Shown piece after piece: positions 1 through 57,317 of a stretch of 57,317 nucleotides of DNA (the stretch's first letter is position 1; every line of letters starts with the position of its first letter). Source of the stretch: Deltaproteobacteria bacterium (GTDB lineage Bacteria; Myxococcota; JACPTQ01); contig JACPTQ010000075.1 in the NCBI GenBank assembly GCA_016192705.1, positions 1 through 57,317 on the forward strand, read 5' to 3'. Under the pieces are notes generated by a model, which saw only the letters and a list, made by a program, of their open reading frames with translations, made no database searches and was not told the DNA's origin. The position numbers and the translations under genes were made by a program.

Positions 1-70
1 AGGTGCCGATGGGGCGTCGGATTGCCGTTCTCGTGATGTTTGATTCATTTCGTGCAGACTCACATTTCAT

Positions 71-120
71 GTCAGACCCGAGGACTTCCGCGAGCCGGAG
101 CAAGCCCAGACCCCGCCCGT
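71..120 (+). repeat. Dispersed repeat, copy A
   Basis: About 50 bases beginning GTCAGACCCGAGGAC resemble, at roughly three of four positions, a segment at 14806-14855 (GTCAGACGCGAGGAC, then AGCCG.AGC and CCCGCCCGT in both). It lies in the gene-free leader before the histidine kinase. The rest of 1-222 shows no coding sequence I can support. Confidence 0.5.
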
Positions 121-222
121 CCCACGCGAATCTTGCCCGTTATCCGGGAATCGAGGTTTATCGTAGACACCGGCACTCCATTTTGATTATCATTATTCGA
201 AAGAGAGAGCAGAAGGAACGCA

Positions 223-1908
223 GTGATCCGGGGGGATGCTGCCATGGCGGAAAAACCTAGAAAAAACAAACGCCCTAAACTTAAGAGCAAAGAGCCGCGG
301 TCCGAGTGGTTTCCGTCGGATCGGCGTGCGGCCCTCACCGATTTCTGGGCAGTCTACAACAAGAACTACGACACCGTCCGCGAAGTGACCCTTGACGCGG
401 CCAACCGCGATCCCGTTTTCGGCCCAATCATCGCCGCGATGCCGCCTGGACAGCTCGACCGGCAAAGCGCCGAATCGCGCGAACGCCTCCGCCGCGCCGT
501 CGAAACCGGCGACTTCGCCGCCTACGAGGTGAACCTTCGCGAACAAGGGATCGCCTACGCGCGGATGCGTGTCCCAATTTCAAGCTGGTATCAAATTGTT
601 GCCGCGTTCAGCCGCCGCTTAACGCCGCTCCTCGTCAAAACGTATGGCCGCGACACAACGCGCCTCGTCGCCGCGCTCGGCGCATCGCAAGAGTTTCTAG
701 ACCGCGCGATGTGCGGCATCAGCGAAGCGTACCTCGACGAGAGCAGCGCGACGTTACGTGCGAGCGAATCCAACCTTGCGACCACGCTCGACAGCATCGG
801 CGACGGCGTCATCGCGACCGACCGCGAGGGGCGCGTGACGCGCATGAACCCTGTCGCGGAGATCCTTACGGGGTGGCCCCTCGATGAGGCGCGCGGACTA
901 CCGCTCGGCCGCGTCTTCAATATCCGCAGCGAGAAAACCGGCGCGCCGGCCGAGGACCCCGTTTCCCGCGTTGTCCGCGAAGGCGTCGTCGTTGGCCTCG
1001 CGAACCACACCGAGCTGGTCGCGCGAAACGGCACCGTTCGGCCGATCGCCGACAGCGGGGCGCCAATTCGCGACGGTGAAAAAAACATCACCGGCGTCGT
1101 GCTTGTCTTTCGCGACCAGACCGAAGCGCGCACCGCCGTGGAGGATCGCTTTCGCTCGATACGACTTGAAGACGAGAACCTCCGTATCAAAGAGGCGAGT
1201 CAACAAAAGAGCGCGTTTCTCGCAAACGTTTCGCACGAGCTCCGGACGCCATTGAACGCGATATTGGGGTTCACGCAGCTTATCGCCGACGGCGCGGTCA
1301 AGCCGGCCATGCCGGAGTACGCGCAGTTCCTCGACAGCATCTTGTCGAGCGGGCGCCACCTCCTCAAGCTCATCAACGACATCCTCGATCTCGCGAAGAT
1401 TGAAGCGGGGCGATTGAATTTCTTCCCGACGCCCGTCCACATCGCCAGCGTTGTGGGACAAGTGGTCGCCAGCTTGAGTGCAACCGCGCGTGAAAAACAG
1501 ATCCACATCGCGACGTCCATCGATAACGGGCTCACCAGCGTCGTCGCCGATGAAGCCCGGTTCAAGCAGATCCTTTACAACTTCCTGTCGAACGCGCTGA
1601 AGTTCACGCGCCAGAACGGCCGCGTCGAGGTGCGCGCGCGTCCCGAAGACGACACGCATTTCCGCATCGAAGTGCGCGACACGGGGATCGGCATCGCGCC
1701 CGAACAAGTGAAGGTCCTGTTTACGGAGTTTCAGCAGCTCACGCCCGATCTCGCGAAACGGCAAACGGGCACCGGGCTTGGGCTTGCGCTCACAAGACAT
1801 CTCGTCGAGGCGCAGGGCGGGCGCGTGGGCGTGCGGAGCCGCCTCGGCGAGGGGAGCCTCTTTTATGCGATCTTGCCGCGAAGATTGAAGATGGAGTCGC
1901 GCGCATGA
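223..1908 (+). CDS. Sensor histidine kinase with PAS domain
   Basis: A soluble two-component histidine kinase of 561 residues with no membrane segment. Residues about 15-180 are helical and resemble the globin-like sensor region found in RsbR-type proteins (inference). A PAS domain follows (about 185-300, GDGVIATDREGRVTRMNP). The HisKA box is SHELRTPLNAILGF near residue 338, so the phosphorylated His is present. The ATPase domain has FLSNALKFT (N box, about 451), DTGIGI (G1, about 485) and GTGLGLALTRHL (G2, about 515). The GTG start at 223 has AGAAGGA 6 bases upstream; an ATG 21 bases later (244) is a possible alternative. The stop overlaps the next gene's ATG (ATGA), so kinase and regulator are a cotranscribed pair. 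The input signal is unknown. Confidence 0.93.
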   Translation: MIRGDAAMAEKPRKNKRPKLKSKEPRSEWFPSDRRAALTDFWAVYNKNYDTVREVTLDAANRDPVFGPIIAAMPPGQLDRQSAESRERLRRAVETGDFAAYEVNLREQGIAYARMRVPISSWYQIVAAFSRRLTPLLVKTYGRDTTRLVAALGASQEFLDRAMCGISEAYLDESSATLRASESNLATTLDSIGDGVIATDREGRVTRMNPVAEILTGWPLDEARGLPLGRVFNIRSEKTGAPAEDPVSRVVREGVVVGLANHTELVARNGTVRPIADSGAPIRDGEKNITGVVLVFRDQTEARTAVEDRFRSIRLEDENLRIKEASQQKSAFLANVSHELRTPLNAILGFTQLIADGAVKPAMPEYAQFLDSILSSGRHLLKLINDILDLAKIEAGRLNFFPTPVHIASVVGQVVASLSATAREKQIHIATSIDNGLTSVVADEARFKQILYNFLSNALKFTRQNGRVEVRARPEDDTHFRIEVRDTGIGIAPEQVKVLFTEFQQLTPDLAKRQTGTGLGLALTRHLVEAQGGRVGVRSRLGEGSLFYAILPRRLKMESRA

Positions 1909-2306
1909 GCAACGCCCGCGTTCTCATCGTTGACGACAACCCCGGGAATCTGCGGCTCGCGGAGTTCGTGCTGGCATCGTACGGCTTCAACGTGGCAACC
2001 GCGACAAACGCCGAGGAGGCGCTCACCGCCGTCGAGCGCGTAAAACCGGCGGTCATTATAATGGACATCCAGTTGCCCGGAATGGATGGGCTCGAGCTCA
2101 CGCGACGCCTGAAGGCCGACCCGACGACCCGCGGGATTGCGATTGTTGCCGTAACCGCGTACGCCATGGAACAAGACGAAGTGCGGGCGCGCGAGGCCGG
2201 GTGCGAAGATTACATCGCGAAACCGATCGACACGCGGTCGTTCGCGGGTCGGATAGCGAATGTTCTTGCGACGCACGAAGGCGGAAGCGCGTTGCGACGT
2301 GGCTAA
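1905..2306 (+). CDS. Single-domain response regulator (CheY/DivK-like)
   Basis: A 133-residue receiver domain with no output domain. The acidic pocket D10-D11, phosphoacceptor D54 (IIMDIQLPGMDG), T84 (VAVTAYA) and K106 (IAKPID) are all present, so it should accept phosphate from the kinase encoded immediately upstream, with which it overlaps by 4 bases. The DIQLPGMDG...GIAIVAVTAYAM pattern is close to the DivK type. Output must come through protein partners or a phosphorelay not visible here. It converges on the glycosidase gene with only 3 bases between stop codons. Confidence 0.93.
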   Translation: MSNARVLIVDDNPGNLRLAEFVLASYGFNVATATNAEEALTAVERVKPAVIIMDIQLPGMDGLELTRRLKADPTTRGIAIVAVTAYAMEQDEVRAREAGCEDYIAKPIDTRSFAGRIANVLATHEGGSALRRG

Positions 2307-2309
2307 GAA

Positions 2310-3914
2310 CTACTCGACGCGCAGCAATCGAAAGCCGAGGGCGTCGAGCGACACGGTGATTCGATTGTCGGCGCCAATAAAGACCGTGCCGTCGATGAGG
2401 TCGCGAAGGCGGGCGCGGCTGCCGGGAGCCCGTGAAAACTGGATGGACGTCGGTGCTGTCGCGACATTGAGCGCGTAGACGATTCGCTCGCCGGCGAACG
2501 ATTTGAGGTCCGCGAAGACCGTGTCGGTCGCGACGAGGTTTGTGCGCGCACCGTGCGCGAGTGCCGGGTGCGCGTCGCGAAGGCGAAGGAGCGCCGAGAG
2601 CGCGTCTTTGAGGTCGGTTTGCCGCGCGTCAAATCCACTCACCTGGCCGCTCGTTCGCGACACGTGGTCATCGCAAAGCCCGCGCCGCACGCAGTTCCCC
2701 GAGACCTGCGCCGCGAAGTCCGGCACCTCGTCGCCAATTTCGTCGCCGTAGTAAATGGTGATGGGACCCGTGTGCGCCGCGAGAAAGCTAAACGCCGCCT
2801 TATGGCGTTTCCAGTAGTCGGACGTCTCTTTGCCGCCGAATCCCGCGCGCTGTATGAGATCGCCGAAGCGCACCGTGTCGTGGTTCGTGAGCATAAGGTT
2901 GGGGCGCGCATGAGCCGGGTACGTCGCCGCAGCCTCGGCAAGCGCCGCATTCAACGCCGATGCGGGTTTGCCGCGTGTTCCGTCTTCAAGCGTCGCGAGA
3001 ACTTCGACGAGCGCGTCGCGCAACGGAAAATCGAATGCCGACAAAAGCGCGGGGGCGTCCCTTGTGCCGTACGCCGCGCGCGCGATTTCGCGAGCGCCCT
3101 TCCAGACTTCGGCGACCATATACCCGAGAGTCCCCCAACGCTTCGCGGCCGCACGCCGCTCCGCGCATTTCGCTTCGACCGCCGTGCGAATTTCGCGCCA
3201 CGCCTCGGGCGGAACTTGGTACGCCTGGTCGAGACGCCACCCGTCGATTTCGAGCGCGTCGATCCAGTACGTCGCAACCTCCTTATAGAAGGGGAGACTC
3301 CCGGGGTATGACACCGGGTTGTCGCGGCCCAGAGGGAGCGCACCCGACGGCGCCGCGCGAACGCCCGACTTGTGGTGCCCAAAGACGCCGTCGAAAAAAA
3401 CGTAGAGGCCAAGCGCGTGGGCGGCATCGACCAGCTCGCGCGCATCGTCGAACGTGCCGAAGTGTGGGTCGATGGCAAAATAGTTTCGCGCGAAGTAGCC
3501 GGTCGCATCGAGCGCGCTCGATCCTTCGCTGTCGAAAATTGGCGTGAGCCAAATCGCGTTGACGCCGAGACTCGCGATGTAAGGAAGCGCGCGCGTCACG
3601 CCTTTCAAGTCGCCGAGATGCACGCTAGAGCCATATCCCGTGCCAAATCCGCGCGCCGGGTCGCCGTCCTGAAACGCTTCGACCATGATTTGGTAAATGC
3701 GGAGGCCGTTAACCGGGTCGCGCGTCGGCTCGCCGGCGTCGGTTGTTGCCGGACGCTCGCCCGCATCGGGTGCAATCAACCGTGGATCGATGAGTGGACC
3801 GTGCGGCGCACCTCCATCGCCCGACGGGCCTTGCGTGGCTGGCGCGGTACCGCACGTCGACAAGGAAAACGCAAGCGCCCGTGCGACGCCGAAAAACCGT
3901 AATCGGACGCCCAT
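2310..3914 (-). CDS. Secreted alpha-amylase family (GH13) glycosidase, putative lipoprotein
   Basis: A 534-residue GH13 enzyme expected to act on alpha-glucans outside the inner membrane. The N-terminus has a signal sequence ending SLSTC, a plausible though weak lipobox (Thr at -1 is unusual), then a Gly/Asp/Ala-rich linker to about residue 65. The TIM barrel starts at LRIYQIMVEAFQDGD. Catalytic signatures are all present: GWRLDQA (nucleophile Asp, about 230), VAEVWKG (acid/base Glu, about 268) and TNHDTVRF (transition-state Asp, about 343). YYGDEIG supports the family. The C-terminal beta domain ends the protein. A TATAAA box sits 10 bases before the ATG. Exact substrate (starch, maltodextrin, glycogen) cannot be read from the sequence. 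Confidence 0.88.
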   Translation of the reverse strand: MGVRLRFFGVARALAFSLSTCGTAPATQGPSGDGGAPHGPLIDPRLIAPDAGERPATTDAGEPTRDPVNGLRIYQIMVEAFQDGDPARGFGTGYGSSVHLGDLKGVTRALPYIASLGVNAIWLTPIFDSEGSSALDATGYFARNYFAIDPHFGTFDDARELVDAAHALGLYVFFDGVFGHHKSGVRAAPSGALPLGRDNPVSYPGSLPFYKEVATYWIDALEIDGWRLDQAYQVPPEAWREIRTAVEAKCAERRAAAKRWGTLGYMVAEVWKGAREIARAAYGTRDAPALLSAFDFPLRDALVEVLATLEDGTRGKPASALNAALAEAAATYPAHARPNLMLTNHDTVRFGDLIQRAGFGGKETSDYWKRHKAAFSFLAAHTGPITIYYGDEIGDEVPDFAAQVSGNCVRRGLCDDHVSRTSGQVSGFDARQTDLKDALSALLRLRDAHPALAHGARTNLVATDTVFADLKSFAGERIVYALNVATAPTSIQFSRAPGSRARLRDLIDGTVFIGADNRITVSLDALGFRLLRVE

Positions 3915-3924
3915 AAGACCGACC

Positions 3925-3969
3925 TTTATAGCACGAAATGCTGACGCCCGTGCGGATCTCTGGTACGAT
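3925..3969. promoter_or_regulatory. Divergent promoter region, GH13 gene / lytic transglycosylase
   Basis: On the plus strand CTGACG (3941-3946), a 17-base spacer and TACGAT (3964-3969) form a sigma70-type promoter ending 9 bases before the ATG at 3979. On the minus strand TATAAA (3930-3925) lies 10 bases before the ATG at 3914; I see no good -35 for it. Neither start has a Shine-Dalgarno, so both messages may be nearly leaderless. Confidence 0.5.
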
Positions 3970-3978
3970 TTTTATCCA

Positions 3979-6075
3979 ATGAACGCACTTATTTTGCTCG
4001 GTCTCCTCAGCTTGACAGAGCCGGCTCGGTTCCTCGGTGACGAAGGGCCGAACACGTTCAAGGTCCCGAAGTACCTTGCGAAGAAGTTTGAATTTTGGAA
4101 GGCGCTTTACGCGAAATACAAGTCGACGGAGTTTCTGCTGTACGACGTACAGAATCAGGACGTCCATTATGGCACCGTCGACATCAGCGACCTGCAGCCG
4201 GTTGCGAGTGAGTCGCGGGCTGCGGCGCGATTGCGGCGCGATAAAAAAGAGCGGCGCGTGCAAGCGGCGAAAGAGAAGCTTGTTCCGATTTTGCGGAAGC
4301 TCGCGGCGCGCTGGGGAAAGGGAACCGCGGGTCTTTCGGGTGAAGAACGCCGTGTGGCGCGGGCGATTGCGCACGTCAAGGACCGGCGACAAATCGCGGA
4401 GGGTGCGACGGTGCGGCGGATCGGCGGCATCGGCGGCATCGCGAATCGATTCCAGGCGGGCGTCGAGCGGTACAGCGCGTATCGTCCGTACGTGGTCGCG
4501 GTCTTGCGGCAGCACAAAATCCCCGACGAAATCGAAGCGCTCACGTTCACCGAGTCGCTCTTTTCGCCGACGGCCCTCTCTCGTTCGGCGGCGTACGGAT
4601 GCTGGCAATTCTTGAAATCGACGGGAAAGCTGTTTTTACAAATCAACGAGCTCGTCGATGAGCGTCGCGATCCCATCGTTGCAACGCACGGCGCCGCGCG
4701 CATGCTCGCGCAAAACCTCGGCATGCTCAAAAACTGGCCGATGGCGCTCACCGGTTATAACTACGGCCCCTACGGACTTCGGCGCGCAGCCGACGAGATC
4801 GGGAGTTACAACTTGGGCGACATCTTGAAGAAGTATCGCCACAAGCGGTTCGCGTTTGACGGTCGGAATTACTACGCGGGTTTCTTGGCGGCGCTGCACA
4901 CGCTCCGCAACTGGCAAAGATATTTCCCTGATGCGCGACTCGTGGCGCCCCTTGAATTTGAGACGGTTGCTCTCAAGAAGGCGATGACGCTGAAAGCGGC
5001 CGCAAACCGAATTGGCGCCGACGTCGGCGATGTTGCGCGCTTGAACCTCGCGCTCAACGCGTCGGCCATGAATGGCCTCTCGCTGCCCGCGGGTTTTTGG
5101 CTTCGCGTTCCAAAGGGCGCGGCGGCCAGGGCGCGTGCGATCGGCACGCCTGTTTCTGAATCGGGCACGACCGACGGACCGAAGAAAACCTTCGTTCACG
5201 TTGTGCGGCCGAAGGAGTCGATCTACTCGATCGCGATGAAGTATGGCGTGCCACCGGCGGTTCTGCGCGAACTGAACGGCGTCCCCGAGGGCACAATGCT
5301 CGTGGTTCGGCAGTCGATCAAAGTGCCGGCCATCGATCGCCGAAGGAACTTTACGCGGCTCGCGATCGCAAACTTGCGACTCGTTGAAGACCGCTTGGCG
5401 GCGCCAGGCGAAGTCCCCGATGGGCTCGCGAATCCCGCACCGCGCAAGGGGGACGGCGCTGAGGCGACGCCCGTTTCGCCGGCGCCTGACGTGGCCACAC
5501 CAGAGCGTGGGGGTGATGCGCCGTCTGACGACTCCTCGACAACGGAAACCGCAACGGCGCCCGTCGCTGAACCGCGCGCGACCGCGGAAGCGCATGTCGA
5601 GCCTACCCGAGCGCCGGCCGAAAGCCCGACTCCGAATGGGATGACACTTTGGGTGCGAGGACTTCGAGCGCTCTCGCCTTCACGCGGCCGTATTCGCGCG
5701 CTCCCGGGCGAGTCGCTCGTCATGATTGCAAAGTGGAGCGACGCGTCGGTCAAGCGGCTTCGACAAATGAATGCGGGGATGCGCAACGGTGAAATCGAGG
5801 GGCGCGTTGTGCGTGTGGAGCTCGGAACGCTTGCGCCGCAAACGTTTGCCGAACGGCGCCTCGCGTTTCAAAAAAACCGCCTCGCCTCGCTTGCCTCGAA
5901 ATCGCGCATCTCCGAGACCATCACGCACACCGTGATTCGCAACGACCACATCGATCGGCTCGTTCCCAAACGATACCGGTCGCGCAAGGACCTTGTCGCA
6001 ACGTTTAATCCCGGCATGGACATCGAGCGCCTCAAGATTGGTGAAAAACTCGTCATCCCGATCGTCGCGCCGTGA
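3979..6075 (+). CDS. Membrane-bound/periplasmic lytic murein transglycosylase with LysM domains (MltD-like)
   Basis: A 698-residue peptidoglycan lytic transglycosylase. After a short hydrophobic N-terminus (MNALILLGLLSL) and a charged region, the SLT domain spans about 160-330. TESLFSPTALSRSAAYGCWQ carries the catalytic Glu (about 192), and NYGPYGLRRA follows. A LysM-like repeat begins HVVRPKESIYSIAMKYGV (about 406), followed by a Pro/Ala/Glu/Thr-rich linker, a weaker LysM-like stretch (RIRALPGESLVMIAKWSD) and a final one (HTVIRNDHIDRLVPKRY, about 655). The order SLT then LysM is that of MltD. The frame is open further upstream to 3697, but that part lies across the divergent promoter and glycosidase gene, so the ATG at 3979 is preferred. 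The stop overlaps the next start (GTGA). Confidence 0.88.
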   Translation: MNALILLGLLSLTEPARFLGDEGPNTFKVPKYLAKKFEFWKALYAKYKSTEFLLYDVQNQDVHYGTVDISDLQPVASESRAAARLRRDKKERRVQAAKEKLVPILRKLAARWGKGTAGLSGEERRVARAIAHVKDRRQIAEGATVRRIGGIGGIANRFQAGVERYSAYRPYVVAVLRQHKIPDEIEALTFTESLFSPTALSRSAAYGCWQFLKSTGKLFLQINELVDERRDPIVATHGAARMLAQNLGMLKNWPMALTGYNYGPYGLRRAADEIGSYNLGDILKKYRHKRFAFDGRNYYAGFLAALHTLRNWQRYFPDARLVAPLEFETVALKKAMTLKAAANRIGADVGDVARLNLALNASAMNGLSLPAGFWLRVPKGAAARARAIGTPVSESGTTDGPKKTFVHVVRPKESIYSIAMKYGVPPAVLRELNGVPEGTMLVVRQSIKVPAIDRRRNFTRLAIANLRLVEDRLAAPGEVPDGLANPAPRKGDGAEATPVSPAPDVATPERGGDAPSDDSSTTETATAPVAEPRATAEAHVEPTRAPAESPTPNGMTLWVRGLRALSPSRGRIRALPGESLVMIAKWSDASVKRLRQMNAGMRNGEIEGRVVRVELGTLAPQTFAERRLAFQKNRLASLASKSRISETITHTVIRNDHIDRLVPKRYRSRKDLVATFNPGMDIERLKIGEKLVIPIVAP

Positions 6076-6620
6076 CGAAAAGAAAATATACCACGGAGAC
6101 ACTCTGGCACGGAGCTCGCCTGTTTTGCGTCTTCGGTTTTCTTGCCTGCCCAGCGTCGATGCCCGCTGGACGCTACGTGCCGATCGAGTCGACGCGAGCG
6201 CGCCTCTACGTCGAACCGAGTTGGGAAGATGCGACGAAGCAACCCGGTGAACGCTTTCGGCTCGAGCGCGGCGTCGGGACGCTGCGGCCGCTCTTGGTGT
6301 CGGTGACGACTGTCCCCGCGAGCGAATTCAAGACGATTAAGGACGTGCTCGACGCCCGCGAGGCGGCGTTTGGAAAGTCCGTCGTGCGCGAGCGCGTGAC
6401 CGAAATCCGCGTGTCAGGCGCACCAGCCGAGAAACGTGCCGTCCGCATAGACGTGCGCGGCGAAACGTGGGCGACTTTCTTGTACGGCTTCACCCTCGAT
6501 CGCGATCACGTTGTCATCCAGGGTTTCGCAAAAACTCATCTCGCAAACGAATCTGAAGCCGATTTCGACGCGCTGGTTGCAGCGATTCAGTTGATGACGC
6601 CAGAAGCGTCGACAAAGTAG
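6072..6620 (+). CDS. Secreted protein of unknown function
   Basis: 182 residues, translationally coupled to the transglycosylase gene by a GTGA overlap. A hydrophobic stretch at about 15-32 (ARLFCVFGFLACPASMPAG) is a probable signal sequence; Cys26 could be a lipid site, but the lipobox is poor. The rest is an alpha/beta domain (about 45-175) with EREVT-like strands and a C-terminal DFDALVAAIQLM helix, reminiscent of PsbP/DUF1795-type periplasmic domains; this is only a fold-level impression. Coupling with the murein enzyme suggests an envelope role. It ends 4 bases before the convergent lipoprotein gene. Confidence 0.7.
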   Translation: MTKRKYTTETLWHGARLFCVFGFLACPASMPAGRYVPIESTRARLYVEPSWEDATKQPGERFRLERGVGTLRPLLVSVTTVPASEFKTIKDVLDAREAAFGKSVVRERVTEIRVSGAPAEKRAVRIDVRGETWATFLYGFTLDRDHVVIQGFAKTHLANESEADFDALVAAIQLMTPEASTK

Positions 6621-6624
6621 AGCG

Positions 6625-7428
6625 TTATGGCTCGACCTTGATCCTCACGCGCCCGACGACGTTGAACTTCTTCGTCGGGTATTCGCCGTGAATTCGAACT
6701 TCATAGTCGCCCGGCGCCGTTTGCGCTTTCAACTTGTCCGCCGTCGCGAGGTCCGAGACCATCTTCCACGCGCCCCATTCGGTATCCGGCTTTCCGACCG
6801 GAACGACGGTTACCCAGTGTTGGTTGTCTCCCTTCGAAAAGACCGGGATCGCGTATTTCACGGCGATCTCCTCACCCGCCTTGAAAACCGTCTTCGGCAG
6901 AACCAAAAGGCCCGCGCCAGCGGCGACGGCCGGCACGGTCCCCGCAATCGCGGGTGGTGGCGTCGGTGCCGGTTCAACGTTGATCTTCACGCGCGCAACG
7001 ACGTTAAACTTCTTCGCCGGATAGCCGCCGTGCAACCGCACCTCGTACGCACCCGGCGCCGTTTGTCCCTTGAGCGTGTCGGCTGTCGCCTGATCGCCAA
7101 CCATCTTCCATGACCCCCACTCCGAGTCCTCCTTACCAACCGCGATGACCGTCACCCAGTGCTGACTCTCGCCCGCCGATGGCACGGGCGCCGTGTACTT
7201 GACAGCGATCTCCTCGCCCGCTTTGAACGACGCTTTCGTCACCCACAACAAGCCATCCTTCAGCGGATCCTTGACGACCACTGGCGGCGCTGCGGGCGCG
7301 GGTGGCGTCACGCGCGCGGGCGGCGGCGCAGGCGGCGCCTCCTTTTTACATGCAACCGCGCCCAACGAGCCCGCAACCGCAAACAGGGCGGCGCGCCCAA
7401 CCAGACGATTCACTCTTTTCGCAAACAT
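6625..7428 (-). CDS. Lipoprotein with two tandem homologous domains
   Basis: 267 residues. The signal sequence ends GSLGAVAC, a good lipobox, followed by KKEAPPAPPPARVTPPAPAAPP, a Pro-rich tether. Two copies of a roughly 90-residue beta domain follow (about 60-155 and 170-267). Both have KAGEEIAVKY, QHWVTV, the W(K)MV strand and YEVR(L/I)HG.YP.KKFNVV. I do not recognise a named family; the pattern suggests a beta-sandwich. The start at 7428 is fixed by AAGGAGG 9 bases upstream; a longer open frame to 8214 overlaps two plus-strand genes and is rejected. Surface or periplasmic binding is a guess. Confidence 0.85.
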   Translation of the reverse strand: MFAKRVNRLVGRAALFAVAGSLGAVACKKEAPPAPPPARVTPPAPAAPPVVVKDPLKDGLLWVTKASFKAGEEIAVKYTAPVPSAGESQHWVTVIAVGKEDSEWGSWKMVGDQATADTLKGQTAPGAYEVRLHGGYPAKKFNVVARVKINVEPAPTPPPAIAGTVPAVAAGAGLLVLPKTVFKAGEEIAVKYAIPVFSKGDNQHWVTVVPVGKPDTEWGAWKMVSDLATADKLKAQTAPGDYEVRIHGEYPTKKFNVVGRVRIKVEP

Positions 7429-7669
7429 TGGTAAACCCTCCTTACCCCCAAGAAGCTGCCCGAACCCGGGCGAACGCTGCCACACGAAATCGCGACCGTC
7501 AATCGGCGCCGTTGCCAACTTTTTCCATGACGCCGCTGTCGCGGTGTGACAGACGCGCCGGCTGAGCGTTCGCTGGAATCCGCGCCCTGGCTCGTGGTCG
7601 CGAAAAAAAACTCGGCACTCCGTTTGCTTTACTCCCGTTGGGTGAAAAACTACGAATCGGGAGGACGCG

Positions 7670-8266
7670 ATGGGAGAGCGCAACGCCGTTCGTAGAATAG
7701 TGAGACTATGGGAAGCCCTTTTCGTTGTTGCGACATCGGTCGGCGCGATAAGTTGTGCGCGCACAGCGCTCGTGAACAGAGGCTTCGACATTGAATGCGG
7801 CGCGACACCCTGTGAGTGGACGGTCGTTGAGGGCGAGGTCTCTATCGGACCCTCGTGGCACCCGAACGATACGGGCGCGGTGCTCTCGGGATCGCGGCGC
7901 GCCGTCATTTCGCAGCGGCTCGCCCCATTCAAGCTGAGTGGCCGCGAAGTGCAGATCCAGGCCGCCGTCGTGGTCGATCCCGGCGTCACGGTTCGCTTTG
8001 AAATCGAGTGGTACAGCAACAGCGATGGGTCATCCGCGATTTGGCAAAGCGACGACATAACGTATTGGCAGCGGGGGCCTGTTTCACTCGGTGTCCGCGC
8101 CGTCTCCACGGACGAGAGCAAAGCGCATCGCCTGAATAAGCTCGTTTCGTCGCCGACGGTGACCGCAACGGGGCTTGAACTCCGCATCGTGAAAGAAGGC
8201 GCGGGGCGAGCCATCGTCGACGAGATTTCGCTTCGCGAGCTTTACGCGTGGTCGGAGGGAATTTGA
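7670..8266 (+). CDS. Putative lipoprotein, unknown function
   Basis: 198 residues. The signal sequence runs to VGAISC, a good lipobox (Cys about 29). The mature part begins LVNRGFDIECGATPCEWTV. Its pattern of alternating strands (NRGFD...W.V.EG......G..A...S...ISQRL) resembles carbohydrate-binding jelly-roll modules that start with 'NGGFE', but no specific family can be named. GGGAGGA lies 5 bases before the ATG. The stop overlaps the next ATG (TGATG), so it is coupled with an outer-membrane protein, which makes a lipoprotein-barrel pair plausible. Confidence 0.75.
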   Translation: MGERNAVRRIVRLWEALFVVATSVGAISCARTALVNRGFDIECGATPCEWTVVEGEVSIGPSWHPNDTGAVLSGSRRAVISQRLAPFKLSGREVQIQAAVVVDPGVTVRFEIEWYSNSDGSSAIWQSDDITYWQRGPVSLGVRAVSTDESKAHRLNKLVSSPTVTATGLELRIVKEGAGRAIVDEISLRELYAWSEGI

Positions 8267-8907
8267 TGTATGCGCGGGTATTGTCGCTGGTCGCCGCGGT
8301 CTCGATCGGCAACGTGATTTCGACGGCCGCTCGCGGCGCCGAATCGGATTTGCATCTGCCGTCCGAGCCACGAGGTGAGGTTACCGTGTCGATTCGAGGC
8401 GGAGCCTTGACGCTGCCCGCGTCGACCTATCGCGCGGACGCCGAGGCGTTTGGTTTTACGGGGCTCGGAAACGCCACTGGTTTCACCGCGCACGCGGGGT
8501 ACGAAATCCGCGACCGCGTCGTTCTCGGCGCGACCTATTCGCGATTCACTACGAAATCGATGCGACGCACTTCGACGCTCAGCCTTGAGATGTCGGCGCT
8601 TCTCGGGGGCGTTCAACTGACGATCGCGCGCGCCATCTGGGGCGAAGCGCGTCACTGGCGACTCCTCTTCGACGGGAGCGTCGCCGCCGGAATGTACTTC
8701 CTCGACGAGAAGTTCGACAGCCGCACGCGTTCTGTCCAGGGTTACGGGGTTCGCGTTGGTGCGGACCTTGGGATCTTTTATCGCTCAGCGGGATTCGTGA
8801 TGAGCTTCGCGTACCATGGGTCGGACGCAACACTCTTCGATCTCATCGGCGGCAAGATGGACGCCGCCGGGTTTGAAGTGACAGCAGGACTCGCGCTCCG
8901 CATATAA
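8266..8907 (+). CDS. Putative outer-membrane beta-barrel protein
   Basis: 213 residues with a signal peptide cleaved near ARGA-ES (about 24). The mature sequence alternates short polar turns with amphipathic strands (EVTVSIRGGALTLPA, FTAHAGYEIRDRVVLGATYSRF, WRLLFDGSVAAGMYF, GYGVRVGADLGIFYR, GFEVTAGLALRI). It ends in an aromatic-free but strand-like C-terminus. This fits a small 8-10 strand barrel. GGAGG precedes the ATG at 8266; an in-frame start 18 bases upstream is less likely. It is coupled to the upstream lipoprotein. Confidence 0.72.
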   Translation: MYARVLSLVAAVSIGNVISTAARGAESDLHLPSEPRGEVTVSIRGGALTLPASTYRADAEAFGFTGLGNATGFTAHAGYEIRDRVVLGATYSRFTTKSMRRTSTLSLEMSALLGGVQLTIARAIWGEARHWRLLFDGSVAAGMYFLDEKFDSRTRSVQGYGVRVGADLGIFYRSAGFVMSFAYHGSDATLFDLIGGKMDAAGFEVTAGLALRI

Positions 8908-8915
8908 CCAACCCG

Positions 8916-11828
8916 CTACAATCGGAGCCAAACGGTTGCCGCACGCCCAAACGCGTAACCCGTGTCGGTCGTCACAAGCCGCGTGGGGCGATCGGGGTCG
9001 TCTTCAATCACGGCGCGAAGGTAATGGATCGTTGTGTGGATTCGTTTGCCGTGACGGATCGGGTGAAACTCGGCGATCTGCCACACGTCAGCGAACAAAG
9101 CCTCCTGATCAATCTCGCCGCCCGCGTTGGCGATCGCCGCAAGCACCCTCCAAAGAATTTCTCGATCCCAAAGATTAACAACGCGGCCGCCTGGGAGCGC
9201 AACTTCGCGTCGAACATTGTCGAGCCCCCAATCACATTGATCGGGAACACCGTCAGCCCGCGTGGGTAATCGGACGATTCGCAGACCAACCACGCGCGCC
9301 GCCATCGCCGCAAGAACAGCTTCGTCAACGCGATCGCAGCTTCCGCCAACACCCAGAACGCGCCGACAACGCCGCGCGGCAGTGGGCGCAACGTCAAGTG
9401 GCGCCAGCTTCATAAGTGTCGCAAGTCGGACCGGGTCACGCGCACCCGCCATCTCGTAAAACTCCGCCTCCGCGACGAACCGCGGGGCGCCCATTTCGCG
9501 CGCGCGACGGGCAAGCATTCGACTCTGATCGCCAACCGCACGAAGATCGCCGAGCGCCAGATGAACATCGCAGCACGCCGCGCGGGCTTCCAGCTCAACG
9601 TTTCCAAGCCCGAGCGCCTCGGTCGCGGCGACCGCGCGACGAGCTGCAACGCGGGCCCGCTCAGCACGCCCCGCGAGAAGCGCTTCGTACGCGTCGGTGA
9701 TCTGAGACCAGCACTTTTCGTCCTCATACACTTCAAGCCCGTCTATTTTCGCTCGCTTTGCATCAAGCGACTGCCCCGCCCGAGCCGCTTGCAGCTGACG
9801 CACAAGACGCAAGTGGGTCGCACCATTCATCGAGGGTGCGGCCAACGCGGCCATCTGCCCGTCGCTCGGCCCAACGCCGCGCGCCAGAAGAATCGCGACT
9901 TCGACGCGGTAAGCAAGAAACCAATCTCGCGCATCAGCACCCGACGGACCCAGCGAATCGCATAGCGCGAGCGAGCGGTCGATCAGGTCGTCGACGTCTT
10001 TCAACTCACCGCGCGCGATCCTGAGCGGCACGTCATGAAGGCTGCACGAAACCGCGAGAACCGTTGATCGAGCCGAGCGCGGCGCGAGCCACGAACGCAT
10101 CGCCACCGCCTCGTCAAACCGTCCGCCGTTCACGAGGAGGGAGAATCGCATCACCGACGCGCGGAGGTCCTCGAGCGCGAATGCGGGACCAGACGGCGGA
10201 AACCAGCGCTCTGAAAACTCTGTTGCCTCTTTGATTAAACCAAAGTGCGTGAACGCCGAGAGCACTCGGCGAACCACTTCGAGACGCGTCGGCGCATCGA
10301 GATTTCTGAGAAGTGGGACCGTCTTTCGAACATATTCGAGCGCGCGCTTTCGCTTCTCGAACTGCGTCCAAAGAAGAATGAGTCCTGCGGCACGTCGCGC
10401 CGACTGCGTGACCGTTTTGGGGCGCAGCGCGAGCAGGATTCGCTCGGATGCGGTCGGATCGGAAAAACGAACACCGATCGCAGCGATCAGCGCCGCATCG
10501 AACGCGATCTCTTGTCGACCAGCGGCGCCCGCCTCCTTCGCAAGTCGGGTGGCGTAATCCACGAGCTCCGCACGGCTCTTGAGCGACAGCGCCTTGGCCC
10601 AAAAAAGCCGCGCCTCGTAATCGTCGCGTGTCGGTTCCGGAAGAATCTCCACGACCGTCGGGTCGATCGCTTCGACCGCAGCGCGCAACTGATGCACCCT
10701 CAAACTGTCGTCCGACGCTGTCCTCAAAAGATGCCAAAGAACGGTCGCATAGCCGTTTTCAAGCCATCCCTTTGAGCGGGCCTCTAGTAAAGACGCAGCT
10801 TCTTCGGATCGCTCCTGAACGAGGAGAAGCCTCAACCCCTCGAGCGCAACAGCCGTCTCGCTTTCGTTTGCGAGGCACGTTGCGAGGTGGCGCGCCGCCG
10901 AGCCGTCCAAATCAAAACTGGGCGCCTCGCGGATATATGGCCGCGCAACATCGTGGAGCCGAAGCCCGGTCGGGCCTGACTCGATAATGCCGAGACGCTC
11001 CAACCGTTCGGCGTCGCGCACATTTCGAATCACGCCAAGCCGCTTCAAAAGCTCGGGCGGAAGTGAGATTTCCGAGATGGCGAGTGTCTCGAGCAGCTTT
11101 TCCACACCACGAACACGCCGCTCCCAAAGCGCCGCCGGCCGGTCAATAGCCGCACCGCCACTCTCGATAATCTGGAGGAGTCGCCATGGCGATCCCGTGG
11201 CCGCGCGAACCGCGTCGCGAACAAGGTCGTGCGACGCAGCCGGCAACAAGCTGAGCGCCAGTCGCTCAAGGTCGTTGGCACTCATGGCCGGCAGCGAATA
11301 AAGATGCCCGCGGAGCACGTTCGATGAAAAGCGCTCGCGGCTCGTCGCAATCCATTTTCCGCTTCGCGCATGTGCCGCTATCGTTTCCAAAAAAGTTGTC
11401 GCGCGCTCAAACCCCATCTTATGTATGTCATCGAGCACCACGACCGCGCGCGTCTCCTCGACCAAGTCGATGGCCACCGCGATCGCTTCGCCAAAATCGC
11501 TTCCCACCGCCGTCCACGGTCTCGCCTCGACGCGAGCCACCAAGCAGACACCGCGAAGAACCTCCGCGACGATCGACACCGGCGAAGCCGTCGACACAAC
11601 GCGCACCATGACCGACGCCGCGCGCGATGCGCGTCGTTCAAGTGCCTTGAGAACAAGCGATGTCTTGCCGAATCCGCCGAGCCCCCAAACAACTGTCAGC
11701 GGCGACCCGGCGATCGCCCCAGCCAGTTCTTCGACCTCACGGCCGCGCCCGACAAACGTCACGGGAGAATTAGGTAGTCGATAGCGGAGACGGTCGGCCG
11801 ACCCCGTCTTGCCGGTGCGCCGCTTCAT
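8916..11828 (-). CDS. STAND-type NTPase transcriptional regulator with C-terminal winged helix
   Basis: 970 residues. The NTPase domain starts VTFVGRGREVEEL; the P-loop is GLGGFGKTS (about 49-57) and Walker B is VVVLDDIHK (about 129-137), followed by a sensor-like WIATSRERF. Residues about 300-850 are helical repeats resembling the TPR arrays of MalT/AfsR-type regulators. The last 90 residues (LWDREILWRVLAAIANAGGEID...IRHGKRIHTTIHYLRAVI...TDTGYAFG) match an OmpR/SARP-like winged helix, so the DNA-binding domain is at the C-terminus. It lies on the same strand as clpB, 45 bases downstream of it, so it may be cotranscribed. The inducer and targets are unknown. Confidence 0.82.
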   Translation of the reverse strand: MKRRTGKTGSADRLRYRLPNSPVTFVGRGREVEELAGAIAGSPLTVVWGLGGFGKTSLVLKALERRASRAASVMVRVVSTASPVSIVAEVLRGVCLVARVEARPWTAVGSDFGEAIAVAIDLVEETRAVVVLDDIHKMGFERATTFLETIAAHARSGKWIATSRERFSSNVLRGHLYSLPAMSANDLERLALSLLPAASHDLVRDAVRAATGSPWRLLQIIESGGAAIDRPAALWERRVRGVEKLLETLAISEISLPPELLKRLGVIRNVRDAERLERLGIIESGPTGLRLHDVARPYIREAPSFDLDGSAARHLATCLANESETAVALEGLRLLLVQERSEEAASLLEARSKGWLENGYATVLWHLLRTASDDSLRVHQLRAAVEAIDPTVVEILPEPTRDDYEARLFWAKALSLKSRAELVDYATRLAKEAGAAGRQEIAFDAALIAAIGVRFSDPTASERILLALRPKTVTQSARRAAGLILLWTQFEKRKRALEYVRKTVPLLRNLDAPTRLEVVRRVLSAFTHFGLIKEATEFSERWFPPSGPAFALEDLRASVMRFSLLVNGGRFDEAVAMRSWLAPRSARSTVLAVSCSLHDVPLRIARGELKDVDDLIDRSLALCDSLGPSGADARDWFLAYRVEVAILLARGVGPSDGQMAALAAPSMNGATHLRLVRQLQAARAGQSLDAKRAKIDGLEVYEDEKCWSQITDAYEALLAGRAERARVAARRAVAATEALGLGNVELEARAACCDVHLALGDLRAVGDQSRMLARRAREMGAPRFVAEAEFYEMAGARDPVRLATLMKLAPLDVAPTAARRCRRVLGVGGSCDRVDEAVLAAMAARVVGLRIVRLPTRADGVPDQCDWGLDNVRREVALPGGRVVNLWDREILWRVLAAIANAGGEIDQEALFADVWQIAEFHPIRHGKRIHTTIHYLRAVIEDDPDRPTRLVTTDTGYAFGRAATVWLRL

Positions 11829-11873
11829 ACGAGGCGTATTGTATCGGATCCCAAATAACGCAGGCGATCTTCG

Positions 11874-14498
11874 TTAGGCGCGCGCGACGACGGGCTCCGC
11901 CGACTTCTCCTTGTCTTTCCGGCGAAAAGCGAGCGCGTCCTTGCTGGGCGCGAGATCGGCGATGACGGTGTCGGTCTCTTTGAAATCGCCTTTCAAGACG
12001 AGGAGCGACAGCGGATTCTGCAGGTGCGACTGGATCGCGCGCTTGAGCGGCCGCGCACCGTACGCCGGGTCGTACCCTTCGTCGGCGATAAAATCTTTCG
12101 CCGCCTGCGTAACTTCGATTTCGATTCGTCGCTCGGCGAGCAGTTTGCGAAGCCGCTTGAGCTGAATGTCGATGATGCCTTTCATGTGGTCCTTCGTGAG
12201 GCTCTTGAAGATGAGCACTTCGTCAATGCGGTTCAAAAACTCGGGACGGAAATGCCCCTTGAGCGCCTCGCGGACGCGCTTCTCCATCTCCTCGTCGTCT
12301 TTGCCACCGAGCGAGATGATCGTCTCGCCGCCCAAATTCGACGTCATGATGATGACCGCGTTTTTGAAGTCGACCGTGCGCCCCTGGCCGTCAGTCAACC
12401 GCCCGTCGTCGAGTATTTGAAGTAATACATTGAATACATCCTGATGCGCCTTTTCGACCTCGTCGAGCAGCACAACCGCATAAGGCCGCCGCCGCACCGC
12501 CTCCGTCAGCATCCCGCCCTCTTCGTACCCGACGTACCCCGGAGGCGCCCCGATGAGCCGCGCCACGGCGTGCTTCTCCATGTATTCGCTCATGTCGACG
12601 CGCACCATCGCCGCCTCGCTGTCGAACAAAAACTCGGCAAGTGCCCGCGCGAGCTCAGTCTTCCCAACGCCCGTCGGCCCCAAAAAGATGAACGACCCGA
12701 TCGGCCGATTCGGGTCCTGCAGCCCCGCCCGCGCGCGCCTGACCGCCTCCGCCACCTTCACAATCGCCGGGTCCTGCCCCACGACGCGCTTTTGCAGCTG
12801 CCCCTCCATCCGCACGAGCTTCTGAATCTCAGCCTCCATCATCTTCGCAACTGGAATCCCCGTCCAACTCGCGACCACCTCCGCGATGTCCTCGGTGTCG
12901 ACGACTTCCTTCAGCATCTTTTTTTCTTTTTGCAGCTCCGCGAGCTTCGCGTTCGCCGCATCGAGCTGCTTCTTCAAATCGAGCAGCACGCCGTACTTCA
13001 GCTCGGCCGCGCGATCCAAGTCACCCTTCCGCGTCGCCTCCGTCTCCGCTTGCCGCGCCGCTTCGCTCTCCTCCTTCACCTTGCGAATTTCGTGCAGCGC
13101 CGCGACTTCGTTTTTCCAATGCGCCTTCATCGCGTCCGACTGCTCTTTCAGCTCCTGGATTTCGCGTTCAATCTTCGTGAGCCGCTCGCGCGACACGTCG
13201 TCCTCTTCCTTCCGAAGCGCCTGACGCTCGATCTCGAGCTGCATTACACGCCGATCGACGTCGTCGATTTCCGTCGGCAGCGAATCGATCTCAATTCGCA
13301 TCCGGCTCCCCGCTTCATCAATGAGATCGATCGCCTTGTCCGGGAGCGCGCGGTCCGAGATGTAGCGCGTCGACAACGTCACCGCTGAAATCAGTGCCGG
13401 GTCCGCGATCCGCACGCCGTGGTGAATTTCGTACTTCTCTTTGAGCCCGCGCAACATCGCAATCGACTCCTCAAGCGTCGGCTCGTTCACCATGATCGGT
13501 TGAAACCGCCGCTCAAGCGCCGCGTCTTTTTCAACGTGCTTCCGATATTCGTCGAGTGTCGTCGCGCCGATGCAGCGCAATTCCCCGCGCGCAAGCGCCG
13601 GCTTCAGCAAGTTCGCCGCGTCCATCGACCCTTCCGCTGCGCCCGCCCCAACGAGCGTGTGGATCTCGTCGACAAACAAGATCACTTCGCCCTCCGCGTC
13701 CTGAATCTCGCGTATGACCGCCTTCAATCGGTCCTCGAACTCGCCCCGAAACTTCGTCCCCGCAACGAGCGACCCGAGGTCAAGCCCGACGAGTTTTTTC
13801 CCCTTGAGCCCCGCCGGCACGTCGCCCGCAACAATGCGCTGCCCAAGCCCCTCGACGATCGCCGTCTTCCCGACCCCCGGCTCGCCAATCAGCACCGGGT
13901 TATTTTTCGTGCGCCTCGAAAGCACCTGCATCACGCGCCGAATCTCGTCGTCGCGCCCGATGACCGGGTCCATCTTCCCTTTCCGCGCGAGCTCGGTCAT
14001 GTCTCGGCTGTACTTCTCAAGCGCTTGGTATCGCCCCTCGGGGTTCGGGTCGGTCACGCGCTGCGACCCGCGCACGTCCTTCAACGCCCCGAAAATCCGG
14101 TCGCGCGTTACGCCCGCGTCGCGCAGCACCTTTTGGTGAAACTCCCCGCGATCGGCCTCAAGCGCAAGCAGCAGGTGCTCCGTCGAAATGTATTCGTCCT
14201 TCATCGCCTCGGCTTCGCGCTTCGCGTCGTCCATGACCTTCAGCATGCGGTTCCCGAGGTAAAGGTCGCCGCCCTTCGTCCGTGGATACGTCCGCAGCCG
14301 ATCTTCGAACCGCGCAAAAATCTCCTTCGGCGTCACGCCCATCTTCGTCACGAGCGGACTCGTCGTTCCACCATCTTGTGTGAGCATCGACACAAACAGA
14401 TGCTCGGGCTCAATCTGCGGATGGTCCATCCGCTTCGCGATGTTCTGCGCGCCGACGATCGCCTCCTGCGCCTTGACCGTGAATTTGTCGAGCTTCAT
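11874..14498 (-). CDS. clpB: ATP-dependent disaggregase ClpB
   Basis: An 874-residue Hsp100 chaperone that rescues aggregated proteins together with DnaK. The N-terminal double Clp domain starts [17 protein letters not shown]1 has GEPGVGKTA (about 205) and [11 protein letters not shown]; the coiled-coil M domain (about 400-530) is rich in Glu/Lys/Arg and distinguishes ClpB from ClpA/ClpC. NBD2 has [10 protein letters not shown] (about 605) and the sensor-2 [10 protein letters not shown] region. The ATG at 14498 has GAGGAG 7 bases upstream and gives the usual family N-terminus; a longer open frame adds an unlikely [13 protein letters not shown] promoter lies just upstream. Confidence 0.98.
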
Positions 14499-14518
14499 GT
14501 GGCGTCTCCTCGCCAAAC

Positions 14519-14547
14519 AATCTAAGTCGCGCACCCGCGCTTTTCAA
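14519..14547 (-). promoter_or_regulatory. Putative sigma70-type promoter of clpB
   Basis: Read on the minus strand, TTGAAA (14547-14542), a 17-base spacer and TAGATT (14524-14519) precede clpB by 20 bases. I see no CIRCE element and no clear CCCCAT heat-shock -10, so heat regulation is not evident here. The -35 box lies inside one copy of the 13-bp direct repeat. Confidence 0.5.
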
Positions 14548-14904
14548 TGGCGGTTCTTTGATCGCGCCCGCGTGCGGAATTCAGCAGAGCACTGACATTT
14601 ACGAAGCCTGGACAAGCGAGTGAACCCGCCAAACGCATATTTGCACCCAGGCCAATAGCGAAATTTCGGGAAACGCAAGATCGGGCCCATCAAGGGCGGG
14701 ACGAGAGTATTGCGAAGGCTTGCATCCGCAGCGTCTGAGGTGCCCGCCGGACATAAGATTCCAGATCAATAGACGGTCTTGGTTGAGGCACGGAATCGGT
14801 TTTGAGTCAGACGCGAGGACGTTTGCAAGCCGAAGCGATTCCCGTCCCGCCCGTGATGTTGGGTTGGAGCCTGCGCATTAGCCGGAGATGAGCGCTTTTC
14901 AATG
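14537..14904. repeat. 13-bp direct repeats flanking a 342-bp gene-free segment
   Basis: GCGCTTTTCAATG occurs exactly at 14537-14549 and again at 14892-14904. The enclosed 14550-14891 contains no gene I can support but does contain the inverted repeat listed separately. The right copy covers the putative ATG of the M24 peptidase, the left copy the clpB -35 box. This resembles a target duplication around an insertion, but chance or shared regulatory sequence is possible. Confidence 0.5.
14688..14861. repeat. Imperfect inverted repeat (repeat copies B and C)
   Basis: The arm at 14688-14741 (CATCAAGGGCGGGACG...GGCTTGCA...GTCTGA) is the imperfect reverse complement of 14804-14857 (GTCAGAC...TGCAAGCC...CGTCCCGCCCGTGATG). 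A loop of about 60 bases separates them. Each arm is related to the copy at 71-120. Mismatches and small gaps exclude a perfect hairpin; it could fold as RNA or be two opposed copies of a short interspersed repeat. Confidence 0.6.
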
Positions 14905-15753
14905 CCGATTGCCTGCACATACGATTTCAGCCAAGATTCACGCATGAATTTGGCTGACGTCGCCGGAATCTCGAATGCGCAACGATTGGCGCGCGCGGTG
15001 ATCCACGACGTCGCGGCGACGCTCGCGCCCGGAACGCGCGAAATCGACGCCGTTCGCCAAATCGAAACTCGCCTCGAACGCGCCGGCGTCAAACACTGGC
15101 TTCACACGGCCTACGCGTGGTGGGGCGCGCGCACACGCTTCGCGGGTTTCGTCGATTGGGAACCCGACGCCCTCGCGACATCGCGCGTGCTCGAAGCCGG
15201 CGACCCGTTCATCTTGGATGTTGCGCCGCTCGTCGATGGATACCCGGCCGACTACGCGTTCTCGGGCGTTTGCGGCGCGGCCGCTTCGACCAGTCCCCAC
15301 GCGGAAATACTCGCGACGCTCGCCGAGATTAAGCGCGCGATCGTCGCCTGGGCGGCATCATCGCAAGACGGCGCGGCGCTCACGAAAACAGTCGACCGCA
15401 CCATCGAAAACCACGACCTCGACGTCGTGCATACGCTTTACCCAGCCGGCGTTCTCGGCCACGCGGTCGCACGCCTCCCCGCAATCCTCGCCCGCGCCCC
15501 GCGCATCGGCGACGGCTTTCAACTTCCGCTCCTCGGCAGCTCCGCCGTTCAGCTTTTTAACCATCGATTTCGCGACGCGCCCTACCCGCTCATCAACAAC
15601 ATCGCAACCGGCCGCCCGCTCCAAGGCCTCTACGCGATCGAACCGCACGTCGCCCGCGGCGACATCGGCGCCAAGTTCGAATCGATCCTCCTCGTCGACG
15701 GCGACGAAACGCGCTGGCTCGACCCCGAACTTTTCGGCGAGGTCCAAGGATGA
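14902..15753 (+). CDS. M24-family metallopeptidase (Xaa-Pro aminopeptidase/creatinase fold)
   Basis: 283 residues of pita-bread fold. The metal ligands of the family can be placed: Asp in ILDVAPLVDGYPADYAFSG (two Asp), His in VLGHAVAR, Glu in AIEPHV and Glu in AKFESILLV. The enzyme should therefore be a two-metal peptidase, although creatinase-like or non-peptidase roles occur in the family. There is no signal peptide. The start is uncertain: ATG 14902 lies in the 13-bp repeat with GGAG 15 bases upstream, and ATG 14944 (MNLADVAGISNAQRLAR) is closer to where homologous domains begin. The stop overlaps the next small gene (ATGA). Confidence 0.85.
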   Translation: MPIACTYDFSQDSRMNLADVAGISNAQRLARAVIHDVAATLAPGTREIDAVRQIETRLERAGVKHWLHTAYAWWGARTRFAGFVDWEPDALATSRVLEAGDPFILDVAPLVDGYPADYAFSGVCGAAASTSPHAEILATLAEIKRAIVAWAASSQDGAALTKTVDRTIENHDLDVVHTLYPAGVLGHAVARLPAILARAPRIGDGFQLPLLGSSAVQLFNHRFRDAPYPLINNIATGRPLQGLYAIEPHVARGDIGAKFESILLVDGDETRWLDPELFGEVQG

Positions 15754-15920
15754 CGCCGACGCGCTCACACGATCGCTCGCACCGCCGCCTCGCCGAGCGA
15801 CTGCTCGATTGGCCCGAACGCGTCATCACGAAAGCACCCGTTGGCGAGATGACGCGTACCGTCGTCATCGGCCTCATCCACTTCGCGAAACAAATCTTGC
15901 GGTCGCGATGTCGCCCGTGA
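15750..15920 (+). CDS. Small conserved-looking protein, 56 residues
   Basis: A short frame starting in the ATGA overlap of the peptidase stop. Its translation has a charged N-terminus (MTPTRSHDRSHRRLAERLLDW is split here as MTPTRSHDRSHRRL and AERLLDW) and a hydrophobic helix (MTRTVVIGLIHFAKQIL). Coupling to an upstream gene and a composition unlike a random frame favour a real gene, but no family is recognised. It may help or bind the peptidase, or be spurious. Confidence 0.4.
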   Translation: MTPTRSHDRSHRRLAERLLDWPERVITKAPVGEMTRTVVIGLIHFAKQILRSRCRP

Positions 15921-16043
15921 ACGTCGATAATTCGTGAACAGATCCAATTTTTTTCCGTGAGAAGTTGCAAGTCGGGGGCCTACCCCTTACACTCTGTCAA
16001 AGCCCAATTTTGACCCGCGTCGCGCGGAGGAGGACTCGAAACC

Positions 16044-16637
16044 ATGGAAGCAAAACGAACGAGTGCGTTCCAAATCTTTTTGGCGCTTGTGCTCGGAATG
16101 AGCGGTTGCGTTCTGACGACGTCGGGGACCGACGGCGGAACGGACGCCGGTGATGCCGGAGGCGGTGGTGGTGGGGGGGGCGGTGGCGGTGGCGGAAACG
16201 ACGCAGGAATGGACGCAGGTGGTGGTGGCGGTGGCGGAGACGACGCAGGAATGGACGCCGGCGAAATGGATGCGGGTGGGGATATGGATGCGGGCGGAGA
16301 CATGGACGCGGGGTCGACGGCTGACGGAGGGAGCCTCGTCGTTCACTGGACCGTGAACGGCGGAATGAAGTGCCCGGTTGACGGCGGCCTTGTTTATATG
16401 AGTGGTCAAATGTCGCCGACGGTTCCAAGCCCGCCGAGCGCGACGGTCAACTGCGACACGTACCATTATCAGTTTAACGACCTACAACCGGGCGCGTGGT
16501 TCTTCGCGCTCGAGCTCCGAGAAGGCGCCGATGGCGATGGCGGAACCGTAAGCACCAGCGCGAACGGGACCGTCGTCAGCGACACGACCAGCGACGCGGG
16601 CGCCGACTTCTCAAGTTGCGCGTTCTGCATACCGTAG
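16044..16637 (+). CDS. Asp-Ala-Gly/Gly-rich lipoprotein
   Basis: 197 residues. The signal peptide ends VLGMSGC (lipobox, Cys22). Residues 30-95 are a low-complexity tether of Gly runs and DAGMDAG/EMDAGGDMDAG units, typical of myxobacterial surface lipoproteins. The C-terminal 95 residues form a small beta domain (LVVHWTVNGGMKCPVDGGLVYM...YHYQFNDLQPGAWFFALELREG) with four Cys, probably two disulphides. GGAGGA lies 10 bases upstream of the ATG. The DNA of the tether includes a run of eight G at 16173-16180. No function can be assigned. It converges on hemW with 8 bases between. Confidence 0.85.
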   Translation: MEAKRTSAFQIFLALVLGMSGCVLTTSGTDGGTDAGDAGGGGGGGGGGGGGNDAGMDAGGGGGGGDDAGMDAGEMDAGGDMDAGGDMDAGSTADGGSLVVHWTVNGGMKCPVDGGLVYMSGQMSPTVPSPPSATVNCDTYHYQFNDLQPGAWFFALELREGADGDGGTVSTSANGTVVSDTTSDAGADFSSCAFCIP

Positions 16638-16645
16638 CGAGCCGC

Positions 16646-17779
16646 TCAAAAAAACTCGACTAAGACTGAGTTCATCACGAACAGCCCCGAGTCGGTGAGC
16701 CGAAGGGCTCCGTCTTCAATCGTAACGAGGCCGCACGCAACGAGGCGACGAATCGGTTCGGCGTATCGCTCGGACAATCGAACCGCAAAGCGCCGCTCAA
16801 AATCGGCCAAGTCGATTCCGTCGATTCGCCGAAGCCCCGTCATGATCGCCTCGCGCATACGCATGGCCTCGTCGATCGACTCGCGAAACGACTCCGGCCG
16901 CTCGCCCGCAATCGCCCGCTGCATATAGGCTTCCGGGCCTTTTATGTTGGAATAGCGGTGCCGCCGCACCTCAAACCCGCTCGCGCCCGCGCCCACGGCC
17001 AAGATTGGCGCACCCGACCAGTAAAGCGAATTGTGAACGGCTTCCCGACCGGGTTTCGCATAATTCGAAATCTCGTAATGACGATAGCCGGCGGCACGCG
17101 TCGTTCTGCGCGCGACATTGAACATTTCGTTGTGAAACGCGTCCTCAAGGAGCGTGAGGCGTCCGGCCCGCGCCTCTTTCGCCATCGGCACTTCGGGTTC
17201 GAGCGAGAGGCTATATAAGGAGAGGTGTTCGGGCGCGAAGGCGATGGCCTTGTCGAGATCCGTGCGCCACTCGTCAACGGTTTGCGCGGGAATGCCAAAG
17301 ATGAGGTCGAGCGATAGGTTGTCAAAACCGGCGTCGCGGGCCTTTCGCGGAGCTTCGTGCGCTTCGCGCGCATCGTGCCTACGACCGAGCGTCGCAAGGT
17401 GTCGATCGTTGAAACTCTGGCAACCAAATGAGATTCGATTCGCACCCGCGTCACGAATCGCCTCAAGCGACGGTGTTTCGAGTGCGCCCGGGTTCGCTTC
17501 GACCGTGATTTCGGCGTCGTGCGAAAGGCCAAGTGAACGCGCAAAATCAACGATGCGCTTAATCTCCAGAGGCGCCCAAAGGCCTGGTGTGCCGCCGCCG
17601 AAATAGAGTGTCGCGGGAGTTCCGTCGAAGTCTGGGAGCCGGGACTCAATTTCGCGAAGAGTCGCGTCGGCGTATCGCGCGTGGGGAATATCGGGCGCAA
17701 CAAACGAGTTGAAGTCGCAGTACGGGCATTTTGTTAGGCAAAACGGGAAATGAACGTAAAGGCCAAAAAATGCAACCAC
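16646..17779 (-). CDS. hemW: Radical SAM family heme chaperone HemW
   Basis: 377 residues, usual length for HemW (the former oxygen-independent coproporphyrinogen oxidase-like group), which delivers heme to respiratory proteins. N-terminus GLYVHFPFCLTKCPYCDFNS carries the CxxxCxxC cluster motif; YFGGGTPGLW, NPGALE, RISFGCQSF and LDLIFGIPAQT are family signatures; a HemW C-terminal winged-helix-like domain ends the protein. The start chosen is GTG at 17779 (MVAFFGLYVHFPFC). The frame is open to 17905, but that extension overlaps the divergent ABC gene and encodes a repeat-derived, non-family sequence. The GTG lies at the edge of a CACAGAG repeat and no Shine-Dalgarno is evident. Confidence 0.93.
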   Translation of the reverse strand: MVAFFGLYVHFPFCLTKCPYCDFNSFVAPDIPHARYADATLREIESRLPDFDGTPATLYFGGGTPGLWAPLEIKRIVDFARSLGLSHDAEITVEANPGALETPSLEAIRDAGANRISFGCQSFNDRHLATLGRRHDAREAHEAPRKARDAGFDNLSLDLIFGIPAQTVDEWRTDLDKAIAFAPEHLSLYSLSLEPEVPMAKEARAGRLTLLEDAFHNEMFNVARRTTRAAGYRHYEISNYAKPGREAVHNSLYWSGAPILAVGAGASGFEVRRHRYSNIKGPEAYMQRAIAGERPESFRESIDEAMRMREAIMTGLRRIDGIDLADFERRFAVRLSERYAEPIRRLVACGLVTIEDGALRLTDSGLFVMNSVLVEFF

Positions 17780-17811
17780 AGAGACACAGAGACACAGAGG
17801 AAGACACAGAG
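17776..17811. repeat. CACAGAG-type short tandem repeat
   Basis: CCACAGAGACACAGAG followed by ACACAGAGG and ACACAGAG: four CACAGAG cores 8-10 bases apart in the divergent region between hemW and the ABC ATPase gene. A degenerate relative is at 18914-18938 on the other side of the ATPase gene. Units are too short and have no spacers, so it is not CRISPR. Confidence 0.7.
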
Positions 17812-17879
17812 CAAGAGAAAAGCACGCGTTGACAAGAGCGGGATCGATGAATAAATAGGGTTTCCGTCGAGGTATTCCA

Positions 17880-18884
17880 ATGATTTCAGTGAAGAAATTG
17901 CGCAAAGCGTATGGAGATGTTCTCGCCGTTCAAAACGTGTCGTTTGAGGTGGCGAAGGGCGAGGTTGTCGGTTTTCTGGGGCCGAACGGCGCCGGTAAAA
18001 CGACGACCATCAAGATGTTGACCTGCTACATGGCCCCGACGTCGGGAACCGCCGCGATTGCAGGGCACGACATTTTGCGAGACCCGCTCGCGGTTCGCCA
18101 AACCATCGGGTATCTCCCCGAAAATGCGCCGCTCTATGCGGAGATGCGCGTTTTCGAATACTTGAAATGGGTGGGCGAGGTGCGCGGTTTTCGGGGCGAC
18201 GAGCTTCGGCGACGCATGCGACGGGCCGTTGATCTCTGCGCGCTTGAGAAGGTCATCGGCCGTACGATCGGCGAGCTGTCGAAAGGGTATCGGCAACGCG
18301 TTGGCCTCGCGCACGCGCTTCTTCACGACCCCGACGTGCTTATCCTCGATGAGCCGTGGAGCGGGCTCGACCCGAACCAAATCGTCGAAAGCCGCGATCT
18401 CATCCGCCGAATCGGCGAGAACAAGACGATCGTTTTATCGACGCACATCTTGACCGAGGTCGAGGCGACTTGTTCGCGCGCGATCATCATTAACGCGGGG
18501 CAGGTTGTCGCCGATTCAACGCCGAAGCAACTTCGCGCGTCGGCAAGAGGCGACGCCGTCGTTGTCGCGCGCATCGACCTCGGAGCCACAGAAGTCACGG
18601 CCGATGAAGCGGTCGACAAGATGCGACGAATCGTCGGCGTGCGCGATGCGCGAATGCGGCTCGGCGAGACCGGTTCCAACGGGTCACACGCGACGGGACG
18701 CGTGCTCGACGTTGAGCTGTCGGCTGAGGGGAGCGCGGGTCTTGGCGCGCTCGGGCATTCGCTTGCGGAGCGGGTGATCGCGGAGAAGTGGATGCTCGTC
18801 GAGCTTCGGAGCCAGGTGCCGACGCTTGAGGAAGTTTTTCGGCAGCTCACGGGCGCGCGGTCGGCGCCGACAATCCGCGGGTAA
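17880..18884 (+). CDS. ABC transporter ATP-binding protein (GldA-like)
   Basis: 334 residues, the cytoplasmic ATPase of an ABC-2-type system. Walker A is GPNGAGKTT (34-42), the signature is LSKGYRQRVGLAHAL, Walker B is VLILDEPWSGLDP and the H-loop is VLSTHILTEVE. An extra C-terminal 100-residue domain is normal for the group. GAGG precedes the ATG at 17880. The two genes that follow encode the permease/GldG-like and DUF4340 proteins, the arrangement seen with GldA-F-G homologues across many phyla. The substrate is unknown, and the Gld name here does not imply Bacteroidetes-type gliding. Confidence 0.92.
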   Translation: MISVKKLRKAYGDVLAVQNVSFEVAKGEVVGFLGPNGAGKTTTIKMLTCYMAPTSGTAAIAGHDILRDPLAVRQTIGYLPENAPLYAEMRVFEYLKWVGEVRGFRGDELRRRMRRAVDLCALEKVIGRTIGELSKGYRQRVGLAHALLHDPDVLILDEPWSGLDPNQIVESRDLIRRIGENKTIVLSTHILTEVEATCSRAIIINAGQVVADSTPKQLRASARGDAVVVARIDLGATEVTADEAVDKMRRIVGVRDARMRLGETGSNGSHATGRVLDVELSAEGSAGLGALGHSLAERVIAEKWMLVELRSQVPTLEEVFRQLTGARSAPTIRG

Positions 18885-18913
18885 GAGAGAAGAAAAGAAA
18901 AAGAGAAGAGAAA

Positions 18914-18938
18914 CCACAGAGGCATTGAGAACACAGAG
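18914..18938. repeat. Degenerate CACAGAG repeat in a purine-rich leader
   Basis: CCACAGAGGCATTGAGA and ACACAGAG occur within a GA-rich 78-base gap between the ATPase and permease genes. The sequence is a decayed version of the array at 17776-17811. A similar GA-rich leader (without CACAGAG) precedes the DUF4340 gene. Confidence 0.5.
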
Positions 18939-18962
18939 ATCTGAAGAGAAGAGGGAACAGGC

Positions 18963-21692
18963 ATGAGGCAGAGCTGGACGATATTTAAGAAAGAGTTTCG
19001 GGCGTACTGGGCGTCGCCGATTGCGTACGTCGTGCTCGTGGTTTTTCTGCTCATCGAGGGGTACCTGTTTATCGACAGGCTTTTTCTCAACAATCTCGCG
19101 ACGATGCGGCACTTTCTTGAGGGGACGGGCGAATTCCTGTCGGGGACGCCGTTTATCTTCGTGCTCTTGCCACCGCTCATCGCGATGCGGCTTTTCGCCG
19201 AGGAGAAAAAATCTGGAACGATCGAACTGCTCATCACGCTCCCCGTGAAAGACGAAGAAGTCGTCTTTGGAAAGTTCCTCGCGTCGGCTGCCTTCTTGTC
19301 GATCGCGGTCGCCATCCTCTTCATCTACACATTTATCGTCGCGGCGATCGGCGATCTCGATTGGGGCCCGGCGATCGGCGGTTACCTCGGTCTCTTCTTG
19401 ATGGGCCTCATGTACCTTGCGATTGGGATGATGACGTCGGTTTGGACGAAAAACCAGATCGTCGCGCTCGTCGTGGCGCTGCTGATTTCGATCGCCCTCT
19501 ACGCGCTCGGGACGCAGGACTTCCTAAAGGACAAACCAAGCTGGACGGCGTTTGCAACGAGCGTGTCGAGTTACGCGCACTTTAAGAGCCTTGCGCGCGG
19601 GGTCATCGATGTGCGGGATATCCTTTATTACGTCACGGCGATCGCGATTTGCCTTTTCGTGACGGCGGCGTCGCTGGGCGCGCGAAACTGGGAGCGCGGC
19701 TGGAAAACCGGCTGGGTTGCGGCGCTGTCGATTGTTCTCATTGCGGCGAATCTCGTCGCTTTCAATATGGTCGTCGCGCGCGCGAAGCCGATGCGACTCG
19801 ACTTGACGAAGAACGGGAGTTTCACGTTGTCGCCGGCGTCAAAGAAGTTTTTCGAAAAGCTCGAAGACCAGCTCACGCTCAGGGCGTATGTCACGGAGAA
19901 TATGCCGGCGCCGCTCGACCGGTTTGTCACGTATTTGAAGGACGTGCTCGAGGAGTTTGAGAACGCGTCGGCTGGGCGCGTGCGCGTCGAGATTGTTGAG
20001 CCAAAGGGCGAGAAGGAGCGCAAAGAGGCGGAGGGCGCGGGGATTCGGATGGGGAAGGCGGCGGTTGTGCGCGACGACAAGCAACTCTCGGAGAACGTCT
20101 TCATGGGGCTCGTGATGGCGTACGCCGATAAGAAGGAGACGATTCCGTGGCTACCGGACGAGGCCGGGAATGACCCTGAGCGGCCGCTGCAGTTCTTGGA
20201 GTACGAGATCGCGCGGCGGATCAAAGCGATGACGCTCGCGGAGACCAAGGGCAAGAAGAAGAAGGTCCTGGGGATTGTCGCGGGTGGGCTCGCGGCGCAG
20301 CTTGGGACCGAGGAATTGTCGCGGAATTTGGGGCAGTTTTATGAGTTCCGCACGATCGACATCAAGGCCGGAAAAAAGATCGAACCGGAAATTGAGGCGC
20401 TGCTCATTCTTGCGCCGACCGACCCGCTTCACGAACGCGAGAAGTTTGAAATCGACCAGTTCATTATGCGGGGCGGACGCGCTGCGTTTTTCTTGACGAA
20501 CATTCGGCCGACGAACCCGCGGCAACAGCCCGGTCAGCCGCCGATCAACTTGTGGGGACAAAACGATGATGGGCTGCGCGACGTGCTCAAACACTATGGC
20601 GTCGAGATTAAGCCGGGGCTCGTGCTCGACCAGGTGGCGCTGACCATTCCCGTGCCGGCGTACGCGACGATCGGGCAGCGCCGGATGCAGGTCATGATTC
20701 GGAAGGCGTTTCCGCTCCTGCCGATCGTTGGGAATCTCGGCGACTTGATGCGACAGTTTCGCGCGACGGCGCAGGCGCCGCTTTTGTTTCCGTTCACGGG
20801 CGAAGTCGCGGCCACGGCGGATGCGCGCGATCGGGTTGAGGTGCTGAACGTCGCGAAGTCGTCGCCCGCGAGTTGGAAGTACGATTCGGCATTCATCATG
20901 ATGGGGCCGCAGCTCGACCTCGAAGACCCGTTGCCGCGCGAGGTGGGACAAGTGCTCGCGGAGGAGGAGACGCTGAAAGAGAACGAGATGGCGCGGATTG
21001 AGATCGCGGAGCGAGTTTTGCGGCGAACGTCGCGCGAGTTTACGAAGGACAAGAAAGAGTTTTTCGACAAACTCGAAGGCATGCTCAAAGACGAGATTGG
21101 CGCCGTCGGGGCGGTGAAGGCGGGTGATGCGCTCGCGAAGAAGTTGCTGCCGAAAGTGCGCGAAGCGTTTCAGCGTCGCGGGCCGTTTTCGTTGGGTGTT
21201 GCGCTCAAGGGGAAGTTCAAGAGTTACTGGGAGAACACGGCGGCGCGACCAGTTCCGAAGGCGCCGGACCCCGCAAAGCCGGAAGATCCGCGCATGCCGC
21301 CGCGGCGCGAGAAGGTTGAGGCAGACCCGAATCCGCCGCCCGTCGTGAAGGAGAGCCCGCTGACGCAAATCTTGGTGGTCGCGAATGGGCTCATGGTGAC
21401 GGACGGCGTGCTCCAGTTCACGCGGTCAAAACAGGGCGAAGAGTTGTCGAATTTCGAATTCGCGCTGAACCTCGTCGATTGGCTGATGCTCGAAGAAGAC
21501 TTGATGCAGATTCGAAACGCGGGTGAGGCGGCCGCGCAGCTAAAGGTCGTCGAGTCCGGCACCAAGACGACGATTCGCGTCGTGGTGATGGTGCTTTTCC
21601 CGCTCCTCGTGCTGGTCGCGGCTCTCGTCTTAAGCATGCTGCGAAAGATGAAGAGCGATCGGGAAATCGCGCTCTTGTCGAGTGGATCGTAA
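18963..21692 (+). CDS. Fused ABC-2 permease and GldG-like periplasmic auxiliary protein
   Basis: 909 residues. The first 250 are an ABC-2 permease (MRQSWTIFKKEFRAYWASP, RLFAEEKKSGTIELLITLP, six hydrophobic segments). A further segment at about 258-280 (WVAALSIVLIAANLVAFNMVV) leads into the GldG-type domain (RLDLTKNGSFTLSPASKKF, then VRVEIVEP and VLGIVAGG). Lys/Glu-rich helices follow, and a final membrane helix lies near 875-895 (VVMVLFPLLVLVAALVLSML). In many species GldF and GldG are separate proteins; here they are one chain. AGGGA precedes the ATG. It works with the ATPase upstream. Confidence 0.9.
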   Translation: MRQSWTIFKKEFRAYWASPIAYVVLVVFLLIEGYLFIDRLFLNNLATMRHFLEGTGEFLSGTPFIFVLLPPLIAMRLFAEEKKSGTIELLITLPVKDEEVVFGKFLASAAFLSIAVAILFIYTFIVAAIGDLDWGPAIGGYLGLFLMGLMYLAIGMMTSVWTKNQIVALVVALLISIALYALGTQDFLKDKPSWTAFATSVSSYAHFKSLARGVIDVRDILYYVTAIAICLFVTAASLGARNWERGWKTGWVAALSIVLIAANLVAFNMVVARAKPMRLDLTKNGSFTLSPASKKFFEKLEDQLTLRAYVTENMPAPLDRFVTYLKDVLEEFENASAGRVRVEIVEPKGEKERKEAEGAGIRMGKAAVVRDDKQLSENVFMGLVMAYADKKETIPWLPDEAGNDPERPLQFLEYEIARRIKAMTLAETKGKKKKVLGIVAGGLAAQLGTEELSRNLGQFYEFRTIDIKAGKKIEPEIEALLILAPTDPLHEREKFEIDQFIMRGGRAAFFLTNIRPTNPRQQPGQPPINLWGQNDDGLRDVLKHYGVEIKPGLVLDQVALTIPVPAYATIGQRRMQVMIRKAFPLLPIVGNLGDLMRQFRATAQAPLLFPFTGEVAATADARDRVEVLNVAKSSPASWKYDSAFIMMGPQLDLEDPLPREVGQVLAEEETLKENEMARIEIAERVLRRTSREFTKDKKEFFDKLEGMLKDEIGAVGAVKAGDALAKKLLPKVREAFQRRGPFSLGVALKGKFKSYWENTAARPVPKAPDPAKPEDPRMPPRREKVEADPNPPPVVKESPLTQILVVANGLMVTDGVLQFTRSKQGEELSNFEFALNLVDWLMLEEDLMQIRNAGEAAAQLKVVESGTKTTIRVVVMVLFPLLVLVAALVLSMLRKMKSDREIALLSSGS

Positions 21693-21719
21693 GAAGAGAA
21701 AGAAAGAAAGAGAAGAACA

Positions 21720-23606
21720 ATGGGATCGAAATATATGAAGAGGGTGACGGTGTTGGGGGTGCTGCTCGTCGCGCAAGTGGCGGTGATGCTTGTCCTCGGA
21801 AAGCGCGGCGGGCATGCGTCTCGGGTGCCGTCGCCGTACCCGAAAGTTCGGGCGAGTGAAATCACGAAAGTCGCCATTACGAAGGACAAGAAAACGGTCA
21901 CGCTGGTCAAGGACGCGAAGGCCGCAGGGACGCAGGCGGTAACAGAGTTGAGCGTCGCCGGCGACAAAAAGAAAGCGGATAAGCCCGATCCGTGGCGGCT
22001 CGAGACGCCCGACTATCCGGCCGACGCGCACGCGGTCAAGAGCCTCGTCGAGGCGATCGAAAAGGCGTCGTTTGGCGAAAAGGTGTCGGCGAAAAAAGAG
22101 TGGCATGGCGAAAAGTTTGGGGTCGATGACGAAAAGGCAACAAAAATCGAGGTTTTTTCGGGTGACGCGCAGCTTCGCGTCGCGCTCTTCCTGGGGAAAG
22201 AGGCGGGCGGGCGCGTTTTTGCGCGGCTCGTTGGAAGCGACGATGTGTTTGCGATGTCTGGGCTCGCGTCACACCTTTACAACAAGGCGGCGCGCGACTG
22301 GCGCGACAAAACAATCCTCGCGTTTCGTGATCAAAAAGAAGACCTCGTCAAGGTGACGATCGCGCACGCGAGCGGCGAGACGATTCAACTTGCGCGCAAA
22401 GACCCGAAGACATGGGAGATGGTTGAACCGAAACTGCCGAAGTATCGGTTGGATCAAAAGGTCGTCGAGGGTGTCGTGGATACGCTGGTGACGTATAACG
22501 CGGCCGATTTCGCGGACGACGCCAAAGAGAGCGAGACGGGGCTTTCAAAGGCGGCGCTTTCAGTCCAACTTGAGTGGAAGCCGGGATCAAGAATGGAAAA
22601 GTCGGCCACGCTTCTCGTGGGCAAGAAGCATGAGAAAGACGCGCGCACCTACGCGCAGCTCCTGGGCGACAAGCAAGTTTTTCTTGTCAACGATTATCAG
22701 GTCACGCAACTCAAGAAATCGGTTGAGGAGTTACGCGAAAAGGATCCAATCATCCCGAAGTTTGCGACGAACGACGTTTCGGGAATCACGATTCGGCAGC
22801 GCGGCGTCGTGCTTGAGCTTGCGAAGGAGGCGAACGGATCGTGGGCGCTGGTTGCGCCGGTCAAAGACGCCGCGGATTCCGAGAAGATAAAGACGCTGCT
22901 CGACAAGGTTTCGCGCGAGACGGTCGCGTTCAATGAAAAGGGCGGGCGAGAAAAGCACGGCGAATTCGAAGTCGACGGGCGGGGCTTGTTTGTTCAAATG
23001 GCCACGGCCGACAGAAAGCTCGAGGGATTCTTGCTCGGCAAAGAGGAGGGCGGCGCAACGTACATTCGGCGCGCGGACGACGAGAAGGTGTATCAGACGT
23101 TTGCGCTGAAGAAGGACGACTTCCCGGTTGATGCAAAGGCTTGGCGTAACCGCACGGTCATGAGCTTCTCGGGGACGAAGGCCACGCGATTGGAGGTTGA
23201 ACGCGAGGGGGGCTCGTGGAGCGTCGAACGGAAAGATGGCAAATGGACGTTTATGAAGGGGGCTCCCATCGGCACCGCGGTCAAGGTTGCCAAGATCGAG
23301 GAGGCGATTTCGGTTCTGTCTGGGCTGCGCGCGATCGAGGTTGCCGGGGGCGGCGAACCGGGCGCAGACAAGGTCGTGGCGACCGTGAGGGTTGTCGTAG
23401 GCGGAAAGGCCATGGCCATCAAGGTCGGCGGAAAAAAGGGGACGACGGACACCTTCGTCAAGCGGGAAGGTGGCGAGGCGACGTACGTTGTCCGGTCGTC
23501 TCAGGTCGAGAAATTTTTCCTCAAGGTCAGCGACGTTTCTGACGCGCCAGTCGCGCCCGCGCCTGCTCGGAAAACCAACGGTCCCGCAAAACCGGCAGCG
23601 CGTTGA
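21720..23606 (+). CDS. DUF4340 domain-containing membrane protein
   Basis: 628 residues with one N-terminal membrane helix (VTVLGVLLVAQVAVMLVLG) and a long periplasmic part of repeated DUF4340 units (ITKVAITKDKKTVTLVK, DKTILAFRDQKEDLVKVTI, RLEVEREGGSWSVERKDGKW). Proteins of this family usually accompany GldG-like ABC systems, as here. The C-terminus is a Pro/Ala/Lys tail. ATG at 21720 follows a GA-rich leader; ATG at 21735 is possible. The stop overlaps the TTG start of the next gene. The molecular role is unknown; a periplasmic partner of the exporter is the natural inference. Confidence 0.88.
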   Translation: MGSKYMKRVTVLGVLLVAQVAVMLVLGKRGGHASRVPSPYPKVRASEITKVAITKDKKTVTLVKDAKAAGTQAVTELSVAGDKKKADKPDPWRLETPDYPADAHAVKSLVEAIEKASFGEKVSAKKEWHGEKFGVDDEKATKIEVFSGDAQLRVALFLGKEAGGRVFARLVGSDDVFAMSGLASHLYNKAARDWRDKTILAFRDQKEDLVKVTIAHASGETIQLARKDPKTWEMVEPKLPKYRLDQKVVEGVVDTLVTYNAADFADDAKESETGLSKAALSVQLEWKPGSRMEKSATLLVGKKHEKDARTYAQLLGDKQVFLVNDYQVTQLKKSVEELREKDPIIPKFATNDVSGITIRQRGVVLELAKEANGSWALVAPVKDAADSEKIKTLLDKVSRETVAFNEKGGREKHGEFEVDGRGLFVQMATADRKLEGFLLGKEEGGATYIRRADDEKVYQTFALKKDDFPVDAKAWRNRTVMSFSGTKATRLEVEREGGSWSVERKDGKWTFMKGAPIGTAVKVAKIEEAISVLSGLRAIEVAGGGEPGADKVVATVRVVVGGKAMAIKVGGKKGTTDTFVKREGGEATYVVRSSQVEKFFLKVSDVSDAPVAPAPARKTNGPAKPAAR

Positions 23607-24208
23607 TCGTTTCGATCGACCCGGATTTCCCGGGTCCGCACCACGTCCATCGCGTGGCGCGCGTCATTCGTGGCGGCGGCATCGTCGCGTACCCGACCGA
23701 CACGAACTACGGACTCGGCTGCCTGGTGACGTTGCGCGAATCGGTGGAACGCCTCTATCGCGTGAAACACGTCGACCCGTCGAAACCGATGAGCCTCGTC
23801 TGCAACTCGTTTGAAATGGTCAGCCGCTTCGCCGTCATTGAAAACGGGGCGTACCGAATTCTGCGCCGGACGCTCCCGGGACCCTACACGTTTGTCTTGC
23901 GCGCCACCGGCGAAACGCCGAAGCGAATGCTCACCCGCCAAAAAACCATCGGCATTCGAATCCCCCGTCACGCCTTCTGTCTTGCGCTCACCGAAGACTT
24001 GGGTACGCCGCTCATCAGCACGACCGCTCAAATCGGCGAAGACGAGACGCTCTATGATCCAGGGACACTCGACGACAGGTATGAGGGTGCGCTTGACCTC
24101 GTCGTCGACGGGGGGATCCTTCCGGCCGAGCCATCAACTGTGGTCGACCTGACGAGTGGTGTTCCGGTTGTGGTTCGGCTGGGCAAAGGTCCCATCGATT
24201 TGATCTGA
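23603..24208 (+). CDS. Sua5/YciO/YrdC family protein (threonylcarbamoyl-AMP synthase-like)
   Basis: 201 residues of the YrdC fold, which makes the threonylcarbamoyl-adenylate used for t6A37 of tRNA in the TsaC/Sua5 branch. The signatures include GGIVAYPTDTNYGLGC, KPMSLVCNSFE, LPGPYTFVLRAT, GIRIPRH and a C-terminal PSTVVDLTSG...VRLGKG. The sequence is closer to the YciO type than to the compact TsaC, so tRNA modification is likely but not certain. The start is taken as TTG in the TTGA overlap with the DUF4340 gene; there is no better start before the YrdC fold. Confidence 0.85.
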   Translation: MIVSIDPDFPGPHHVHRVARVIRGGGIVAYPTDTNYGLGCLVTLRESVERLYRVKHVDPSKPMSLVCNSFEMVSRFAVIENGAYRILRRTLPGPYTFVLRATGETPKRMLTRQKTIGIRIPRHAFCLALTEDLGTPLISTTAQIGEDETLYDPGTLDDRYEGALDLVVDGGILPAEPSTVVDLTSGVPVVVRLGKGPIDLI

Positions 24209-24232
24209 CCCGACACACGAGCACGTCGGATG

Positions 24233-24550
24233 CTATCGGTTCTTCGTTCGCACTCTCGCTGGTCGTCGCGCAAGTTCTACGACAACCTCGCCACCCATAA
24301 CGCGCGCTTGGCACGCGAGACGCTCGCGCGTGACATGAAACACGTTGCCCAAATGCGTCCGCTCAGCGCTGGTAACGGGTGACAGATTCTCTTCTCCGCA
24401 GAGCACGCGAATGACGCACTCGTGGCATGACGCGACCCCGTTACAAATCGTCGGAATATCAACGCGGCTTCGAATGCCGGCGTCAAGAAGCGATTCGCCG
24501 TGTTCGGTTTCGACTTCAACACCGACGTGTGCAAACATCACTTTAGGCAT
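24233..24550 (-). CDS. [2Fe-2S] ferredoxin
   Basis: 105 residues. Cys36, Cys42, Cys45 and Cys80 form C-x5-C-x2-C-x34-C, the adrenodoxin-like/plant-type cluster pattern (CNGVASCHEC and LACQ). One-electron carrier in the cytoplasm. The start is ATG 24550, 3 bases from the divergent thioredoxin gene's ATG at 24554; a longer open frame to 24619 would run into that gene and has no good start codon. A strong GGGAGGAGG lies 26 bases upstream, too far to be normal. Partner reductase not seen. Confidence 0.87.
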   Translation of the reverse strand: MPKVMFAHVGVEVETEHGESLLDAGIRSRVDIPTICNGVASCHECVIRVLCGEENLSPVTSAERTHLGNVFHVTRERLACQARVMGGEVVVELARRPARVRTKNR

Positions 24551-24553
24551 TGC

Positions 24554-25129
24554 ATGAAACCCGACGAGCGGAACCTCCTCCCATCCCCTGATGTTACCGA
24601 GGCACGCGCCGCGGCGCAATCGGATTGGACATCACGCGTGCTTCTCGTCGTTGCAACCGCGCTTTTGGCGGTCACGTTTGCGCGCGAGTTCTTCGCGAGC
24701 ACGCCCGACATCGTCGGGAAACCCGCGCCGCCCCTCACGGCGCGCCGACTCGACGGCACCCCGATTTCACTCACGGCGCTGACTGGAAAAGTTGTCCTCA
24801 TGGATTTCTGGTCCGTCGCGTGCGGACCGTGCGTGTCGCAGATTCCGATTCTGTCCGCCGTCGAATCCCGATACCGCGGACGCGCGTTTCAACTCGTGTC
24901 GCTCAATGTCGAACCGACGGAGTGGCCGACCGCGGGAAACTGGCTCAAGCAGCGACTCGCCGGGAGCATCGTGGTGACCACCGATTCGCGAACGGCCTCC
25001 GCTTATGGTGCGGCCCGGCTCCCTCATCTTGTCCTCGTGGGCACCGACGGCGTTGTCGCTCAAACGTTCTCGGGTTTCACCCGCGAGGCCACGCTTGCCG
25101 CGGCCATAGACCGCGAGATGCTTCGATGA
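24554..25129 (+). CDS. TlpA-like membrane-anchored thioredoxin
   Basis: 191 residues. An N-terminal anchor (VLLVVATALLAVTFA, about 29-43) leaves the thioredoxin fold outside the membrane. GKPAPPLTARRLDGTPISL and VVLMDFWSVACGPC place the active-site CGPC at 90-93. The cis-Pro is in RLPHLVLVG. TlpA/ResA proteins reduce cytochrome-maturation or other extracytoplasmic thiols; which applies here is unknown. No Shine-Dalgarno precedes the ATG, which lies 3 bases from the divergent ferredoxin start. Confidence 0.87.
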   Translation: MKPDERNLLPSPDVTEARAAAQSDWTSRVLLVVATALLAVTFAREFFASTPDIVGKPAPPLTARRLDGTPISLTALTGKVVLMDFWSVACGPCVSQIPILSAVESRYRGRAFQLVSLNVEPTEWPTAGNWLKQRLAGSIVVTTDSRTASAYGAARLPHLVLVGTDGVVAQTFSGFTREATLAAAIDREMLR

Positions 25130-25143
25130 ATTGGGTGCGATTG

Positions 25144-25172
25144 TTCGTGTTTCCAAGTGGGCCGGCTATAAT
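25144..25172 (+). promoter_or_regulatory. Putative promoter of the receiver-PilZ gene
   Basis: A perfect TATAAT (25167-25172) lies 11 bases before the ATG at 25184, with a weak -35 TTCGTG (25144-25149) at 17 bases. The expected transcription start is only a few bases before the ATG, and no Shine-Dalgarno is present. Confidence 0.45.
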
Positions 25173-25183
25173 CAGGCGCGCGA

Positions 25184-27469
25184 ATGGAAACCAAGCGGCT
25201 CATTGCGGCCGACGACGTCGGCGTCTTCCCACTTGAGCTGCGCGACGCGCTCGTCGGGAGTGGATTTGAAATCACAAACATCAGGAGTGGCGCCGAACTT
25301 TACCAACGTCTCGCACTCGACCGACCGGCGCTCGCAATCATCGGCTTTCAGATGCCGGATTTGTCGGGTGTTGAGATCTGTCGGCTCGTAAAAGAAAACC
25401 TGTCGCTCAAGCAAATCCCGATCGTCATGATCAACACCGCGCCCTCTGCGGCCGATCGCCAGCAGGCGTTCGATGTGGGTTGCGACGGGTACTTTGACGC
25501 CCCGGTCGATGTTGAGGCGGTCTTCTCGCGTGTTGTGGAGGCCGCCGCCGGAAGTGGCCCAGCCAATCGCCCCCAAACCTTTAGCCACCTCACCGTTGAT
25601 TATCGATCCAACGCCGAGATCTTCTCCGTCTTCTCGGCGGACCCCATCGCGGGTGGAAACGTCTTCATGCGCCTGCGCCGTCCGCCGCCGGTCGGCTCCA
25701 CGGTGCATTTGCGTGTGACGCTGCAAGGCCGCGAACTCATCGACACGTACGCCGAAATCGTCCGCTCAGTTCGCCACGAGGACACTCGGCCCGGCGTCGA
25801 AGCTGGAATGGAACTGCGACTCGTTGATGTCGACGAATCGGCACAAGCTTTCATACAGACGCTCGAGGGCCAACAGTCGTTCGCGTCCGATGTGGCCGAC
25901 GAGGCTTCCCTTGACGTGATCATTCAGCGCATCGCTGAAGCCGTTCGAACAATGGCGGACGAGCAAACGCGCGATCCGATTCTCACGCGTATCGGGTTCT
26001 CGCCGCACATCATGAAACTTTGGGAGCGGTCTGCGTTCGAGGCCTTGGCCGTGGGCAGCGCCATCCAGAACGATTTTTTTAACATCGTTCGCGCCGTTTA
26101 CGGTTTGTCGACCAAGATTGAGTACCACCTCCTTAACTATCGCAACATCGACCTCCTCAGCGACGCCGCACGCGCCAATCTTGGCGAAGCGTCAAAGGAG
26201 AACCTCGGGCTCGCAACCGAAGTTCTTCAAAAGCTGCAAGAGTTCTCGGATCAATCGGTTCGCGCGGGCCGCCTCGAGGACATGAACAACCTCAACATCA
26301 CGCGATCGGCGTTGGTCGAGCAACACCGAAAGCTGCGCTCAGCGATGGCGCGGCAATCCGCAGGCGAAGCCCCCGCACAGGAGAAACCCGCAACGGACGG
26401 AACGCCGCAGCTATACTCCGACCCGGAAATCACTAAACTCGTCGCGGGCATCGCCAACCTTTTCGATTTTCAGTCGCCAACGTCGACGCAATCGCTCGCC
26501 AGCTTCCTCAACATCGACTTCGACCTATCGGGCCTGAACCCCTGGGAAACCGCCGCCTTTGTTGAGGTGAAGTCGAGAACGAAATCGCTCGACGCCGAAT
26601 TCGCGGATTGGGTGCGCGTTCTTGTCGCCTTTCGCCTGAGGATAAGCGATTTCATCGGCAAGATGTCCAGCAAGAAAATTCACGCGTTTGAAAAACAGCA
26701 AGAGGCGGTTTCAACCGCGCGCGACCTGTTCACCCGGACGGAAGCCTGCGTGACGCTCTTTCGAGACGTCATTGTCCGAACTTTGGTTCGAAAATCGTTG
26801 CCGGTCGACCGCATTCGCGAGTTGGTCGCAACCGTCCAACGCCTCCTTGAATCGAGTGTATCCCTTGCGGAACTCCACGACAGGTTTTCCGCCAGCACGG
26901 ATCCGCTCACTCACCGCGCAACGGACCTCGCGGCGTCCATCGCTTCGGTTCTCGCAAGCTCGGACGGTGCCGGGATCGCACTCGAAACGTTTTCTCGCGC
27001 CGGCGTTTTAGGCACCGGAAAGGAAAAAGGGAAGCGAAAATGGGCGCGCTGGGGCGGCCTTAAGGACAAAGGCGAAGGCCGCTTCGCTGTTCTGAAAACG
27101 ACACGCGTCAAGGTTATGATCGCGATCTTGGTTGTCAGTGGGGCGGCGCTGGCGTTCATGTTAACGACAAATCCCGCCAGAATGGTTAAGGACGAAAAAT
27201 TGTTCAAGTCCGTCACCGTCGCGGACCTCCCGGCTATCATTCCCATTGTGCAGCACCCCCGCCCCATTTTGATGGGAGAGAAACTGGGTGTTTATGTCAG
27301 CGCAGCGTGGCTTACCAAACAGAAGGGCGAGCGCGTGGAAGACGTGAAAAAATTCTTCGCCGCGGTGATTCGTAAGTTCCCGGTGGTTTCGCGCATTGCC
27401 ATTTACGATTCCGCCAACAACATTCGTGGGTATATGGAAAAAGGGCAGGCCGCCATCGCCTATGAGTAA
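25184..27469 (+). CDS. Degenerate receiver - PilZ-like - transmembrane protein
   Basis: 761 residues. Residues 1-115 are a receiver fold (LIAADD...IIGFQMPDLSGVE...IVMINTAP...GYFDAPVD), but the phosphoacceptor Asp is Gly54 and the usual Lys of KP is Ala, so it is a pseudo-receiver. Residues about 130-230 match the PilZ-like Myxococcus paralogous domain (GGNVFMRLRRPPPVGSTVHLRVTLQG...GMELRLVDVD), without the RxxxR c-di-GMP motif. A helical region (240-620) follows, then a membrane helix (VMIAILVVSGAALAFML, about 646-662) and a 100-residue C-terminal part. It precedes the pilin-like gene by 108 bases and may act with it or with motility. Confidence 0.8.
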   Translation: METKRLIAADDVGVFPLELRDALVGSGFEITNIRSGAELYQRLALDRPALAIIGFQMPDLSGVEICRLVKENLSLKQIPIVMINTAPSAADRQQAFDVGCDGYFDAPVDVEAVFSRVVEAAAGSGPANRPQTFSHLTVDYRSNAEIFSVFSADPIAGGNVFMRLRRPPPVGSTVHLRVTLQGRELIDTYAEIVRSVRHEDTRPGVEAGMELRLVDVDESAQAFIQTLEGQQSFASDVADEASLDVIIQRIAEAVRTMADEQTRDPILTRIGFSPHIMKLWERSAFEALAVGSAIQNDFFNIVRAVYGLSTKIEYHLLNYRNIDLLSDAARANLGEASKENLGLATEVLQKLQEFSDQSVRAGRLEDMNNLNITRSALVEQHRKLRSAMARQSAGEAPAQEKPATDGTPQLYSDPEITKLVAGIANLFDFQSPTSTQSLASFLNIDFDLSGLNPWETAAFVEVKSRTKSLDAEFADWVRVLVAFRLRISDFIGKMSSKKIHAFEKQQEAVSTARDLFTRTEACVTLFRDVIVRTLVRKSLPVDRIRELVATVQRLLESSVSLAELHDRFSASTDPLTHRATDLAASIASVLASSDGAGIALETFSRAGVLGTGKEKGKRKWARWGGLKDKGEGRFAVLKTTRVKVMIAILVVSGAALAFMLTTNPARMVKDEKLFKSVTVADLPAIIPIVQHPRPILMGEKLGVYVSAAWLTKQKGERVEDVKKFFAAVIRKFPVVSRIAIYDSANNIRGYMEKGQAAIAYE

Positions 27470-27577
27470 CCTGCGCCTACTATCCCACCTCCATGAATTT
27501 CTTGCTGCGCGGCGAGTGAAAGGTGTTTAACCTGAAATGAAGCGGGCCGAATTGTGAAGTGAGGGAGGCGTAACCGG

Positions 27578-28300
27578 ATGCTTCTGCGTAGACGTTTGCG
27601 GCGTGGGTTCACGCTCATCGAGTTGATGATCGTGATCGCCATCATTGGCGTACTCGCGGCGACCGGCGTCGTGAGCTACGGAAAGTACGTTCAGAATTCG
27701 CACCGCGCGGAGGCGTGGAACGTCCTCGGCGACCTCTGCAAATCGCAAAAGGCTTTCTACATGGACAACTACGTCTTTGCGACAACGTTCGCCGAGCTCT
27801 CGGGTTCGTCGTATGGCGACCCCAGCGGGAGCAACCGCATAACGAGAAACCTGCAAGTCACCGATTCCGCAGCCGCGTATTACACCTATGAAATCCGGGA
27901 CGTCATCAACAAGTACGAATGGAATCGAGGTTCGGGGGGACTTCAATTCAAGTCAGGAATGACCGCGACCTCCGAAGCGTCGGTTGACATGATCGCGACG
28001 ATGTACCCACAAACGGTGCAAGGTCAAAGCCTTATCGCGATTTCGGGCGCGCCCTTTATCGAGAGCTGGGGGACGATGGCCAAAGAAACCTCCAACCGCG
28101 ACGTTACGGGCTGCTGGATTTACAAAGACGACACTGGGACATCCGCGGTCGCGGGCTGTTCGTTGACAAGAACGGCGCTCGTGGACGGCGGCGCGCCGGC
28201 TCTCATCGCGCTCATCTTAACGCCGATCGCCCTCATGCTCGTGCTTAGACGCTTCGCGCGGCGCCGGGTGGTTCCGATTTCGGTTCGTCGGGACCGCTGA
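27578..28300 (+). CDS. Type IV pilin-like (prepilin) protein with unusual C-terminal hydrophobic tail
   Basis: 240 residues. RRGFTLIELMIVIAIIGVLA is a class III prepilin signal: cleavage after Gly, Glu5 of the mature protein and the N-terminal helix are present. The middle has pilin features, including YGKYVQNSHRAEAWNVL and a Cys pair (GCW...AGC). After it comes GGAPALIALILTPIALMLVL and a basic cluster (RRFARRR), like a C-terminal sorting/anchor tail, which ordinary pilins lack. GGGAGG lies 11 bases before the ATG. The last 56 bases overlap lgt on the other strand. Confidence 0.82.
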   Translation: MLLRRRLRRGFTLIELMIVIAIIGVLAATGVVSYGKYVQNSHRAEAWNVLGDLCKSQKAFYMDNYVFATTFAELSGSSYGDPSGSNRITRNLQVTDSAAAYYTYEIRDVINKYEWNRGSGGLQFKSGMTATSEASVDMIATMYPQTVQGQSLIAISGAPFIESWGTMAKETSNRDVTGCWIYKDDTGTSAVAGCSLTRTALVDGGAPALIALILTPIALMLVLRRFARRRVVPISVRRDR

Positions 28301-29111
28301 ACAGGCGATAGCGGCGAATGGCCACGACGCCCACGATAAAAACCGCGACGGCGATCCACTGCGATGTCGAGAGGCCGAGCGCTTCGCCGCGCGGATCGTC
28401 GCGAAGAAACTCAATCGCGAAACGGCCAACCGCGTAGGCCAGACAAAACGCCCACCACACAGCGCCATCCCGTCGCGCGCGTTTCCGTAGGAAAAAGAAA
28501 TTGAACGAGAAGATCGCGAGGCACAGGACAAGTTCGTAGAGCTGTGTTGGGTGGAGGGTTGGGGTTGGGGCAACACCAAGAATCTTGGCTGCGGCACTTC
28601 CCGCTGGAAACGAGATCGCCCATGGGACCGCGCTCGGCTGACCATAGCAGCACCCCGCGAGGAGGCACCCGAATCGCCCAAAGACGAGACCCGCGGGAAC
28701 GCCGTAGCCCCACAGATCGAACGCGCGCGCGATCGGGAGGCGGCGGACGCGAATCATGACGGCGGCCGCGACGCCGCCGCCAATGAAACCGCCATAATAC
28801 TGCATGCCACCGCGCCAGAGTCGAAACGATTCGAAGCAGTCCCAGTCGCGAAGGGCGGGTGGAAGACGCTCGGGCGCGAAGCACGCGTTGATGTAATCGT
28901 GAAGCGACCCGTCGAAGAGAATCGACCCAACGCGGGCACCAACGAGCGACGCTAAGAAAATCGCCAAATTCACATCGACGATGTGCGCGCCGTTCATCGC
29001 TAAGCGGCGTCCCTCGTAAACCGAAATCGCGACGCCCGCCAGGTACCCGATCATGAGAAACGTGAAGTAGGGTGGGAGATCGAAGGGGCCGATCGATAAG
29101 ACCGGGAACAT
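28245..29111 (-). CDS. lgt: Prolipoprotein diacylglyceryl transferase
   Basis: 288 residues of a polytopic inner-membrane enzyme that transfers diacylglyceryl from phosphatidylglycerol to the lipobox Cys. The Lgt signature GRFGCLLAGCCYGQP and HPTQLYE are intact, as is the region of the catalytic His/Arg segment (WRGGMQYYGGFIGG, a variant of the HGGL motif). The start ATG 29111 is 3 bases after the lspA stop, so the two lipoprotein-processing genes are cotranscribed. The C-terminal 19 residues overlap the pilin gene convergently. Confidence 0.95.
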   Translation of the reverse strand: MFPVLSIGPFDLPPYFTFLMIGYLAGVAISVYEGRRLAMNGAHIVDVNLAIFLASLVGARVGSILFDGSLHDYINACFAPERLPPALRDWDCFESFRLWRGGMQYYGGFIGGGVAAAVMIRVRRLPIARAFDLWGYGVPAGLVFGRFGCLLAGCCYGQPSAVPWAISFPAGSAAAKILGVAPTPTLHPTQLYELVLCLAIFSFNFFFLRKRARRDGAVWWAFCLAYAVGRFAIEFLRDDPRGEALGLSTSQWIAVAVFIVGVVAIRRYRLFSGPDEPKSEPPGAARSV

Positions 29112-29114
29112 GTT

Positions 29115-30071
29115 TCACGCGGGCGGAGTCGAGAGGGACGACTTTGCCGCAGCTCGGGCACGTCGGCGTTCGCGGAAAGATTGGATGACGAGAAGAAGCA
29201 ACCCCACCACGATCGCCGCGTCGGCGACGTTAAAGGTCGGCCAATGGAGCTCGGCTGGGCAACCCGGCCAATGGTTCGACCCCGTGCACGGGGCGACGTG
29301 CGCAGATTTGTCGACGTACCAATCGATGAAATCGACGACGTAGTTAAAGCGAAGGCGGTCGATGTAGTTTCCGACGGCGCCGCCTAAGACCAGCCCAAGA
29401 ATAACGCGCATCGTGCGGTCTTCGCGCGGGACACGACGGTGGTAGTAAAGGATGAAAAGCACCGCGAGGATCGAAATGATGTGGAAAAAAGGCGTGCGAA
29501 ACCCCTCCCATTTGGGGTCGCGAAAAAGTGACCACGCCGCCCCGGGGTTCTCGACGTAAGTGAAATCAAAGAAACCGGGAATCACGACGACGCGTTCGCG
29601 CAGTTGCTCGTTCGCCTTGTGGAGCATGAAGCGCGCTGTCGCTTGTCCGGCGGCCATCTCCGCGCGCGCATCATAGGCACGGGCTGTGCTGAATTCATCG
29701 CCAACGAACCGCACCTTCTCCACTGCGCCCGCAGGCACGTCGCCGACACGAACCTCGCCGCGTAGACACAGGTCGCCCGCCGCGCACGCGACTTCCCAGA
29801 TCTGCCCCCCGACCGATGTCGTCAATTCATTGAGCGCAAGCGAGCGCGCCCCCCCCGCGCCGACGCTAATAACGATGCCCGACGGCCCGCATCTCGCCAG
29901 CGATAATTCAGTCGTCGGCGTTCCAATGGTGCGGCACGAATACATGAGACGATGAATGGCCCAAATCTTGGTCGCCTGGTCTGCGGCGACGGTCACGGCG
30001 CATACGATGAGCAGCACGCGCGCGTCGGCGACGCCGCGCCCGAATCGCCGGCCCAACGCGCTTAGGGTCAA
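29115..30071 (-). CDS. lspA: Lipoprotein signal peptidase (signal peptidase II) with a large periplasmic insertion
   Basis: 318 residues against about 160 in ordinary LspA. Core motifs are intact: DQATKIW (31-37), FTYVENPGAAWSLF (170-183), GNYIDRL (catalytic Asp238), VVDFIDWY and FNVAD (catalytic Asp284). About 115 extra residues lie between the first helix and the ENPGAAW segment, and about 20 residues with two Cys lie before FNVAD; both should face the periplasm. The start is TTG 30071 in a TTGA overlap with ileS (TTG 30056 also possible); a longer frame to 30302 lies inside ileS and is rejected. Confidence 0.9.
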   Translation of the reverse strand: MTLSALGRRFGRGVADARVLLIVCAVTVAADQATKIWAIHRLMYSCRTIGTPTTELSLARCGPSGIVISVGAGGARSLALNELTTSVGGQIWEVACAAGDLCLRGEVRVGDVPAGAVEKVRFVGDEFSTARAYDARAEMAAGQATARFMLHKANEQLRERVVVIPGFFDFTYVENPGAAWSLFRDPKWEGFRTPFFHIISILAVLFILYYHRRVPREDRTMRVILGLVLGGAVGNYIDRLRFNYVVDFIDWYVDKSAHVAPCTGSNHWPGCPAELHWPTFNVADAAIVVGLLLLVIQSFRERRRARAAAKSSLSTPPA

Positions 30072-32857
30072 GCCACCCCCGCAAGGACAGCCGCACAGCG
30101 CGAGCACACGGCGCCACGCCCTGAAACTTCGTGAACGCCCTCGGCGCGAATCCAGCAACGGTCGCAGCGTGGTGACGTTAGTCGCTCGACACGCACGTTC
30201 ACCGCGCCAACAGCCGCCGCGTCCTCCGACACCGCAACCCGCGAAACAATGAACAACTCGGCCAATCGCGCGCCACCGACTCGCCTCAGCAACACCAGCC
30301 ACTCCCCCGAGGCACCCAGAAAAACGGCCGCGTCAAGCGACGACGCCTTTTGCCGTCGAAGCTCTTCGAGGGCCGAAGTCACCTGCCCGCGCAACTCGAG
30401 AAGCTTCGCAAAATCGCGCTCTCGCTCGTCGTCGATCCACGTGGCCTCCACCACCGGCCATTCGGCGAGCGCCGCAAACGCCGGCGCCCCCGCGCGATGC
30501 GGCAAGAAGCCCCACACTTCCTCGCTCGTGAACGCCATGACCGGTGACAACATCACCGCGAGCGCTTCCGCGGTTCGCCAAAGCACCGTCTGTGCCGCGC
30601 GTCGACGCTCACCCGTCGGGGCATCGCAGTACAAGCGGTCCTTGGCAACGTCGATCGTGAGAGACGATAAATCGACCGCGCAAAAATCAACGACCGCGTG
30701 AACAACCGTGTGAAATTCATACGCGTCGTAAGCCGCCGTCACTTTCGCCACGAGTCGCGCGACACGCGACAGAGCCCATCTATCGTGCTCGCTCATCTTA
30801 TCAACGGGGACCGCGTCGCGGTCGGGCTCAAAATCAAAAAGGTTGCCGAGCAAGAACCGCATCGTGTTTCGCACCTTGCGATACGCTTCGGTGAGGTTCT
30901 TCATGATCTCGTCCGACAAACGAATGTCGTCGCGATAATCCGACGCCGCGACCCAGAGTCGAAGCAACTCGGCGCCGTATTTCGACAGAACCTCCTCGGC
31001 GGTGATCACGTTCCCAACCGACTTCGACATCTTGCGGCCGTCGCCATCGACGACGAAACCATGCGTGAGAACCGCCCGATACGGTGCGCGCCCGCGCGTC
31101 GCGACCGCCGACAAAAGCGCGCTGTGAAACCATCCACGGTGCTGGTCGCTCCCCTCGAGGTAGAGATCCGTGAGCGTGCCATTTCCATACGCCGCCTCGA
31201 CAACGGCCGCGTAAGAAACGCCGGACTCAAACCACACATCGAGAATGTCGCGCTCCTTTTCGAAGTCGCGCCCCCCGCACTTCCCACATCGCACACCAGC
31301 CGGAACAAGCTCCTCGGCGGCGCGCGTATACCACACATCGGCGCCCTCAGCCGCGAACCGCTCGGCGAGCGCATCCACAACTGCGCCCGACAACGTTACG
31401 TCGCCGCATCCGCGACAATACAGGGCCGGGATCGGCACGCCCCACGCGCGTTGTCGCGAAATACACCAGTCCGGCCGATGCTCAATCATCCCGCGAATTC
31501 GCTCGCGCCCCCACGGCGGAATCCACCGCGTTTCATCAATCGCGGCAAGCGATTGCGTGCGCAGATTGTTTGTCGCCATCGAAATGAACCACTGCTCGGT
31601 CGCTCGATAGATGACCGGTTTCTTACAGCGCCAACAGTGCGCGTACTGGTGTTCGATCGTCGCCTCCGGCCGATTCAAGAGCGCCCCCCGGTCGACGAGC
31701 CGCGCGATGATCTTTGCGTTCGCGTCAAACACACCCTGCCCCGCCCACTCGCCCGCTTCATCCGTGTACCGCCCATCTTTATCAACTGGCGCATACGGCT
31801 CGAGCCCGTACGCTCGGCCAACCGCATAGTCCTCTTCGCCGTGTCCCGGCGCCGTGTGCACGCACCCAGTCGCCTCGAGCGTGACGTGGTCGCCGAGCAC
31901 CACCAGTGAATCGCGCTCGATAAAGGGATGCCGGGCCCGCAATCTGTCGAGCGCCTCACCCTTCACGCGCGCGCGAACCACCGCGCCCATCCAGCCGAGC
32001 GCCGCCGCGACTTTTTCAATAAGCGGCTCCGCCACCACAAAAACGCGTTCGCCCACTTCAACCGCTGCGTACGTCGCCTTCGGGTGAACCGCTATCGCCA
32101 AGTTCGCAACGAGCGTCCACGGCGTCGTCGTCCAAATAACAATTGCCGCCGGCTTCTCACCCCATTCCTTCGGCGCGTCTGGAAACGGAAACGCCACGTA
32201 AACCGACGGCGAGCGGTGATTCTCAAATTCGACCTCGGCCTGAGCCAGCGCCGTTCGACACGAAAGACACCAGTGTACCGGTTTCTTCGCGCGGTACACC
32301 GCCCCAGCGTGAACGAACTTCCCAAGTTCCCGCACGATCGTCGCCTCGTAACTCTTGTCGATCGTGCGATACGGCGCGGCCCACCGCGCGAGAACCCCCA
32401 GCCGCTTAAAATCGGCCCGCTGGATATCGATAAAACGCTCCGCATAACCGCGACAGGCCGCTCGAAATGCCGCTTCGCCCATTTGGCGTTTTTTCTCGCC
32501 GCCAATTTCCTTGTCGACGGCGAGCTCAATCGGCAATCCGTGACAATCCCAACCCGGAATGAATTCGGTCGTCGCCCCGCGCAAATTCCGAAACCGGACG
32601 ACGATGTCCTTCAACACTTTGTTGAGGCAGTGCCCGAGATGAATCCGACCGTTGGCGTATGGCGGCCCATCGTGCATCACAAAACGACCGCGCCCACCGC
32701 CGCGCGCGACGCATTGCTCATAAAGTTGCTCGCGCTCCCACGTGGAAATGAAATCCGGCTCACGCCGAACCAAATCCGCCTTCATCGGGAACTCGGTGCG
32801 CGGGAGATTGAGTGTCCCCTTGAGATCAGCAGCACCGGCTGTCTTCACGTCACTCAT
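30068..32857 (-). CDS. ileS: Isoleucyl-tRNA synthetase
   Basis: 929 residues, class I synthetase charging tRNA-Ile. HIGH motif GPPYANGRIHLGH, the CP1 editing domain (TTTPWTLVANLA and GCVHTAPGHGEEDY), KMSKS motif GRKMSKSVGN and a C-terminal zinc-binding segment (CDRCW...CSRC) are all visible, and length is typical of the bacterial type. ATG 32857 is followed by the normal LNLPRTEFPMKADL start. First gene of an ileS-lspA-lgt unit, an order common in proteobacteria. The preceding lipoprotein gene is 13 bases upstream on the same strand and may share its transcript. Confidence 0.98.
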   Translation of the reverse strand: MSDVKTAGAADLKGTLNLPRTEFPMKADLVRREPDFISTWEREQLYEQCVARGGGRGRFVMHDGPPYANGRIHLGHCLNKVLKDIVVRFRNLRGATTEFIPGWDCHGLPIELAVDKEIGGEKKRQMGEAAFRAACRGYAERFIDIQRADFKRLGVLARWAAPYRTIDKSYEATIVRELGKFVHAGAVYRAKKPVHWCLSCRTALAQAEVEFENHRSPSVYVAFPFPDAPKEWGEKPAAIVIWTTTPWTLVANLAIAVHPKATYAAVEVGERVFVVAEPLIEKVAAALGWMGAVVRARVKGEALDRLRARHPFIERDSLVVLGDHVTLEATGCVHTAPGHGEEDYAVGRAYGLEPYAPVDKDGRYTDEAGEWAGQGVFDANAKIIARLVDRGALLNRPEATIEHQYAHCWRCKKPVIYRATEQWFISMATNNLRTQSLAAIDETRWIPPWGRERIRGMIEHRPDWCISRQRAWGVPIPALYCRGCGDVTLSGAVVDALAERFAAEGADVWYTRAAEELVPAGVRCGKCGGRDFEKERDILDVWFESGVSYAAVVEAAYGNGTLTDLYLEGSDQHRGWFHSALLSAVATRGRAPYRAVLTHGFVVDGDGRKMSKSVGNVITAEEVLSKYGAELLRLWVAASDYRDDIRLSDEIMKNLTEAYRKVRNTMRFLLGNLFDFEPDRDAVPVDKMSEHDRWALSRVARLVAKVTAAYDAYEFHTVVHAVVDFCAVDLSSLTIDVAKDRLYCDAPTGERRRAAQTVLWRTAEALAVMLSPVMAFTSEEVWGFLPHRAGAPAFAALAEWPVVEATWIDDERERDFAKLLELRGQVTSALEELRRQKASSLDAAVFLGASGEWLVLLRRVGGARLAELFIVSRVAVSEDAAAVGAVNVRVERLTSPRCDRCWIRAEGVHEVSGRGAVCSRCAAVLAGVA

Positions 32858-32870
32858 CTGTGCGAAATCA

Positions 32871-33797
32871 TCAGCCCGCGTCAGCCGTCGCCGGGCAGTT
32901 CATGTTGGTCGGGATGCAATCGACGTTCGGGTCGCCGTTACACATGTAGTTGGCTGGACAGTTGAACCCATCACAATCCTGTAAACAGAAACAGGTGCCA
33001 CCATCGCTGCAGTTTCCTGTCACAAAAGTCTGCGTCCCCGCGTCAACGAGCGGCCGGCAATAAACGGCCCCTGGCGTGTACGGCGCCACCGTGCCGATGC
33101 AATCACTGTCTTTTGTGCAGGAGCCGCACAAGTTTGGATTCGAACATCCCGCGTCGACGCAGTATTGCCCGGCATCGCATGTCCCCGTCGGTGCTGACGC
33201 GCTGCACGCGGGCGGAGGCGCACACCCGCCATCAAAGCACACCGACCCGGCGTCGCACGAACCGCTCGGCACAGACGCGCTGCACGCCCCAGGAACGCAG
33301 AAAAATCCGGCGTCGTGATCGATGAAGCCACACGCTGCGCTCGGATAACAGTTTTGCGCCTGCAGTCCGTAACCGGGTGCGCACCATATGGCGATGGCCG
33401 GATTCTTGGGAACGTTGTATCCGACACCCGCTGCCTGTCCGTTAATCTGCAAGAATCCACCGTCCGGGTAACTGCCACAAATCCCACAGAATCCGATGGG
33501 GCCAATTCCGACGATGTCACATTCAGCCTCGGTTTCACCGCCGCCTCCATCGGGATCGCAAAGGGTTGACACAACCGAGCCGCCCGCGTCGGTCCCCGCA
33601 TCGCTTCCACCAAGACCCGCGTCGTTCCCCGCGTTCCCACCCGCATCGGCCCCGCCGCCGCCACCGGCATCGAACGGCGTGATAACGACCCCACCATCGG
33701 TCGGGGTGCTCGACTTTGACGAGCACGCCTCTGTAGCAGCGGTCGCGATTAGCGCAACACCGATAAAACACGCAAATCTCAAGTCCCGTTTCGCCAT
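32871..33797 (-). CDS. Cys-rich Asp-Ala-Gly lipoprotein
   Basis: 308 residues. The signal peptide ends TATEAC (lipobox), followed by a Gly/Asp/Ala tether (DAGGGGGADAGGNAG...). The mature part holds many Cys in repeated units (GACSASVPSGSCDAGSVCFDGGC; PACSASAPTGTCDAGQYCVDAGC is split here into two adjoining parts of the same pattern) and ends with CFCLQDCDGFNCPANYMC. These resemble EGF/Dickkopf-like Cys repeats seen in myxobacterial surface proteins. Start ATG 33797 has GGAGG 5 bases upstream; an in-frame TTG 12 bases earlier is weaker. Function unknown. Divergent from miaB. Confidence 0.85.
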   Translation of the reverse strand: MAKRDLRFACFIGVALIATAATEACSSKSSTPTDGGVVITPFDAGGGGGADAGGNAGNDAGLGGSDAGTDAGGSVVSTLCDPDGGGGETEAECDIVGIGPIGFCGICGSYPDGGFLQINGQAAGVGYNVPKNPAIAIWCAPGYGLQAQNCYPSAACGFIDHDAGFFCVPGACSASVPSGSCDAGSVCFDGGCAPPPACSASAPTGTCDAGQYCVDAGCSNPNLCGSCTKDSDCIGTVAPYTPGAVYCRPLVDAGTQTFVTGNCSDGGTCFCLQDCDGFNCPANYMCNGDPNVDCIPTNMNCPATADAG

Positions 33798-33876
33798 CGC
33801 CGCCTCCAACGAATGAGGGAGCGAGAATGCCAGAAACGGGCATCGCCCGCAACGCTATTCTCGGAGGGCGCGCGCA

Positions 33877-35352
33877 ATGATACTATTTAAGAAATCTGTG
33901 AAGCGCTTACACATCCAGACTTATGGCTGTCAAATGAACGAGCACGACACGCTCCGCATGAGCGATTTGCTCGCGCGCAGAGGATACACCCGCACGGATT
34001 CGGCGGCCGACGCCGACGTCATCATCATCAACACGTGCAGCGTCCGCGAAAAGCCGGTCCAAAAACTGCTGTCCGATTTGGGCCGACTGCGGTGTCTGAA
34101 AACCGAGCGGCCAGGTCTCGTCATCGGTGTGACCGGTTGCATCGCGCAACAGGAGGGCGAGCGGCTCCTGAAGCGCGTGCCACACCTTGACCTCGTCGTC
34201 GGTCCCGACAACCTCCGAGAGATCGCCGACGTCGTCGAGCGAATTCGCGAAACCGGTGGGCGATTCGCGCGCGCAAAGTTCTTGCCGCGGGCCGAGTCGA
34301 TCTCGCGCTTTGAGTACGATTCGTGGGCGGTCGAGGCCCAAGGAGAAGTTTCGCGCCTCGTCCCGATCATGAAGGGGTGCGACAAAGTTTGCGCGTTTTG
34401 TATTGTCCCTTACGTGCGGGGCCCCGAGGTCAGCCGGCCGAGCGAGGACATCGTCGCTGAAATTGCGCGGCTCGCGGCGGCTGGTGTGCGCGAAGTGACG
34501 CTGGTCGGGCAAAACGTCAACTCGTTCGGAAAGGACCGCGTGCGCGACGGCGCGGATGAGGTCGATTTTGCGGGGCTCCTTGAGGCGGTTGATCGCGTCC
34601 CGGGAATTGAGCGAATTCGTTTCACGACGTCGCACCCCGAGGACCTTTCGGACCGGCTCATCGATGCGTTGGCGCGACTCGATAACGTGTGCGAGCACCT
34701 GCATCTCCCCGTGCAGAGTGGAAGCGATCGCGTTCTCGAACGCATGCGACGCGGTTACACCCGCTCTGAGTATCTCGGCCGAGTTGCGAAACTCCGCGAA
34801 CGCGTCCCCTGCATCGCGCTCACAACCGACATCATCGTTGGCCACCCGGGTGAAACCGACGCCGATTTTGACGCCACGCTGTCGCTGCTTGACGAGGTTC
34901 GATTCGCGAATATCTTTTCGTTCTGCTATTCACCGCGTCCGCGAACCGCGTCGGCGCGCATGACGGAGACCGTGGACCGCGCAACCGCCGCGCGACGCCT
35001 CGCCATTGTTCAATCGCTTCAGCGCGAGCTGACTTGGAGCGCGCATCGAGCGCTCGTCGGGAACGAAGTCGAGGTGCTCGTCGAGGGGCCTAGTCGACGG
35101 GGCGGGCACGAGATGATGGGGAGAACGCGATCAAATGTCATCGTGAACTTCGTGGGCGAACTGGGGGCAGAGCGGGGCCAACTTGTCTCGGTGCGCGTCG
35201 CGGTCGCATCGCCCAACACACTGTCGGGGGTTCTCGTCTCGTGTGAGGAACCGGATGGCGAGAGAGAGTCGCTGCGCGGGCGTGACGGCGCGACACCCGC
35301 GTGGCCGCTCAAAGTGCTCTCGGACGCGGAGGCGTCATGCCAAGCATTCTGA
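33877..35352 (+). CDS. miaB: tRNA-2-methylthio-N6-dimethylallyladenosine synthase MiaB
   Basis: 491 residues. The N-terminal UPF0004 domain carries three cluster Cys (TYGCQMNEHD, NTCSVRE, GCIAQQEG), the radical SAM domain has CDKVCAFC (CxxxCxxC), VTLVGQNVNSFG, HLHLPVQSGSDRVLERM and IIVGHPGET, and a TRAM domain (VEVLVEG, GRTRSN, VSVRV) precedes a 40-residue tail beyond the usual end. It methylthiolates i6A37 of tRNA. GGAGG precedes ATG 33877 by 9 bases. The 3' end overlaps the next gene by 16 bases. Confidence 0.96.
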   Translation: MILFKKSVKRLHIQTYGCQMNEHDTLRMSDLLARRGYTRTDSAADADVIIINTCSVREKPVQKLLSDLGRLRCLKTERPGLVIGVTGCIAQQEGERLLKRVPHLDLVVGPDNLREIADVVERIRETGGRFARAKFLPRAESISRFEYDSWAVEAQGEVSRLVPIMKGCDKVCAFCIVPYVRGPEVSRPSEDIVAEIARLAAAGVREVTLVGQNVNSFGKDRVRDGADEVDFAGLLEAVDRVPGIERIRFTTSHPEDLSDRLIDALARLDNVCEHLHLPVQSGSDRVLERMRRGYTRSEYLGRVAKLRERVPCIALTTDIIVGHPGETDADFDATLSLLDEVRFANIFSFCYSPRPRTASARMTETVDRATAARRLAIVQSLQRELTWSAHRALVGNEVEVLVEGPSRRGGHEMMGRTRSNVIVNFVGELGAERGQLVSVRVAVASPNTLSGVLVSCEEPDGERESLRGRDGATPAWPLKVLSDAEASCQAF

Positions 35353-35885
35353 TGAACGTCGTGGCGGTTGCGGTTGACCAATCGAACAACACGCCGATCG
35401 TGATTCTTCGTGACCCGGACAAACGTTTCGCGATCCCGATTTGGATCGGACTTCTGGAGGCGAGCGCAATCCAGATTGCGCTTCAACAGGTTGCGATCCC
35501 ACGACCGATGACGCATGACCTTTTGAAGACGACAATCGAGCAGCTTGACGGACGCGTTGTCTCGGTCGAGGTTAGCGATTTGCGGCAAGACACGTTTTAC
35601 GCGGTCATCAACGTCGAAAGAAACGGACGCGCGCTCACGCTCGATGCGCGCCCGTCGGACGCGATCGCATTGGCGCTCCGGTTCCGTGCGCCTATTTTCG
35701 TTGACGAACGTGTCGCGACTGCCGCGAGTCGCCCCGAGCTTCTGGAGCGGCTCAAGAAAAGCGAATCTGAAAAAACCGCGGCTGGCGCCACCTCGCCACA
35801 CGCCTCGACCGATCCAGAAGACGCCGAAGCCCGTCAGATCATCGAGCAGCTCGAATCGGGCGTCGAGCCGAAGTGGAAGGCGTAA
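35337..35885 (+). CDS. Bifunctional nuclease domain protein (DUF151)
   Basis: 182 residues. NVVAVAVDQSNNTPIVILRD, RFAIPIWIGLLEASAIQIAL, RPMTHDLL, DTFYAVI and RPSDAIALALRFRAPIFVDE are the signature blocks of the BFN/DUF151 family; a low-complexity C-terminus (about 135-182) follows. The family name comes from a plant nuclease, and the bacterial role is unknown. The ATG at 35337 has GGAGG 5 bases upstream and lies inside the end of miaB. The VanZ-like gene begins right after the stop in the same frame. Confidence 0.9.
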   Translation: MPSILMNVVAVAVDQSNNTPIVILRDPDKRFAIPIWIGLLEASAIQIALQQVAIPRPMTHDLLKTTIEQLDGRVVSVEVSDLRQDTFYAVINVERNGRALTLDARPSDAIALALRFRAPIFVDERVATAASRPELLERLKKSESEKTAAGATSPHASTDPEDAEARQIIEQLESGVEPKWKA

Positions 35886-35888
35886 GCC

Positions 35889-36290
35889 ATTAAGTATTTC
35901 GCTTGGGTGCCCGCGCTCGTCGTCGCGAGCCTCATCTTCTGGGGCTCGTCACAGGCGATCCCACTTCCCCTGGCACGCATCGTGGCATTATCGGACAAGC
36001 TGTTCCATGCCATGGCGTTCGCAACACTCGCCGTTGCCGTGGTGCTCGCCCTCCGCGTAGCCCATCGAACGTCGCCCAAGCGGTCGGCCGTCATCGCCGG
36101 GATCATCGCATCCCTTTACGGGGTCTCAGATGAATGGCACCAGTTCTACGTACCAGGGCGCTTCGCCGATCCACTCGACGTCGCCGCGGATGTTGCTGGG
36201 GCGCTGGTTGCAACGGTGGGCGCCGCCTGGATTCTGTCGCGGCAAGACGTTCGCCGCCAGCGCGACGTCCCCGAACCTCACGCGCGCTAA
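35889..36290 (+). CDS. VanZ-like membrane protein, possibly with an ATT start
   Basis: About 133 residues with four hydrophobic segments. LFHAMAFATLA, DEWHQFYVPGRFADPLDVAADVAGA are the VanZ-family signature (the conserved E-x2-Q and R..D positions; DEWHQ here). Function in the family is generally unknown. The only in-frame ATG/GTG is GTG 35907, inside the first helix; ATT at 35889 gives IKYFAWVPALVVASLIFWGS, a far more normal VanZ N-terminus, with GGAAGG about 10 bases upstream. The two are separated from the BFN gene by TAA GCC only. Convergent 4-base overlap with the RluA-type gene. Confidence 0.75.
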   Translation: MKYFAWVPALVVASLIFWGSSQAIPLPLARIVALSDKLFHAMAFATLAVAVVLALRVAHRTSPKRSAVIAGIIASLYGVSDEWHQFYVPGRFADPLDVAADVAGALVATVGAAWILSRQDVRRQRDVPEPHAR

Positions 36291-37123
36291 TCAAGTTGGG
36301 CACTTATTCTGAATCGCAAAACCTCACCCGTACGTGGGTGCGAGAACGCGATTTCAACCGCAGAAAGCGCAATGCCGCCGCGCCTCCAGGGTACGGAGCC
36401 GGCGCCATACTTCACGTCACCAACGATCGGATGGCCGATGCCGGCGAGATGCCGACGAATCTGGTGAGTCCGCCCGGTTTCAAGTTCGACGCCAACCGTC
36501 GTTGTGTTGGCGCGCCGATTGGTCACGCGAACATGCGTTCGCGCGTCTCGCATCTTTCCGCGATGAAGAAGCGGCGTATCGATCGTTTGCTCGTCGGCGT
36601 CAACGACCCCCTCCACGATCGCCTCATACCGACGCGTGATGGAACGCGCGCGCAACATGTCGTTGAGGCGCTTCAACGCAAACGGTTTCTTGGCGACGAC
36701 CAAGACTCCGCGAACACCTTCATCAAGTCGGTGAACGACGCCAATCGGCTCGCCGCGATCCTTGAACCACCGAACCAGCGTCCCGCGATCGCCAGCACGC
36801 GTCGGCTCGACCGCCATCTGTGTCGGCTTTACAACAACGGCGATCGCGTCGTCTTGAAACAGAATCTCGGGATCGATCGCGGGGCGAACGGACGCGGGCC
36901 GATCCGGAGCAAGCCGAATCTCGTCGCCCACACCAACAATGTAAGCATTCCGCCGAATCCGCCGGTCCCCAACGAAGACCCGTCCATCGGCGATCGCTTG
37001 GCGCGCCGCCCCGCGCGAAACAGCGGCAAACAGTTTGGGAATCGTCTGATCGAGGCGCAGCCCCGCCCCATGCGCGTTGACGATTCGCGTGTCGTCCCTG
37101 GGCCTATTGCGCCGAAGATTCAA
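36287..37123 (-). CDS. RluA-family pseudouridine synthase
   Basis: 278 residues. An S4 RNA-binding domain (about 20-80: RLDQTIPKLF...ARQAIADGRVFVGDRRI) precedes the synthase domain with VVHRLDEGVRGVLVVAK, where the Asp of HRLD is the catalytic residue; the following TSG of most members is VRG here. ELETGRTHQIRRHLAGIGHPIVGD is the second signature. It should isomerise uridines in rRNA or tRNA; the exact site (RluC/RluD type) cannot be told. The start is TTG 37123 with GGGGGG 5 bases upstream. It follows rlmI by 9 bases. Confidence 0.9.
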   Translation of the reverse strand: MNLRRNRPRDDTRIVNAHGAGLRLDQTIPKLFAAVSRGAARQAIADGRVFVGDRRIRRNAYIVGVGDEIRLAPDRPASVRPAIDPEILFQDDAIAVVVKPTQMAVEPTRAGDRGTLVRWFKDRGEPIGVVHRLDEGVRGVLVVAKKPFALKRLNDMLRARSITRRYEAIVEGVVDADEQTIDTPLLHRGKMRDARTHVRVTNRRANTTTVGVELETGRTHQIRRHLAGIGHPIVGDVKYGAGSVPWRRGGIALSAVEIAFSHPRTGEVLRFRISAQLD

Positions 37124-37132
37124 TCACCCCCC

Positions 37133-38290
37133 CTATCGCAACACCCGATAAATAAAACACTTCAAGTAGTCGGTCTCTGTCAGCATCGGATGCACCGGGT
37201 GATCGCGCGAGGCGCCGCGCCGTTCGACGAGTTGAACCTCGCGATGCGCGCCCAAAATCGCGTCACGGACAACTTCGGCAAAACCGTGCGCCGAGAGAGA
37301 ACCCGAGCACGAGCACGTCACGACGAGTCCACCCGGTTGCACGATGCGGAACGCACGCAAATTGATCTCTCGGTACGCGCGCAACGCCGCATCGATTCCC
37401 GCGTGGCGTTTCGCAAGTCCCGGTGGGTCAAGGACGACGACGTCAAATCGATCACCGTTGCGTTCATAGGCACGCAGGCGATCGAACGCATTGGCGGTCT
37501 CTACCTTTACGTTTCTAAAACCATTGAGGACGACATTTCGCGCGGCCGCCTCGGCGTTTTCGCGACGCTCATCCAAAGCTAAAACCGTTCTTGCGCGCGC
37601 TGCGGCGTGGAGCGCGAATCCACCGTGGTAAGTGAACGCGTCGAGAACATCTCCAAACGCCAATTCGCCGACGCGCAGGTGGTTCTCACGTTGATCAAGA
37701 AACGCGCCCGTCTTCGCGTCGGTCAATACATTCGTCGAAAACCGAACCGCGCCCTCGGAAAAAACCGCCTCGCCCGACGATTCGCCGAATACGACGCGAC
37801 GCTCGCGCGGCAAACCCTCAAAGTCGCGTCCCGAGCCGTCGTTTCTGAGGACGACACGCGTCGGGTCAAATACGCGCCGAACCACGTCGAGCAAATCGCC
37901 GATTCGCCGGTCCCAAATCAGCGTCAGGGCTTGCACAACCACGGTATCCGCAAACCGATCGATGAAAAGACCCGGGATCCCGTCGGCCTCGCCCGAAACC
38001 ACGCGATACGCGTCGGCTCCAGGAAACAGGCGCGCACGCCACGCGGCGCATTCGCGCACGCGCGCCTCCAACTGCGCGAGACTCCACGGCGCGTCGCCCC
38101 GCATGAGAACGCGGAGCGCGATCCGTTCGCCAGCGGCCACAGCAGCCGTTGCCACGACGCGGCCGTCGACGCGGGTGAGCTCTACCGTGTCAGCGGTGCG
38201 GTCGATTTCATCCGCAACGTGCTCACGCTTCACCCACGGATTCCCAGCGGCGACACGCCGAAACCCCGACGCTGTGAGGCGAACTTTCAC
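37133..38290 (-). CDS. rlmI: 23S rRNA methyltransferase RlmI-like (class I SAM-dependent)
   Basis: 385 residues. An N-terminal PUA domain, EEHE-like central block (GAFLDQRENHLRVG), SAM-binding VLDAFTYHGGFALHA, VVVLDPPGLAK and CSCSGSLS are the signatures of RlmI (m5C1962 of 23S rRNA) and its paralogue group; the C-terminus ends PMLTETDYLKCFIYRVL as in the family. GTG 38290 overlaps the bioF stop (GTGA). Exact target base is inferred from family resemblance. Confidence 0.9.
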   Translation of the reverse strand: MKVRLTASGFRRVAAGNPWVKREHVADEIDRTADTVELTRVDGRVVATAAVAAGERIALRVLMRGDAPWSLAQLEARVRECAAWRARLFPGADAYRVVSGEADGIPGLFIDRFADTVVVQALTLIWDRRIGDLLDVVRRVFDPTRVVLRNDGSGRDFEGLPRERRVVFGESSGEAVFSEGAVRFSTNVLTDAKTGAFLDQRENHLRVGELAFGDVLDAFTYHGGFALHAAARARTVLALDERRENAEAAARNVVLNGFRNVKVETANAFDRLRAYERNGDRFDVVVLDPPGLAKRHAGIDAALRAYREINLRAFRIVQPGGLVVTCSCSGSLSAHGFAEVVRDAILGAHREVQLVERRGASRDHPVHPMLTETDYLKCFIYRVLR

Positions 38291-39462
38291 AGCGACGGCG
38301 GGACAACGTCTTTGATCTCGCGGGCCAGCCGAACGATGTCTTCTTCACGGTGCAGCGCCGACATCGTGATTCTCAAGCGGGCCGTGCCATCAGGAACAGT
38401 CGGCGGCCGAATCGCTTGAACAAAAAACCCGCGATCCAACAATTTCGCGGCGACGCCGAGCGCTGTCGCCGAGTCCCCGACGATACGCGGAAAAATCGCG
38501 CTCCACTCATTGCCGCCCACGGAATCACGCGAATTCAAAAGCGACGAGAAACGGCGCGCATTCTCTTTGAGTGCCGCCCTCGCGGCCTCGGCTCGTCGCA
38601 CCGCTCGCACCGCCGTCCAGAGCGCCCGAACCCGCATGGGCGAAGGCGCGGTCGTAAACACGTACGTTCTCGCCTTGTTCACGAGCCACGAACAAAGCTG
38701 CGCCGTGCCCGTAACAAACGCCCCTTCACAACCAAGCGCCTTCCCAGCGGGCGTCATCGTTGCGGAGACGCGGCTTTCAAGACCACGCGCACGTACGAGC
38801 CCGGCCCCATCCGGCCCGACAATTCCGGCCGCATGCGCCTCATCGACGTACGTCATCGCGCCGAATCGCTCGGCGATGTCGACCCACTCCTCGAGGGGCG
38901 CAACATCCCCCTCCATGCTGAACACCGACTCCGTCACAACGAGCTTTCGCCGAAACGCCCCCCCCTTCGTCAGCGCGTTCGCGAGGGCCGCCGAATCGCG
39001 ATGTCGCACGGTGTGAACTTCCGCGCGCGACAACCGACATCCATCGATCAAACTCGCGTGGTTAAGCTCGTCCGCGTAAATCGCATCACCGCGCCCCACA
39101 AGCGCCGGAATCGCTCCAATATTTGCAAGCGTTCCGCTGCCAAACAAAACAGCCGCCGCACTCCCTTTCCATTCCGCGACTTCACGCTCAAGCGCCACAT
39201 GCGCCGCGCTCGTCCCCGTAATCAGTCGCGACCCCGTCGACCCTGCGCCAATCCCAGCGTCGCACCCCTCATCGCTGTTCTCATCTGTCGCGGGGGCCCC
39301 GCGCGCCATTCCCAGGTAGTCGTTCGAACAAAAGACAACGGCATCGCGGCCATCGACGATCGCGCGCATTCCGTCGCGCCACGCAACGACCCTTTCGCGC
39401 CGAATCAAATCGCTCTTGTCGAGCTCGGCAAACGCGTCGTTCAGCCACACAAGCGATTTCAT
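38287..39462 (-). CDS. bioF: 8-amino-7-oxononanoate synthase-like (alpha-oxoamine synthase)
   Basis: 391 residues, PLP enzyme joining alanine and pimeloyl thioester in biotin synthesis. CSNDYLGMA, GAGSTGSRLITGT, DELNHASLIDG, TESVFSMEGDVAPLEE, YVDEAHAAGIVGPDGAG and the PLP-lysine loop TPAGKALGCEGAFV are all present, as is the usual length. Other biotin genes are not nearby; KBL or other oxoamine synthases share these motifs, so the substrate is not certain. Its ATG overlaps the phosphatase stop and its stop overlaps rlmI, making a tight unit. Confidence 0.88.
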   Translation of the reverse strand: MKSLVWLNDAFAELDKSDLIRRERVVAWRDGMRAIVDGRDAVVFCSNDYLGMARGAPATDENSDEGCDAGIGAGSTGSRLITGTSAAHVALEREVAEWKGSAAAVLFGSGTLANIGAIPALVGRGDAIYADELNHASLIDGCRLSRAEVHTVRHRDSAALANALTKGGAFRRKLVVTESVFSMEGDVAPLEEWVDIAERFGAMTYVDEAHAAGIVGPDGAGLVRARGLESRVSATMTPAGKALGCEGAFVTGTAQLCSWLVNKARTYVFTTAPSPMRVRALWTAVRAVRRAEAARAALKENARRFSSLLNSRDSVGGNEWSAIFPRIVGDSATALGVAAKLLDRGFFVQAIRPPTVPDGTARLRITMSALHREEDIVRLAREIKDVVPPSL

Positions 39463-40151
39463 GCCGCGATCTCCGATAGCGAATCCACGACCCCCATCGC
39501 ACCCGCCCCCATGAGCTCATCACGTGTCGAGTACCCGTACGAAACCCCCACGAAGCGCACGCCCGCCGCTATCGCCGTCTGCACGTCGACGACGCTGTCG
39601 CCCACAAACAGCGCTCGATCCGCCGCAACCTGACATCGCGCGAGAATTTCGTTGAGTCCCGCGGGATGCGGCTTTCGCGTTGCCAGCGAATCGCCGCCAA
39701 TGACCGTCTCCGCTCGCGCACCAACGCCCAGCCCATCGAGCAAATGCCGTGACATCGCCTCGGGCTTATTCGTCAACACGGCGAACCGAACGCGCGCCAG
39801 AAAAGACGCGACGCCGTCGTAGAGCTTCGTCGCATCGAGCAAGTGCAGGGCGTAGTGCGCGCGGAACTTCCCGACCCGTTCCCGCAACCGCACAGCTTCA
39901 ACATCTCGCAGGTCAGGTTCAGCCTTCGCGACCGCGAGGTCCCACGCGGCATCTCCGTCGCCGACGCCAAACACCCGCGTCATGAGCGTCGCGACCCCCT
40001 CCCCAACGCAGCGCCACACATCGGCCGTCGACATAGGGGCACGCCCTTCACCCGCTAGAACAAAATTCACCGATTGCGCAATGTCGTCGCGTGTATCGGC
40101 GATCGTGCCGTCAAGGTCGACAACAAAAAGATCTATGTTTGAAACGCGCAC
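39459..40151 (-). CDS. HAD-family hydrolase, phosphoglycolate phosphatase-like
   Basis: 230 residues. HAD motifs I (FVVDLDGTIADT), II (VLTNKP), III (RKPHP) and IV (FVGDSVVDVQTAIAAG) are intact with a helical cap between I and II, as in Gph, which hydrolyses 2-phosphoglycolate. Substrate within the subfamily cannot be assigned. GTG 40151 is the start chosen; no strong Shine-Dalgarno is visible. It lies 39 bases after the small secreted protein gene of the motility block and overlaps bioF by 4 bases (ATGA). Confidence 0.88.
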   Translation of the reverse strand: MRVSNIDLFVVDLDGTIADTRDDIAQSVNFVLAGEGRAPMSTADVWRCVGEGVATLMTRVFGVGDGDAAWDLAVAKAEPDLRDVEAVRLRERVGKFRAHYALHLLDATKLYDGVASFLARVRFAVLTNKPEAMSRHLLDGLGVGARAETVIGGDSLATRKPHPAGLNEILARCQVAADRALFVGDSVVDVQTAIAAGVRFVGVSYGYSTRDELMGAGAMGVVDSLSEIAA

Positions 40152-40190
40152 GCTTCGATTGACTTCGCGCGAAAGGTGTTCGTGACCGAC

Positions 40191-40466
40191 CTACTTGAGC
40201 GCCGTTGTCCTCGCCGACCGCAACATCGCCGGGAGAAAACTCTTCTTGAGCTTGAGCAGCCGCGCGAACCGCACCTTATCCCGCCCCTTAAACATTGCGA
40301 CGTTCGGCTTCTTGTAATCGCCGTCAATGAGCATGTCATCGAAGTTGTAGTGCTGCTCCTTGACCTTTCCTGTTGCCTTCGTCCCTTCGCTTTTCTCTTG
40401 CGCCAACGCCGCAGAGCCCCCTCCGAGCAAACCGACCATGAACAACGCCGCCAAAAGCCTTTTCAT
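40191..40466 (-). CDS. Small secreted protein at the end of the gliding-type block
   Basis: 91 residues. Clear signal peptide (MKRLLAALFMVGLLGGGSAALAQ, cut after ALA is likely; no lipobox). The mature part is short and charged: YNFDDMLIDGDYKKPNVAM and RFARLLKLKKSFLPAMLRS are its most conserved-looking parts. ATG 40466 has GAGG 8 bases upstream; an extension to 40487 lacks support. It follows the GltE-like gene by 36 bases. In Myxococcus a small protein, GltF, follows GltE; I propose only a positional analogy, since I cannot recall its sequence well enough to claim homology. Confidence 0.8.
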   Translation of the reverse strand: MKRLLAALFMVGLLGGGSAALAQEKSEGTKATGKVKEQHYNFDDMLIDGDYKKPNVAMFKGRDKVRFARLLKLKKSFLPAMLRSARTTALK

Positions 40467-40502
40467 CGTTCGCCTCCCAATAACCATAGAACCTTACTCC
40501 AC

Positions 40503-41789
40503 TTAACCGACGCGATCAATCGACGGGGCCGCGCCCTTAACTGGCGCGCCGTCTTTCGCCTTCCCCTCGCCATTCTTCGAGTCCGGTTTCTTTGTGTCGC
40601 GCCCCTTCTTATCGTCACCGTCCGTTGACGTCGTCTTTTCCTTTTTCTGTCCGCCCTCAATCTGCCGCTTGAGCACGCGGATGTTCTGCAGCACCGGGTC
40701 CTTCGCGTCGATTCCCGACCCAGCCAAATCGACATAAACCTGGTAATACTTGAGCGCTTTTTCCGGCAACCTCAGGAACACCTGGTAGACATGCCCGAGC
40801 CGCTTCGCCACGGTTGCGTTTTTCGGGTCCGCCTCAAGAATCGCGAGATAAATCTTCTCGACCTCTGGAAACTTTTTCTGACCCCAGAGAGCCGCGCCGA
40901 GCCCCAAAAGCCCCTCCAAATTCTTCGGCTGCGTCGCGTTCACCTTCCGGTACTCCGCCTCGGCGCCCGCAAAATCGAGATATCGCAAGAAGACCGACGC
41001 GACGTTCAGCCGGGCCGCCATCAAGTCCGGCCGAATCTTGAGCGCTTCGTTGAAGTTGTGAACCGCCAAGTCGCGCTCCTTGCGCTCGAGAAAAACGAGC
41101 CCAAGGATATTCAGCGCCTCGGCATACCGCGGTCGCAGCGTGAGCGCCTTCCGAAGCGCTGTCACCGCAAGGTCGTACTTCTTCTGCGCGAAATAGACGA
41201 GCCCAATGTTCGCGTGCGGCGCCGCGAGCTTCGGACTCTTCTCGAGCACTTCGCGGTCGTACGCAATCGCCTTATCGAACTCGCCCTTCAGTCGATGCAC
41301 GACCGCCAAGTTGTGCTTGGCCGTCAAATCTTCCGCGTCGATCTCCGTCGCCTTCCGCAGACTCTCTTCGGCCTCGTTCAAACTCCCCGCCGCGAGCCGG
41401 AGCGCTCCAATGCTCGCGAGCGCCGCCGCCGATTTACCGTCAACATCGAGCGCCTTCTTGTACGCCGCCTCAGCCGCCGCCGCATCGCCCTTCAGCCACA
41501 GCGCGTATCCAAGCCCGAGGTGCACATCGACGTTTGCCCCGTCTTTGCCCACAAGCTCCTGGAACTTCGCAACCGCGCCTTCGACATCTGGCGGCGTTTT
41601 CTTAAGCAGCGCAAGCGCCGCCCCGACCGGACTTAACGCTTCGCCCGCAGCGTTGGCCGCTGCCTTCGGCTCCGCGACCGCCGTCTTCCCAGCCGCGCCT
41701 GCCCCCAAAGCCGCGCCCGCGACGAGGCACAGCCCCAAACCGACCGTCGCCACTCCAAACCGCCGAATCATTCTATCGATGCGTTTCAT
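40503..41789 (-). CDS. gltE: TPR protein, GltE (AglT)-like
   Basis: 428 residues: a signal sequence (VATVGLGLCLVAGAALGA), then about 8-9 TPR units from about 65 to 370 (for example AAALASIGALRLAAGSLNEAE, split into the A-helix and B-helix of one unit; APHANIGLVYFAQKKYDLAV; AEALNILGLVFLERKERDLAV). A Lys/Asp/Gly-rich C-terminal tail follows. In Myxococcus GltE/AglT is a TPR lipoprotein encoded next to GltD, as here. The lipobox here is poor (Leu before Cys), so it may be periplasmic rather than lipidated. Its ATG overlaps the GltD-like stop (ATGA). Confidence 0.72.
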   Translation of the reverse strand: MKRIDRMIRRFGVATVGLGLCLVAGAALGAGAAGKTAVAEPKAAANAAGEALSPVGAALALLKKTPPDVEGAVAKFQELVGKDGANVDVHLGLGYALWLKGDAAAAEAAYKKALDVDGKSAAALASIGALRLAAGSLNEAEESLRKATEIDAEDLTAKHNLAVVHRLKGEFDKAIAYDREVLEKSPKLAAPHANIGLVYFAQKKYDLAVTALRKALTLRPRYAEALNILGLVFLERKERDLAVHNFNEALKIRPDLMAARLNVASVFLRYLDFAGAEAEYRKVNATQPKNLEGLLGLGAALWGQKKFPEVEKIYLAILEADPKNATVAKRLGHVYQVFLRLPEKALKYYQVYVDLAGSGIDAKDPVLQNIRVLKRQIEGGQKKEKTTSTDGDDKKGRDTKKPDSKNGEGKAKDGAPVKGAAPSIDRVG

Positions 41790-44700
41790 TGTTCACCCGC
41801 CGTTTCATCCTGCCCCGACATAGACGTCTTCTTTTTCTTGAGCTCAGGAATCGCAACATCAACCGGTTCCGCGAAATGCTTCGCCGACACAACATCATCC
41901 GTCACGCGCGGATAATCGTCCGGACGCGCCTTCGCGAGTTTCGCCCCCGACGCTTCAACGCAACCGTTGTAAACCTTCGCCTGCACCGACAAGTTTAAGT
42001 TCTTCGCATGCGCCTCAAGCGCTTTCTCCTCGACCGGGAACGCCTTCTCCTGAAGCTTAATCTTGTAAACTTCGATCTCTTCTGGCGAAAGCCCCGGCGG
42101 TACTGGCGTCTCGAAGAGCGCCGTCGCAAAATCCTGATACGTATCGCCAATCTTCTGTAGTGCGCACGCGCTCCAGGCCGCCGACTTGTAGTTAAGCACG
42201 TCGAAGAATATCTCGGTAACCTTCTTGAGGAGCTTCCCCTTCTCGACGATGAGCCGCGTCAAAACCTTCTGCGGCAACTTGAACTTGATCGTGGCGTACT
42301 GCGCAAACAGCGCCCGACCCTCTTCGTACCGAGCCCGCGCCGCCCACGCCGTCGCCGGCGCCGACTTCCCACGCGCCGCCTCTGGCAACCGCTTGTACTT
42401 CGCCACCGCGCTCTTAAAGTGCCCCTCGGCCTCCCTCGCCTTGCCGCGCTTCTGCGCACCAAGCCCCAGCTTCAAATGCGCCTCAATCGCCCGCGCACTC
42501 GACCCCCACTTCGCGATGATCTGCTTCCAAACCTTCTCAGCCGCCGTGACATCCTTCGCCCTAAAGTGGATCACCGCGATCCGCGCCCAAACCTCGACCG
42601 CATCTTTCTGCCCGTACGTCTTGACGTACTTCTCAAAGCTCGCAACCGCGCCTTTCGTATCGCCAAGGATCTCCTTCATCACACCGGCGTTGAAAATCGA
42701 GTTTCCCGCCTCTTTGTCCCGCGGGTAATTCCCCATCTTCTCAAAGTATTGCGCCGCCAACTCGTAGTTCGCCGACTCGGTCGCGATATCCGCGATCGCG
42801 AAAATCGCCCGTGGCGCCGCTTCCTTCTTCGGGAACTCTTTCCAAACGCGGTCGTACGCGGCAATCGCCTTCTTCGGCTGTCGATGCGCGATGTACGTCT
42901 CGGCCGCCGCAACCAGCGCCTTGTCCGCAAAATCAGACCCCGGCTGCTCCTTCACGAGCCGCAAATACTCCGACGCTCCCTTTTCCCAATCGCCGCGATC
43001 GATCGCCGCGTACGCAACTTTGAAAATCGCCATCGCGACGAACCGATTCAACTCGTCTGGCTTCCGTCCCTTGAAGCGCTTATTCGCAAGCAGCTTTTTC
43101 GACCACTTCTCAATTTCAGGCCAATCCTCAAGCTGGTTGAAGCACTCGAGGATGTTGTTCGCCGAATGCCCCGCGAGCTCATGGTCGGGATGATTGTCGA
43201 CGATAAAGCTGTAGCGCCGAACAGCCTCGTCAAACAGCTTGTTTCGCATAAACATTTCCGCCGCGTTAAACGACACCGGAATCGCCTTCGTGCTCTTCGG
43301 CAAAAGCTTCGCGTACTCGTCCGACGCCTCAACGTACTTCGCCTCCCACTTCGAGAGCGGCATCCCCTTCAACTTCTGCGCCTTACCCATGGTCGAATAC
43401 TTCTTATGGAGGAACTCACGCTTGACGCCCTCTTCGACGCCGCCGAGCTTCCCAGCGCACAAAATCCGCCCGTAAGCCCCCTCCTCCTGGAACTTCGTTT
43501 CGCGCTTGTCGGCCACAACCGCCGCATACGTCTCCATTGCGGTTTCATATTGGTTCAGCTTGAAAAACTGGATTTCCGCTAAATAGAACCGCTTGTCGTA
43601 CGACTTTGCGTTGCCCAAAAACATCGCCAAATACAGCGCGTAATCCTTCGCGACCGCCTTAAACTTGTCGAGGTCGTTCGTCTTGATCGCTTCCTTGTGC
43701 AAATTCGTGATGATCGTGTCGAGATAATCCTCGGCCATCTTGACGGCCTTCGCGACCGCCTGCGGATTCGCCTCGTTCTTCTTCACCCACTCGCCCTCTG
43801 GCGCAAAGAGCGAAATAATCGCGCGCTGCGCCTTTTCGAGCCGACGCTTGTCGCCAATCCGCTTCAACGAGTCGACGATTTGGTCCAAATGATCTGGAAC
43901 AATCGGCGCCCACGGATCGAGCGAAATGAAGTAGCGATAAATCGCGATCGCCTTTTCGTCCTTGTCCTGCGACAAATAGTACTTCGCGAGCCGATCGAGC
44001 ATCTTCATCATGAGCGCGTGCCCACCCAGCCGCTTAAAGTAATCCCGCGTCTCCTCGAATCCGTTCGGCACCTCGGCGAGCGAGATAACGATGTCTTTCA
44101 TCGCCTGCTCACGGAATTCAATCTCCGACCGCGCCGTCTTCTGCTCTAGGTTTCCGATAACCTTTTTGAACGTGTCGGTCGACTTGCGATAATTCGACGC
44201 ATCCGAGCCGCCCAAATTGTAGAACGTCCACGCGAGCTTATAGAGCGCGAAGTTGTGAACCTTCTTGCCGGCCGCCATCGCCAAAATCTCTTCGTATTTT
44301 CTCTGCGCCGCGAAAAACAAGTCCTTCATAAAAAAGAACTCGGCGAGCGCAAGCTGCGCCTCCGCAACGTACGGGCTCTTCTTGAACTTCGTCACGACCT
44401 GCTGAAAGTACGGAACCGCCTCGGCCTCTTTTCCGGCCGCCCAAAGCCCGTCGCCCAACCGAAACACAACTTCGTCCAGCTTCTCGTAATCGGGAAACTC
44501 GCGCGTAATCTTCTTATAGAGAGTGAGCGACCGCCCGTAATCGGCCTTCGGCTCGGCCGGCTTCGCCGCTTTCAGATTGCCCTTCTTAAGCCACGCGTCC
44601 AGCTCGTCTTCGAAGGCGCGCCGTTTCAGGAAGTAAAAATACTTCGTCTCTTCCCAATAGAGCTCGGCCTGATTGAACAGGATGCGCGCCTTTTGCGGAT

Positions 44701-45001
44701 GGTCAGGGTTCTTATCGAGGATTCGCTTCAGCGCTTCGACCGCCTCGGCCCGCTTTTCCTGAACCGCCTTTTCCTTTTCTAAAATGAGCGGCTTGTTGCG
44801 CTCGAACGGGTCGTCGAGCTTCTGCTCGGGCCCCTTCGTCTTGACGGCCTTTTCGCGCTTTTTGAGGACGTCCTTCTTATCCTCAAACTTCGGAACCGAA
44901 GCGTCTTTCTTCTTCGCGGGCTGCGCGGCGTGCGCCGCAAACGACCCCGCGAGAACCGCGCTTGCCACGATGACGAATGACCACCGCTGATGCTTTCTCA
45001 T
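41786..45001 (-). CDS. gltD: Large periplasmic TPR protein, GltD (AgmU)-like
   Basis: 1071 residues. A Sec signal peptide (VIVASAVLAGSFAAHAA) is followed by a Lys-rich region (to about 110) and then TPR repeats over nearly the whole length (LFNQAELYWEETKYFYF, VVFRLGDGLWAAGKEAEAVPYF, AQLALAEFFFMKDLFFAAQRKY, ALYKLAWTFYNLGG). Length, composition and position before a GltE-like gene match AgmU/GltD, the periplasmic scaffold of the Myxococcus gliding machinery that links inner and outer membrane parts. GGGAGAGGG precedes ATG 45001. No catalytic domain is seen. Confidence 0.72.
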   Translation of the reverse strand: MRKHQRWSFVIVASAVLAGSFAAHAAQPAKKKDASVPKFEDKKDVLKKREKAVKTKGPEQKLDDPFERNKPLILEKEKAVQEKRAEAVEALKRILDKNPDHPQKARILFNQAELYWEETKYFYFLKRRAFEDELDAWLKKGNLKAAKPAEPKADYGRSLTLYKKITREFPDYEKLDEVVFRLGDGLWAAGKEAEAVPYFQQVVTKFKKSPYVAEAQLALAEFFFMKDLFFAAQRKYEEILAMAAGKKVHNFALYKLAWTFYNLGGSDASNYRKSTDTFKKVIGNLEQKTARSEIEFREQAMKDIVISLAEVPNGFEETRDYFKRLGGHALMMKMLDRLAKYYLSQDKDEKAIAIYRYFISLDPWAPIVPDHLDQIVDSLKRIGDKRRLEKAQRAIISLFAPEGEWVKKNEANPQAVAKAVKMAEDYLDTIITNLHKEAIKTNDLDKFKAVAKDYALYLAMFLGNAKSYDKRFYLAEIQFFKLNQYETAMETYAAVVADKRETKFQEEGAYGRILCAGKLGGVEEGVKREFLHKKYSTMGKAQKLKGMPLSKWEAKYVEASDEYAKLLPKSTKAIPVSFNAAEMFMRNKLFDEAVRRYSFIVDNHPDHELAGHSANNILECFNQLEDWPEIEKWSKKLLANKRFKGRKPDELNRFVAMAIFKVAYAAIDRGDWEKGASEYLRLVKEQPGSDFADKALVAAAETYIAHRQPKKAIAAYDRVWKEFPKKEAAPRAIFAIADIATESANYELAAQYFEKMGNYPRDKEAGNSIFNAGVMKEILGDTKGAVASFEKYVKTYGQKDAVEVWARIAVIHFRAKDVTAAEKVWKQIIAKWGSSARAIEAHLKLGLGAQKRGKAREAEGHFKSAVAKYKRLPEAARGKSAPATAWAARARYEEGRALFAQYATIKFKLPQKVLTRLIVEKGKLLKKVTEIFFDVLNYKSAAWSACALQKIGDTYQDFATALFETPVPPGLSPEEIEVYKIKLQEKAFPVEEKALEAHAKNLNLSVQAKVYNGCVEASGAKLAKARPDDYPRVTDDVVSAKHFAEPVDVAIPELKKKKTSMSGQDETAGEQ

Positions 45002-45027
45002 GCTGCCCTCTCCCTCATTTCAGTCAC

Positions 45028-47010
45028 TCACTCCGCCTTTTTACACGCATCCCGAAGCATGCTTCGGAACCACCCGACCTCGTCCTCCCAATATTCGCCG
45101 TCAAAATCCCAGTACATATGGCTGAGCTCGACCTTCACCTTCGCGACCTGGTCGATCGCCTTGCCGGTCTCTTTGCCGCCCGTCATGAGCGCCTTCGCGT
45201 CGGCGTCGAGTTCTTCCTTTTCCGCATTGATCGCGTCAAACGTCACTTCGTCCGCTTTCACGAGCAAATCGGCAAGCTCCGCGTCGGCCTCCTGCACCTT
45301 CTTTTGAATCATGAGCCCCGCGCTGTTCACCGTGCGGCGCCGCCGTTCGCGCGTTTCGTTCAAGACCTTCGCGCCAAAGGCCGTCGGCTTTTCCCCGGCC
45401 ACCCCAACAAGTGCCGCCACCTCGCGGTCGTACTCTTTCACCGCGTTGACGAGCCCAATGAACTCCTCATCGTCCAGCAAAAACTTATAAAGCTCGCTCG
45501 GCATTTCGCCGCGCCCGTCCGACGCCTCCATAAACCCTTGGAAAGCGTTTTCCGGCGACTGTTTCTTTCCGACATACGCCTTAAAGTTCTTCGCAAGCGC
45601 TTGGTTTCGCTTCGCAAACGCATCCGCAAGCTCGCGCGCCATCGTCACGCGACACTGATTCAAATAAACCGTCGCTTCCAAAATGTAGAGCTCGGGGAAA
45701 TACCGGTCCTTGAAGTACGGCGAATGGAGCGAGTGGAACATCCCAATCGCGCGGTCCGCATCGCCCATCGCGAAAAACACCCACGCCTTTTCGAACAGCG
45801 CGCGCGGCAGCTTCGTCGATTTCGAGTCGATCTGATCGTAGAAAAAGAGCGCGCGTTGGAACGCTTTCGAGTCGTCGCCGCCAACTTCGTAGGCAAGTCG
45901 CGCGAGCGCCAAGTAAGTGACGTCGAGAAGGAGCCGCGCGTCGGGGTCGATCGACGTGCGCGCCTCGACCGTTTTGACCGCGGCCGTGAAACGCTTCCCG
46001 GCCGTGAGGTAGCGCTTGTCGCGAACCGCGATGAGACCAAGGAAATACTGCGAATCGGCGTAATGCGTCGCTCCGACCGCGACCGACTCCAGGAATTTTT
46101 CAGCGCGCTTCAAGTTTCCCCATTTGTAATAAAACTTGCCGACAAAGTAGTTGTATTCGTCGCGCACGTCGGCCGGAACCTGCGCCACATCGAATCGCGT
46201 CAGCTTCTCGAAGAGGGGCGAAAAATAATCGACCGCCTTCGCCGCTTTATGCAGCCACCTAAGGGCGTCGCCAAAATTCTTATCCGACGGGCCACGCGCC
46301 GACACACTCAAGAGAGAGTCGATCGCGCCCTGGAAATACCCAGCCTTCGCGAGCGCGAGCCCCAAACGAAACTCGGCGTCCGCGGCCTCCGGCGACTTCG
46401 CGTCGGCGTTATTGACGATAAACTCGTGCAGCGACTCCGCCGCTTCCCAATACTTCCCGCCGTCAAGCGCCGCCTTCCCCTTCACGTACGGCAGGAGCCG
46501 CTCTTCCGCCCGCTTATCGGCCTCCGCGCGCTTCGCATCGGCCGCCTTCTTCTCCGCCTCAAGCCGCGCCGCCTCTTCCTCAGCCTTCTTCTTGTCGGCC
46601 GCCTCTTTTTCGCGCCGCGCCTTTTCCTCGGGCGTCAACTTCGCATCGGCCTCGCGCTTTTCCTGCTCTTCGAGGCGCTTTTGTCGCTCATCCTCGCGCC
46701 GATCGCGCTCAATCTCTTCCGCCGTCTTCTTAACCGGCGCCACCGCCACGAGCCCACCGCCCGTCGCCGCCATCGCGTCGATGAGCCGCTTCGACAACCC
46801 CTTCTTTCGAAGGGCCGCCGCATCCGTGGTCGTGAGCTTAAACTTCGACTTCGACGCCGTGATCGTCGTCATAATGACGTCGTCGGCAACCCCCGCCTTC
46901 GCCATCTTCACGACATCATCCACCGTCAGCGCCAGCGCGGCCGCGGCGCAAATCCATGTCCCGATTACAGCTACGAGCGCGAAACGCCCGATTCGCTTCA
47001 ACCCGCGCAT
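45028..47010 (-). CDS. gltC: Adventurous gliding motility protein GltC-like
   Basis: 660 residues. After a signal peptide (GRFALVAVIGTWICAAAALA), residues 32-80 form a small helical domain (LTVDDVVKMAKAGVADDVI). A long Glu/Lys/Ala coiled coil follows (about 95-170), then TPR-like repeats (about 180-480) and a C-terminal block ending MYWDFDGEYWEDEVGWFRSML. This layout and the YWEDE ending are what I associate with GltC, which binds the outer-membrane GltA/GltB barrels and CglB in Myxococcus. ATG 47010 is preferred to TTG 47016, which overlaps the barrel's stop (TTGA); AAGG is 7 bases upstream. Confidence 0.75.
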   Translation of the reverse strand: MRGLKRIGRFALVAVIGTWICAAAALALTVDDVVKMAKAGVADDVIMTTITASKSKFKLTTTDAAALRKKGLSKRLIDAMAATGGGLVAVAPVKKTAEEIERDRREDERQKRLEEQEKREADAKLTPEEKARREKEAADKKKAEEEAARLEAEKKAADAKRAEADKRAEERLLPYVKGKAALDGGKYWEAAESLHEFIVNNADAKSPEAADAEFRLGLALAKAGYFQGAIDSLLSVSARGPSDKNFGDALRWLHKAAKAVDYFSPLFEKLTRFDVAQVPADVRDEYNYFVGKFYYKWGNLKRAEKFLESVAVGATHYADSQYFLGLIAVRDKRYLTAGKRFTAAVKTVEARTSIDPDARLLLDVTYLALARLAYEVGGDDSKAFQRALFFYDQIDSKSTKLPRALFEKAWVFFAMGDADRAIGMFHSLHSPYFKDRYFPELYILEATVYLNQCRVTMARELADAFAKRNQALAKNFKAYVGKKQSPENAFQGFMEASDGRGEMPSELYKFLLDDEEFIGLVNAVKEYDREVAALVGVAGEKPTAFGAKVLNETRERRRRTVNSAGLMIQKKVQEADAELADLLVKADEVTFDAINAEKEELDADAKALMTGGKETGKAIDQVAKVKVELSHMYWDFDGEYWEDEVGWFRSMLRDACKKAE

Positions 47011-47012
47011 GA

Positions 47013-47789
47013 TCAACCTTCGCTCCCCTTCGTAAAGAAGCCGACGCCGAGCGACAGCAAGCTCGGGTTCGCGATGCCGTCCGTGTTCTTCGTGATGTAT
47101 TGCCGATACTCGAGTCGAAGCCCGAACCAGTTGTTCAAAAAGAACTTGAACCCAAGCCCGACGTTGCCGAGCGCGCGCAGCCCGCCCGTCGCGACCGTTG
47201 GCGCCTGCTCCGAAGCGCTGTAAACCGAAATCCCGCCGCCCGCGAGCATATAAAGGTCGAAGTGCGAGAGGTTCGTCTTAAGAATCGAGATCTTTCCGTG
47301 GATAAACGAAAAGACCGCCGACAAGTGCGCGACGGCCGAGAGCTTCTCGAGCTGAATGATGTTGAACGTTTGGTTCGTGCCCGCGACCGCGCTCTTGATG
47401 CCGTCCGAAAGGTTTGTGTTGAAACCCTTGAGCCAGGCGCCCGACAGCTCGAGTCCAAAGAACTCGCTCAAGTGGTACGTGAAGTGAGCGCCGAGCGCGA
47501 GGTAGTTGACGTACGCGTCGTTAGGAACCGCGCCACCAAACAAGTCGATTTCGAAGCGCCCCGGCTTCGCGAATTTTCGCTTTTGAATGACCGCGACTTT
47601 TCGCCGCTTGCCCCAATACGACTCGAGATCCTTGTCGAGCTGGCTCCTCAAATCTTCCTTCGTCTCACCGGCTGGAGATTTCGCGCCGCCCGTCCCGTCA
47701 GCCGATTGCCCCAAGGCAACCGCCGGCAATAGCGCCGGCACCAGAGCCAAGAGGCCCAACAAAACCCAGCTCATCCCTTTGCTTTTCAT
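47013..47789 (-). CDS. Outer-membrane beta-barrel, GltA/GltB (CglF/CglE)-like
   Basis: 258 residues with a signal peptide (MSWVLLGLLALVPALLPAVA). After a helical segment, VAVIQKRKFAKPGRFEIDLF begins a beta-rich region typical of the myxobacterial outer-membrane barrel family, with amphipathic strands (AHFTYHLSEFFGLELSGAW, VGLGFKFFLNNWFGLRLEYR) and a strand-like terminal LSLGVGFFT. Its place beside gltC parallels GltA/GltB in Myxococcus, but only one barrel is present here. ATG 47789 has AGGA upstream; an extension to 47870 is unsupported. The 77-base gap to the CglB-like gene has no gene. Confidence 0.75.
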   Translation of the reverse strand: MKSKGMSWVLLGLLALVPALLPAVALGQSADGTGGAKSPAGETKEDLRSQLDKDLESYWGKRRKVAVIQKRKFAKPGRFEIDLFGGAVPNDAYVNYLALGAHFTYHLSEFFGLELSGAWLKGFNTNLSDGIKSAVAGTNQTFNIIQLEKLSAVAHLSAVFSFIHGKISILKTNLSHFDLYMLAGGGISVYSASEQAPTVATGGLRALGNVGLGFKFFLNNWFGLRLEYRQYITKNTDGIANPSLLSLGVGFFTKGSEG

Positions 47790-47866
47790 TCGCTGATTCC
47801 TCGCCTTTTCTGCCCCATAGAAACCTGTAGAATACATTTGTCCACGTTTCCTGTCAATCGCGCACA

Positions 47867-49180
47867 TCACTTCGTCACCTGAACTTCAAACGGCATATAG
47901 CATCGCCCGTCGAGCGCATTCGAATCGCCCTTCAGGCGGCACTTGTTCCCGGTCACCGAGTTTGAGCACGCCGTGTCGGTTGTGCACGTCGTGTAATCCG
48001 ACATGTTCGCGGGCCGCACGAAAACACCGCCCGTCACAACATAGGTTCCCGCGGCAACGCCCGACGTGTCGGCCGTGAGCGAAAGTTTGTACCGCCCCTT
48101 CGTCAGCTCCGCGACCGCCGCCATCTTGAGCGACATGTCGGTCGCCGTGCCGCCATCCGCGTCGGCGACTTCAACGTACGTCGAAAAACCGTCGTTCGCC
48201 GCCGCGTTCAGCGAACAGGCCATCGCGCGCAGCGTCGTGCTGTCGAGGCTGTTCACCAAGTCGGTCGACGGAATCCAACTCATCATGCCGACGAAAATTG
48301 TCCCGATACCCGTCTGCTGCGTCGTCTTCTTGAGCGCGTCAACGGCGTTCTGCTGCGTCGTCGTCGCATCCGCCCCCGCGCCACCATCCGCGATTGCGCC
48401 GTTTCGCCCGTCGGTCACGAGCACCGTGACCGGCTGTGCGCTTCCTCCCCGCGCGCGCAAATCGGCCGCGGCCTGCGTGAGCGCGTAAAAGATCGGTGAC
48501 CCACCGCGGGCGCCCGTCGCGAGTTGCGACGACTGCGTTTGCAGCGTTGTCGAATCGTTCGTGAAACCGTTCGACAACTTGCTCCATCCAACGAGGAGAT
48601 TATTCTCGATAAACGGAAACGCCCCGAGCTCGACCGTCACGCTCTCCTGCAAAAACGTCGTCGACATGAGGCTGAGCTGTGCGTAACTCAAGCGCGAATT
48701 CGTCGGGTCGGTTTTCAATCCGCCGTCGACGCCGGGCGGATTCAAAAACTTATCGTCCGGCGTCAGCCCCGAAAAACTTCCGCCATGGTCAAACGCGATC
48801 ACGAGGTCGCGCGCTTGGCCCGCCGCACCGATGTCCTCGAACAGAAGCGCTGTCGCCGTCAGTCCAATCGGGGCCACACCCGCGTCGTTCAGATCTTTCG
48901 TGACGGTGTCCGCGATTTGAAGCGTCACCGAGCCCCCGGCCGTCGAGAGCCCCATCGGCAGCGATTGAAAATTCGGGTCGGTGTCTCGCATCACCTTCTG
49001 CTTCGAGTCAAGCATGAGGAAGATGAGGTCATGCGTCGTGCCGCATTTCTCCCAATTCACGAAAAGAGAACCGGCATACTGATTCGCGGTCTGCTGAATT
49101 CGCGCGTTCTGCTCACATGCGGCGGCGGCAACAAGCGCGAGTGCTCCCGCGGCAACAACTGGAACCCGAACTAAACCCAT
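47867..49180 (-). CDS. cglB: VWA-domain lipoprotein, CglB-like gliding adhesin
   Basis: 437 residues. The signal peptide ends ALVAAAAC (lipobox, Cys22). A VWA-type core follows: candidate metal-site strands RDLVIAFDHGGSFSG (D131, S135) or DLIFLMLDSK (D58), then ARGGSPIFYALTQAAADL (S228) and VTVLVTDGRNG (D257), then GIGTIFVGMM and a C-terminal domain with four of the seven Cys (399-427). In Myxococcus CglB is the outer-membrane VWA lipoprotein that binds the substrate at focal adhesions. ATG 49180 has GGAGG 10 bases upstream. First gene of the minus-strand block. The assignment rests on domain type, length and context. Confidence 0.72.
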   Translation of the reverse strand: MGLVRVPVVAAGALALVAAAACEQNARIQQTANQYAGSLFVNWEKCGTTHDLIFLMLDSKQKVMRDTDPNFQSLPMGLSTAGGSVTLQIADTVTKDLNDAGVAPIGLTATALLFEDIGAAGQARDLVIAFDHGGSFSGLTPDDKFLNPPGVDGGLKTDPTNSRLSYAQLSLMSTTFLQESVTVELGAFPFIENNLLVGWSKLSNGFTNDSTTLQTQSSQLATGARGGSPIFYALTQAAADLRARGGSAQPVTVLVTDGRNGAIADGGAGADATTTQQNAVDALKKTTQQTGIGTIFVGMMSWIPSTDLVNSLDSTTLRAMACSLNAAANDGFSTYVEVADADGGTATDMSLKMAAVAELTKGRYKLSLTADTSGVAAGTYVVTGGVFVRPANMSDYTTCTTDTACSNSVTGNKCRLKGDSNALDGRCYMPFEVQVTK

Positions 49181-49529
49181 TCGAAAGAACCTCCAAAGCT
49201 GGCTCGAGGTTGAGCGAAGCAGGAATGGGTAGCAATGGGAGTGCCACGGTGTCAAGGAATCTCGCTAAAACGCTGATGTCTACGCGAAATGGGCGAATGA
49301 TGATCTAGAGGAGGGATTTCTGGCGCGCGAACCGGATTGAAGCGACGCTCGTGACCGGAGACGCTTGACCCCAGATAGGGCCTCGTGTGGACACCGATTT
49401 CGACCGACGTCCCGGACGGGGCAGCTCGACCGCAGCAGCACCGAAACTCACTTAATCGAACGAATCGGCGGCGTTCGCTCGAAAGGCGATCAGGCGGGGG
49501 TTCTCGTCGCGGACTCAGAATCCTGATTC

Positions 49530-49544
49530 GCGCCAGATTGGCGC
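49530..49544. promoter_or_regulatory. Palindromic element GCGCCA-GAT-TGGCGC
   Basis: A 15-base dyad, 146-160 bases before the ATG of the lipoprotein gene, preceded by GATTC. Nearly the same element lies at 51744-51758 upstream of the decayed copy, so it was duplicated with the gene or kept by selection. A repressor/activator operator is the natural guess; no factor is identified. Confidence 0.45.
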
Positions 49545-49622
49545 GGAGGGTTTCGATTTTGTACGCCTTTCAGAGCGATCTCAATGGGATTCACGTGCGT
49601 TTTCGCCGATGCGTGGTCGCCG

Positions 49623-49651
49623 TTGACAGAAAAAACGCGGGATGGCATACG
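49623..49651 (+). promoter_or_regulatory. Putative promoter of the choice-of-anchor lipoprotein gene
   Basis: TTGACA (49623-49628), a 17-base spacer and CATACG (49646-49651). The -35 is perfect, the -10 weak. AGGGAGGACAG precedes ATG 49690, giving a strong Shine-Dalgarno. Confidence 0.45.
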
Positions 49652-49689
49652 TGTTGCTCATTACGTCATTGCCTTAATAGGGAGGACAG

Positions 49690-51666
49690 ATGGCAACACG
49701 CAGCATGAGCCCGAGCAACCTTGTGATTGTCGGCGCCCTTTCGCTTCTCGTCGGAACCGCGTGCGAAAAGCCGCTTATCGGCCCGGCGCCTCGACTTGAG
49801 GCGAATCCGGCAGAAATCACCTTCGCGAGCGCGGGGGAATCGGGCGGTGAGACGGTCCTTTTCCTTAAGAACGCGGGAAGCGCGGACCTCGTGATCACGG
49901 GACTCGCGTGGTCAGGAACGTCGGGTGTTGAGGCAAAGTGGGTCGGCCGCGCGGCGCCGTCCGGGGACGACCCGCTCGTTCTCGAGCCTGGGATTCCATA
50001 CAACCTGCCGATTTCGTATCGTGTCGTCGCGGAGCAGGACCCGACGGGCACTTTCACGGTTTATTCAAATGACCCGGGGCCCATCAAGGCCGACGATCTG
50101 CACCGGCGCATCGGCGAGCTCGATGTTCCGGCGTTGTCGCTCCCAAACAACCCGGCCGTTCAAATCTTCACGGCCGATCGCAACGGCGAGACGATTGGCG
50201 ACGCGCGCCTCATCGCGGGCGATCGGATCGACTTCGGCGAAGTGCCGGCGAATCAATCGCGGTATGCGCGGGTAACAATTAAGAACGACGGCGTTCGACC
50301 CCTCGTGATTCAGTCGGTGTCGGTTGTAGCGAGTGAGCCGGCAACGGCATTCTCGATCAGCGGCACGGCGCCAGCGGCGAATTCGCGCGTGGTTCCATCG
50401 CGGAGCGCGGCCACGGGCGGCGCGCTTAACGAGATCACGTTTGACGTGAAGTACTTGTCGCCGTCGACGGCGCGTGCGAGCGGGAAGCTCGTCATCGTGT
50501 CGAACGACCCCGTGCGCCCGACGCACACGATCATCCTTGTGGGTGGCGCGATCACGTGCAATTTGGTTGCGACGCCGAGCCCGCTCGATTTCGGAGCGGT
50601 GGTGCGCGGGCAGAACGCCGAGCGCACGGTCACGCTCGAAAACCAGGGTGCGGCGAACTGCACGATCGACAGCATCGGGATGCAGCCGGGACAGAGCGCG
50701 GATTTGACGATCGTCCCGAATTCGACGTTCATCAACGGCGCCGCGCAGCCGGCCTCGTTTAACTTGGCGCCCGCGGGACGTGCGACATTTAAGGTTCGGT
50801 ACGACTCGCGCGACGACACGGCGGACGTCGGGCACGTCATCGTGAAACATCGCGAGCCACAGCGCGACCTCGATATTCGTGTCGTCGGCACGCCGATCAA
50901 CAACGCGCCGCCGGTTTGCGTTTGCCCAGCGAGCCCGATCGACACGGCACCGCTTCAGACGATTCAGCTCGACGGGTCGCGCTCGAACGACCCCGAGGGA
51001 CGAACGCCGCTGACGTGCCAGTGGACATCGCTGTCGCGTCCGAACGGGTCGACCGAGCCGATCGGCAACGCGAATACCGCGCGGGCGTCGTTCTTCGTCG
51101 ACCTCGCGGGCGACTACAAGTTCCAACTTCTCTGCAAGGACAACTACAACGCGGAATGCGCGCCGTGCACGGTCGATGTGCATGCGGTGCCGACCGACGA
51201 CCTCCACATCCAGCTTGTGTGGGATACGCCGACGGTCGACGTCGACCTCCACTTGCTGCGCGCGGGCGCGACGACGACGTGGTTTGGCGCCGACGACTGC
51301 TACTTCGGAAACCGAACGCCGCAGTGGTTTACGCCGAGCTCGGCCGACAACCCGCGGCTCGACATCGACGACACGGACGGCTACGGCCCCGAGAACATCA
51401 ACGTTCAGCGGCCAGCGGCAAGCCCCGCGAACCAGCCGTACAAAATCGGCATTCACTATTACTCGGATGACGGCATCGGCGCGACGCGCGCGACGGTGCG
51501 GGTCTACTGTTTTGGGACGCTCGCGGCTGAAAAGGGCCCGGTCTTTTTGCAGAAGACGAACAAGTGGTGGGACTTCGGGTCGATTGCGTGGCCGGGGTGC
51601 CAGCTGACGGTTAACGATCCGCCGCCCATCACCGACCGCTCGCCGTCAAATCCGCTCTTCCCGTAA
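49690..51666 (+). CDS. Multi-domain surface lipoprotein with choice-of-anchor D/Hydin-like repeats
   Basis: 658 residues. The signal peptide ends LLVGTAC (lipobox). Immunoglobulin-like Hydin/choice-of-anchor-D repeats follow: ANPAEITFASAGESGGETV, then IDFGEVPANQSRYARVTIKN and LDFGAVVRGQNAERTVTLEN. A PKD-like segment (CVCPASPIDTAPLQTIQLDG, about 415) comes next. The C-terminal 170 residues (LVWDTPTVDVDLHLLR, DDTDGYGPENINVQ, ATVRVYCFG) look like the YfaP/DUF2135-type domain. Several Cys are present. Function unknown; extracellular binding is likely from the domains. It is divergent from the CglB-like operon. Confidence 0.85.
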   Translation: MATRSMSPSNLVIVGALSLLVGTACEKPLIGPAPRLEANPAEITFASAGESGGETVLFLKNAGSADLVITGLAWSGTSGVEAKWVGRAAPSGDDPLVLEPGIPYNLPISYRVVAEQDPTGTFTVYSNDPGPIKADDLHRRIGELDVPALSLPNNPAVQIFTADRNGETIGDARLIAGDRIDFGEVPANQSRYARVTIKNDGVRPLVIQSVSVVASEPATAFSISGTAPAANSRVVPSRSAATGGALNEITFDVKYLSPSTARASGKLVIVSNDPVRPTHTIILVGGAITCNLVATPSPLDFGAVVRGQNAERTVTLENQGAANCTIDSIGMQPGQSADLTIVPNSTFINGAAQPASFNLAPAGRATFKVRYDSRDDTADVGHVIVKHREPQRDLDIRVVGTPINNAPPVCVCPASPIDTAPLQTIQLDGSRSNDPEGRTPLTCQWTSLSRPNGSTEPIGNANTARASFFVDLAGDYKFQLLCKDNYNAECAPCTVDVHAVPTDDLHIQLVWDTPTVDVDLHLLRAGATTTWFGADDCYFGNRTPQWFTPSSADNPRLDIDDTDGYGPENINVQRPAASPANQPYKIGIHYYSDDGIGATRATVRVYCFGTLAAEKGPVFLQKTNKWWDFGSIAWPGCQLTVNDPPPITDRSPSNPLFP

Positions 51667-51743
51667 CGACTCCGTTTTCTTCCGACCACTCCGAACGAAC
51701 TTCCCCCCGTCGACGAGCGACTCCTTTTACTCGTCATCGATTC

Positions 51744-51758
51744 GCGCCAATTTGGCGC
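51744..51758. promoter_or_regulatory. Palindromic element, second copy
   Basis: GCGCCAATTTGGCGC, a perfect dyad with a single central base, 160-174 bases before the ATG at 51918. The surrounding bases (GATTCGCGCCA, then TGGCGC and GTTTTGATT-like sequence) match 49525-49560, and GTTGCTC.TTACG is also shared further down. The remaining 51667-51917 has no gene. Confidence 0.45.
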
Positions 51759-51917
51759 TGGCAGTTTTGATTCCAAACGCCGCCCAACGACGGACGGCGC
51801 GGTCATGCTTAGAAACGCGCGTTTTTTAGCAATTCCATGTCGTCCCGGGGCTTTCACCATTGGAACGAGCGTTGCTCTTTACGAATTCGACACCACGTCC
51901 GGCCGATGGGAGGGACG

Positions 51918-52942
51918 ATGAAACGAAGCAGACGCCTCAGAGTCACGTGCAATAAGGTCGTGGCAGCCTTCGCGCTCTTTTTCCTTTTGTCGTAGAGACG
52001 GGTTGCGGCTCGACACCCGTTGACCCAACGCAGGGTGGCTCGCCAAGTGCTGCCGGAGGGAGCGCGCCTGGAAACCCCGCGCCCGGCAATACTATCGGCG
52101 ACCCAACGACGCCCAGCAGTCAGGCGCCCAACGACGACCCGCCTCCGAGCAGCTGCGACCTCGTCGCGACACCGAATCCGCTCGATTTGGAGGCGCTCGC
52201 GCGTGGACAGAACACCGAACGCACGGTCACGCTCAAGAACCAGGGACGATCGCCATGCAGCTGGGATCGAGCGCGGATCTGATGATCGTACCGAACTCGC
52301 TCGCTGTCGATGGCGTCGCGCAGCCCAACGGAGCCGATTGCCAACGCGAATACCGCGCGGGCGTCGTTTTTTGTCGACCTCGCGGGCGATTACAAGTTCC
52401 AACTCCTTTGCAAAGACAACGAGAACGCGGAGTGCGCGCCGTGCACGGTCGATGTGCATGCGGTGCCGACGGACGACCTCCACATCCAGCTCGTGTGGGA
52501 TACGCCGACGGTCGACGTCGACCTCCACTTGCTGCGCGCGGGCGCGACGTTGTCTTGGTTTAGCGCGGACGATTGCCACTTTCAAAATCGCACGCCCGAG
52601 TGGTTCACGCCGAGCCGGTACGATGACCCGCGGCTCGACATCGACGATACGGACGGCTACGGCCCCGAGAACATCAACGTTCAGCAGCCGACGGCGAGCC
52701 CCGCGGACCAGCCGTACAAGATTGGCGTTCACTACTATTCGAACGATTACATCGGCGCGACGCGCGCAACCGTGCGCGTCTACTGCATGGGGACGCTCGC
52801 GGCTGAAAAAGGCCCGGTCCTCCTCGAGAAGACGAACAAGTGGTGGGACTTTGGGTCGATCGCATGGCCCGGGTGCAACGTCACGGTCAACGATCCGCCG
52901 CCCATCACCGACCGCTCGCCGTCAAATTCGCTCTTCCCGTGA
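51918..52942 (+). pseudogene. Decayed duplicate of the upstream choice-of-anchor lipoprotein gene
   Basis: ATG 51918 (GGGAGGG upstream) begins a signal peptide that stops at TAG 51993. The lipobox and linker (VETGCGSTP) continue in another frame. Next comes a stretch equivalent to CDLVATPSPLDFGAVVRGQ of the parent, then a small deletion that shifts frame (MQLGSSADLMIVPNS). A larger deletion removes the parent's PKD region. An in-frame TGA lies at 52280. From about 52336 to 52942 the sequence is almost identical to 51060-51666 and is fully open (MASRSPTEPIANANTARASF from ATG 52310, 210 residues), so a remnant C-terminal domain could still be made without a signal peptide. Confidence 0.85.
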
Positions 52943-53046
52943 GACAAACCGTACTCTCGCCTTCAGAAGCCAACGAAAAACCGCGATTTGTCCGATGCGG
53001 GCCTGCCTCGGATATTTCTCGTGGATCGCATAAAGCCCCCGTGGTC

Positions 53047-53078
53047 TTGACTTAGTTCACAAGTTGGTCAACTATAAA
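53047..53078 (+). promoter_or_regulatory. Promoter/operator of the vapBC operon
   Basis: TTGACT (53047-53052) and TATAAA (53073-53078) are spaced 20 bases, or 18 to ACTATA. Nested dyads overlap the -10: AGTTG-GT-CAACT (53062-53073) and TAGTT...AACTA (53053-53074). Such dyads suit autoregulation by a VapBC complex (family knowledge). The ATG at 53082 is 3 bases past the -10, so the transcript would be leaderless. Confidence 0.45.
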
Positions 53079-53081
53079 GGC

Positions 53082-53327
53082 ATGTTGAAGCTCAATATTT
53101 TTGAGGCCAAAACGCATCTTTCGCGTCACATCCGACGTCTCGCCGCTGGCGAAACAATACTGCTCTGCCGTCGCAATGTCCCAATCGCCGAGATTCGTCC
53201 GCTGCGCCTTCCAACAAACAAGGCGCGCCCCATTGGGCTGCTCAAGGGACGCTTCAAGCTGGGGAGTGGCTTTTTTCGCGGGCTCCCCGATTCCGTCATT
53301 GCGGATTTCGAGGGTCGAGGTTCGTGA
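53082..53327 (+). CDS. vapB: Antitoxin of the Phd/YefM-type, VapB
   Basis: 81 residues. KLNIFEAKTHLSRHIRRLAAGETILLCRRNVPIAEIRPL is split here as KLNIFEAKTHLSRHIRRLAA and GETILLCRRNVPIAEIRPL; this is a typical Phd/YefM fold (DNA binding) antitoxin N-terminus, and the C-terminus (GLLKGRFKLGSGFFRGLPDS) should wrap the toxin. ATG 53082 is preferred to an in-frame TTG at 53064. It overlaps the toxin start by GTGA, so the pair is translationally coupled. The toxin is a PIN-domain protein, which makes this a type II VapBC module. Confidence 0.9.
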   Translation: MLKLNIFEAKTHLSRHIRRLAAGETILLCRRNVPIAEIRPLRLPTNKARPIGLLKGRFKLGSGFFRGLPDSVIADFEGRGS

Positions 53328-53710
53328 GAATCCTTCTCGACACGTGCACCTTCCTTTGGATTTCGGTCGACAGTCCGAAGCTCTCGAAGGTCGCTCGGAG
53401 CGCATACTTGGATGTCGCGAACGAGGTGTTTCTCAGCGTCGCGTCTGCGTGGGAAATCAACGTAAAGAACGGCATCGGCCGCCTGCCCCTCCCGATGCCG
53501 GCGGAACGCTTCGTGGCCGACGTTCGGCGCCGCCACCAGATCGAGACTCTTCCGATCGACGAGGAATCTGTGCTCGCGATTGGGCGGCTCGAAAAGCTGC
53601 ACCGCGATCCGTTTGATCGACTCCTGGTCAGCCAGGCCATTGTCCATGGCATGCTCCTCCTGACACCGGATCCGCTCATCGCCCAGTACCCGGCGCGGCA
53701 ACTCTGGTGA
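53324..53710 (+). CDS. vapC: PIN-domain toxin, VapC
   Basis: 128 residues of PIN fold, presumably a magnesium-dependent RNase that cuts tRNA or rRNA. Acidic residues at the usual sites: Asp in ILLDTCTFLW, Glu in ASAWEINVKNGIG, Asp in HRDPFDRLLVSQA and Asp in LLTPDPLI. All look intact, so it should be active. GTG 53324 overlaps the antitoxin stop. Its own stop overlaps the GTG of the BtaA-like gene. Confidence 0.9.
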   Translation: MRILLDTCTFLWISVDSPKLSKVARSAYLDVANEVFLSVASAWEINVKNGIGRLPLPMPAERFVADVRRRHQIETLPIDEESVLAIGRLEKLHRDPFDRLLVSQAIVHGMLLLTPDPLIAQYPARQLW

Positions 53711-54828
53711 GCACGACCATGCGAAGTGACATCATCAAGGCCGACTTTTTTAAGCGCATCGGATATTCGACGGTGTGGGAAGACGAGCGCGTCATCAGCG
53801 AAGGGCTCGCGCCGCGGGATGGCGACCGGGTGCTGTCGATCACATCGGGCGGCTGCTTCAGCTTGCAGTTTCTCGCGCTCGGCGCCGGTGAAGTCGTCTC
53901 GCTCGATTTCAATCGCAATCAGAACGCTCTCCTCGAGCTCAAGGTCGCCGCGGCGAAAAAGCTTCCTCACACGGATCTCTGGGAATTCCTTGGACTCGCG
54001 CCGTCGCGAAGTCGTCTCACCACATTCGAGCGGCTTCGCGAAGCGCTGTCCCCGTGGGCGCGCGATTATTGGGATCGAAATTTGAAACTCATCGAGCGCG
54101 GCGTCGGCGTCGCGGGGAAACAGGACCAGTATTTCCACTGGCTCGGGCGATTCTTAACCCTGCTGCAAGGTCGCCGTCGCGTGCGCGCCTTTCTTTCGTG
54201 CCCGGACGCAGAGGCACAGCGCCGTTTCTTTGACGACGAGTGGACATCGTTCGCGTGGCGGCGTTTTTCGGATGTCGCGTTCAGCCGCTTCGTCCTCGAT
54301 CGCGCGTTCCATAAAGACCATTTTGCCTATTCGCGCGAAACAGACCCAGCGGTCGCGATTCGACGCGCAGCGGAGCATGTCCTTCGCGACGTTCCCGTGT
54401 GGGACAACTTCTACCTTTACTATCTCTTCAAGGGGACCTACCCAACGAACGAGCTCTGCCCCGCGTGGCTCCGCGCCTCGACGTACGCCACTCTTCGTCA
54501 ACGACTCCACCGCCTCACGATCGAAACCGGCGAGCTTGAGCAGTTTATCTTCTCGCAGCCCGACGCTTCAATCGATTGCTTCAATTTCTCAAACATCTTC
54601 GATTGGGTTTCGGTTGAAAACTTCGCGAAGCTGCTGCGCGAGGTCGTGCGCGTTGCGCGGCCCGGCGCGCGGCTTTGCTACTGGACGAACATCGTTAACA
54701 CGAAGCGCGAAATCGACCCGAAGCAAATCCCCGAAATCCGGGAAGATCGGACGCTCGCCGAAAAAATCTTTGCGGCGAATCGCACGCCGGGCTACTCGTC
54801 GGTCGTCGTCGCGCGCGTCGAGAAATAG
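53707..54828 (+). CDS. DUF3419/BtaA-like 3-amino-3-carboxypropyl transferase
   Basis: 373 residues. FKRIGYSTVWEDERVISEGL, VLSITSGGCFSLQFLALGA (SAM-binding glycine loop), SLDFNRNQNALLELKVAA, WDNFYLYYLF and RPGARLCYWTN match the DUF3419 family. BtaA members move the aminocarboxypropyl group of SAM to diacylglycerol for the betaine lipid DGTS. No BtaB methyltransferase is present in the window. GTG 53707 overlaps the vapC stop (GTGA); ATG 53719 is possible. Substrate is by analogy only. Confidence 0.82.
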   Translation: MSTTMRSDIIKADFFKRIGYSTVWEDERVISEGLAPRDGDRVLSITSGGCFSLQFLALGAGEVVSLDFNRNQNALLELKVAAAKKLPHTDLWEFLGLAPSRSRLTTFERLREALSPWARDYWDRNLKLIERGVGVAGKQDQYFHWLGRFLTLLQGRRRVRAFLSCPDAEAQRRFFDDEWTSFAWRRFSDVAFSRFVLDRAFHKDHFAYSRETDPAVAIRRAAEHVLRDVPVWDNFYLYYLFKGTYPTNELCPAWLRASTYATLRQRLHRLTIETGELEQFIFSQPDASIDCFNFSNIFDWVSVENFAKLLREVVRVARPGARLCYWTNIVNTKREIDPKQIPEIREDRTLAEKIFAANRTPGYSSVVVARVEK

Positions 54829-54847
54829 GAGAAGATCACGGAGGAAT

Positions 54848-55537
54848 TCACTTGAAGCCGCCAAAAAGCAGTTCGCTGTAGCGCATGGCAAAGCTGCGAC
54901 CAAAAACGCGGCGAAGTCGTTTCCCAAAGGGGGCCCGTTCTGCGAGTGAGCGCGCGTGATCGCGCACCTTCTCACCATCAACCCGCGGCAGGGATCTCGT
55001 GTTTAACGTGACGAGCGTACGAACGAGCAGCGTCCGCACCGCGCGAAAAACCGTTTCCGCTTCGGCCGGCCTCGCACGAACCGAAAACCCTTCGCCACTC
55101 GCGAGCGGTGCGAGCCAATCGGGTGCTGGAAGCGATTCGTGTCCGGCCAAAATGTCAGTCAACGCTCCGAGATCGCCGAGCGTCGCGGGCCCGACCATCC
55201 AAGCATTCGCAGAGACCCGCGCCGGGAAGCAAAAAAGGTCCGACAAAAACCAGGGCGCCGCGCCACTCCGTGGGCGCATTGAAATTGTAACGCCATCGAT
55301 CATGGGAAGCGCGCGAACCCGCGATACGACGACGCGGTCGTGATGTTCGGTCTCGAACAGTCGCGTCCGGCATGTCCAGAGCGGAAAGCGCAGCGAACGG
55401 GCGCGCGATAACGACAGGGGCAGCGGCTTGTCGAGCAGATGGATGTAGCCGCGCATCGATTCGAACACGCGGCGCTCGATCCACCCAACGTCGACGCCGG
55501 TGCGCTCGCGGAGCCGATCCCAAAGTGAGGGGTTCAC
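54848..55537 (-). CDS. Hypothetical protein
   Basis: 229 residues with no family I recognise. Start chosen: GTG 55537 (MNPSLWDRLRERTGVDVGWI), since the frame open to 56059 crosses the divergent DUF4175 gene. There is no signal peptide or clear membrane segment; the sequence is Arg-rich with hydrophobic blocks (YIHLLDKPLPLSLSRAR, VVSRVRALPMIDGVTISMRP, AVRTLLVRTLVTLNTRSLP). It could be a cytoplasmic enzyme or DNA-associated protein. It converges on the BtaA-like gene with 19 bases between. Confidence 0.6.
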   Translation of the reverse strand: MNPSLWDRLRERTGVDVGWIERRVFESMRGYIHLLDKPLPLSLSRARSLRFPLWTCRTRLFETEHHDRVVVSRVRALPMIDGVTISMRPRSGAAPWFLSDLFCFPARVSANAWMVGPATLGDLGALTDILAGHESLPAPDWLAPLASGEGFSVRARPAEAETVFRAVRTLLVRTLVTLNTRSLPRVDGEKVRDHARSLAERAPFGKRLRRVFGRSFAMRYSELLFGGFK

Positions 55538-55682
55538 GGTGTCGTGTCGTACCTGGGGTGCGAAAGCGGTGTCAAGGCAAAGAACGGAATAATCCCGTGC
55601 GCATCTGCGGTAGGTCAACTTGGCGGCAAACTTCGAGATTCGGACGACAGCCGTTTGAGCCTCTGGTACCTTTAGAGGAAGC

Positions 55683-57317
55683 ATGTTGGCGCAGAGCGAT
55701 AACGTTATCGTTTCGTTCGCAAGAAAAGTTCGGGCGGTGGCGGTTCGCCGTGTGCTCGCCAACGCGACGCTGATTCTCATCCTCGTCGCCGCGGCCGCAT
55801 TCTTAGCAACGTACGCCATCGGTGATTCGTCAGGCGTGTCATCGGCACTCGTCGCGTCGGTCCGTGGCGTCGTCGTCGTTCTTGCCTCGCTCGCGGCCGT
55901 TTGGGCGATCGGGAGCTGGGTGCAGTCACGGCGCGCGCGCTTCGTCGGCGATCGGCTTCGCCCCGCGCACGGTGCATTTGCCGGCCACCTTCGCTCGGCG
56001 CTCGAACTCAGCACGCCCGCGCAGACAAAAGACGTCGACGGATTCTCGCCAACGCTCATCGGCGCTCATATTCGCGCGGTCGAGCTTGAGGCCGAAACCG
56101 TCAACATTGAGCGACTCTTCCCCGCGCCGCGCTACCGACTTTGGGCCATCGTCCTCGTGCCGACCGTTGCCGCGTGTTTTTTTATCGCCGGCCTCGGTCC
56201 GAAAGCGGCTGCGGAGGCGTGGCTCCGGCTTCTCGGCCTCGCGTCACCGCCTGCCGCCTCAACACGCGCTGTCATTGCGGACCGTGCGATCGTCCACGAT
56301 TTGACGCTGCGGCTCAAATACCCCGCGTACATGGCGAAGGCGCCGCGTGCCATCGACGGGTCGACCGGCGACGTTCAAGCGCCGATTGGCACGGTCGTTG
56401 ATGTTTCAGTCCGTGCCGTCTCTGCGCCCGGACCGCGTGACACGCTGGTTCTCGATCGCGACGGCGACGAAACACGATTCTCGCGCAGCCACGACGCGCG
56501 CTTCACGGCTTCATTCGTCGTCCGGCAATCCGGGCCGTATCGCATCGGGCTGCGATCGCCGCAAAGCCGTGACACAACGTGGGATCCAACCGACCGTCAA
56601 ATCCGGGTTGAGCCCGATCGAGACCCAACGGTATCGATCGCCGCGCCTGGACCGCACCTGGAGGTATCACCGAAGCAAAGGGTCGACGTCTCTTTTCGCG
56701 CGTCCGATGATTATGGGCTTCGATCGTTGGAGCTCGAGGTATGGGAGGTTGGTTCGGCGCCGAAGCGATCGCGCGTTCGAACGTTTGCGGTTCCGCCGCG
56801 CGAAGCCGACGGAACGATCGCGCTCGATGTCGCGCTCTATCGGCCCCGCGCGGGAGTCCCGCTTCATTATCGCTTCATTGCAACCGACAACAACACGCTG
56901 TCGCCCGGCACGGGCTCATCGTCCACGCACACCCTCCTCGTGGTTTCGCCACGCGAGAAGCATCGTCGCCTTCTCGACCGCGCCCGACGCGCTTGGGAAT
57001 CGCTCGTCGAAATCTTGGGAGATCGGCTCGAGCACGTTCTACCGCTTGTGATTGACGCAGAGCTCCTGACGAAGATTCGCGCGACCAACAAAAAAACAGC
57101 AACGCTTGCGGAGGGTCTCAGCGAGCTGGCGAAGGCGTTCGCAGAACTTCCGCCTCCAAAAGCGGAGCGCGCGGTGGCCGCGAGAATTGACGCGACGCTC
57201 GCACGAATCGCGGGACGTTTGAAAGCACAAGCCGCCAAATGGCATGACCCGACGGAACGGCGCGAGCGACGGTCACTCTTTGACCTCCGCGCATCGACGG
57301 TTCCCGCGCTCGAAGAC
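55683..57317 (+). CDS. DUF4175 domain membrane protein, 3' end cut by the window
   Basis: An open frame from ATG 55683 (AGGAA 2 bases upstream) to the last base, 545 codons so far. Two N-terminal membrane helices (LANATLILILVAAAAFLATYA, ILILVAAAAFL being its core; VVVVLASLAAVWAIGSW), a third at about 155-172 (LWAIVLVPTVAACFFIA), then a DUF4175-type extracytoplasmic part with KYPAYMAKAPR, FRASDDYGLRSLELEVWE and HYRFIATDNNTLSPG, and charged helices at the end. Family members commonly lie in operons with MoxR ATPase and VWA proteins; those would be to the right. Function unknown. Confidence 0.85.
   Translation, partial: MLAQSDNVIVSFARKVRAVAVRRVLANATLILILVAAAAFLATYAIGDSSGVSSALVASVRGVVVVLASLAAVWAIGSWVQSRRARFVGDRLRPAHGAFAGHLRSALELSTPAQTKDVDGFSPTLIGAHIRAVELEAETVNIERLFPAPRYRLWAIVLVPTVAACFFIAGLGPKAAAEAWLRLLGLASPPAASTRAVIADRAIVHDLTLRLKYPAYMAKAPRAIDGSTGDVQAPIGTVVDVSVRAVSAPGPRDTLVLDRDGDETRFSRSHDARFTASFVVRQSGPYRIGLRSPQSRDTTWDPTDRQIRVEPDRDPTVSIAAPGPHLEVSPKQRVDVSFRASDDYGLRSLELEVWEVGSAPKRSRVRTFAVPPREADGTIALDVALYRPRAGVPLHYRFIATDNNTLSPGTGSSSTHTLLVVSPREKHRRLLDRARRAWESLVEILGDRLEHVLPLVIDAELLTKIRATNKKTATLAEGLSELAKAFAELPPPKAERAVAARIDATLARIAGRLKAQAAKWHDPTERRERRSLFDLRASTVPALED

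Follow-up and report, generated by a model that had tools for sequence, protein, structure and literature searches.

A VWA-headed Glt/Nfs-like operon without GltG or motor genes in cis, from an apparently undescribed clade of gene clusters in Myxococcota

The stretch of DNA analysed here (the window) is 57,317 nucleotides long and comes from a Deltaproteobacteria bacterium of the phylum Myxococcota (contig JACPTQ010000075.1). Six open reading frames lie tightly packed on its minus strand and read from 49180 to 40191, as the original prediction had placed them. The first (47867..49180) encodes a VWA lipoprotein of 437 aa, with an ATG at 49180 preceded by GGAGG and Cys22 as the mature cysteine. 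It is followed by an outer-membrane β-barrel of the GltA/GltB/NfsA/NfsB type (47013..47870, likely start at 47789), a GltC-like periplasmic TPR protein bearing an additional N-terminal domain of ~60 residues (45028..47016), a GltD/AgmU/NfsD-like TPR protein of 1071 aa (41786..45001), a GltE-like TPR protein of 428 aa (40503..41789) and a small secreted CglF/GltF-like protein of 98 aa (40191..40487). All six frames are intact and their third-position GC is coding-like. Because the intergenic gaps, from the VWA gene to the small secreted gene, are 77, 2, 26, −4 and 15 nt, co-transcription of the six genes is plausible from this spacing. Terminator-like sites at the operon showed no excess over shuffles in a sequence scan. 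Genes for a HAD phosphatase, a KBL/BioF-type aminotransferase and a SAM methyltransferase (37133..40151, minus strand) follow the small secreted gene in the same direction, with gaps of 39, −4 and −4 nt and no obvious break after the operon; the genes 3' of the cluster differ in relatives, and this trio is not conserved with the system.

Comparison with family models for gliding proteins gave matches for four of the products. The barrel scored 88.1 bits against TIGR04565 (OMP_myx_plus), passing the cut-off of 60, and a homologue of it occupies the same position in related operons. Matches below the equivalog cut-offs were obtained for the GltC-like protein (NF033756 gliding_GltC, 178.5 bits, E 2.5e-52, cut-off 450), for the GltE-like protein (NF033758 gliding_GltE, 92.6 bits, cut-off 225, a generic TPR model scoring slightly higher) and for the small secreted protein (NF033764 gliding_CglF, 39.4 bits, E 4.5e-10, cut-off 90). 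The GltE-like gene holds the same position in related operons, and the CglF-like gene is the conserved last gene of related clusters. In a Myxococcus-like control genome GltE and CglF pass these cut-offs, and NfsC and NfsE of the same genome also fall under them (210.6 and 120.6 bits). The GltD-like protein has TPR matches in Pfam, shares 26-33% identity with GltD paralogues across ~1000 aa and is matched in 56 of 58 genomes of the phylum; its identity was recovered by phylogeny. Taken together, family models and GltD trees bear out that five of the six proteins are of Glt type, as proposed, and what falls away from the proposed parts list is the naming of the VWA protein as CglB.

A scan of named genomes with the GltD alignment yielded 80 loci. 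In the GltD tree, which like the GltC tree is unrooted and has the window protein on a long branch, the window GltD was basal to 39 of the 80 loci (SH-aLRT 99), and the GltC tree returned the same grouping, the window GltC falling with 35 other rows (SH-aLRT 100). We define as the W clade the clade that holds the window GltD and GltC together with related VWA-headed clusters. In both trees it is separate from Glt, from Nfs and from the mglAB-linked type, and judged from these trees the window operon branches basally, with strong support, in a group of ~39 clusters found in Myxococcota MAGs. The suggestion that the complex is ancestral is not borne out, the trees being unrooted and the window GltD a long branch. 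The architecture of the clade is a VWA lipoprotein, one or two barrels, GltC, GltD, GltE and a CglF-like protein. A VWA lipoprotein comes first in 27/27 W-clade clusters with enough upstream sequence, against 3/33 in other clades, a count that depends partly on a profile trained on the W-clade heads themselves; head profiles trained on one subclade still picked out the heads of 17-22 further W-clade loci, with no match beyond the clade. A GltG/J-type match is absent from 23 of the 26 W-clade clusters with enough downstream sequence and present in 28/30 of other clades, and none of those 26 carries a motor gene. Among the three exceptions for GltG/J, the early-branching L148 and L167 have a gene for a GltJ-like protein immediately downstream; the match in the third, L165, proved false, the protein being an FHA/coiled-coil protein and not GltG. 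The extra N-terminal GltC domain occurs in 32/38 W-clade GltCs versus 5/37 others. In one W-clade subclade a second, large (~1000-1300 aa) VWA-containing protein and choice-of-anchor-D lipoproteins lie 3' of the CglF-like gene (L182, L184, L194, L201, L204, L208, L209, L211, L213 and L216).

The VWA lipoprotein of the window has a signal peptide and lipobox (AAA before C22), an N-terminal β region, a VWA domain and a Cys-containing C-terminus. It gave no match in Pfam, none in a PDB search with its sequence alone and no relatives in a single-protein scan of the genome contigs; weak matches in three genomes (G043, G071 and G095) were discarded, that in G043 being an RND transporter. Against the head-lipoprotein profile of related clusters, by contrast with profiles of single subclades (hhalign probability 2-36%), it was matched over residues 104-264 with a probability of 89% (E 2e-6). 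The family alignment shows that the window protein keeps both the Cys of the lipid anchor and a second Cys, as well as the Asp of the MIDAS, the GGSP and VTDG motifs and the invariant C301 and G341. An AF2 model built with this alignment was of moderate quality (pLDDT 57.6, pTM 0.62; from the sequence alone pLDDT 33 and no usable model), and its best Foldseek matches in the PDB were mostly VWA domains, including that of the Plasmodium gliding adhesin TRAP. A PDB search with the head-family profile returned a CLCA1 VWA domain as sole match (E 0.014). On the profile comparison, the window protein is a divergent, long-branched member of the W-clade head family. Its VWA domain carries D110-H-G-G-S (mature numbering) as a partly degenerate MIDAS, together with GGSP and VTDGR; LDSKQ had been considered as the MIDAS and was rejected, since the family alignment puts the motif at FDHGGS. 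Since the first serine is missing from D-H-G-G-S, metal-dependent adhesion may be altered: the protein is VWA-like, and its metal binding may be poor or different. Non-canonical MIDAS motifs are also found in the early-branching heads L148, L167 and L179, with DxSGS in most later-branching members.

On the plus strand, divergent from the operon, lies a gene for a choice-of-anchor-D/HYDIN-like Ig repeat lipoprotein with a PKD domain by Pfam (49690..51666). Its homologue stands beside 14/27 W-clade clusters and beside 1/33 other Glt-type clusters, and the protein is probably an accessory surface protein of the system. A downstream ORF (52310-52942) appears to be an incomplete copy of this gene, taken from its C-terminal portion.

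No GltG (GltG-tail search) and no motor gene (MotA/ExbB search) was matched on the window contig. The source genome (5.2 Mb, 96.65% complete) contains two further GltD clusters, both on contig C27. In cluster A (~32.5-45.2 kb) an AglR-like ExbB and two ExbD genes face a barrel-GltC-GltD-GltE-small-GltG set, whose GltG scores 126.7 bits with the GltG model. Cluster B (L023, ~83-95 kb) reads VWA(604 aa)-GltC-GltD-small-TPR and has no barrel; its VWA lipoprotein head is a different one with a canonical MIDAS, and HEAT, coiled-coil and LysM proteins come after the cluster. An orphan GltG of 453 aa (181.9 bits to NF033760) lies at C17:43266 (L118:1486-2847, L229:9252-10613) with no glt cluster within ~9 kb, a GltJ-like protein is encoded on C57, and a second ExbB-ExbD-ExbD set on C51. 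Therefore the view that GltG and the AglRQS motor are not visible is right for the window but, given the AglRQS-like genes and GltG on C27 and the orphan GltG on C17, wrong at genome level: the inner-membrane half and the motors are not missing from the organism. Near-identical ORF starts (GRSGLGSLRLAEVLGSD..., GRSGLGSLRLAKVLRSD...) were seen at L006:10446, L023:9590 and L230:16364, on C30, C27 and C57 of the same genome; their recurrence next to genes suggests a dispersed repeat element.

Gene content, membership in the clade and in the VWA family, and the placing of GltG and motor genes outside the operon and elsewhere in the genome are established by these results. We propose, with a probability of about 0.6, that the products of the operon make up the surface and periplasmic half of a Glt/Nfs-type envelope machine of a distinct VWA-headed clade, coupled to a motor in trans. 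By analogy with the Myxococcus machines, the barrel and GltC would together build a platform in the outer membrane on which the VWA lipoprotein is held and displayed at the cell surface. There it would bind a ligand, which may be substratum, prey or a neighbour cell, or a surface polymer, perhaps joined by the choice-of-anchor-D lipoprotein. Force would pass across the periplasm through GltD, GltE and the CglF-like protein, which would span it. As neither GltG nor a motor is encoded in cis, a proton-driven motor would be coupled in trans, by way of the orphan GltG on C17 or the GltG/AglRQS-like set on C27; the genes for the motor parts of the system probably lie at other loci of this genome. 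The most economical model is a motor in trans, as with Nfs, which borrows AglRQS in M. xanthus.

The absence of GltG in cis from nearly the whole W clade means that some members may run without a motor. A static adhesion or envelope-tethering complex, in which the VWA lipoprotein is displayed by the barrel and TPR scaffold and held to the cell wall with no motor driving the complex, would agree with the missing motor (26/26) and GltG/J (23/26) genes of the clade. However, GltD and GltE, the force-transmitting arms in Glt and Nfs, are fully kept, L148 and L167 have their GltJ-like gene, and the genome retains motors, an orphan GltG and a GltJ-like protein, so that we hold this explanation to be possible but rather unlikely. 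Somewhat less likely still is an Nfs-like surface-polymer machine, which would move or organise a secreted polysaccharide or coat bound by the VWA and choice-of-anchor-D lipoproteins. In M. xanthus extracellular polysaccharides interact with both Agl-Nfs and Agl-Glt (PMC3858216), and secreted lipoprotein neighbours are conserved in the present clusters; against this, no polysaccharide biosynthesis or export genes were recognised beside the window cluster or among the relatives listed.

The long branches of the window GltD and GltC, together with the replaced MIDAS serine, could also be those of a W-type machine that has lost GltG and is now a decaying relic. This is improbable, for none of the six frames is broken and all look coding by third-position GC, and a missing GltG is typical of the W clade. 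Least probable of all, and refuted at sequence level, is that the VWA protein is a true orthologue of CglB that has joined a set of glt genes. Its size is similar, a lipobox and VWA fold are present, the head-family profile aligns with CglB at an hhalign probability of 79%, and one of 28 head-family members matches the CglB model (E 2.8e-5). But the window protein itself was not significantly similar to true CglB (phmmer 0.38-0.39, hhalign probability 0.3%) and has DHGGS in place of the intact CglB-type DxSxS, and over the whole genome no protein reached the cut-off of 200 of the CglB model NF033757 (best 44.5), against 589 bits for CglB of the Myxococcus-like control. The identification as CglB in the original prediction is thus not upheld.

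The W clade is a conserved and, it appears, so far undescribed branch of the Glt/Nfs machines known from Myxococcus; no account of a GltG-less type with a VWA head was found in the literature searched, which did not include Islam et al. 2023 on CglB. What is new is this type and its conserved divergent choice-of-anchor-D neighbour, whereas single-operon Glt-like sets are already known from nfs and the core complex. We give about even odds that it is a conserved fifth type of Glt-like machine in Myxococcota, with its own VWA adhesin and choice-of-anchor-D lipoprotein, no dedicated GltG, and either driven in trans or motor-free. If so, VWA adhesins would be widely paired with the outer-membrane platform of Glt, and CglB in Myxococcus would be no special case. 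How this platform meets an adhesin, and which parts are modular, is central to myxobacterial gliding; the W-type cluster points to a Glt-type machine beyond the model genus, and a VWA gene in cis with barrel-GltC-GltD-GltE-CglF and no GltG would be a natural minimal module for tests of adhesin-platform interaction and motor sharing.

The gathering of these parts in one unit is not exceptional. In M. xanthus nfsA-H forms a single cluster, as does the core complex in other phyla (PMC3169522), and operons of the order barrel-C-D-E-F-G were found throughout the phylum. GltD-type loci of M. xanthus are MXAN_1327, 1922, 3374 (nfsD) and 4870 (gltD) (PMC3169522), and we infer from gene order and anatomy that they correspond to the four full-length GltD loci of the Myxococcus-like genome (8,973,512 bp). 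There, L078 is the true Glt cluster (GltE 743.9 bits, CglF 137.9), L079 is Nfs (barrel-barrel-C-D-E-G), L077 adjoins genes that look like mglA and mglB, and the true CglB is encoded at L105 (3.60 Mb). None of the four GltDs falls in the W clade of the GltD tree, L080 being a long branch. Elsewhere, Glt-like clusters of a type A, corresponding to the Myxococcus G4 region, often have AglRQS-like genes in cis and/or adjoin mglB-/mglA-like genes (L062, L068, L082, L083, L088, L090, L133, L134 and others), which suggests that motor, polarity switch and Glt-like scaffold ancestrally formed one unit.

Work on M. xanthus has shown GltA, GltB and GltC to be joined in one outer-membrane/periplasmic unit (PMC4488436), Glt to recruit and retain the VWA adhesin CglB (PMC13104615), and AglRQS to power Glt and Nfs in turn by way of GltG/NfsG (PMC3858216). 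The window operon resembles Glt (GltA-K, AglRQS, CglB) in its barrel, its GltC-, GltD-, GltE- and CglF-like proteins and a VWA lipoprotein as candidate adhesin. It differs in being one operon with the VWA protein, not CglB, encoded in cis, in belonging to another GltD/GltC clade, in having neither GltG/H/I/J/K nor AglRQS in the cluster, and in missing all equivalog cut-offs. With Nfs it shares a single cluster of barrels, C, D and E without a motor of its own, AglRQS acting on Nfs in trans (PMC3858216); however, the Nfs locus of the Myxococcus-like genome (L079) carries NfsG in cis but lacks a VWA head. Nfs also belongs to a different clade, and neither an NfsD-clade GltD nor NfsG is found in the window cluster. 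The core complex aglRQS-gltCDEG of Gammaproteobacteria and Geobacter (PMC3169522) likewise clusters gltC, gltD and gltE, but it has the motor, GltG and an extra gene where the window has barrel, VWA and CglF-like genes; motor and GltG stand together in cluster A of C27 and not in the window. In VWA-headed operons of the Glt and Nfs clades (L070/L071, L089, L092), a VWA lipoprotein also lies directly upstream of barrel-C-D-E. There, however, GltG follows in cis, and the head comes from another family (CglD/Bd0875-MIDAS-like), to whose members the window protein gave no match in direct phmmer and hhalign comparisons.
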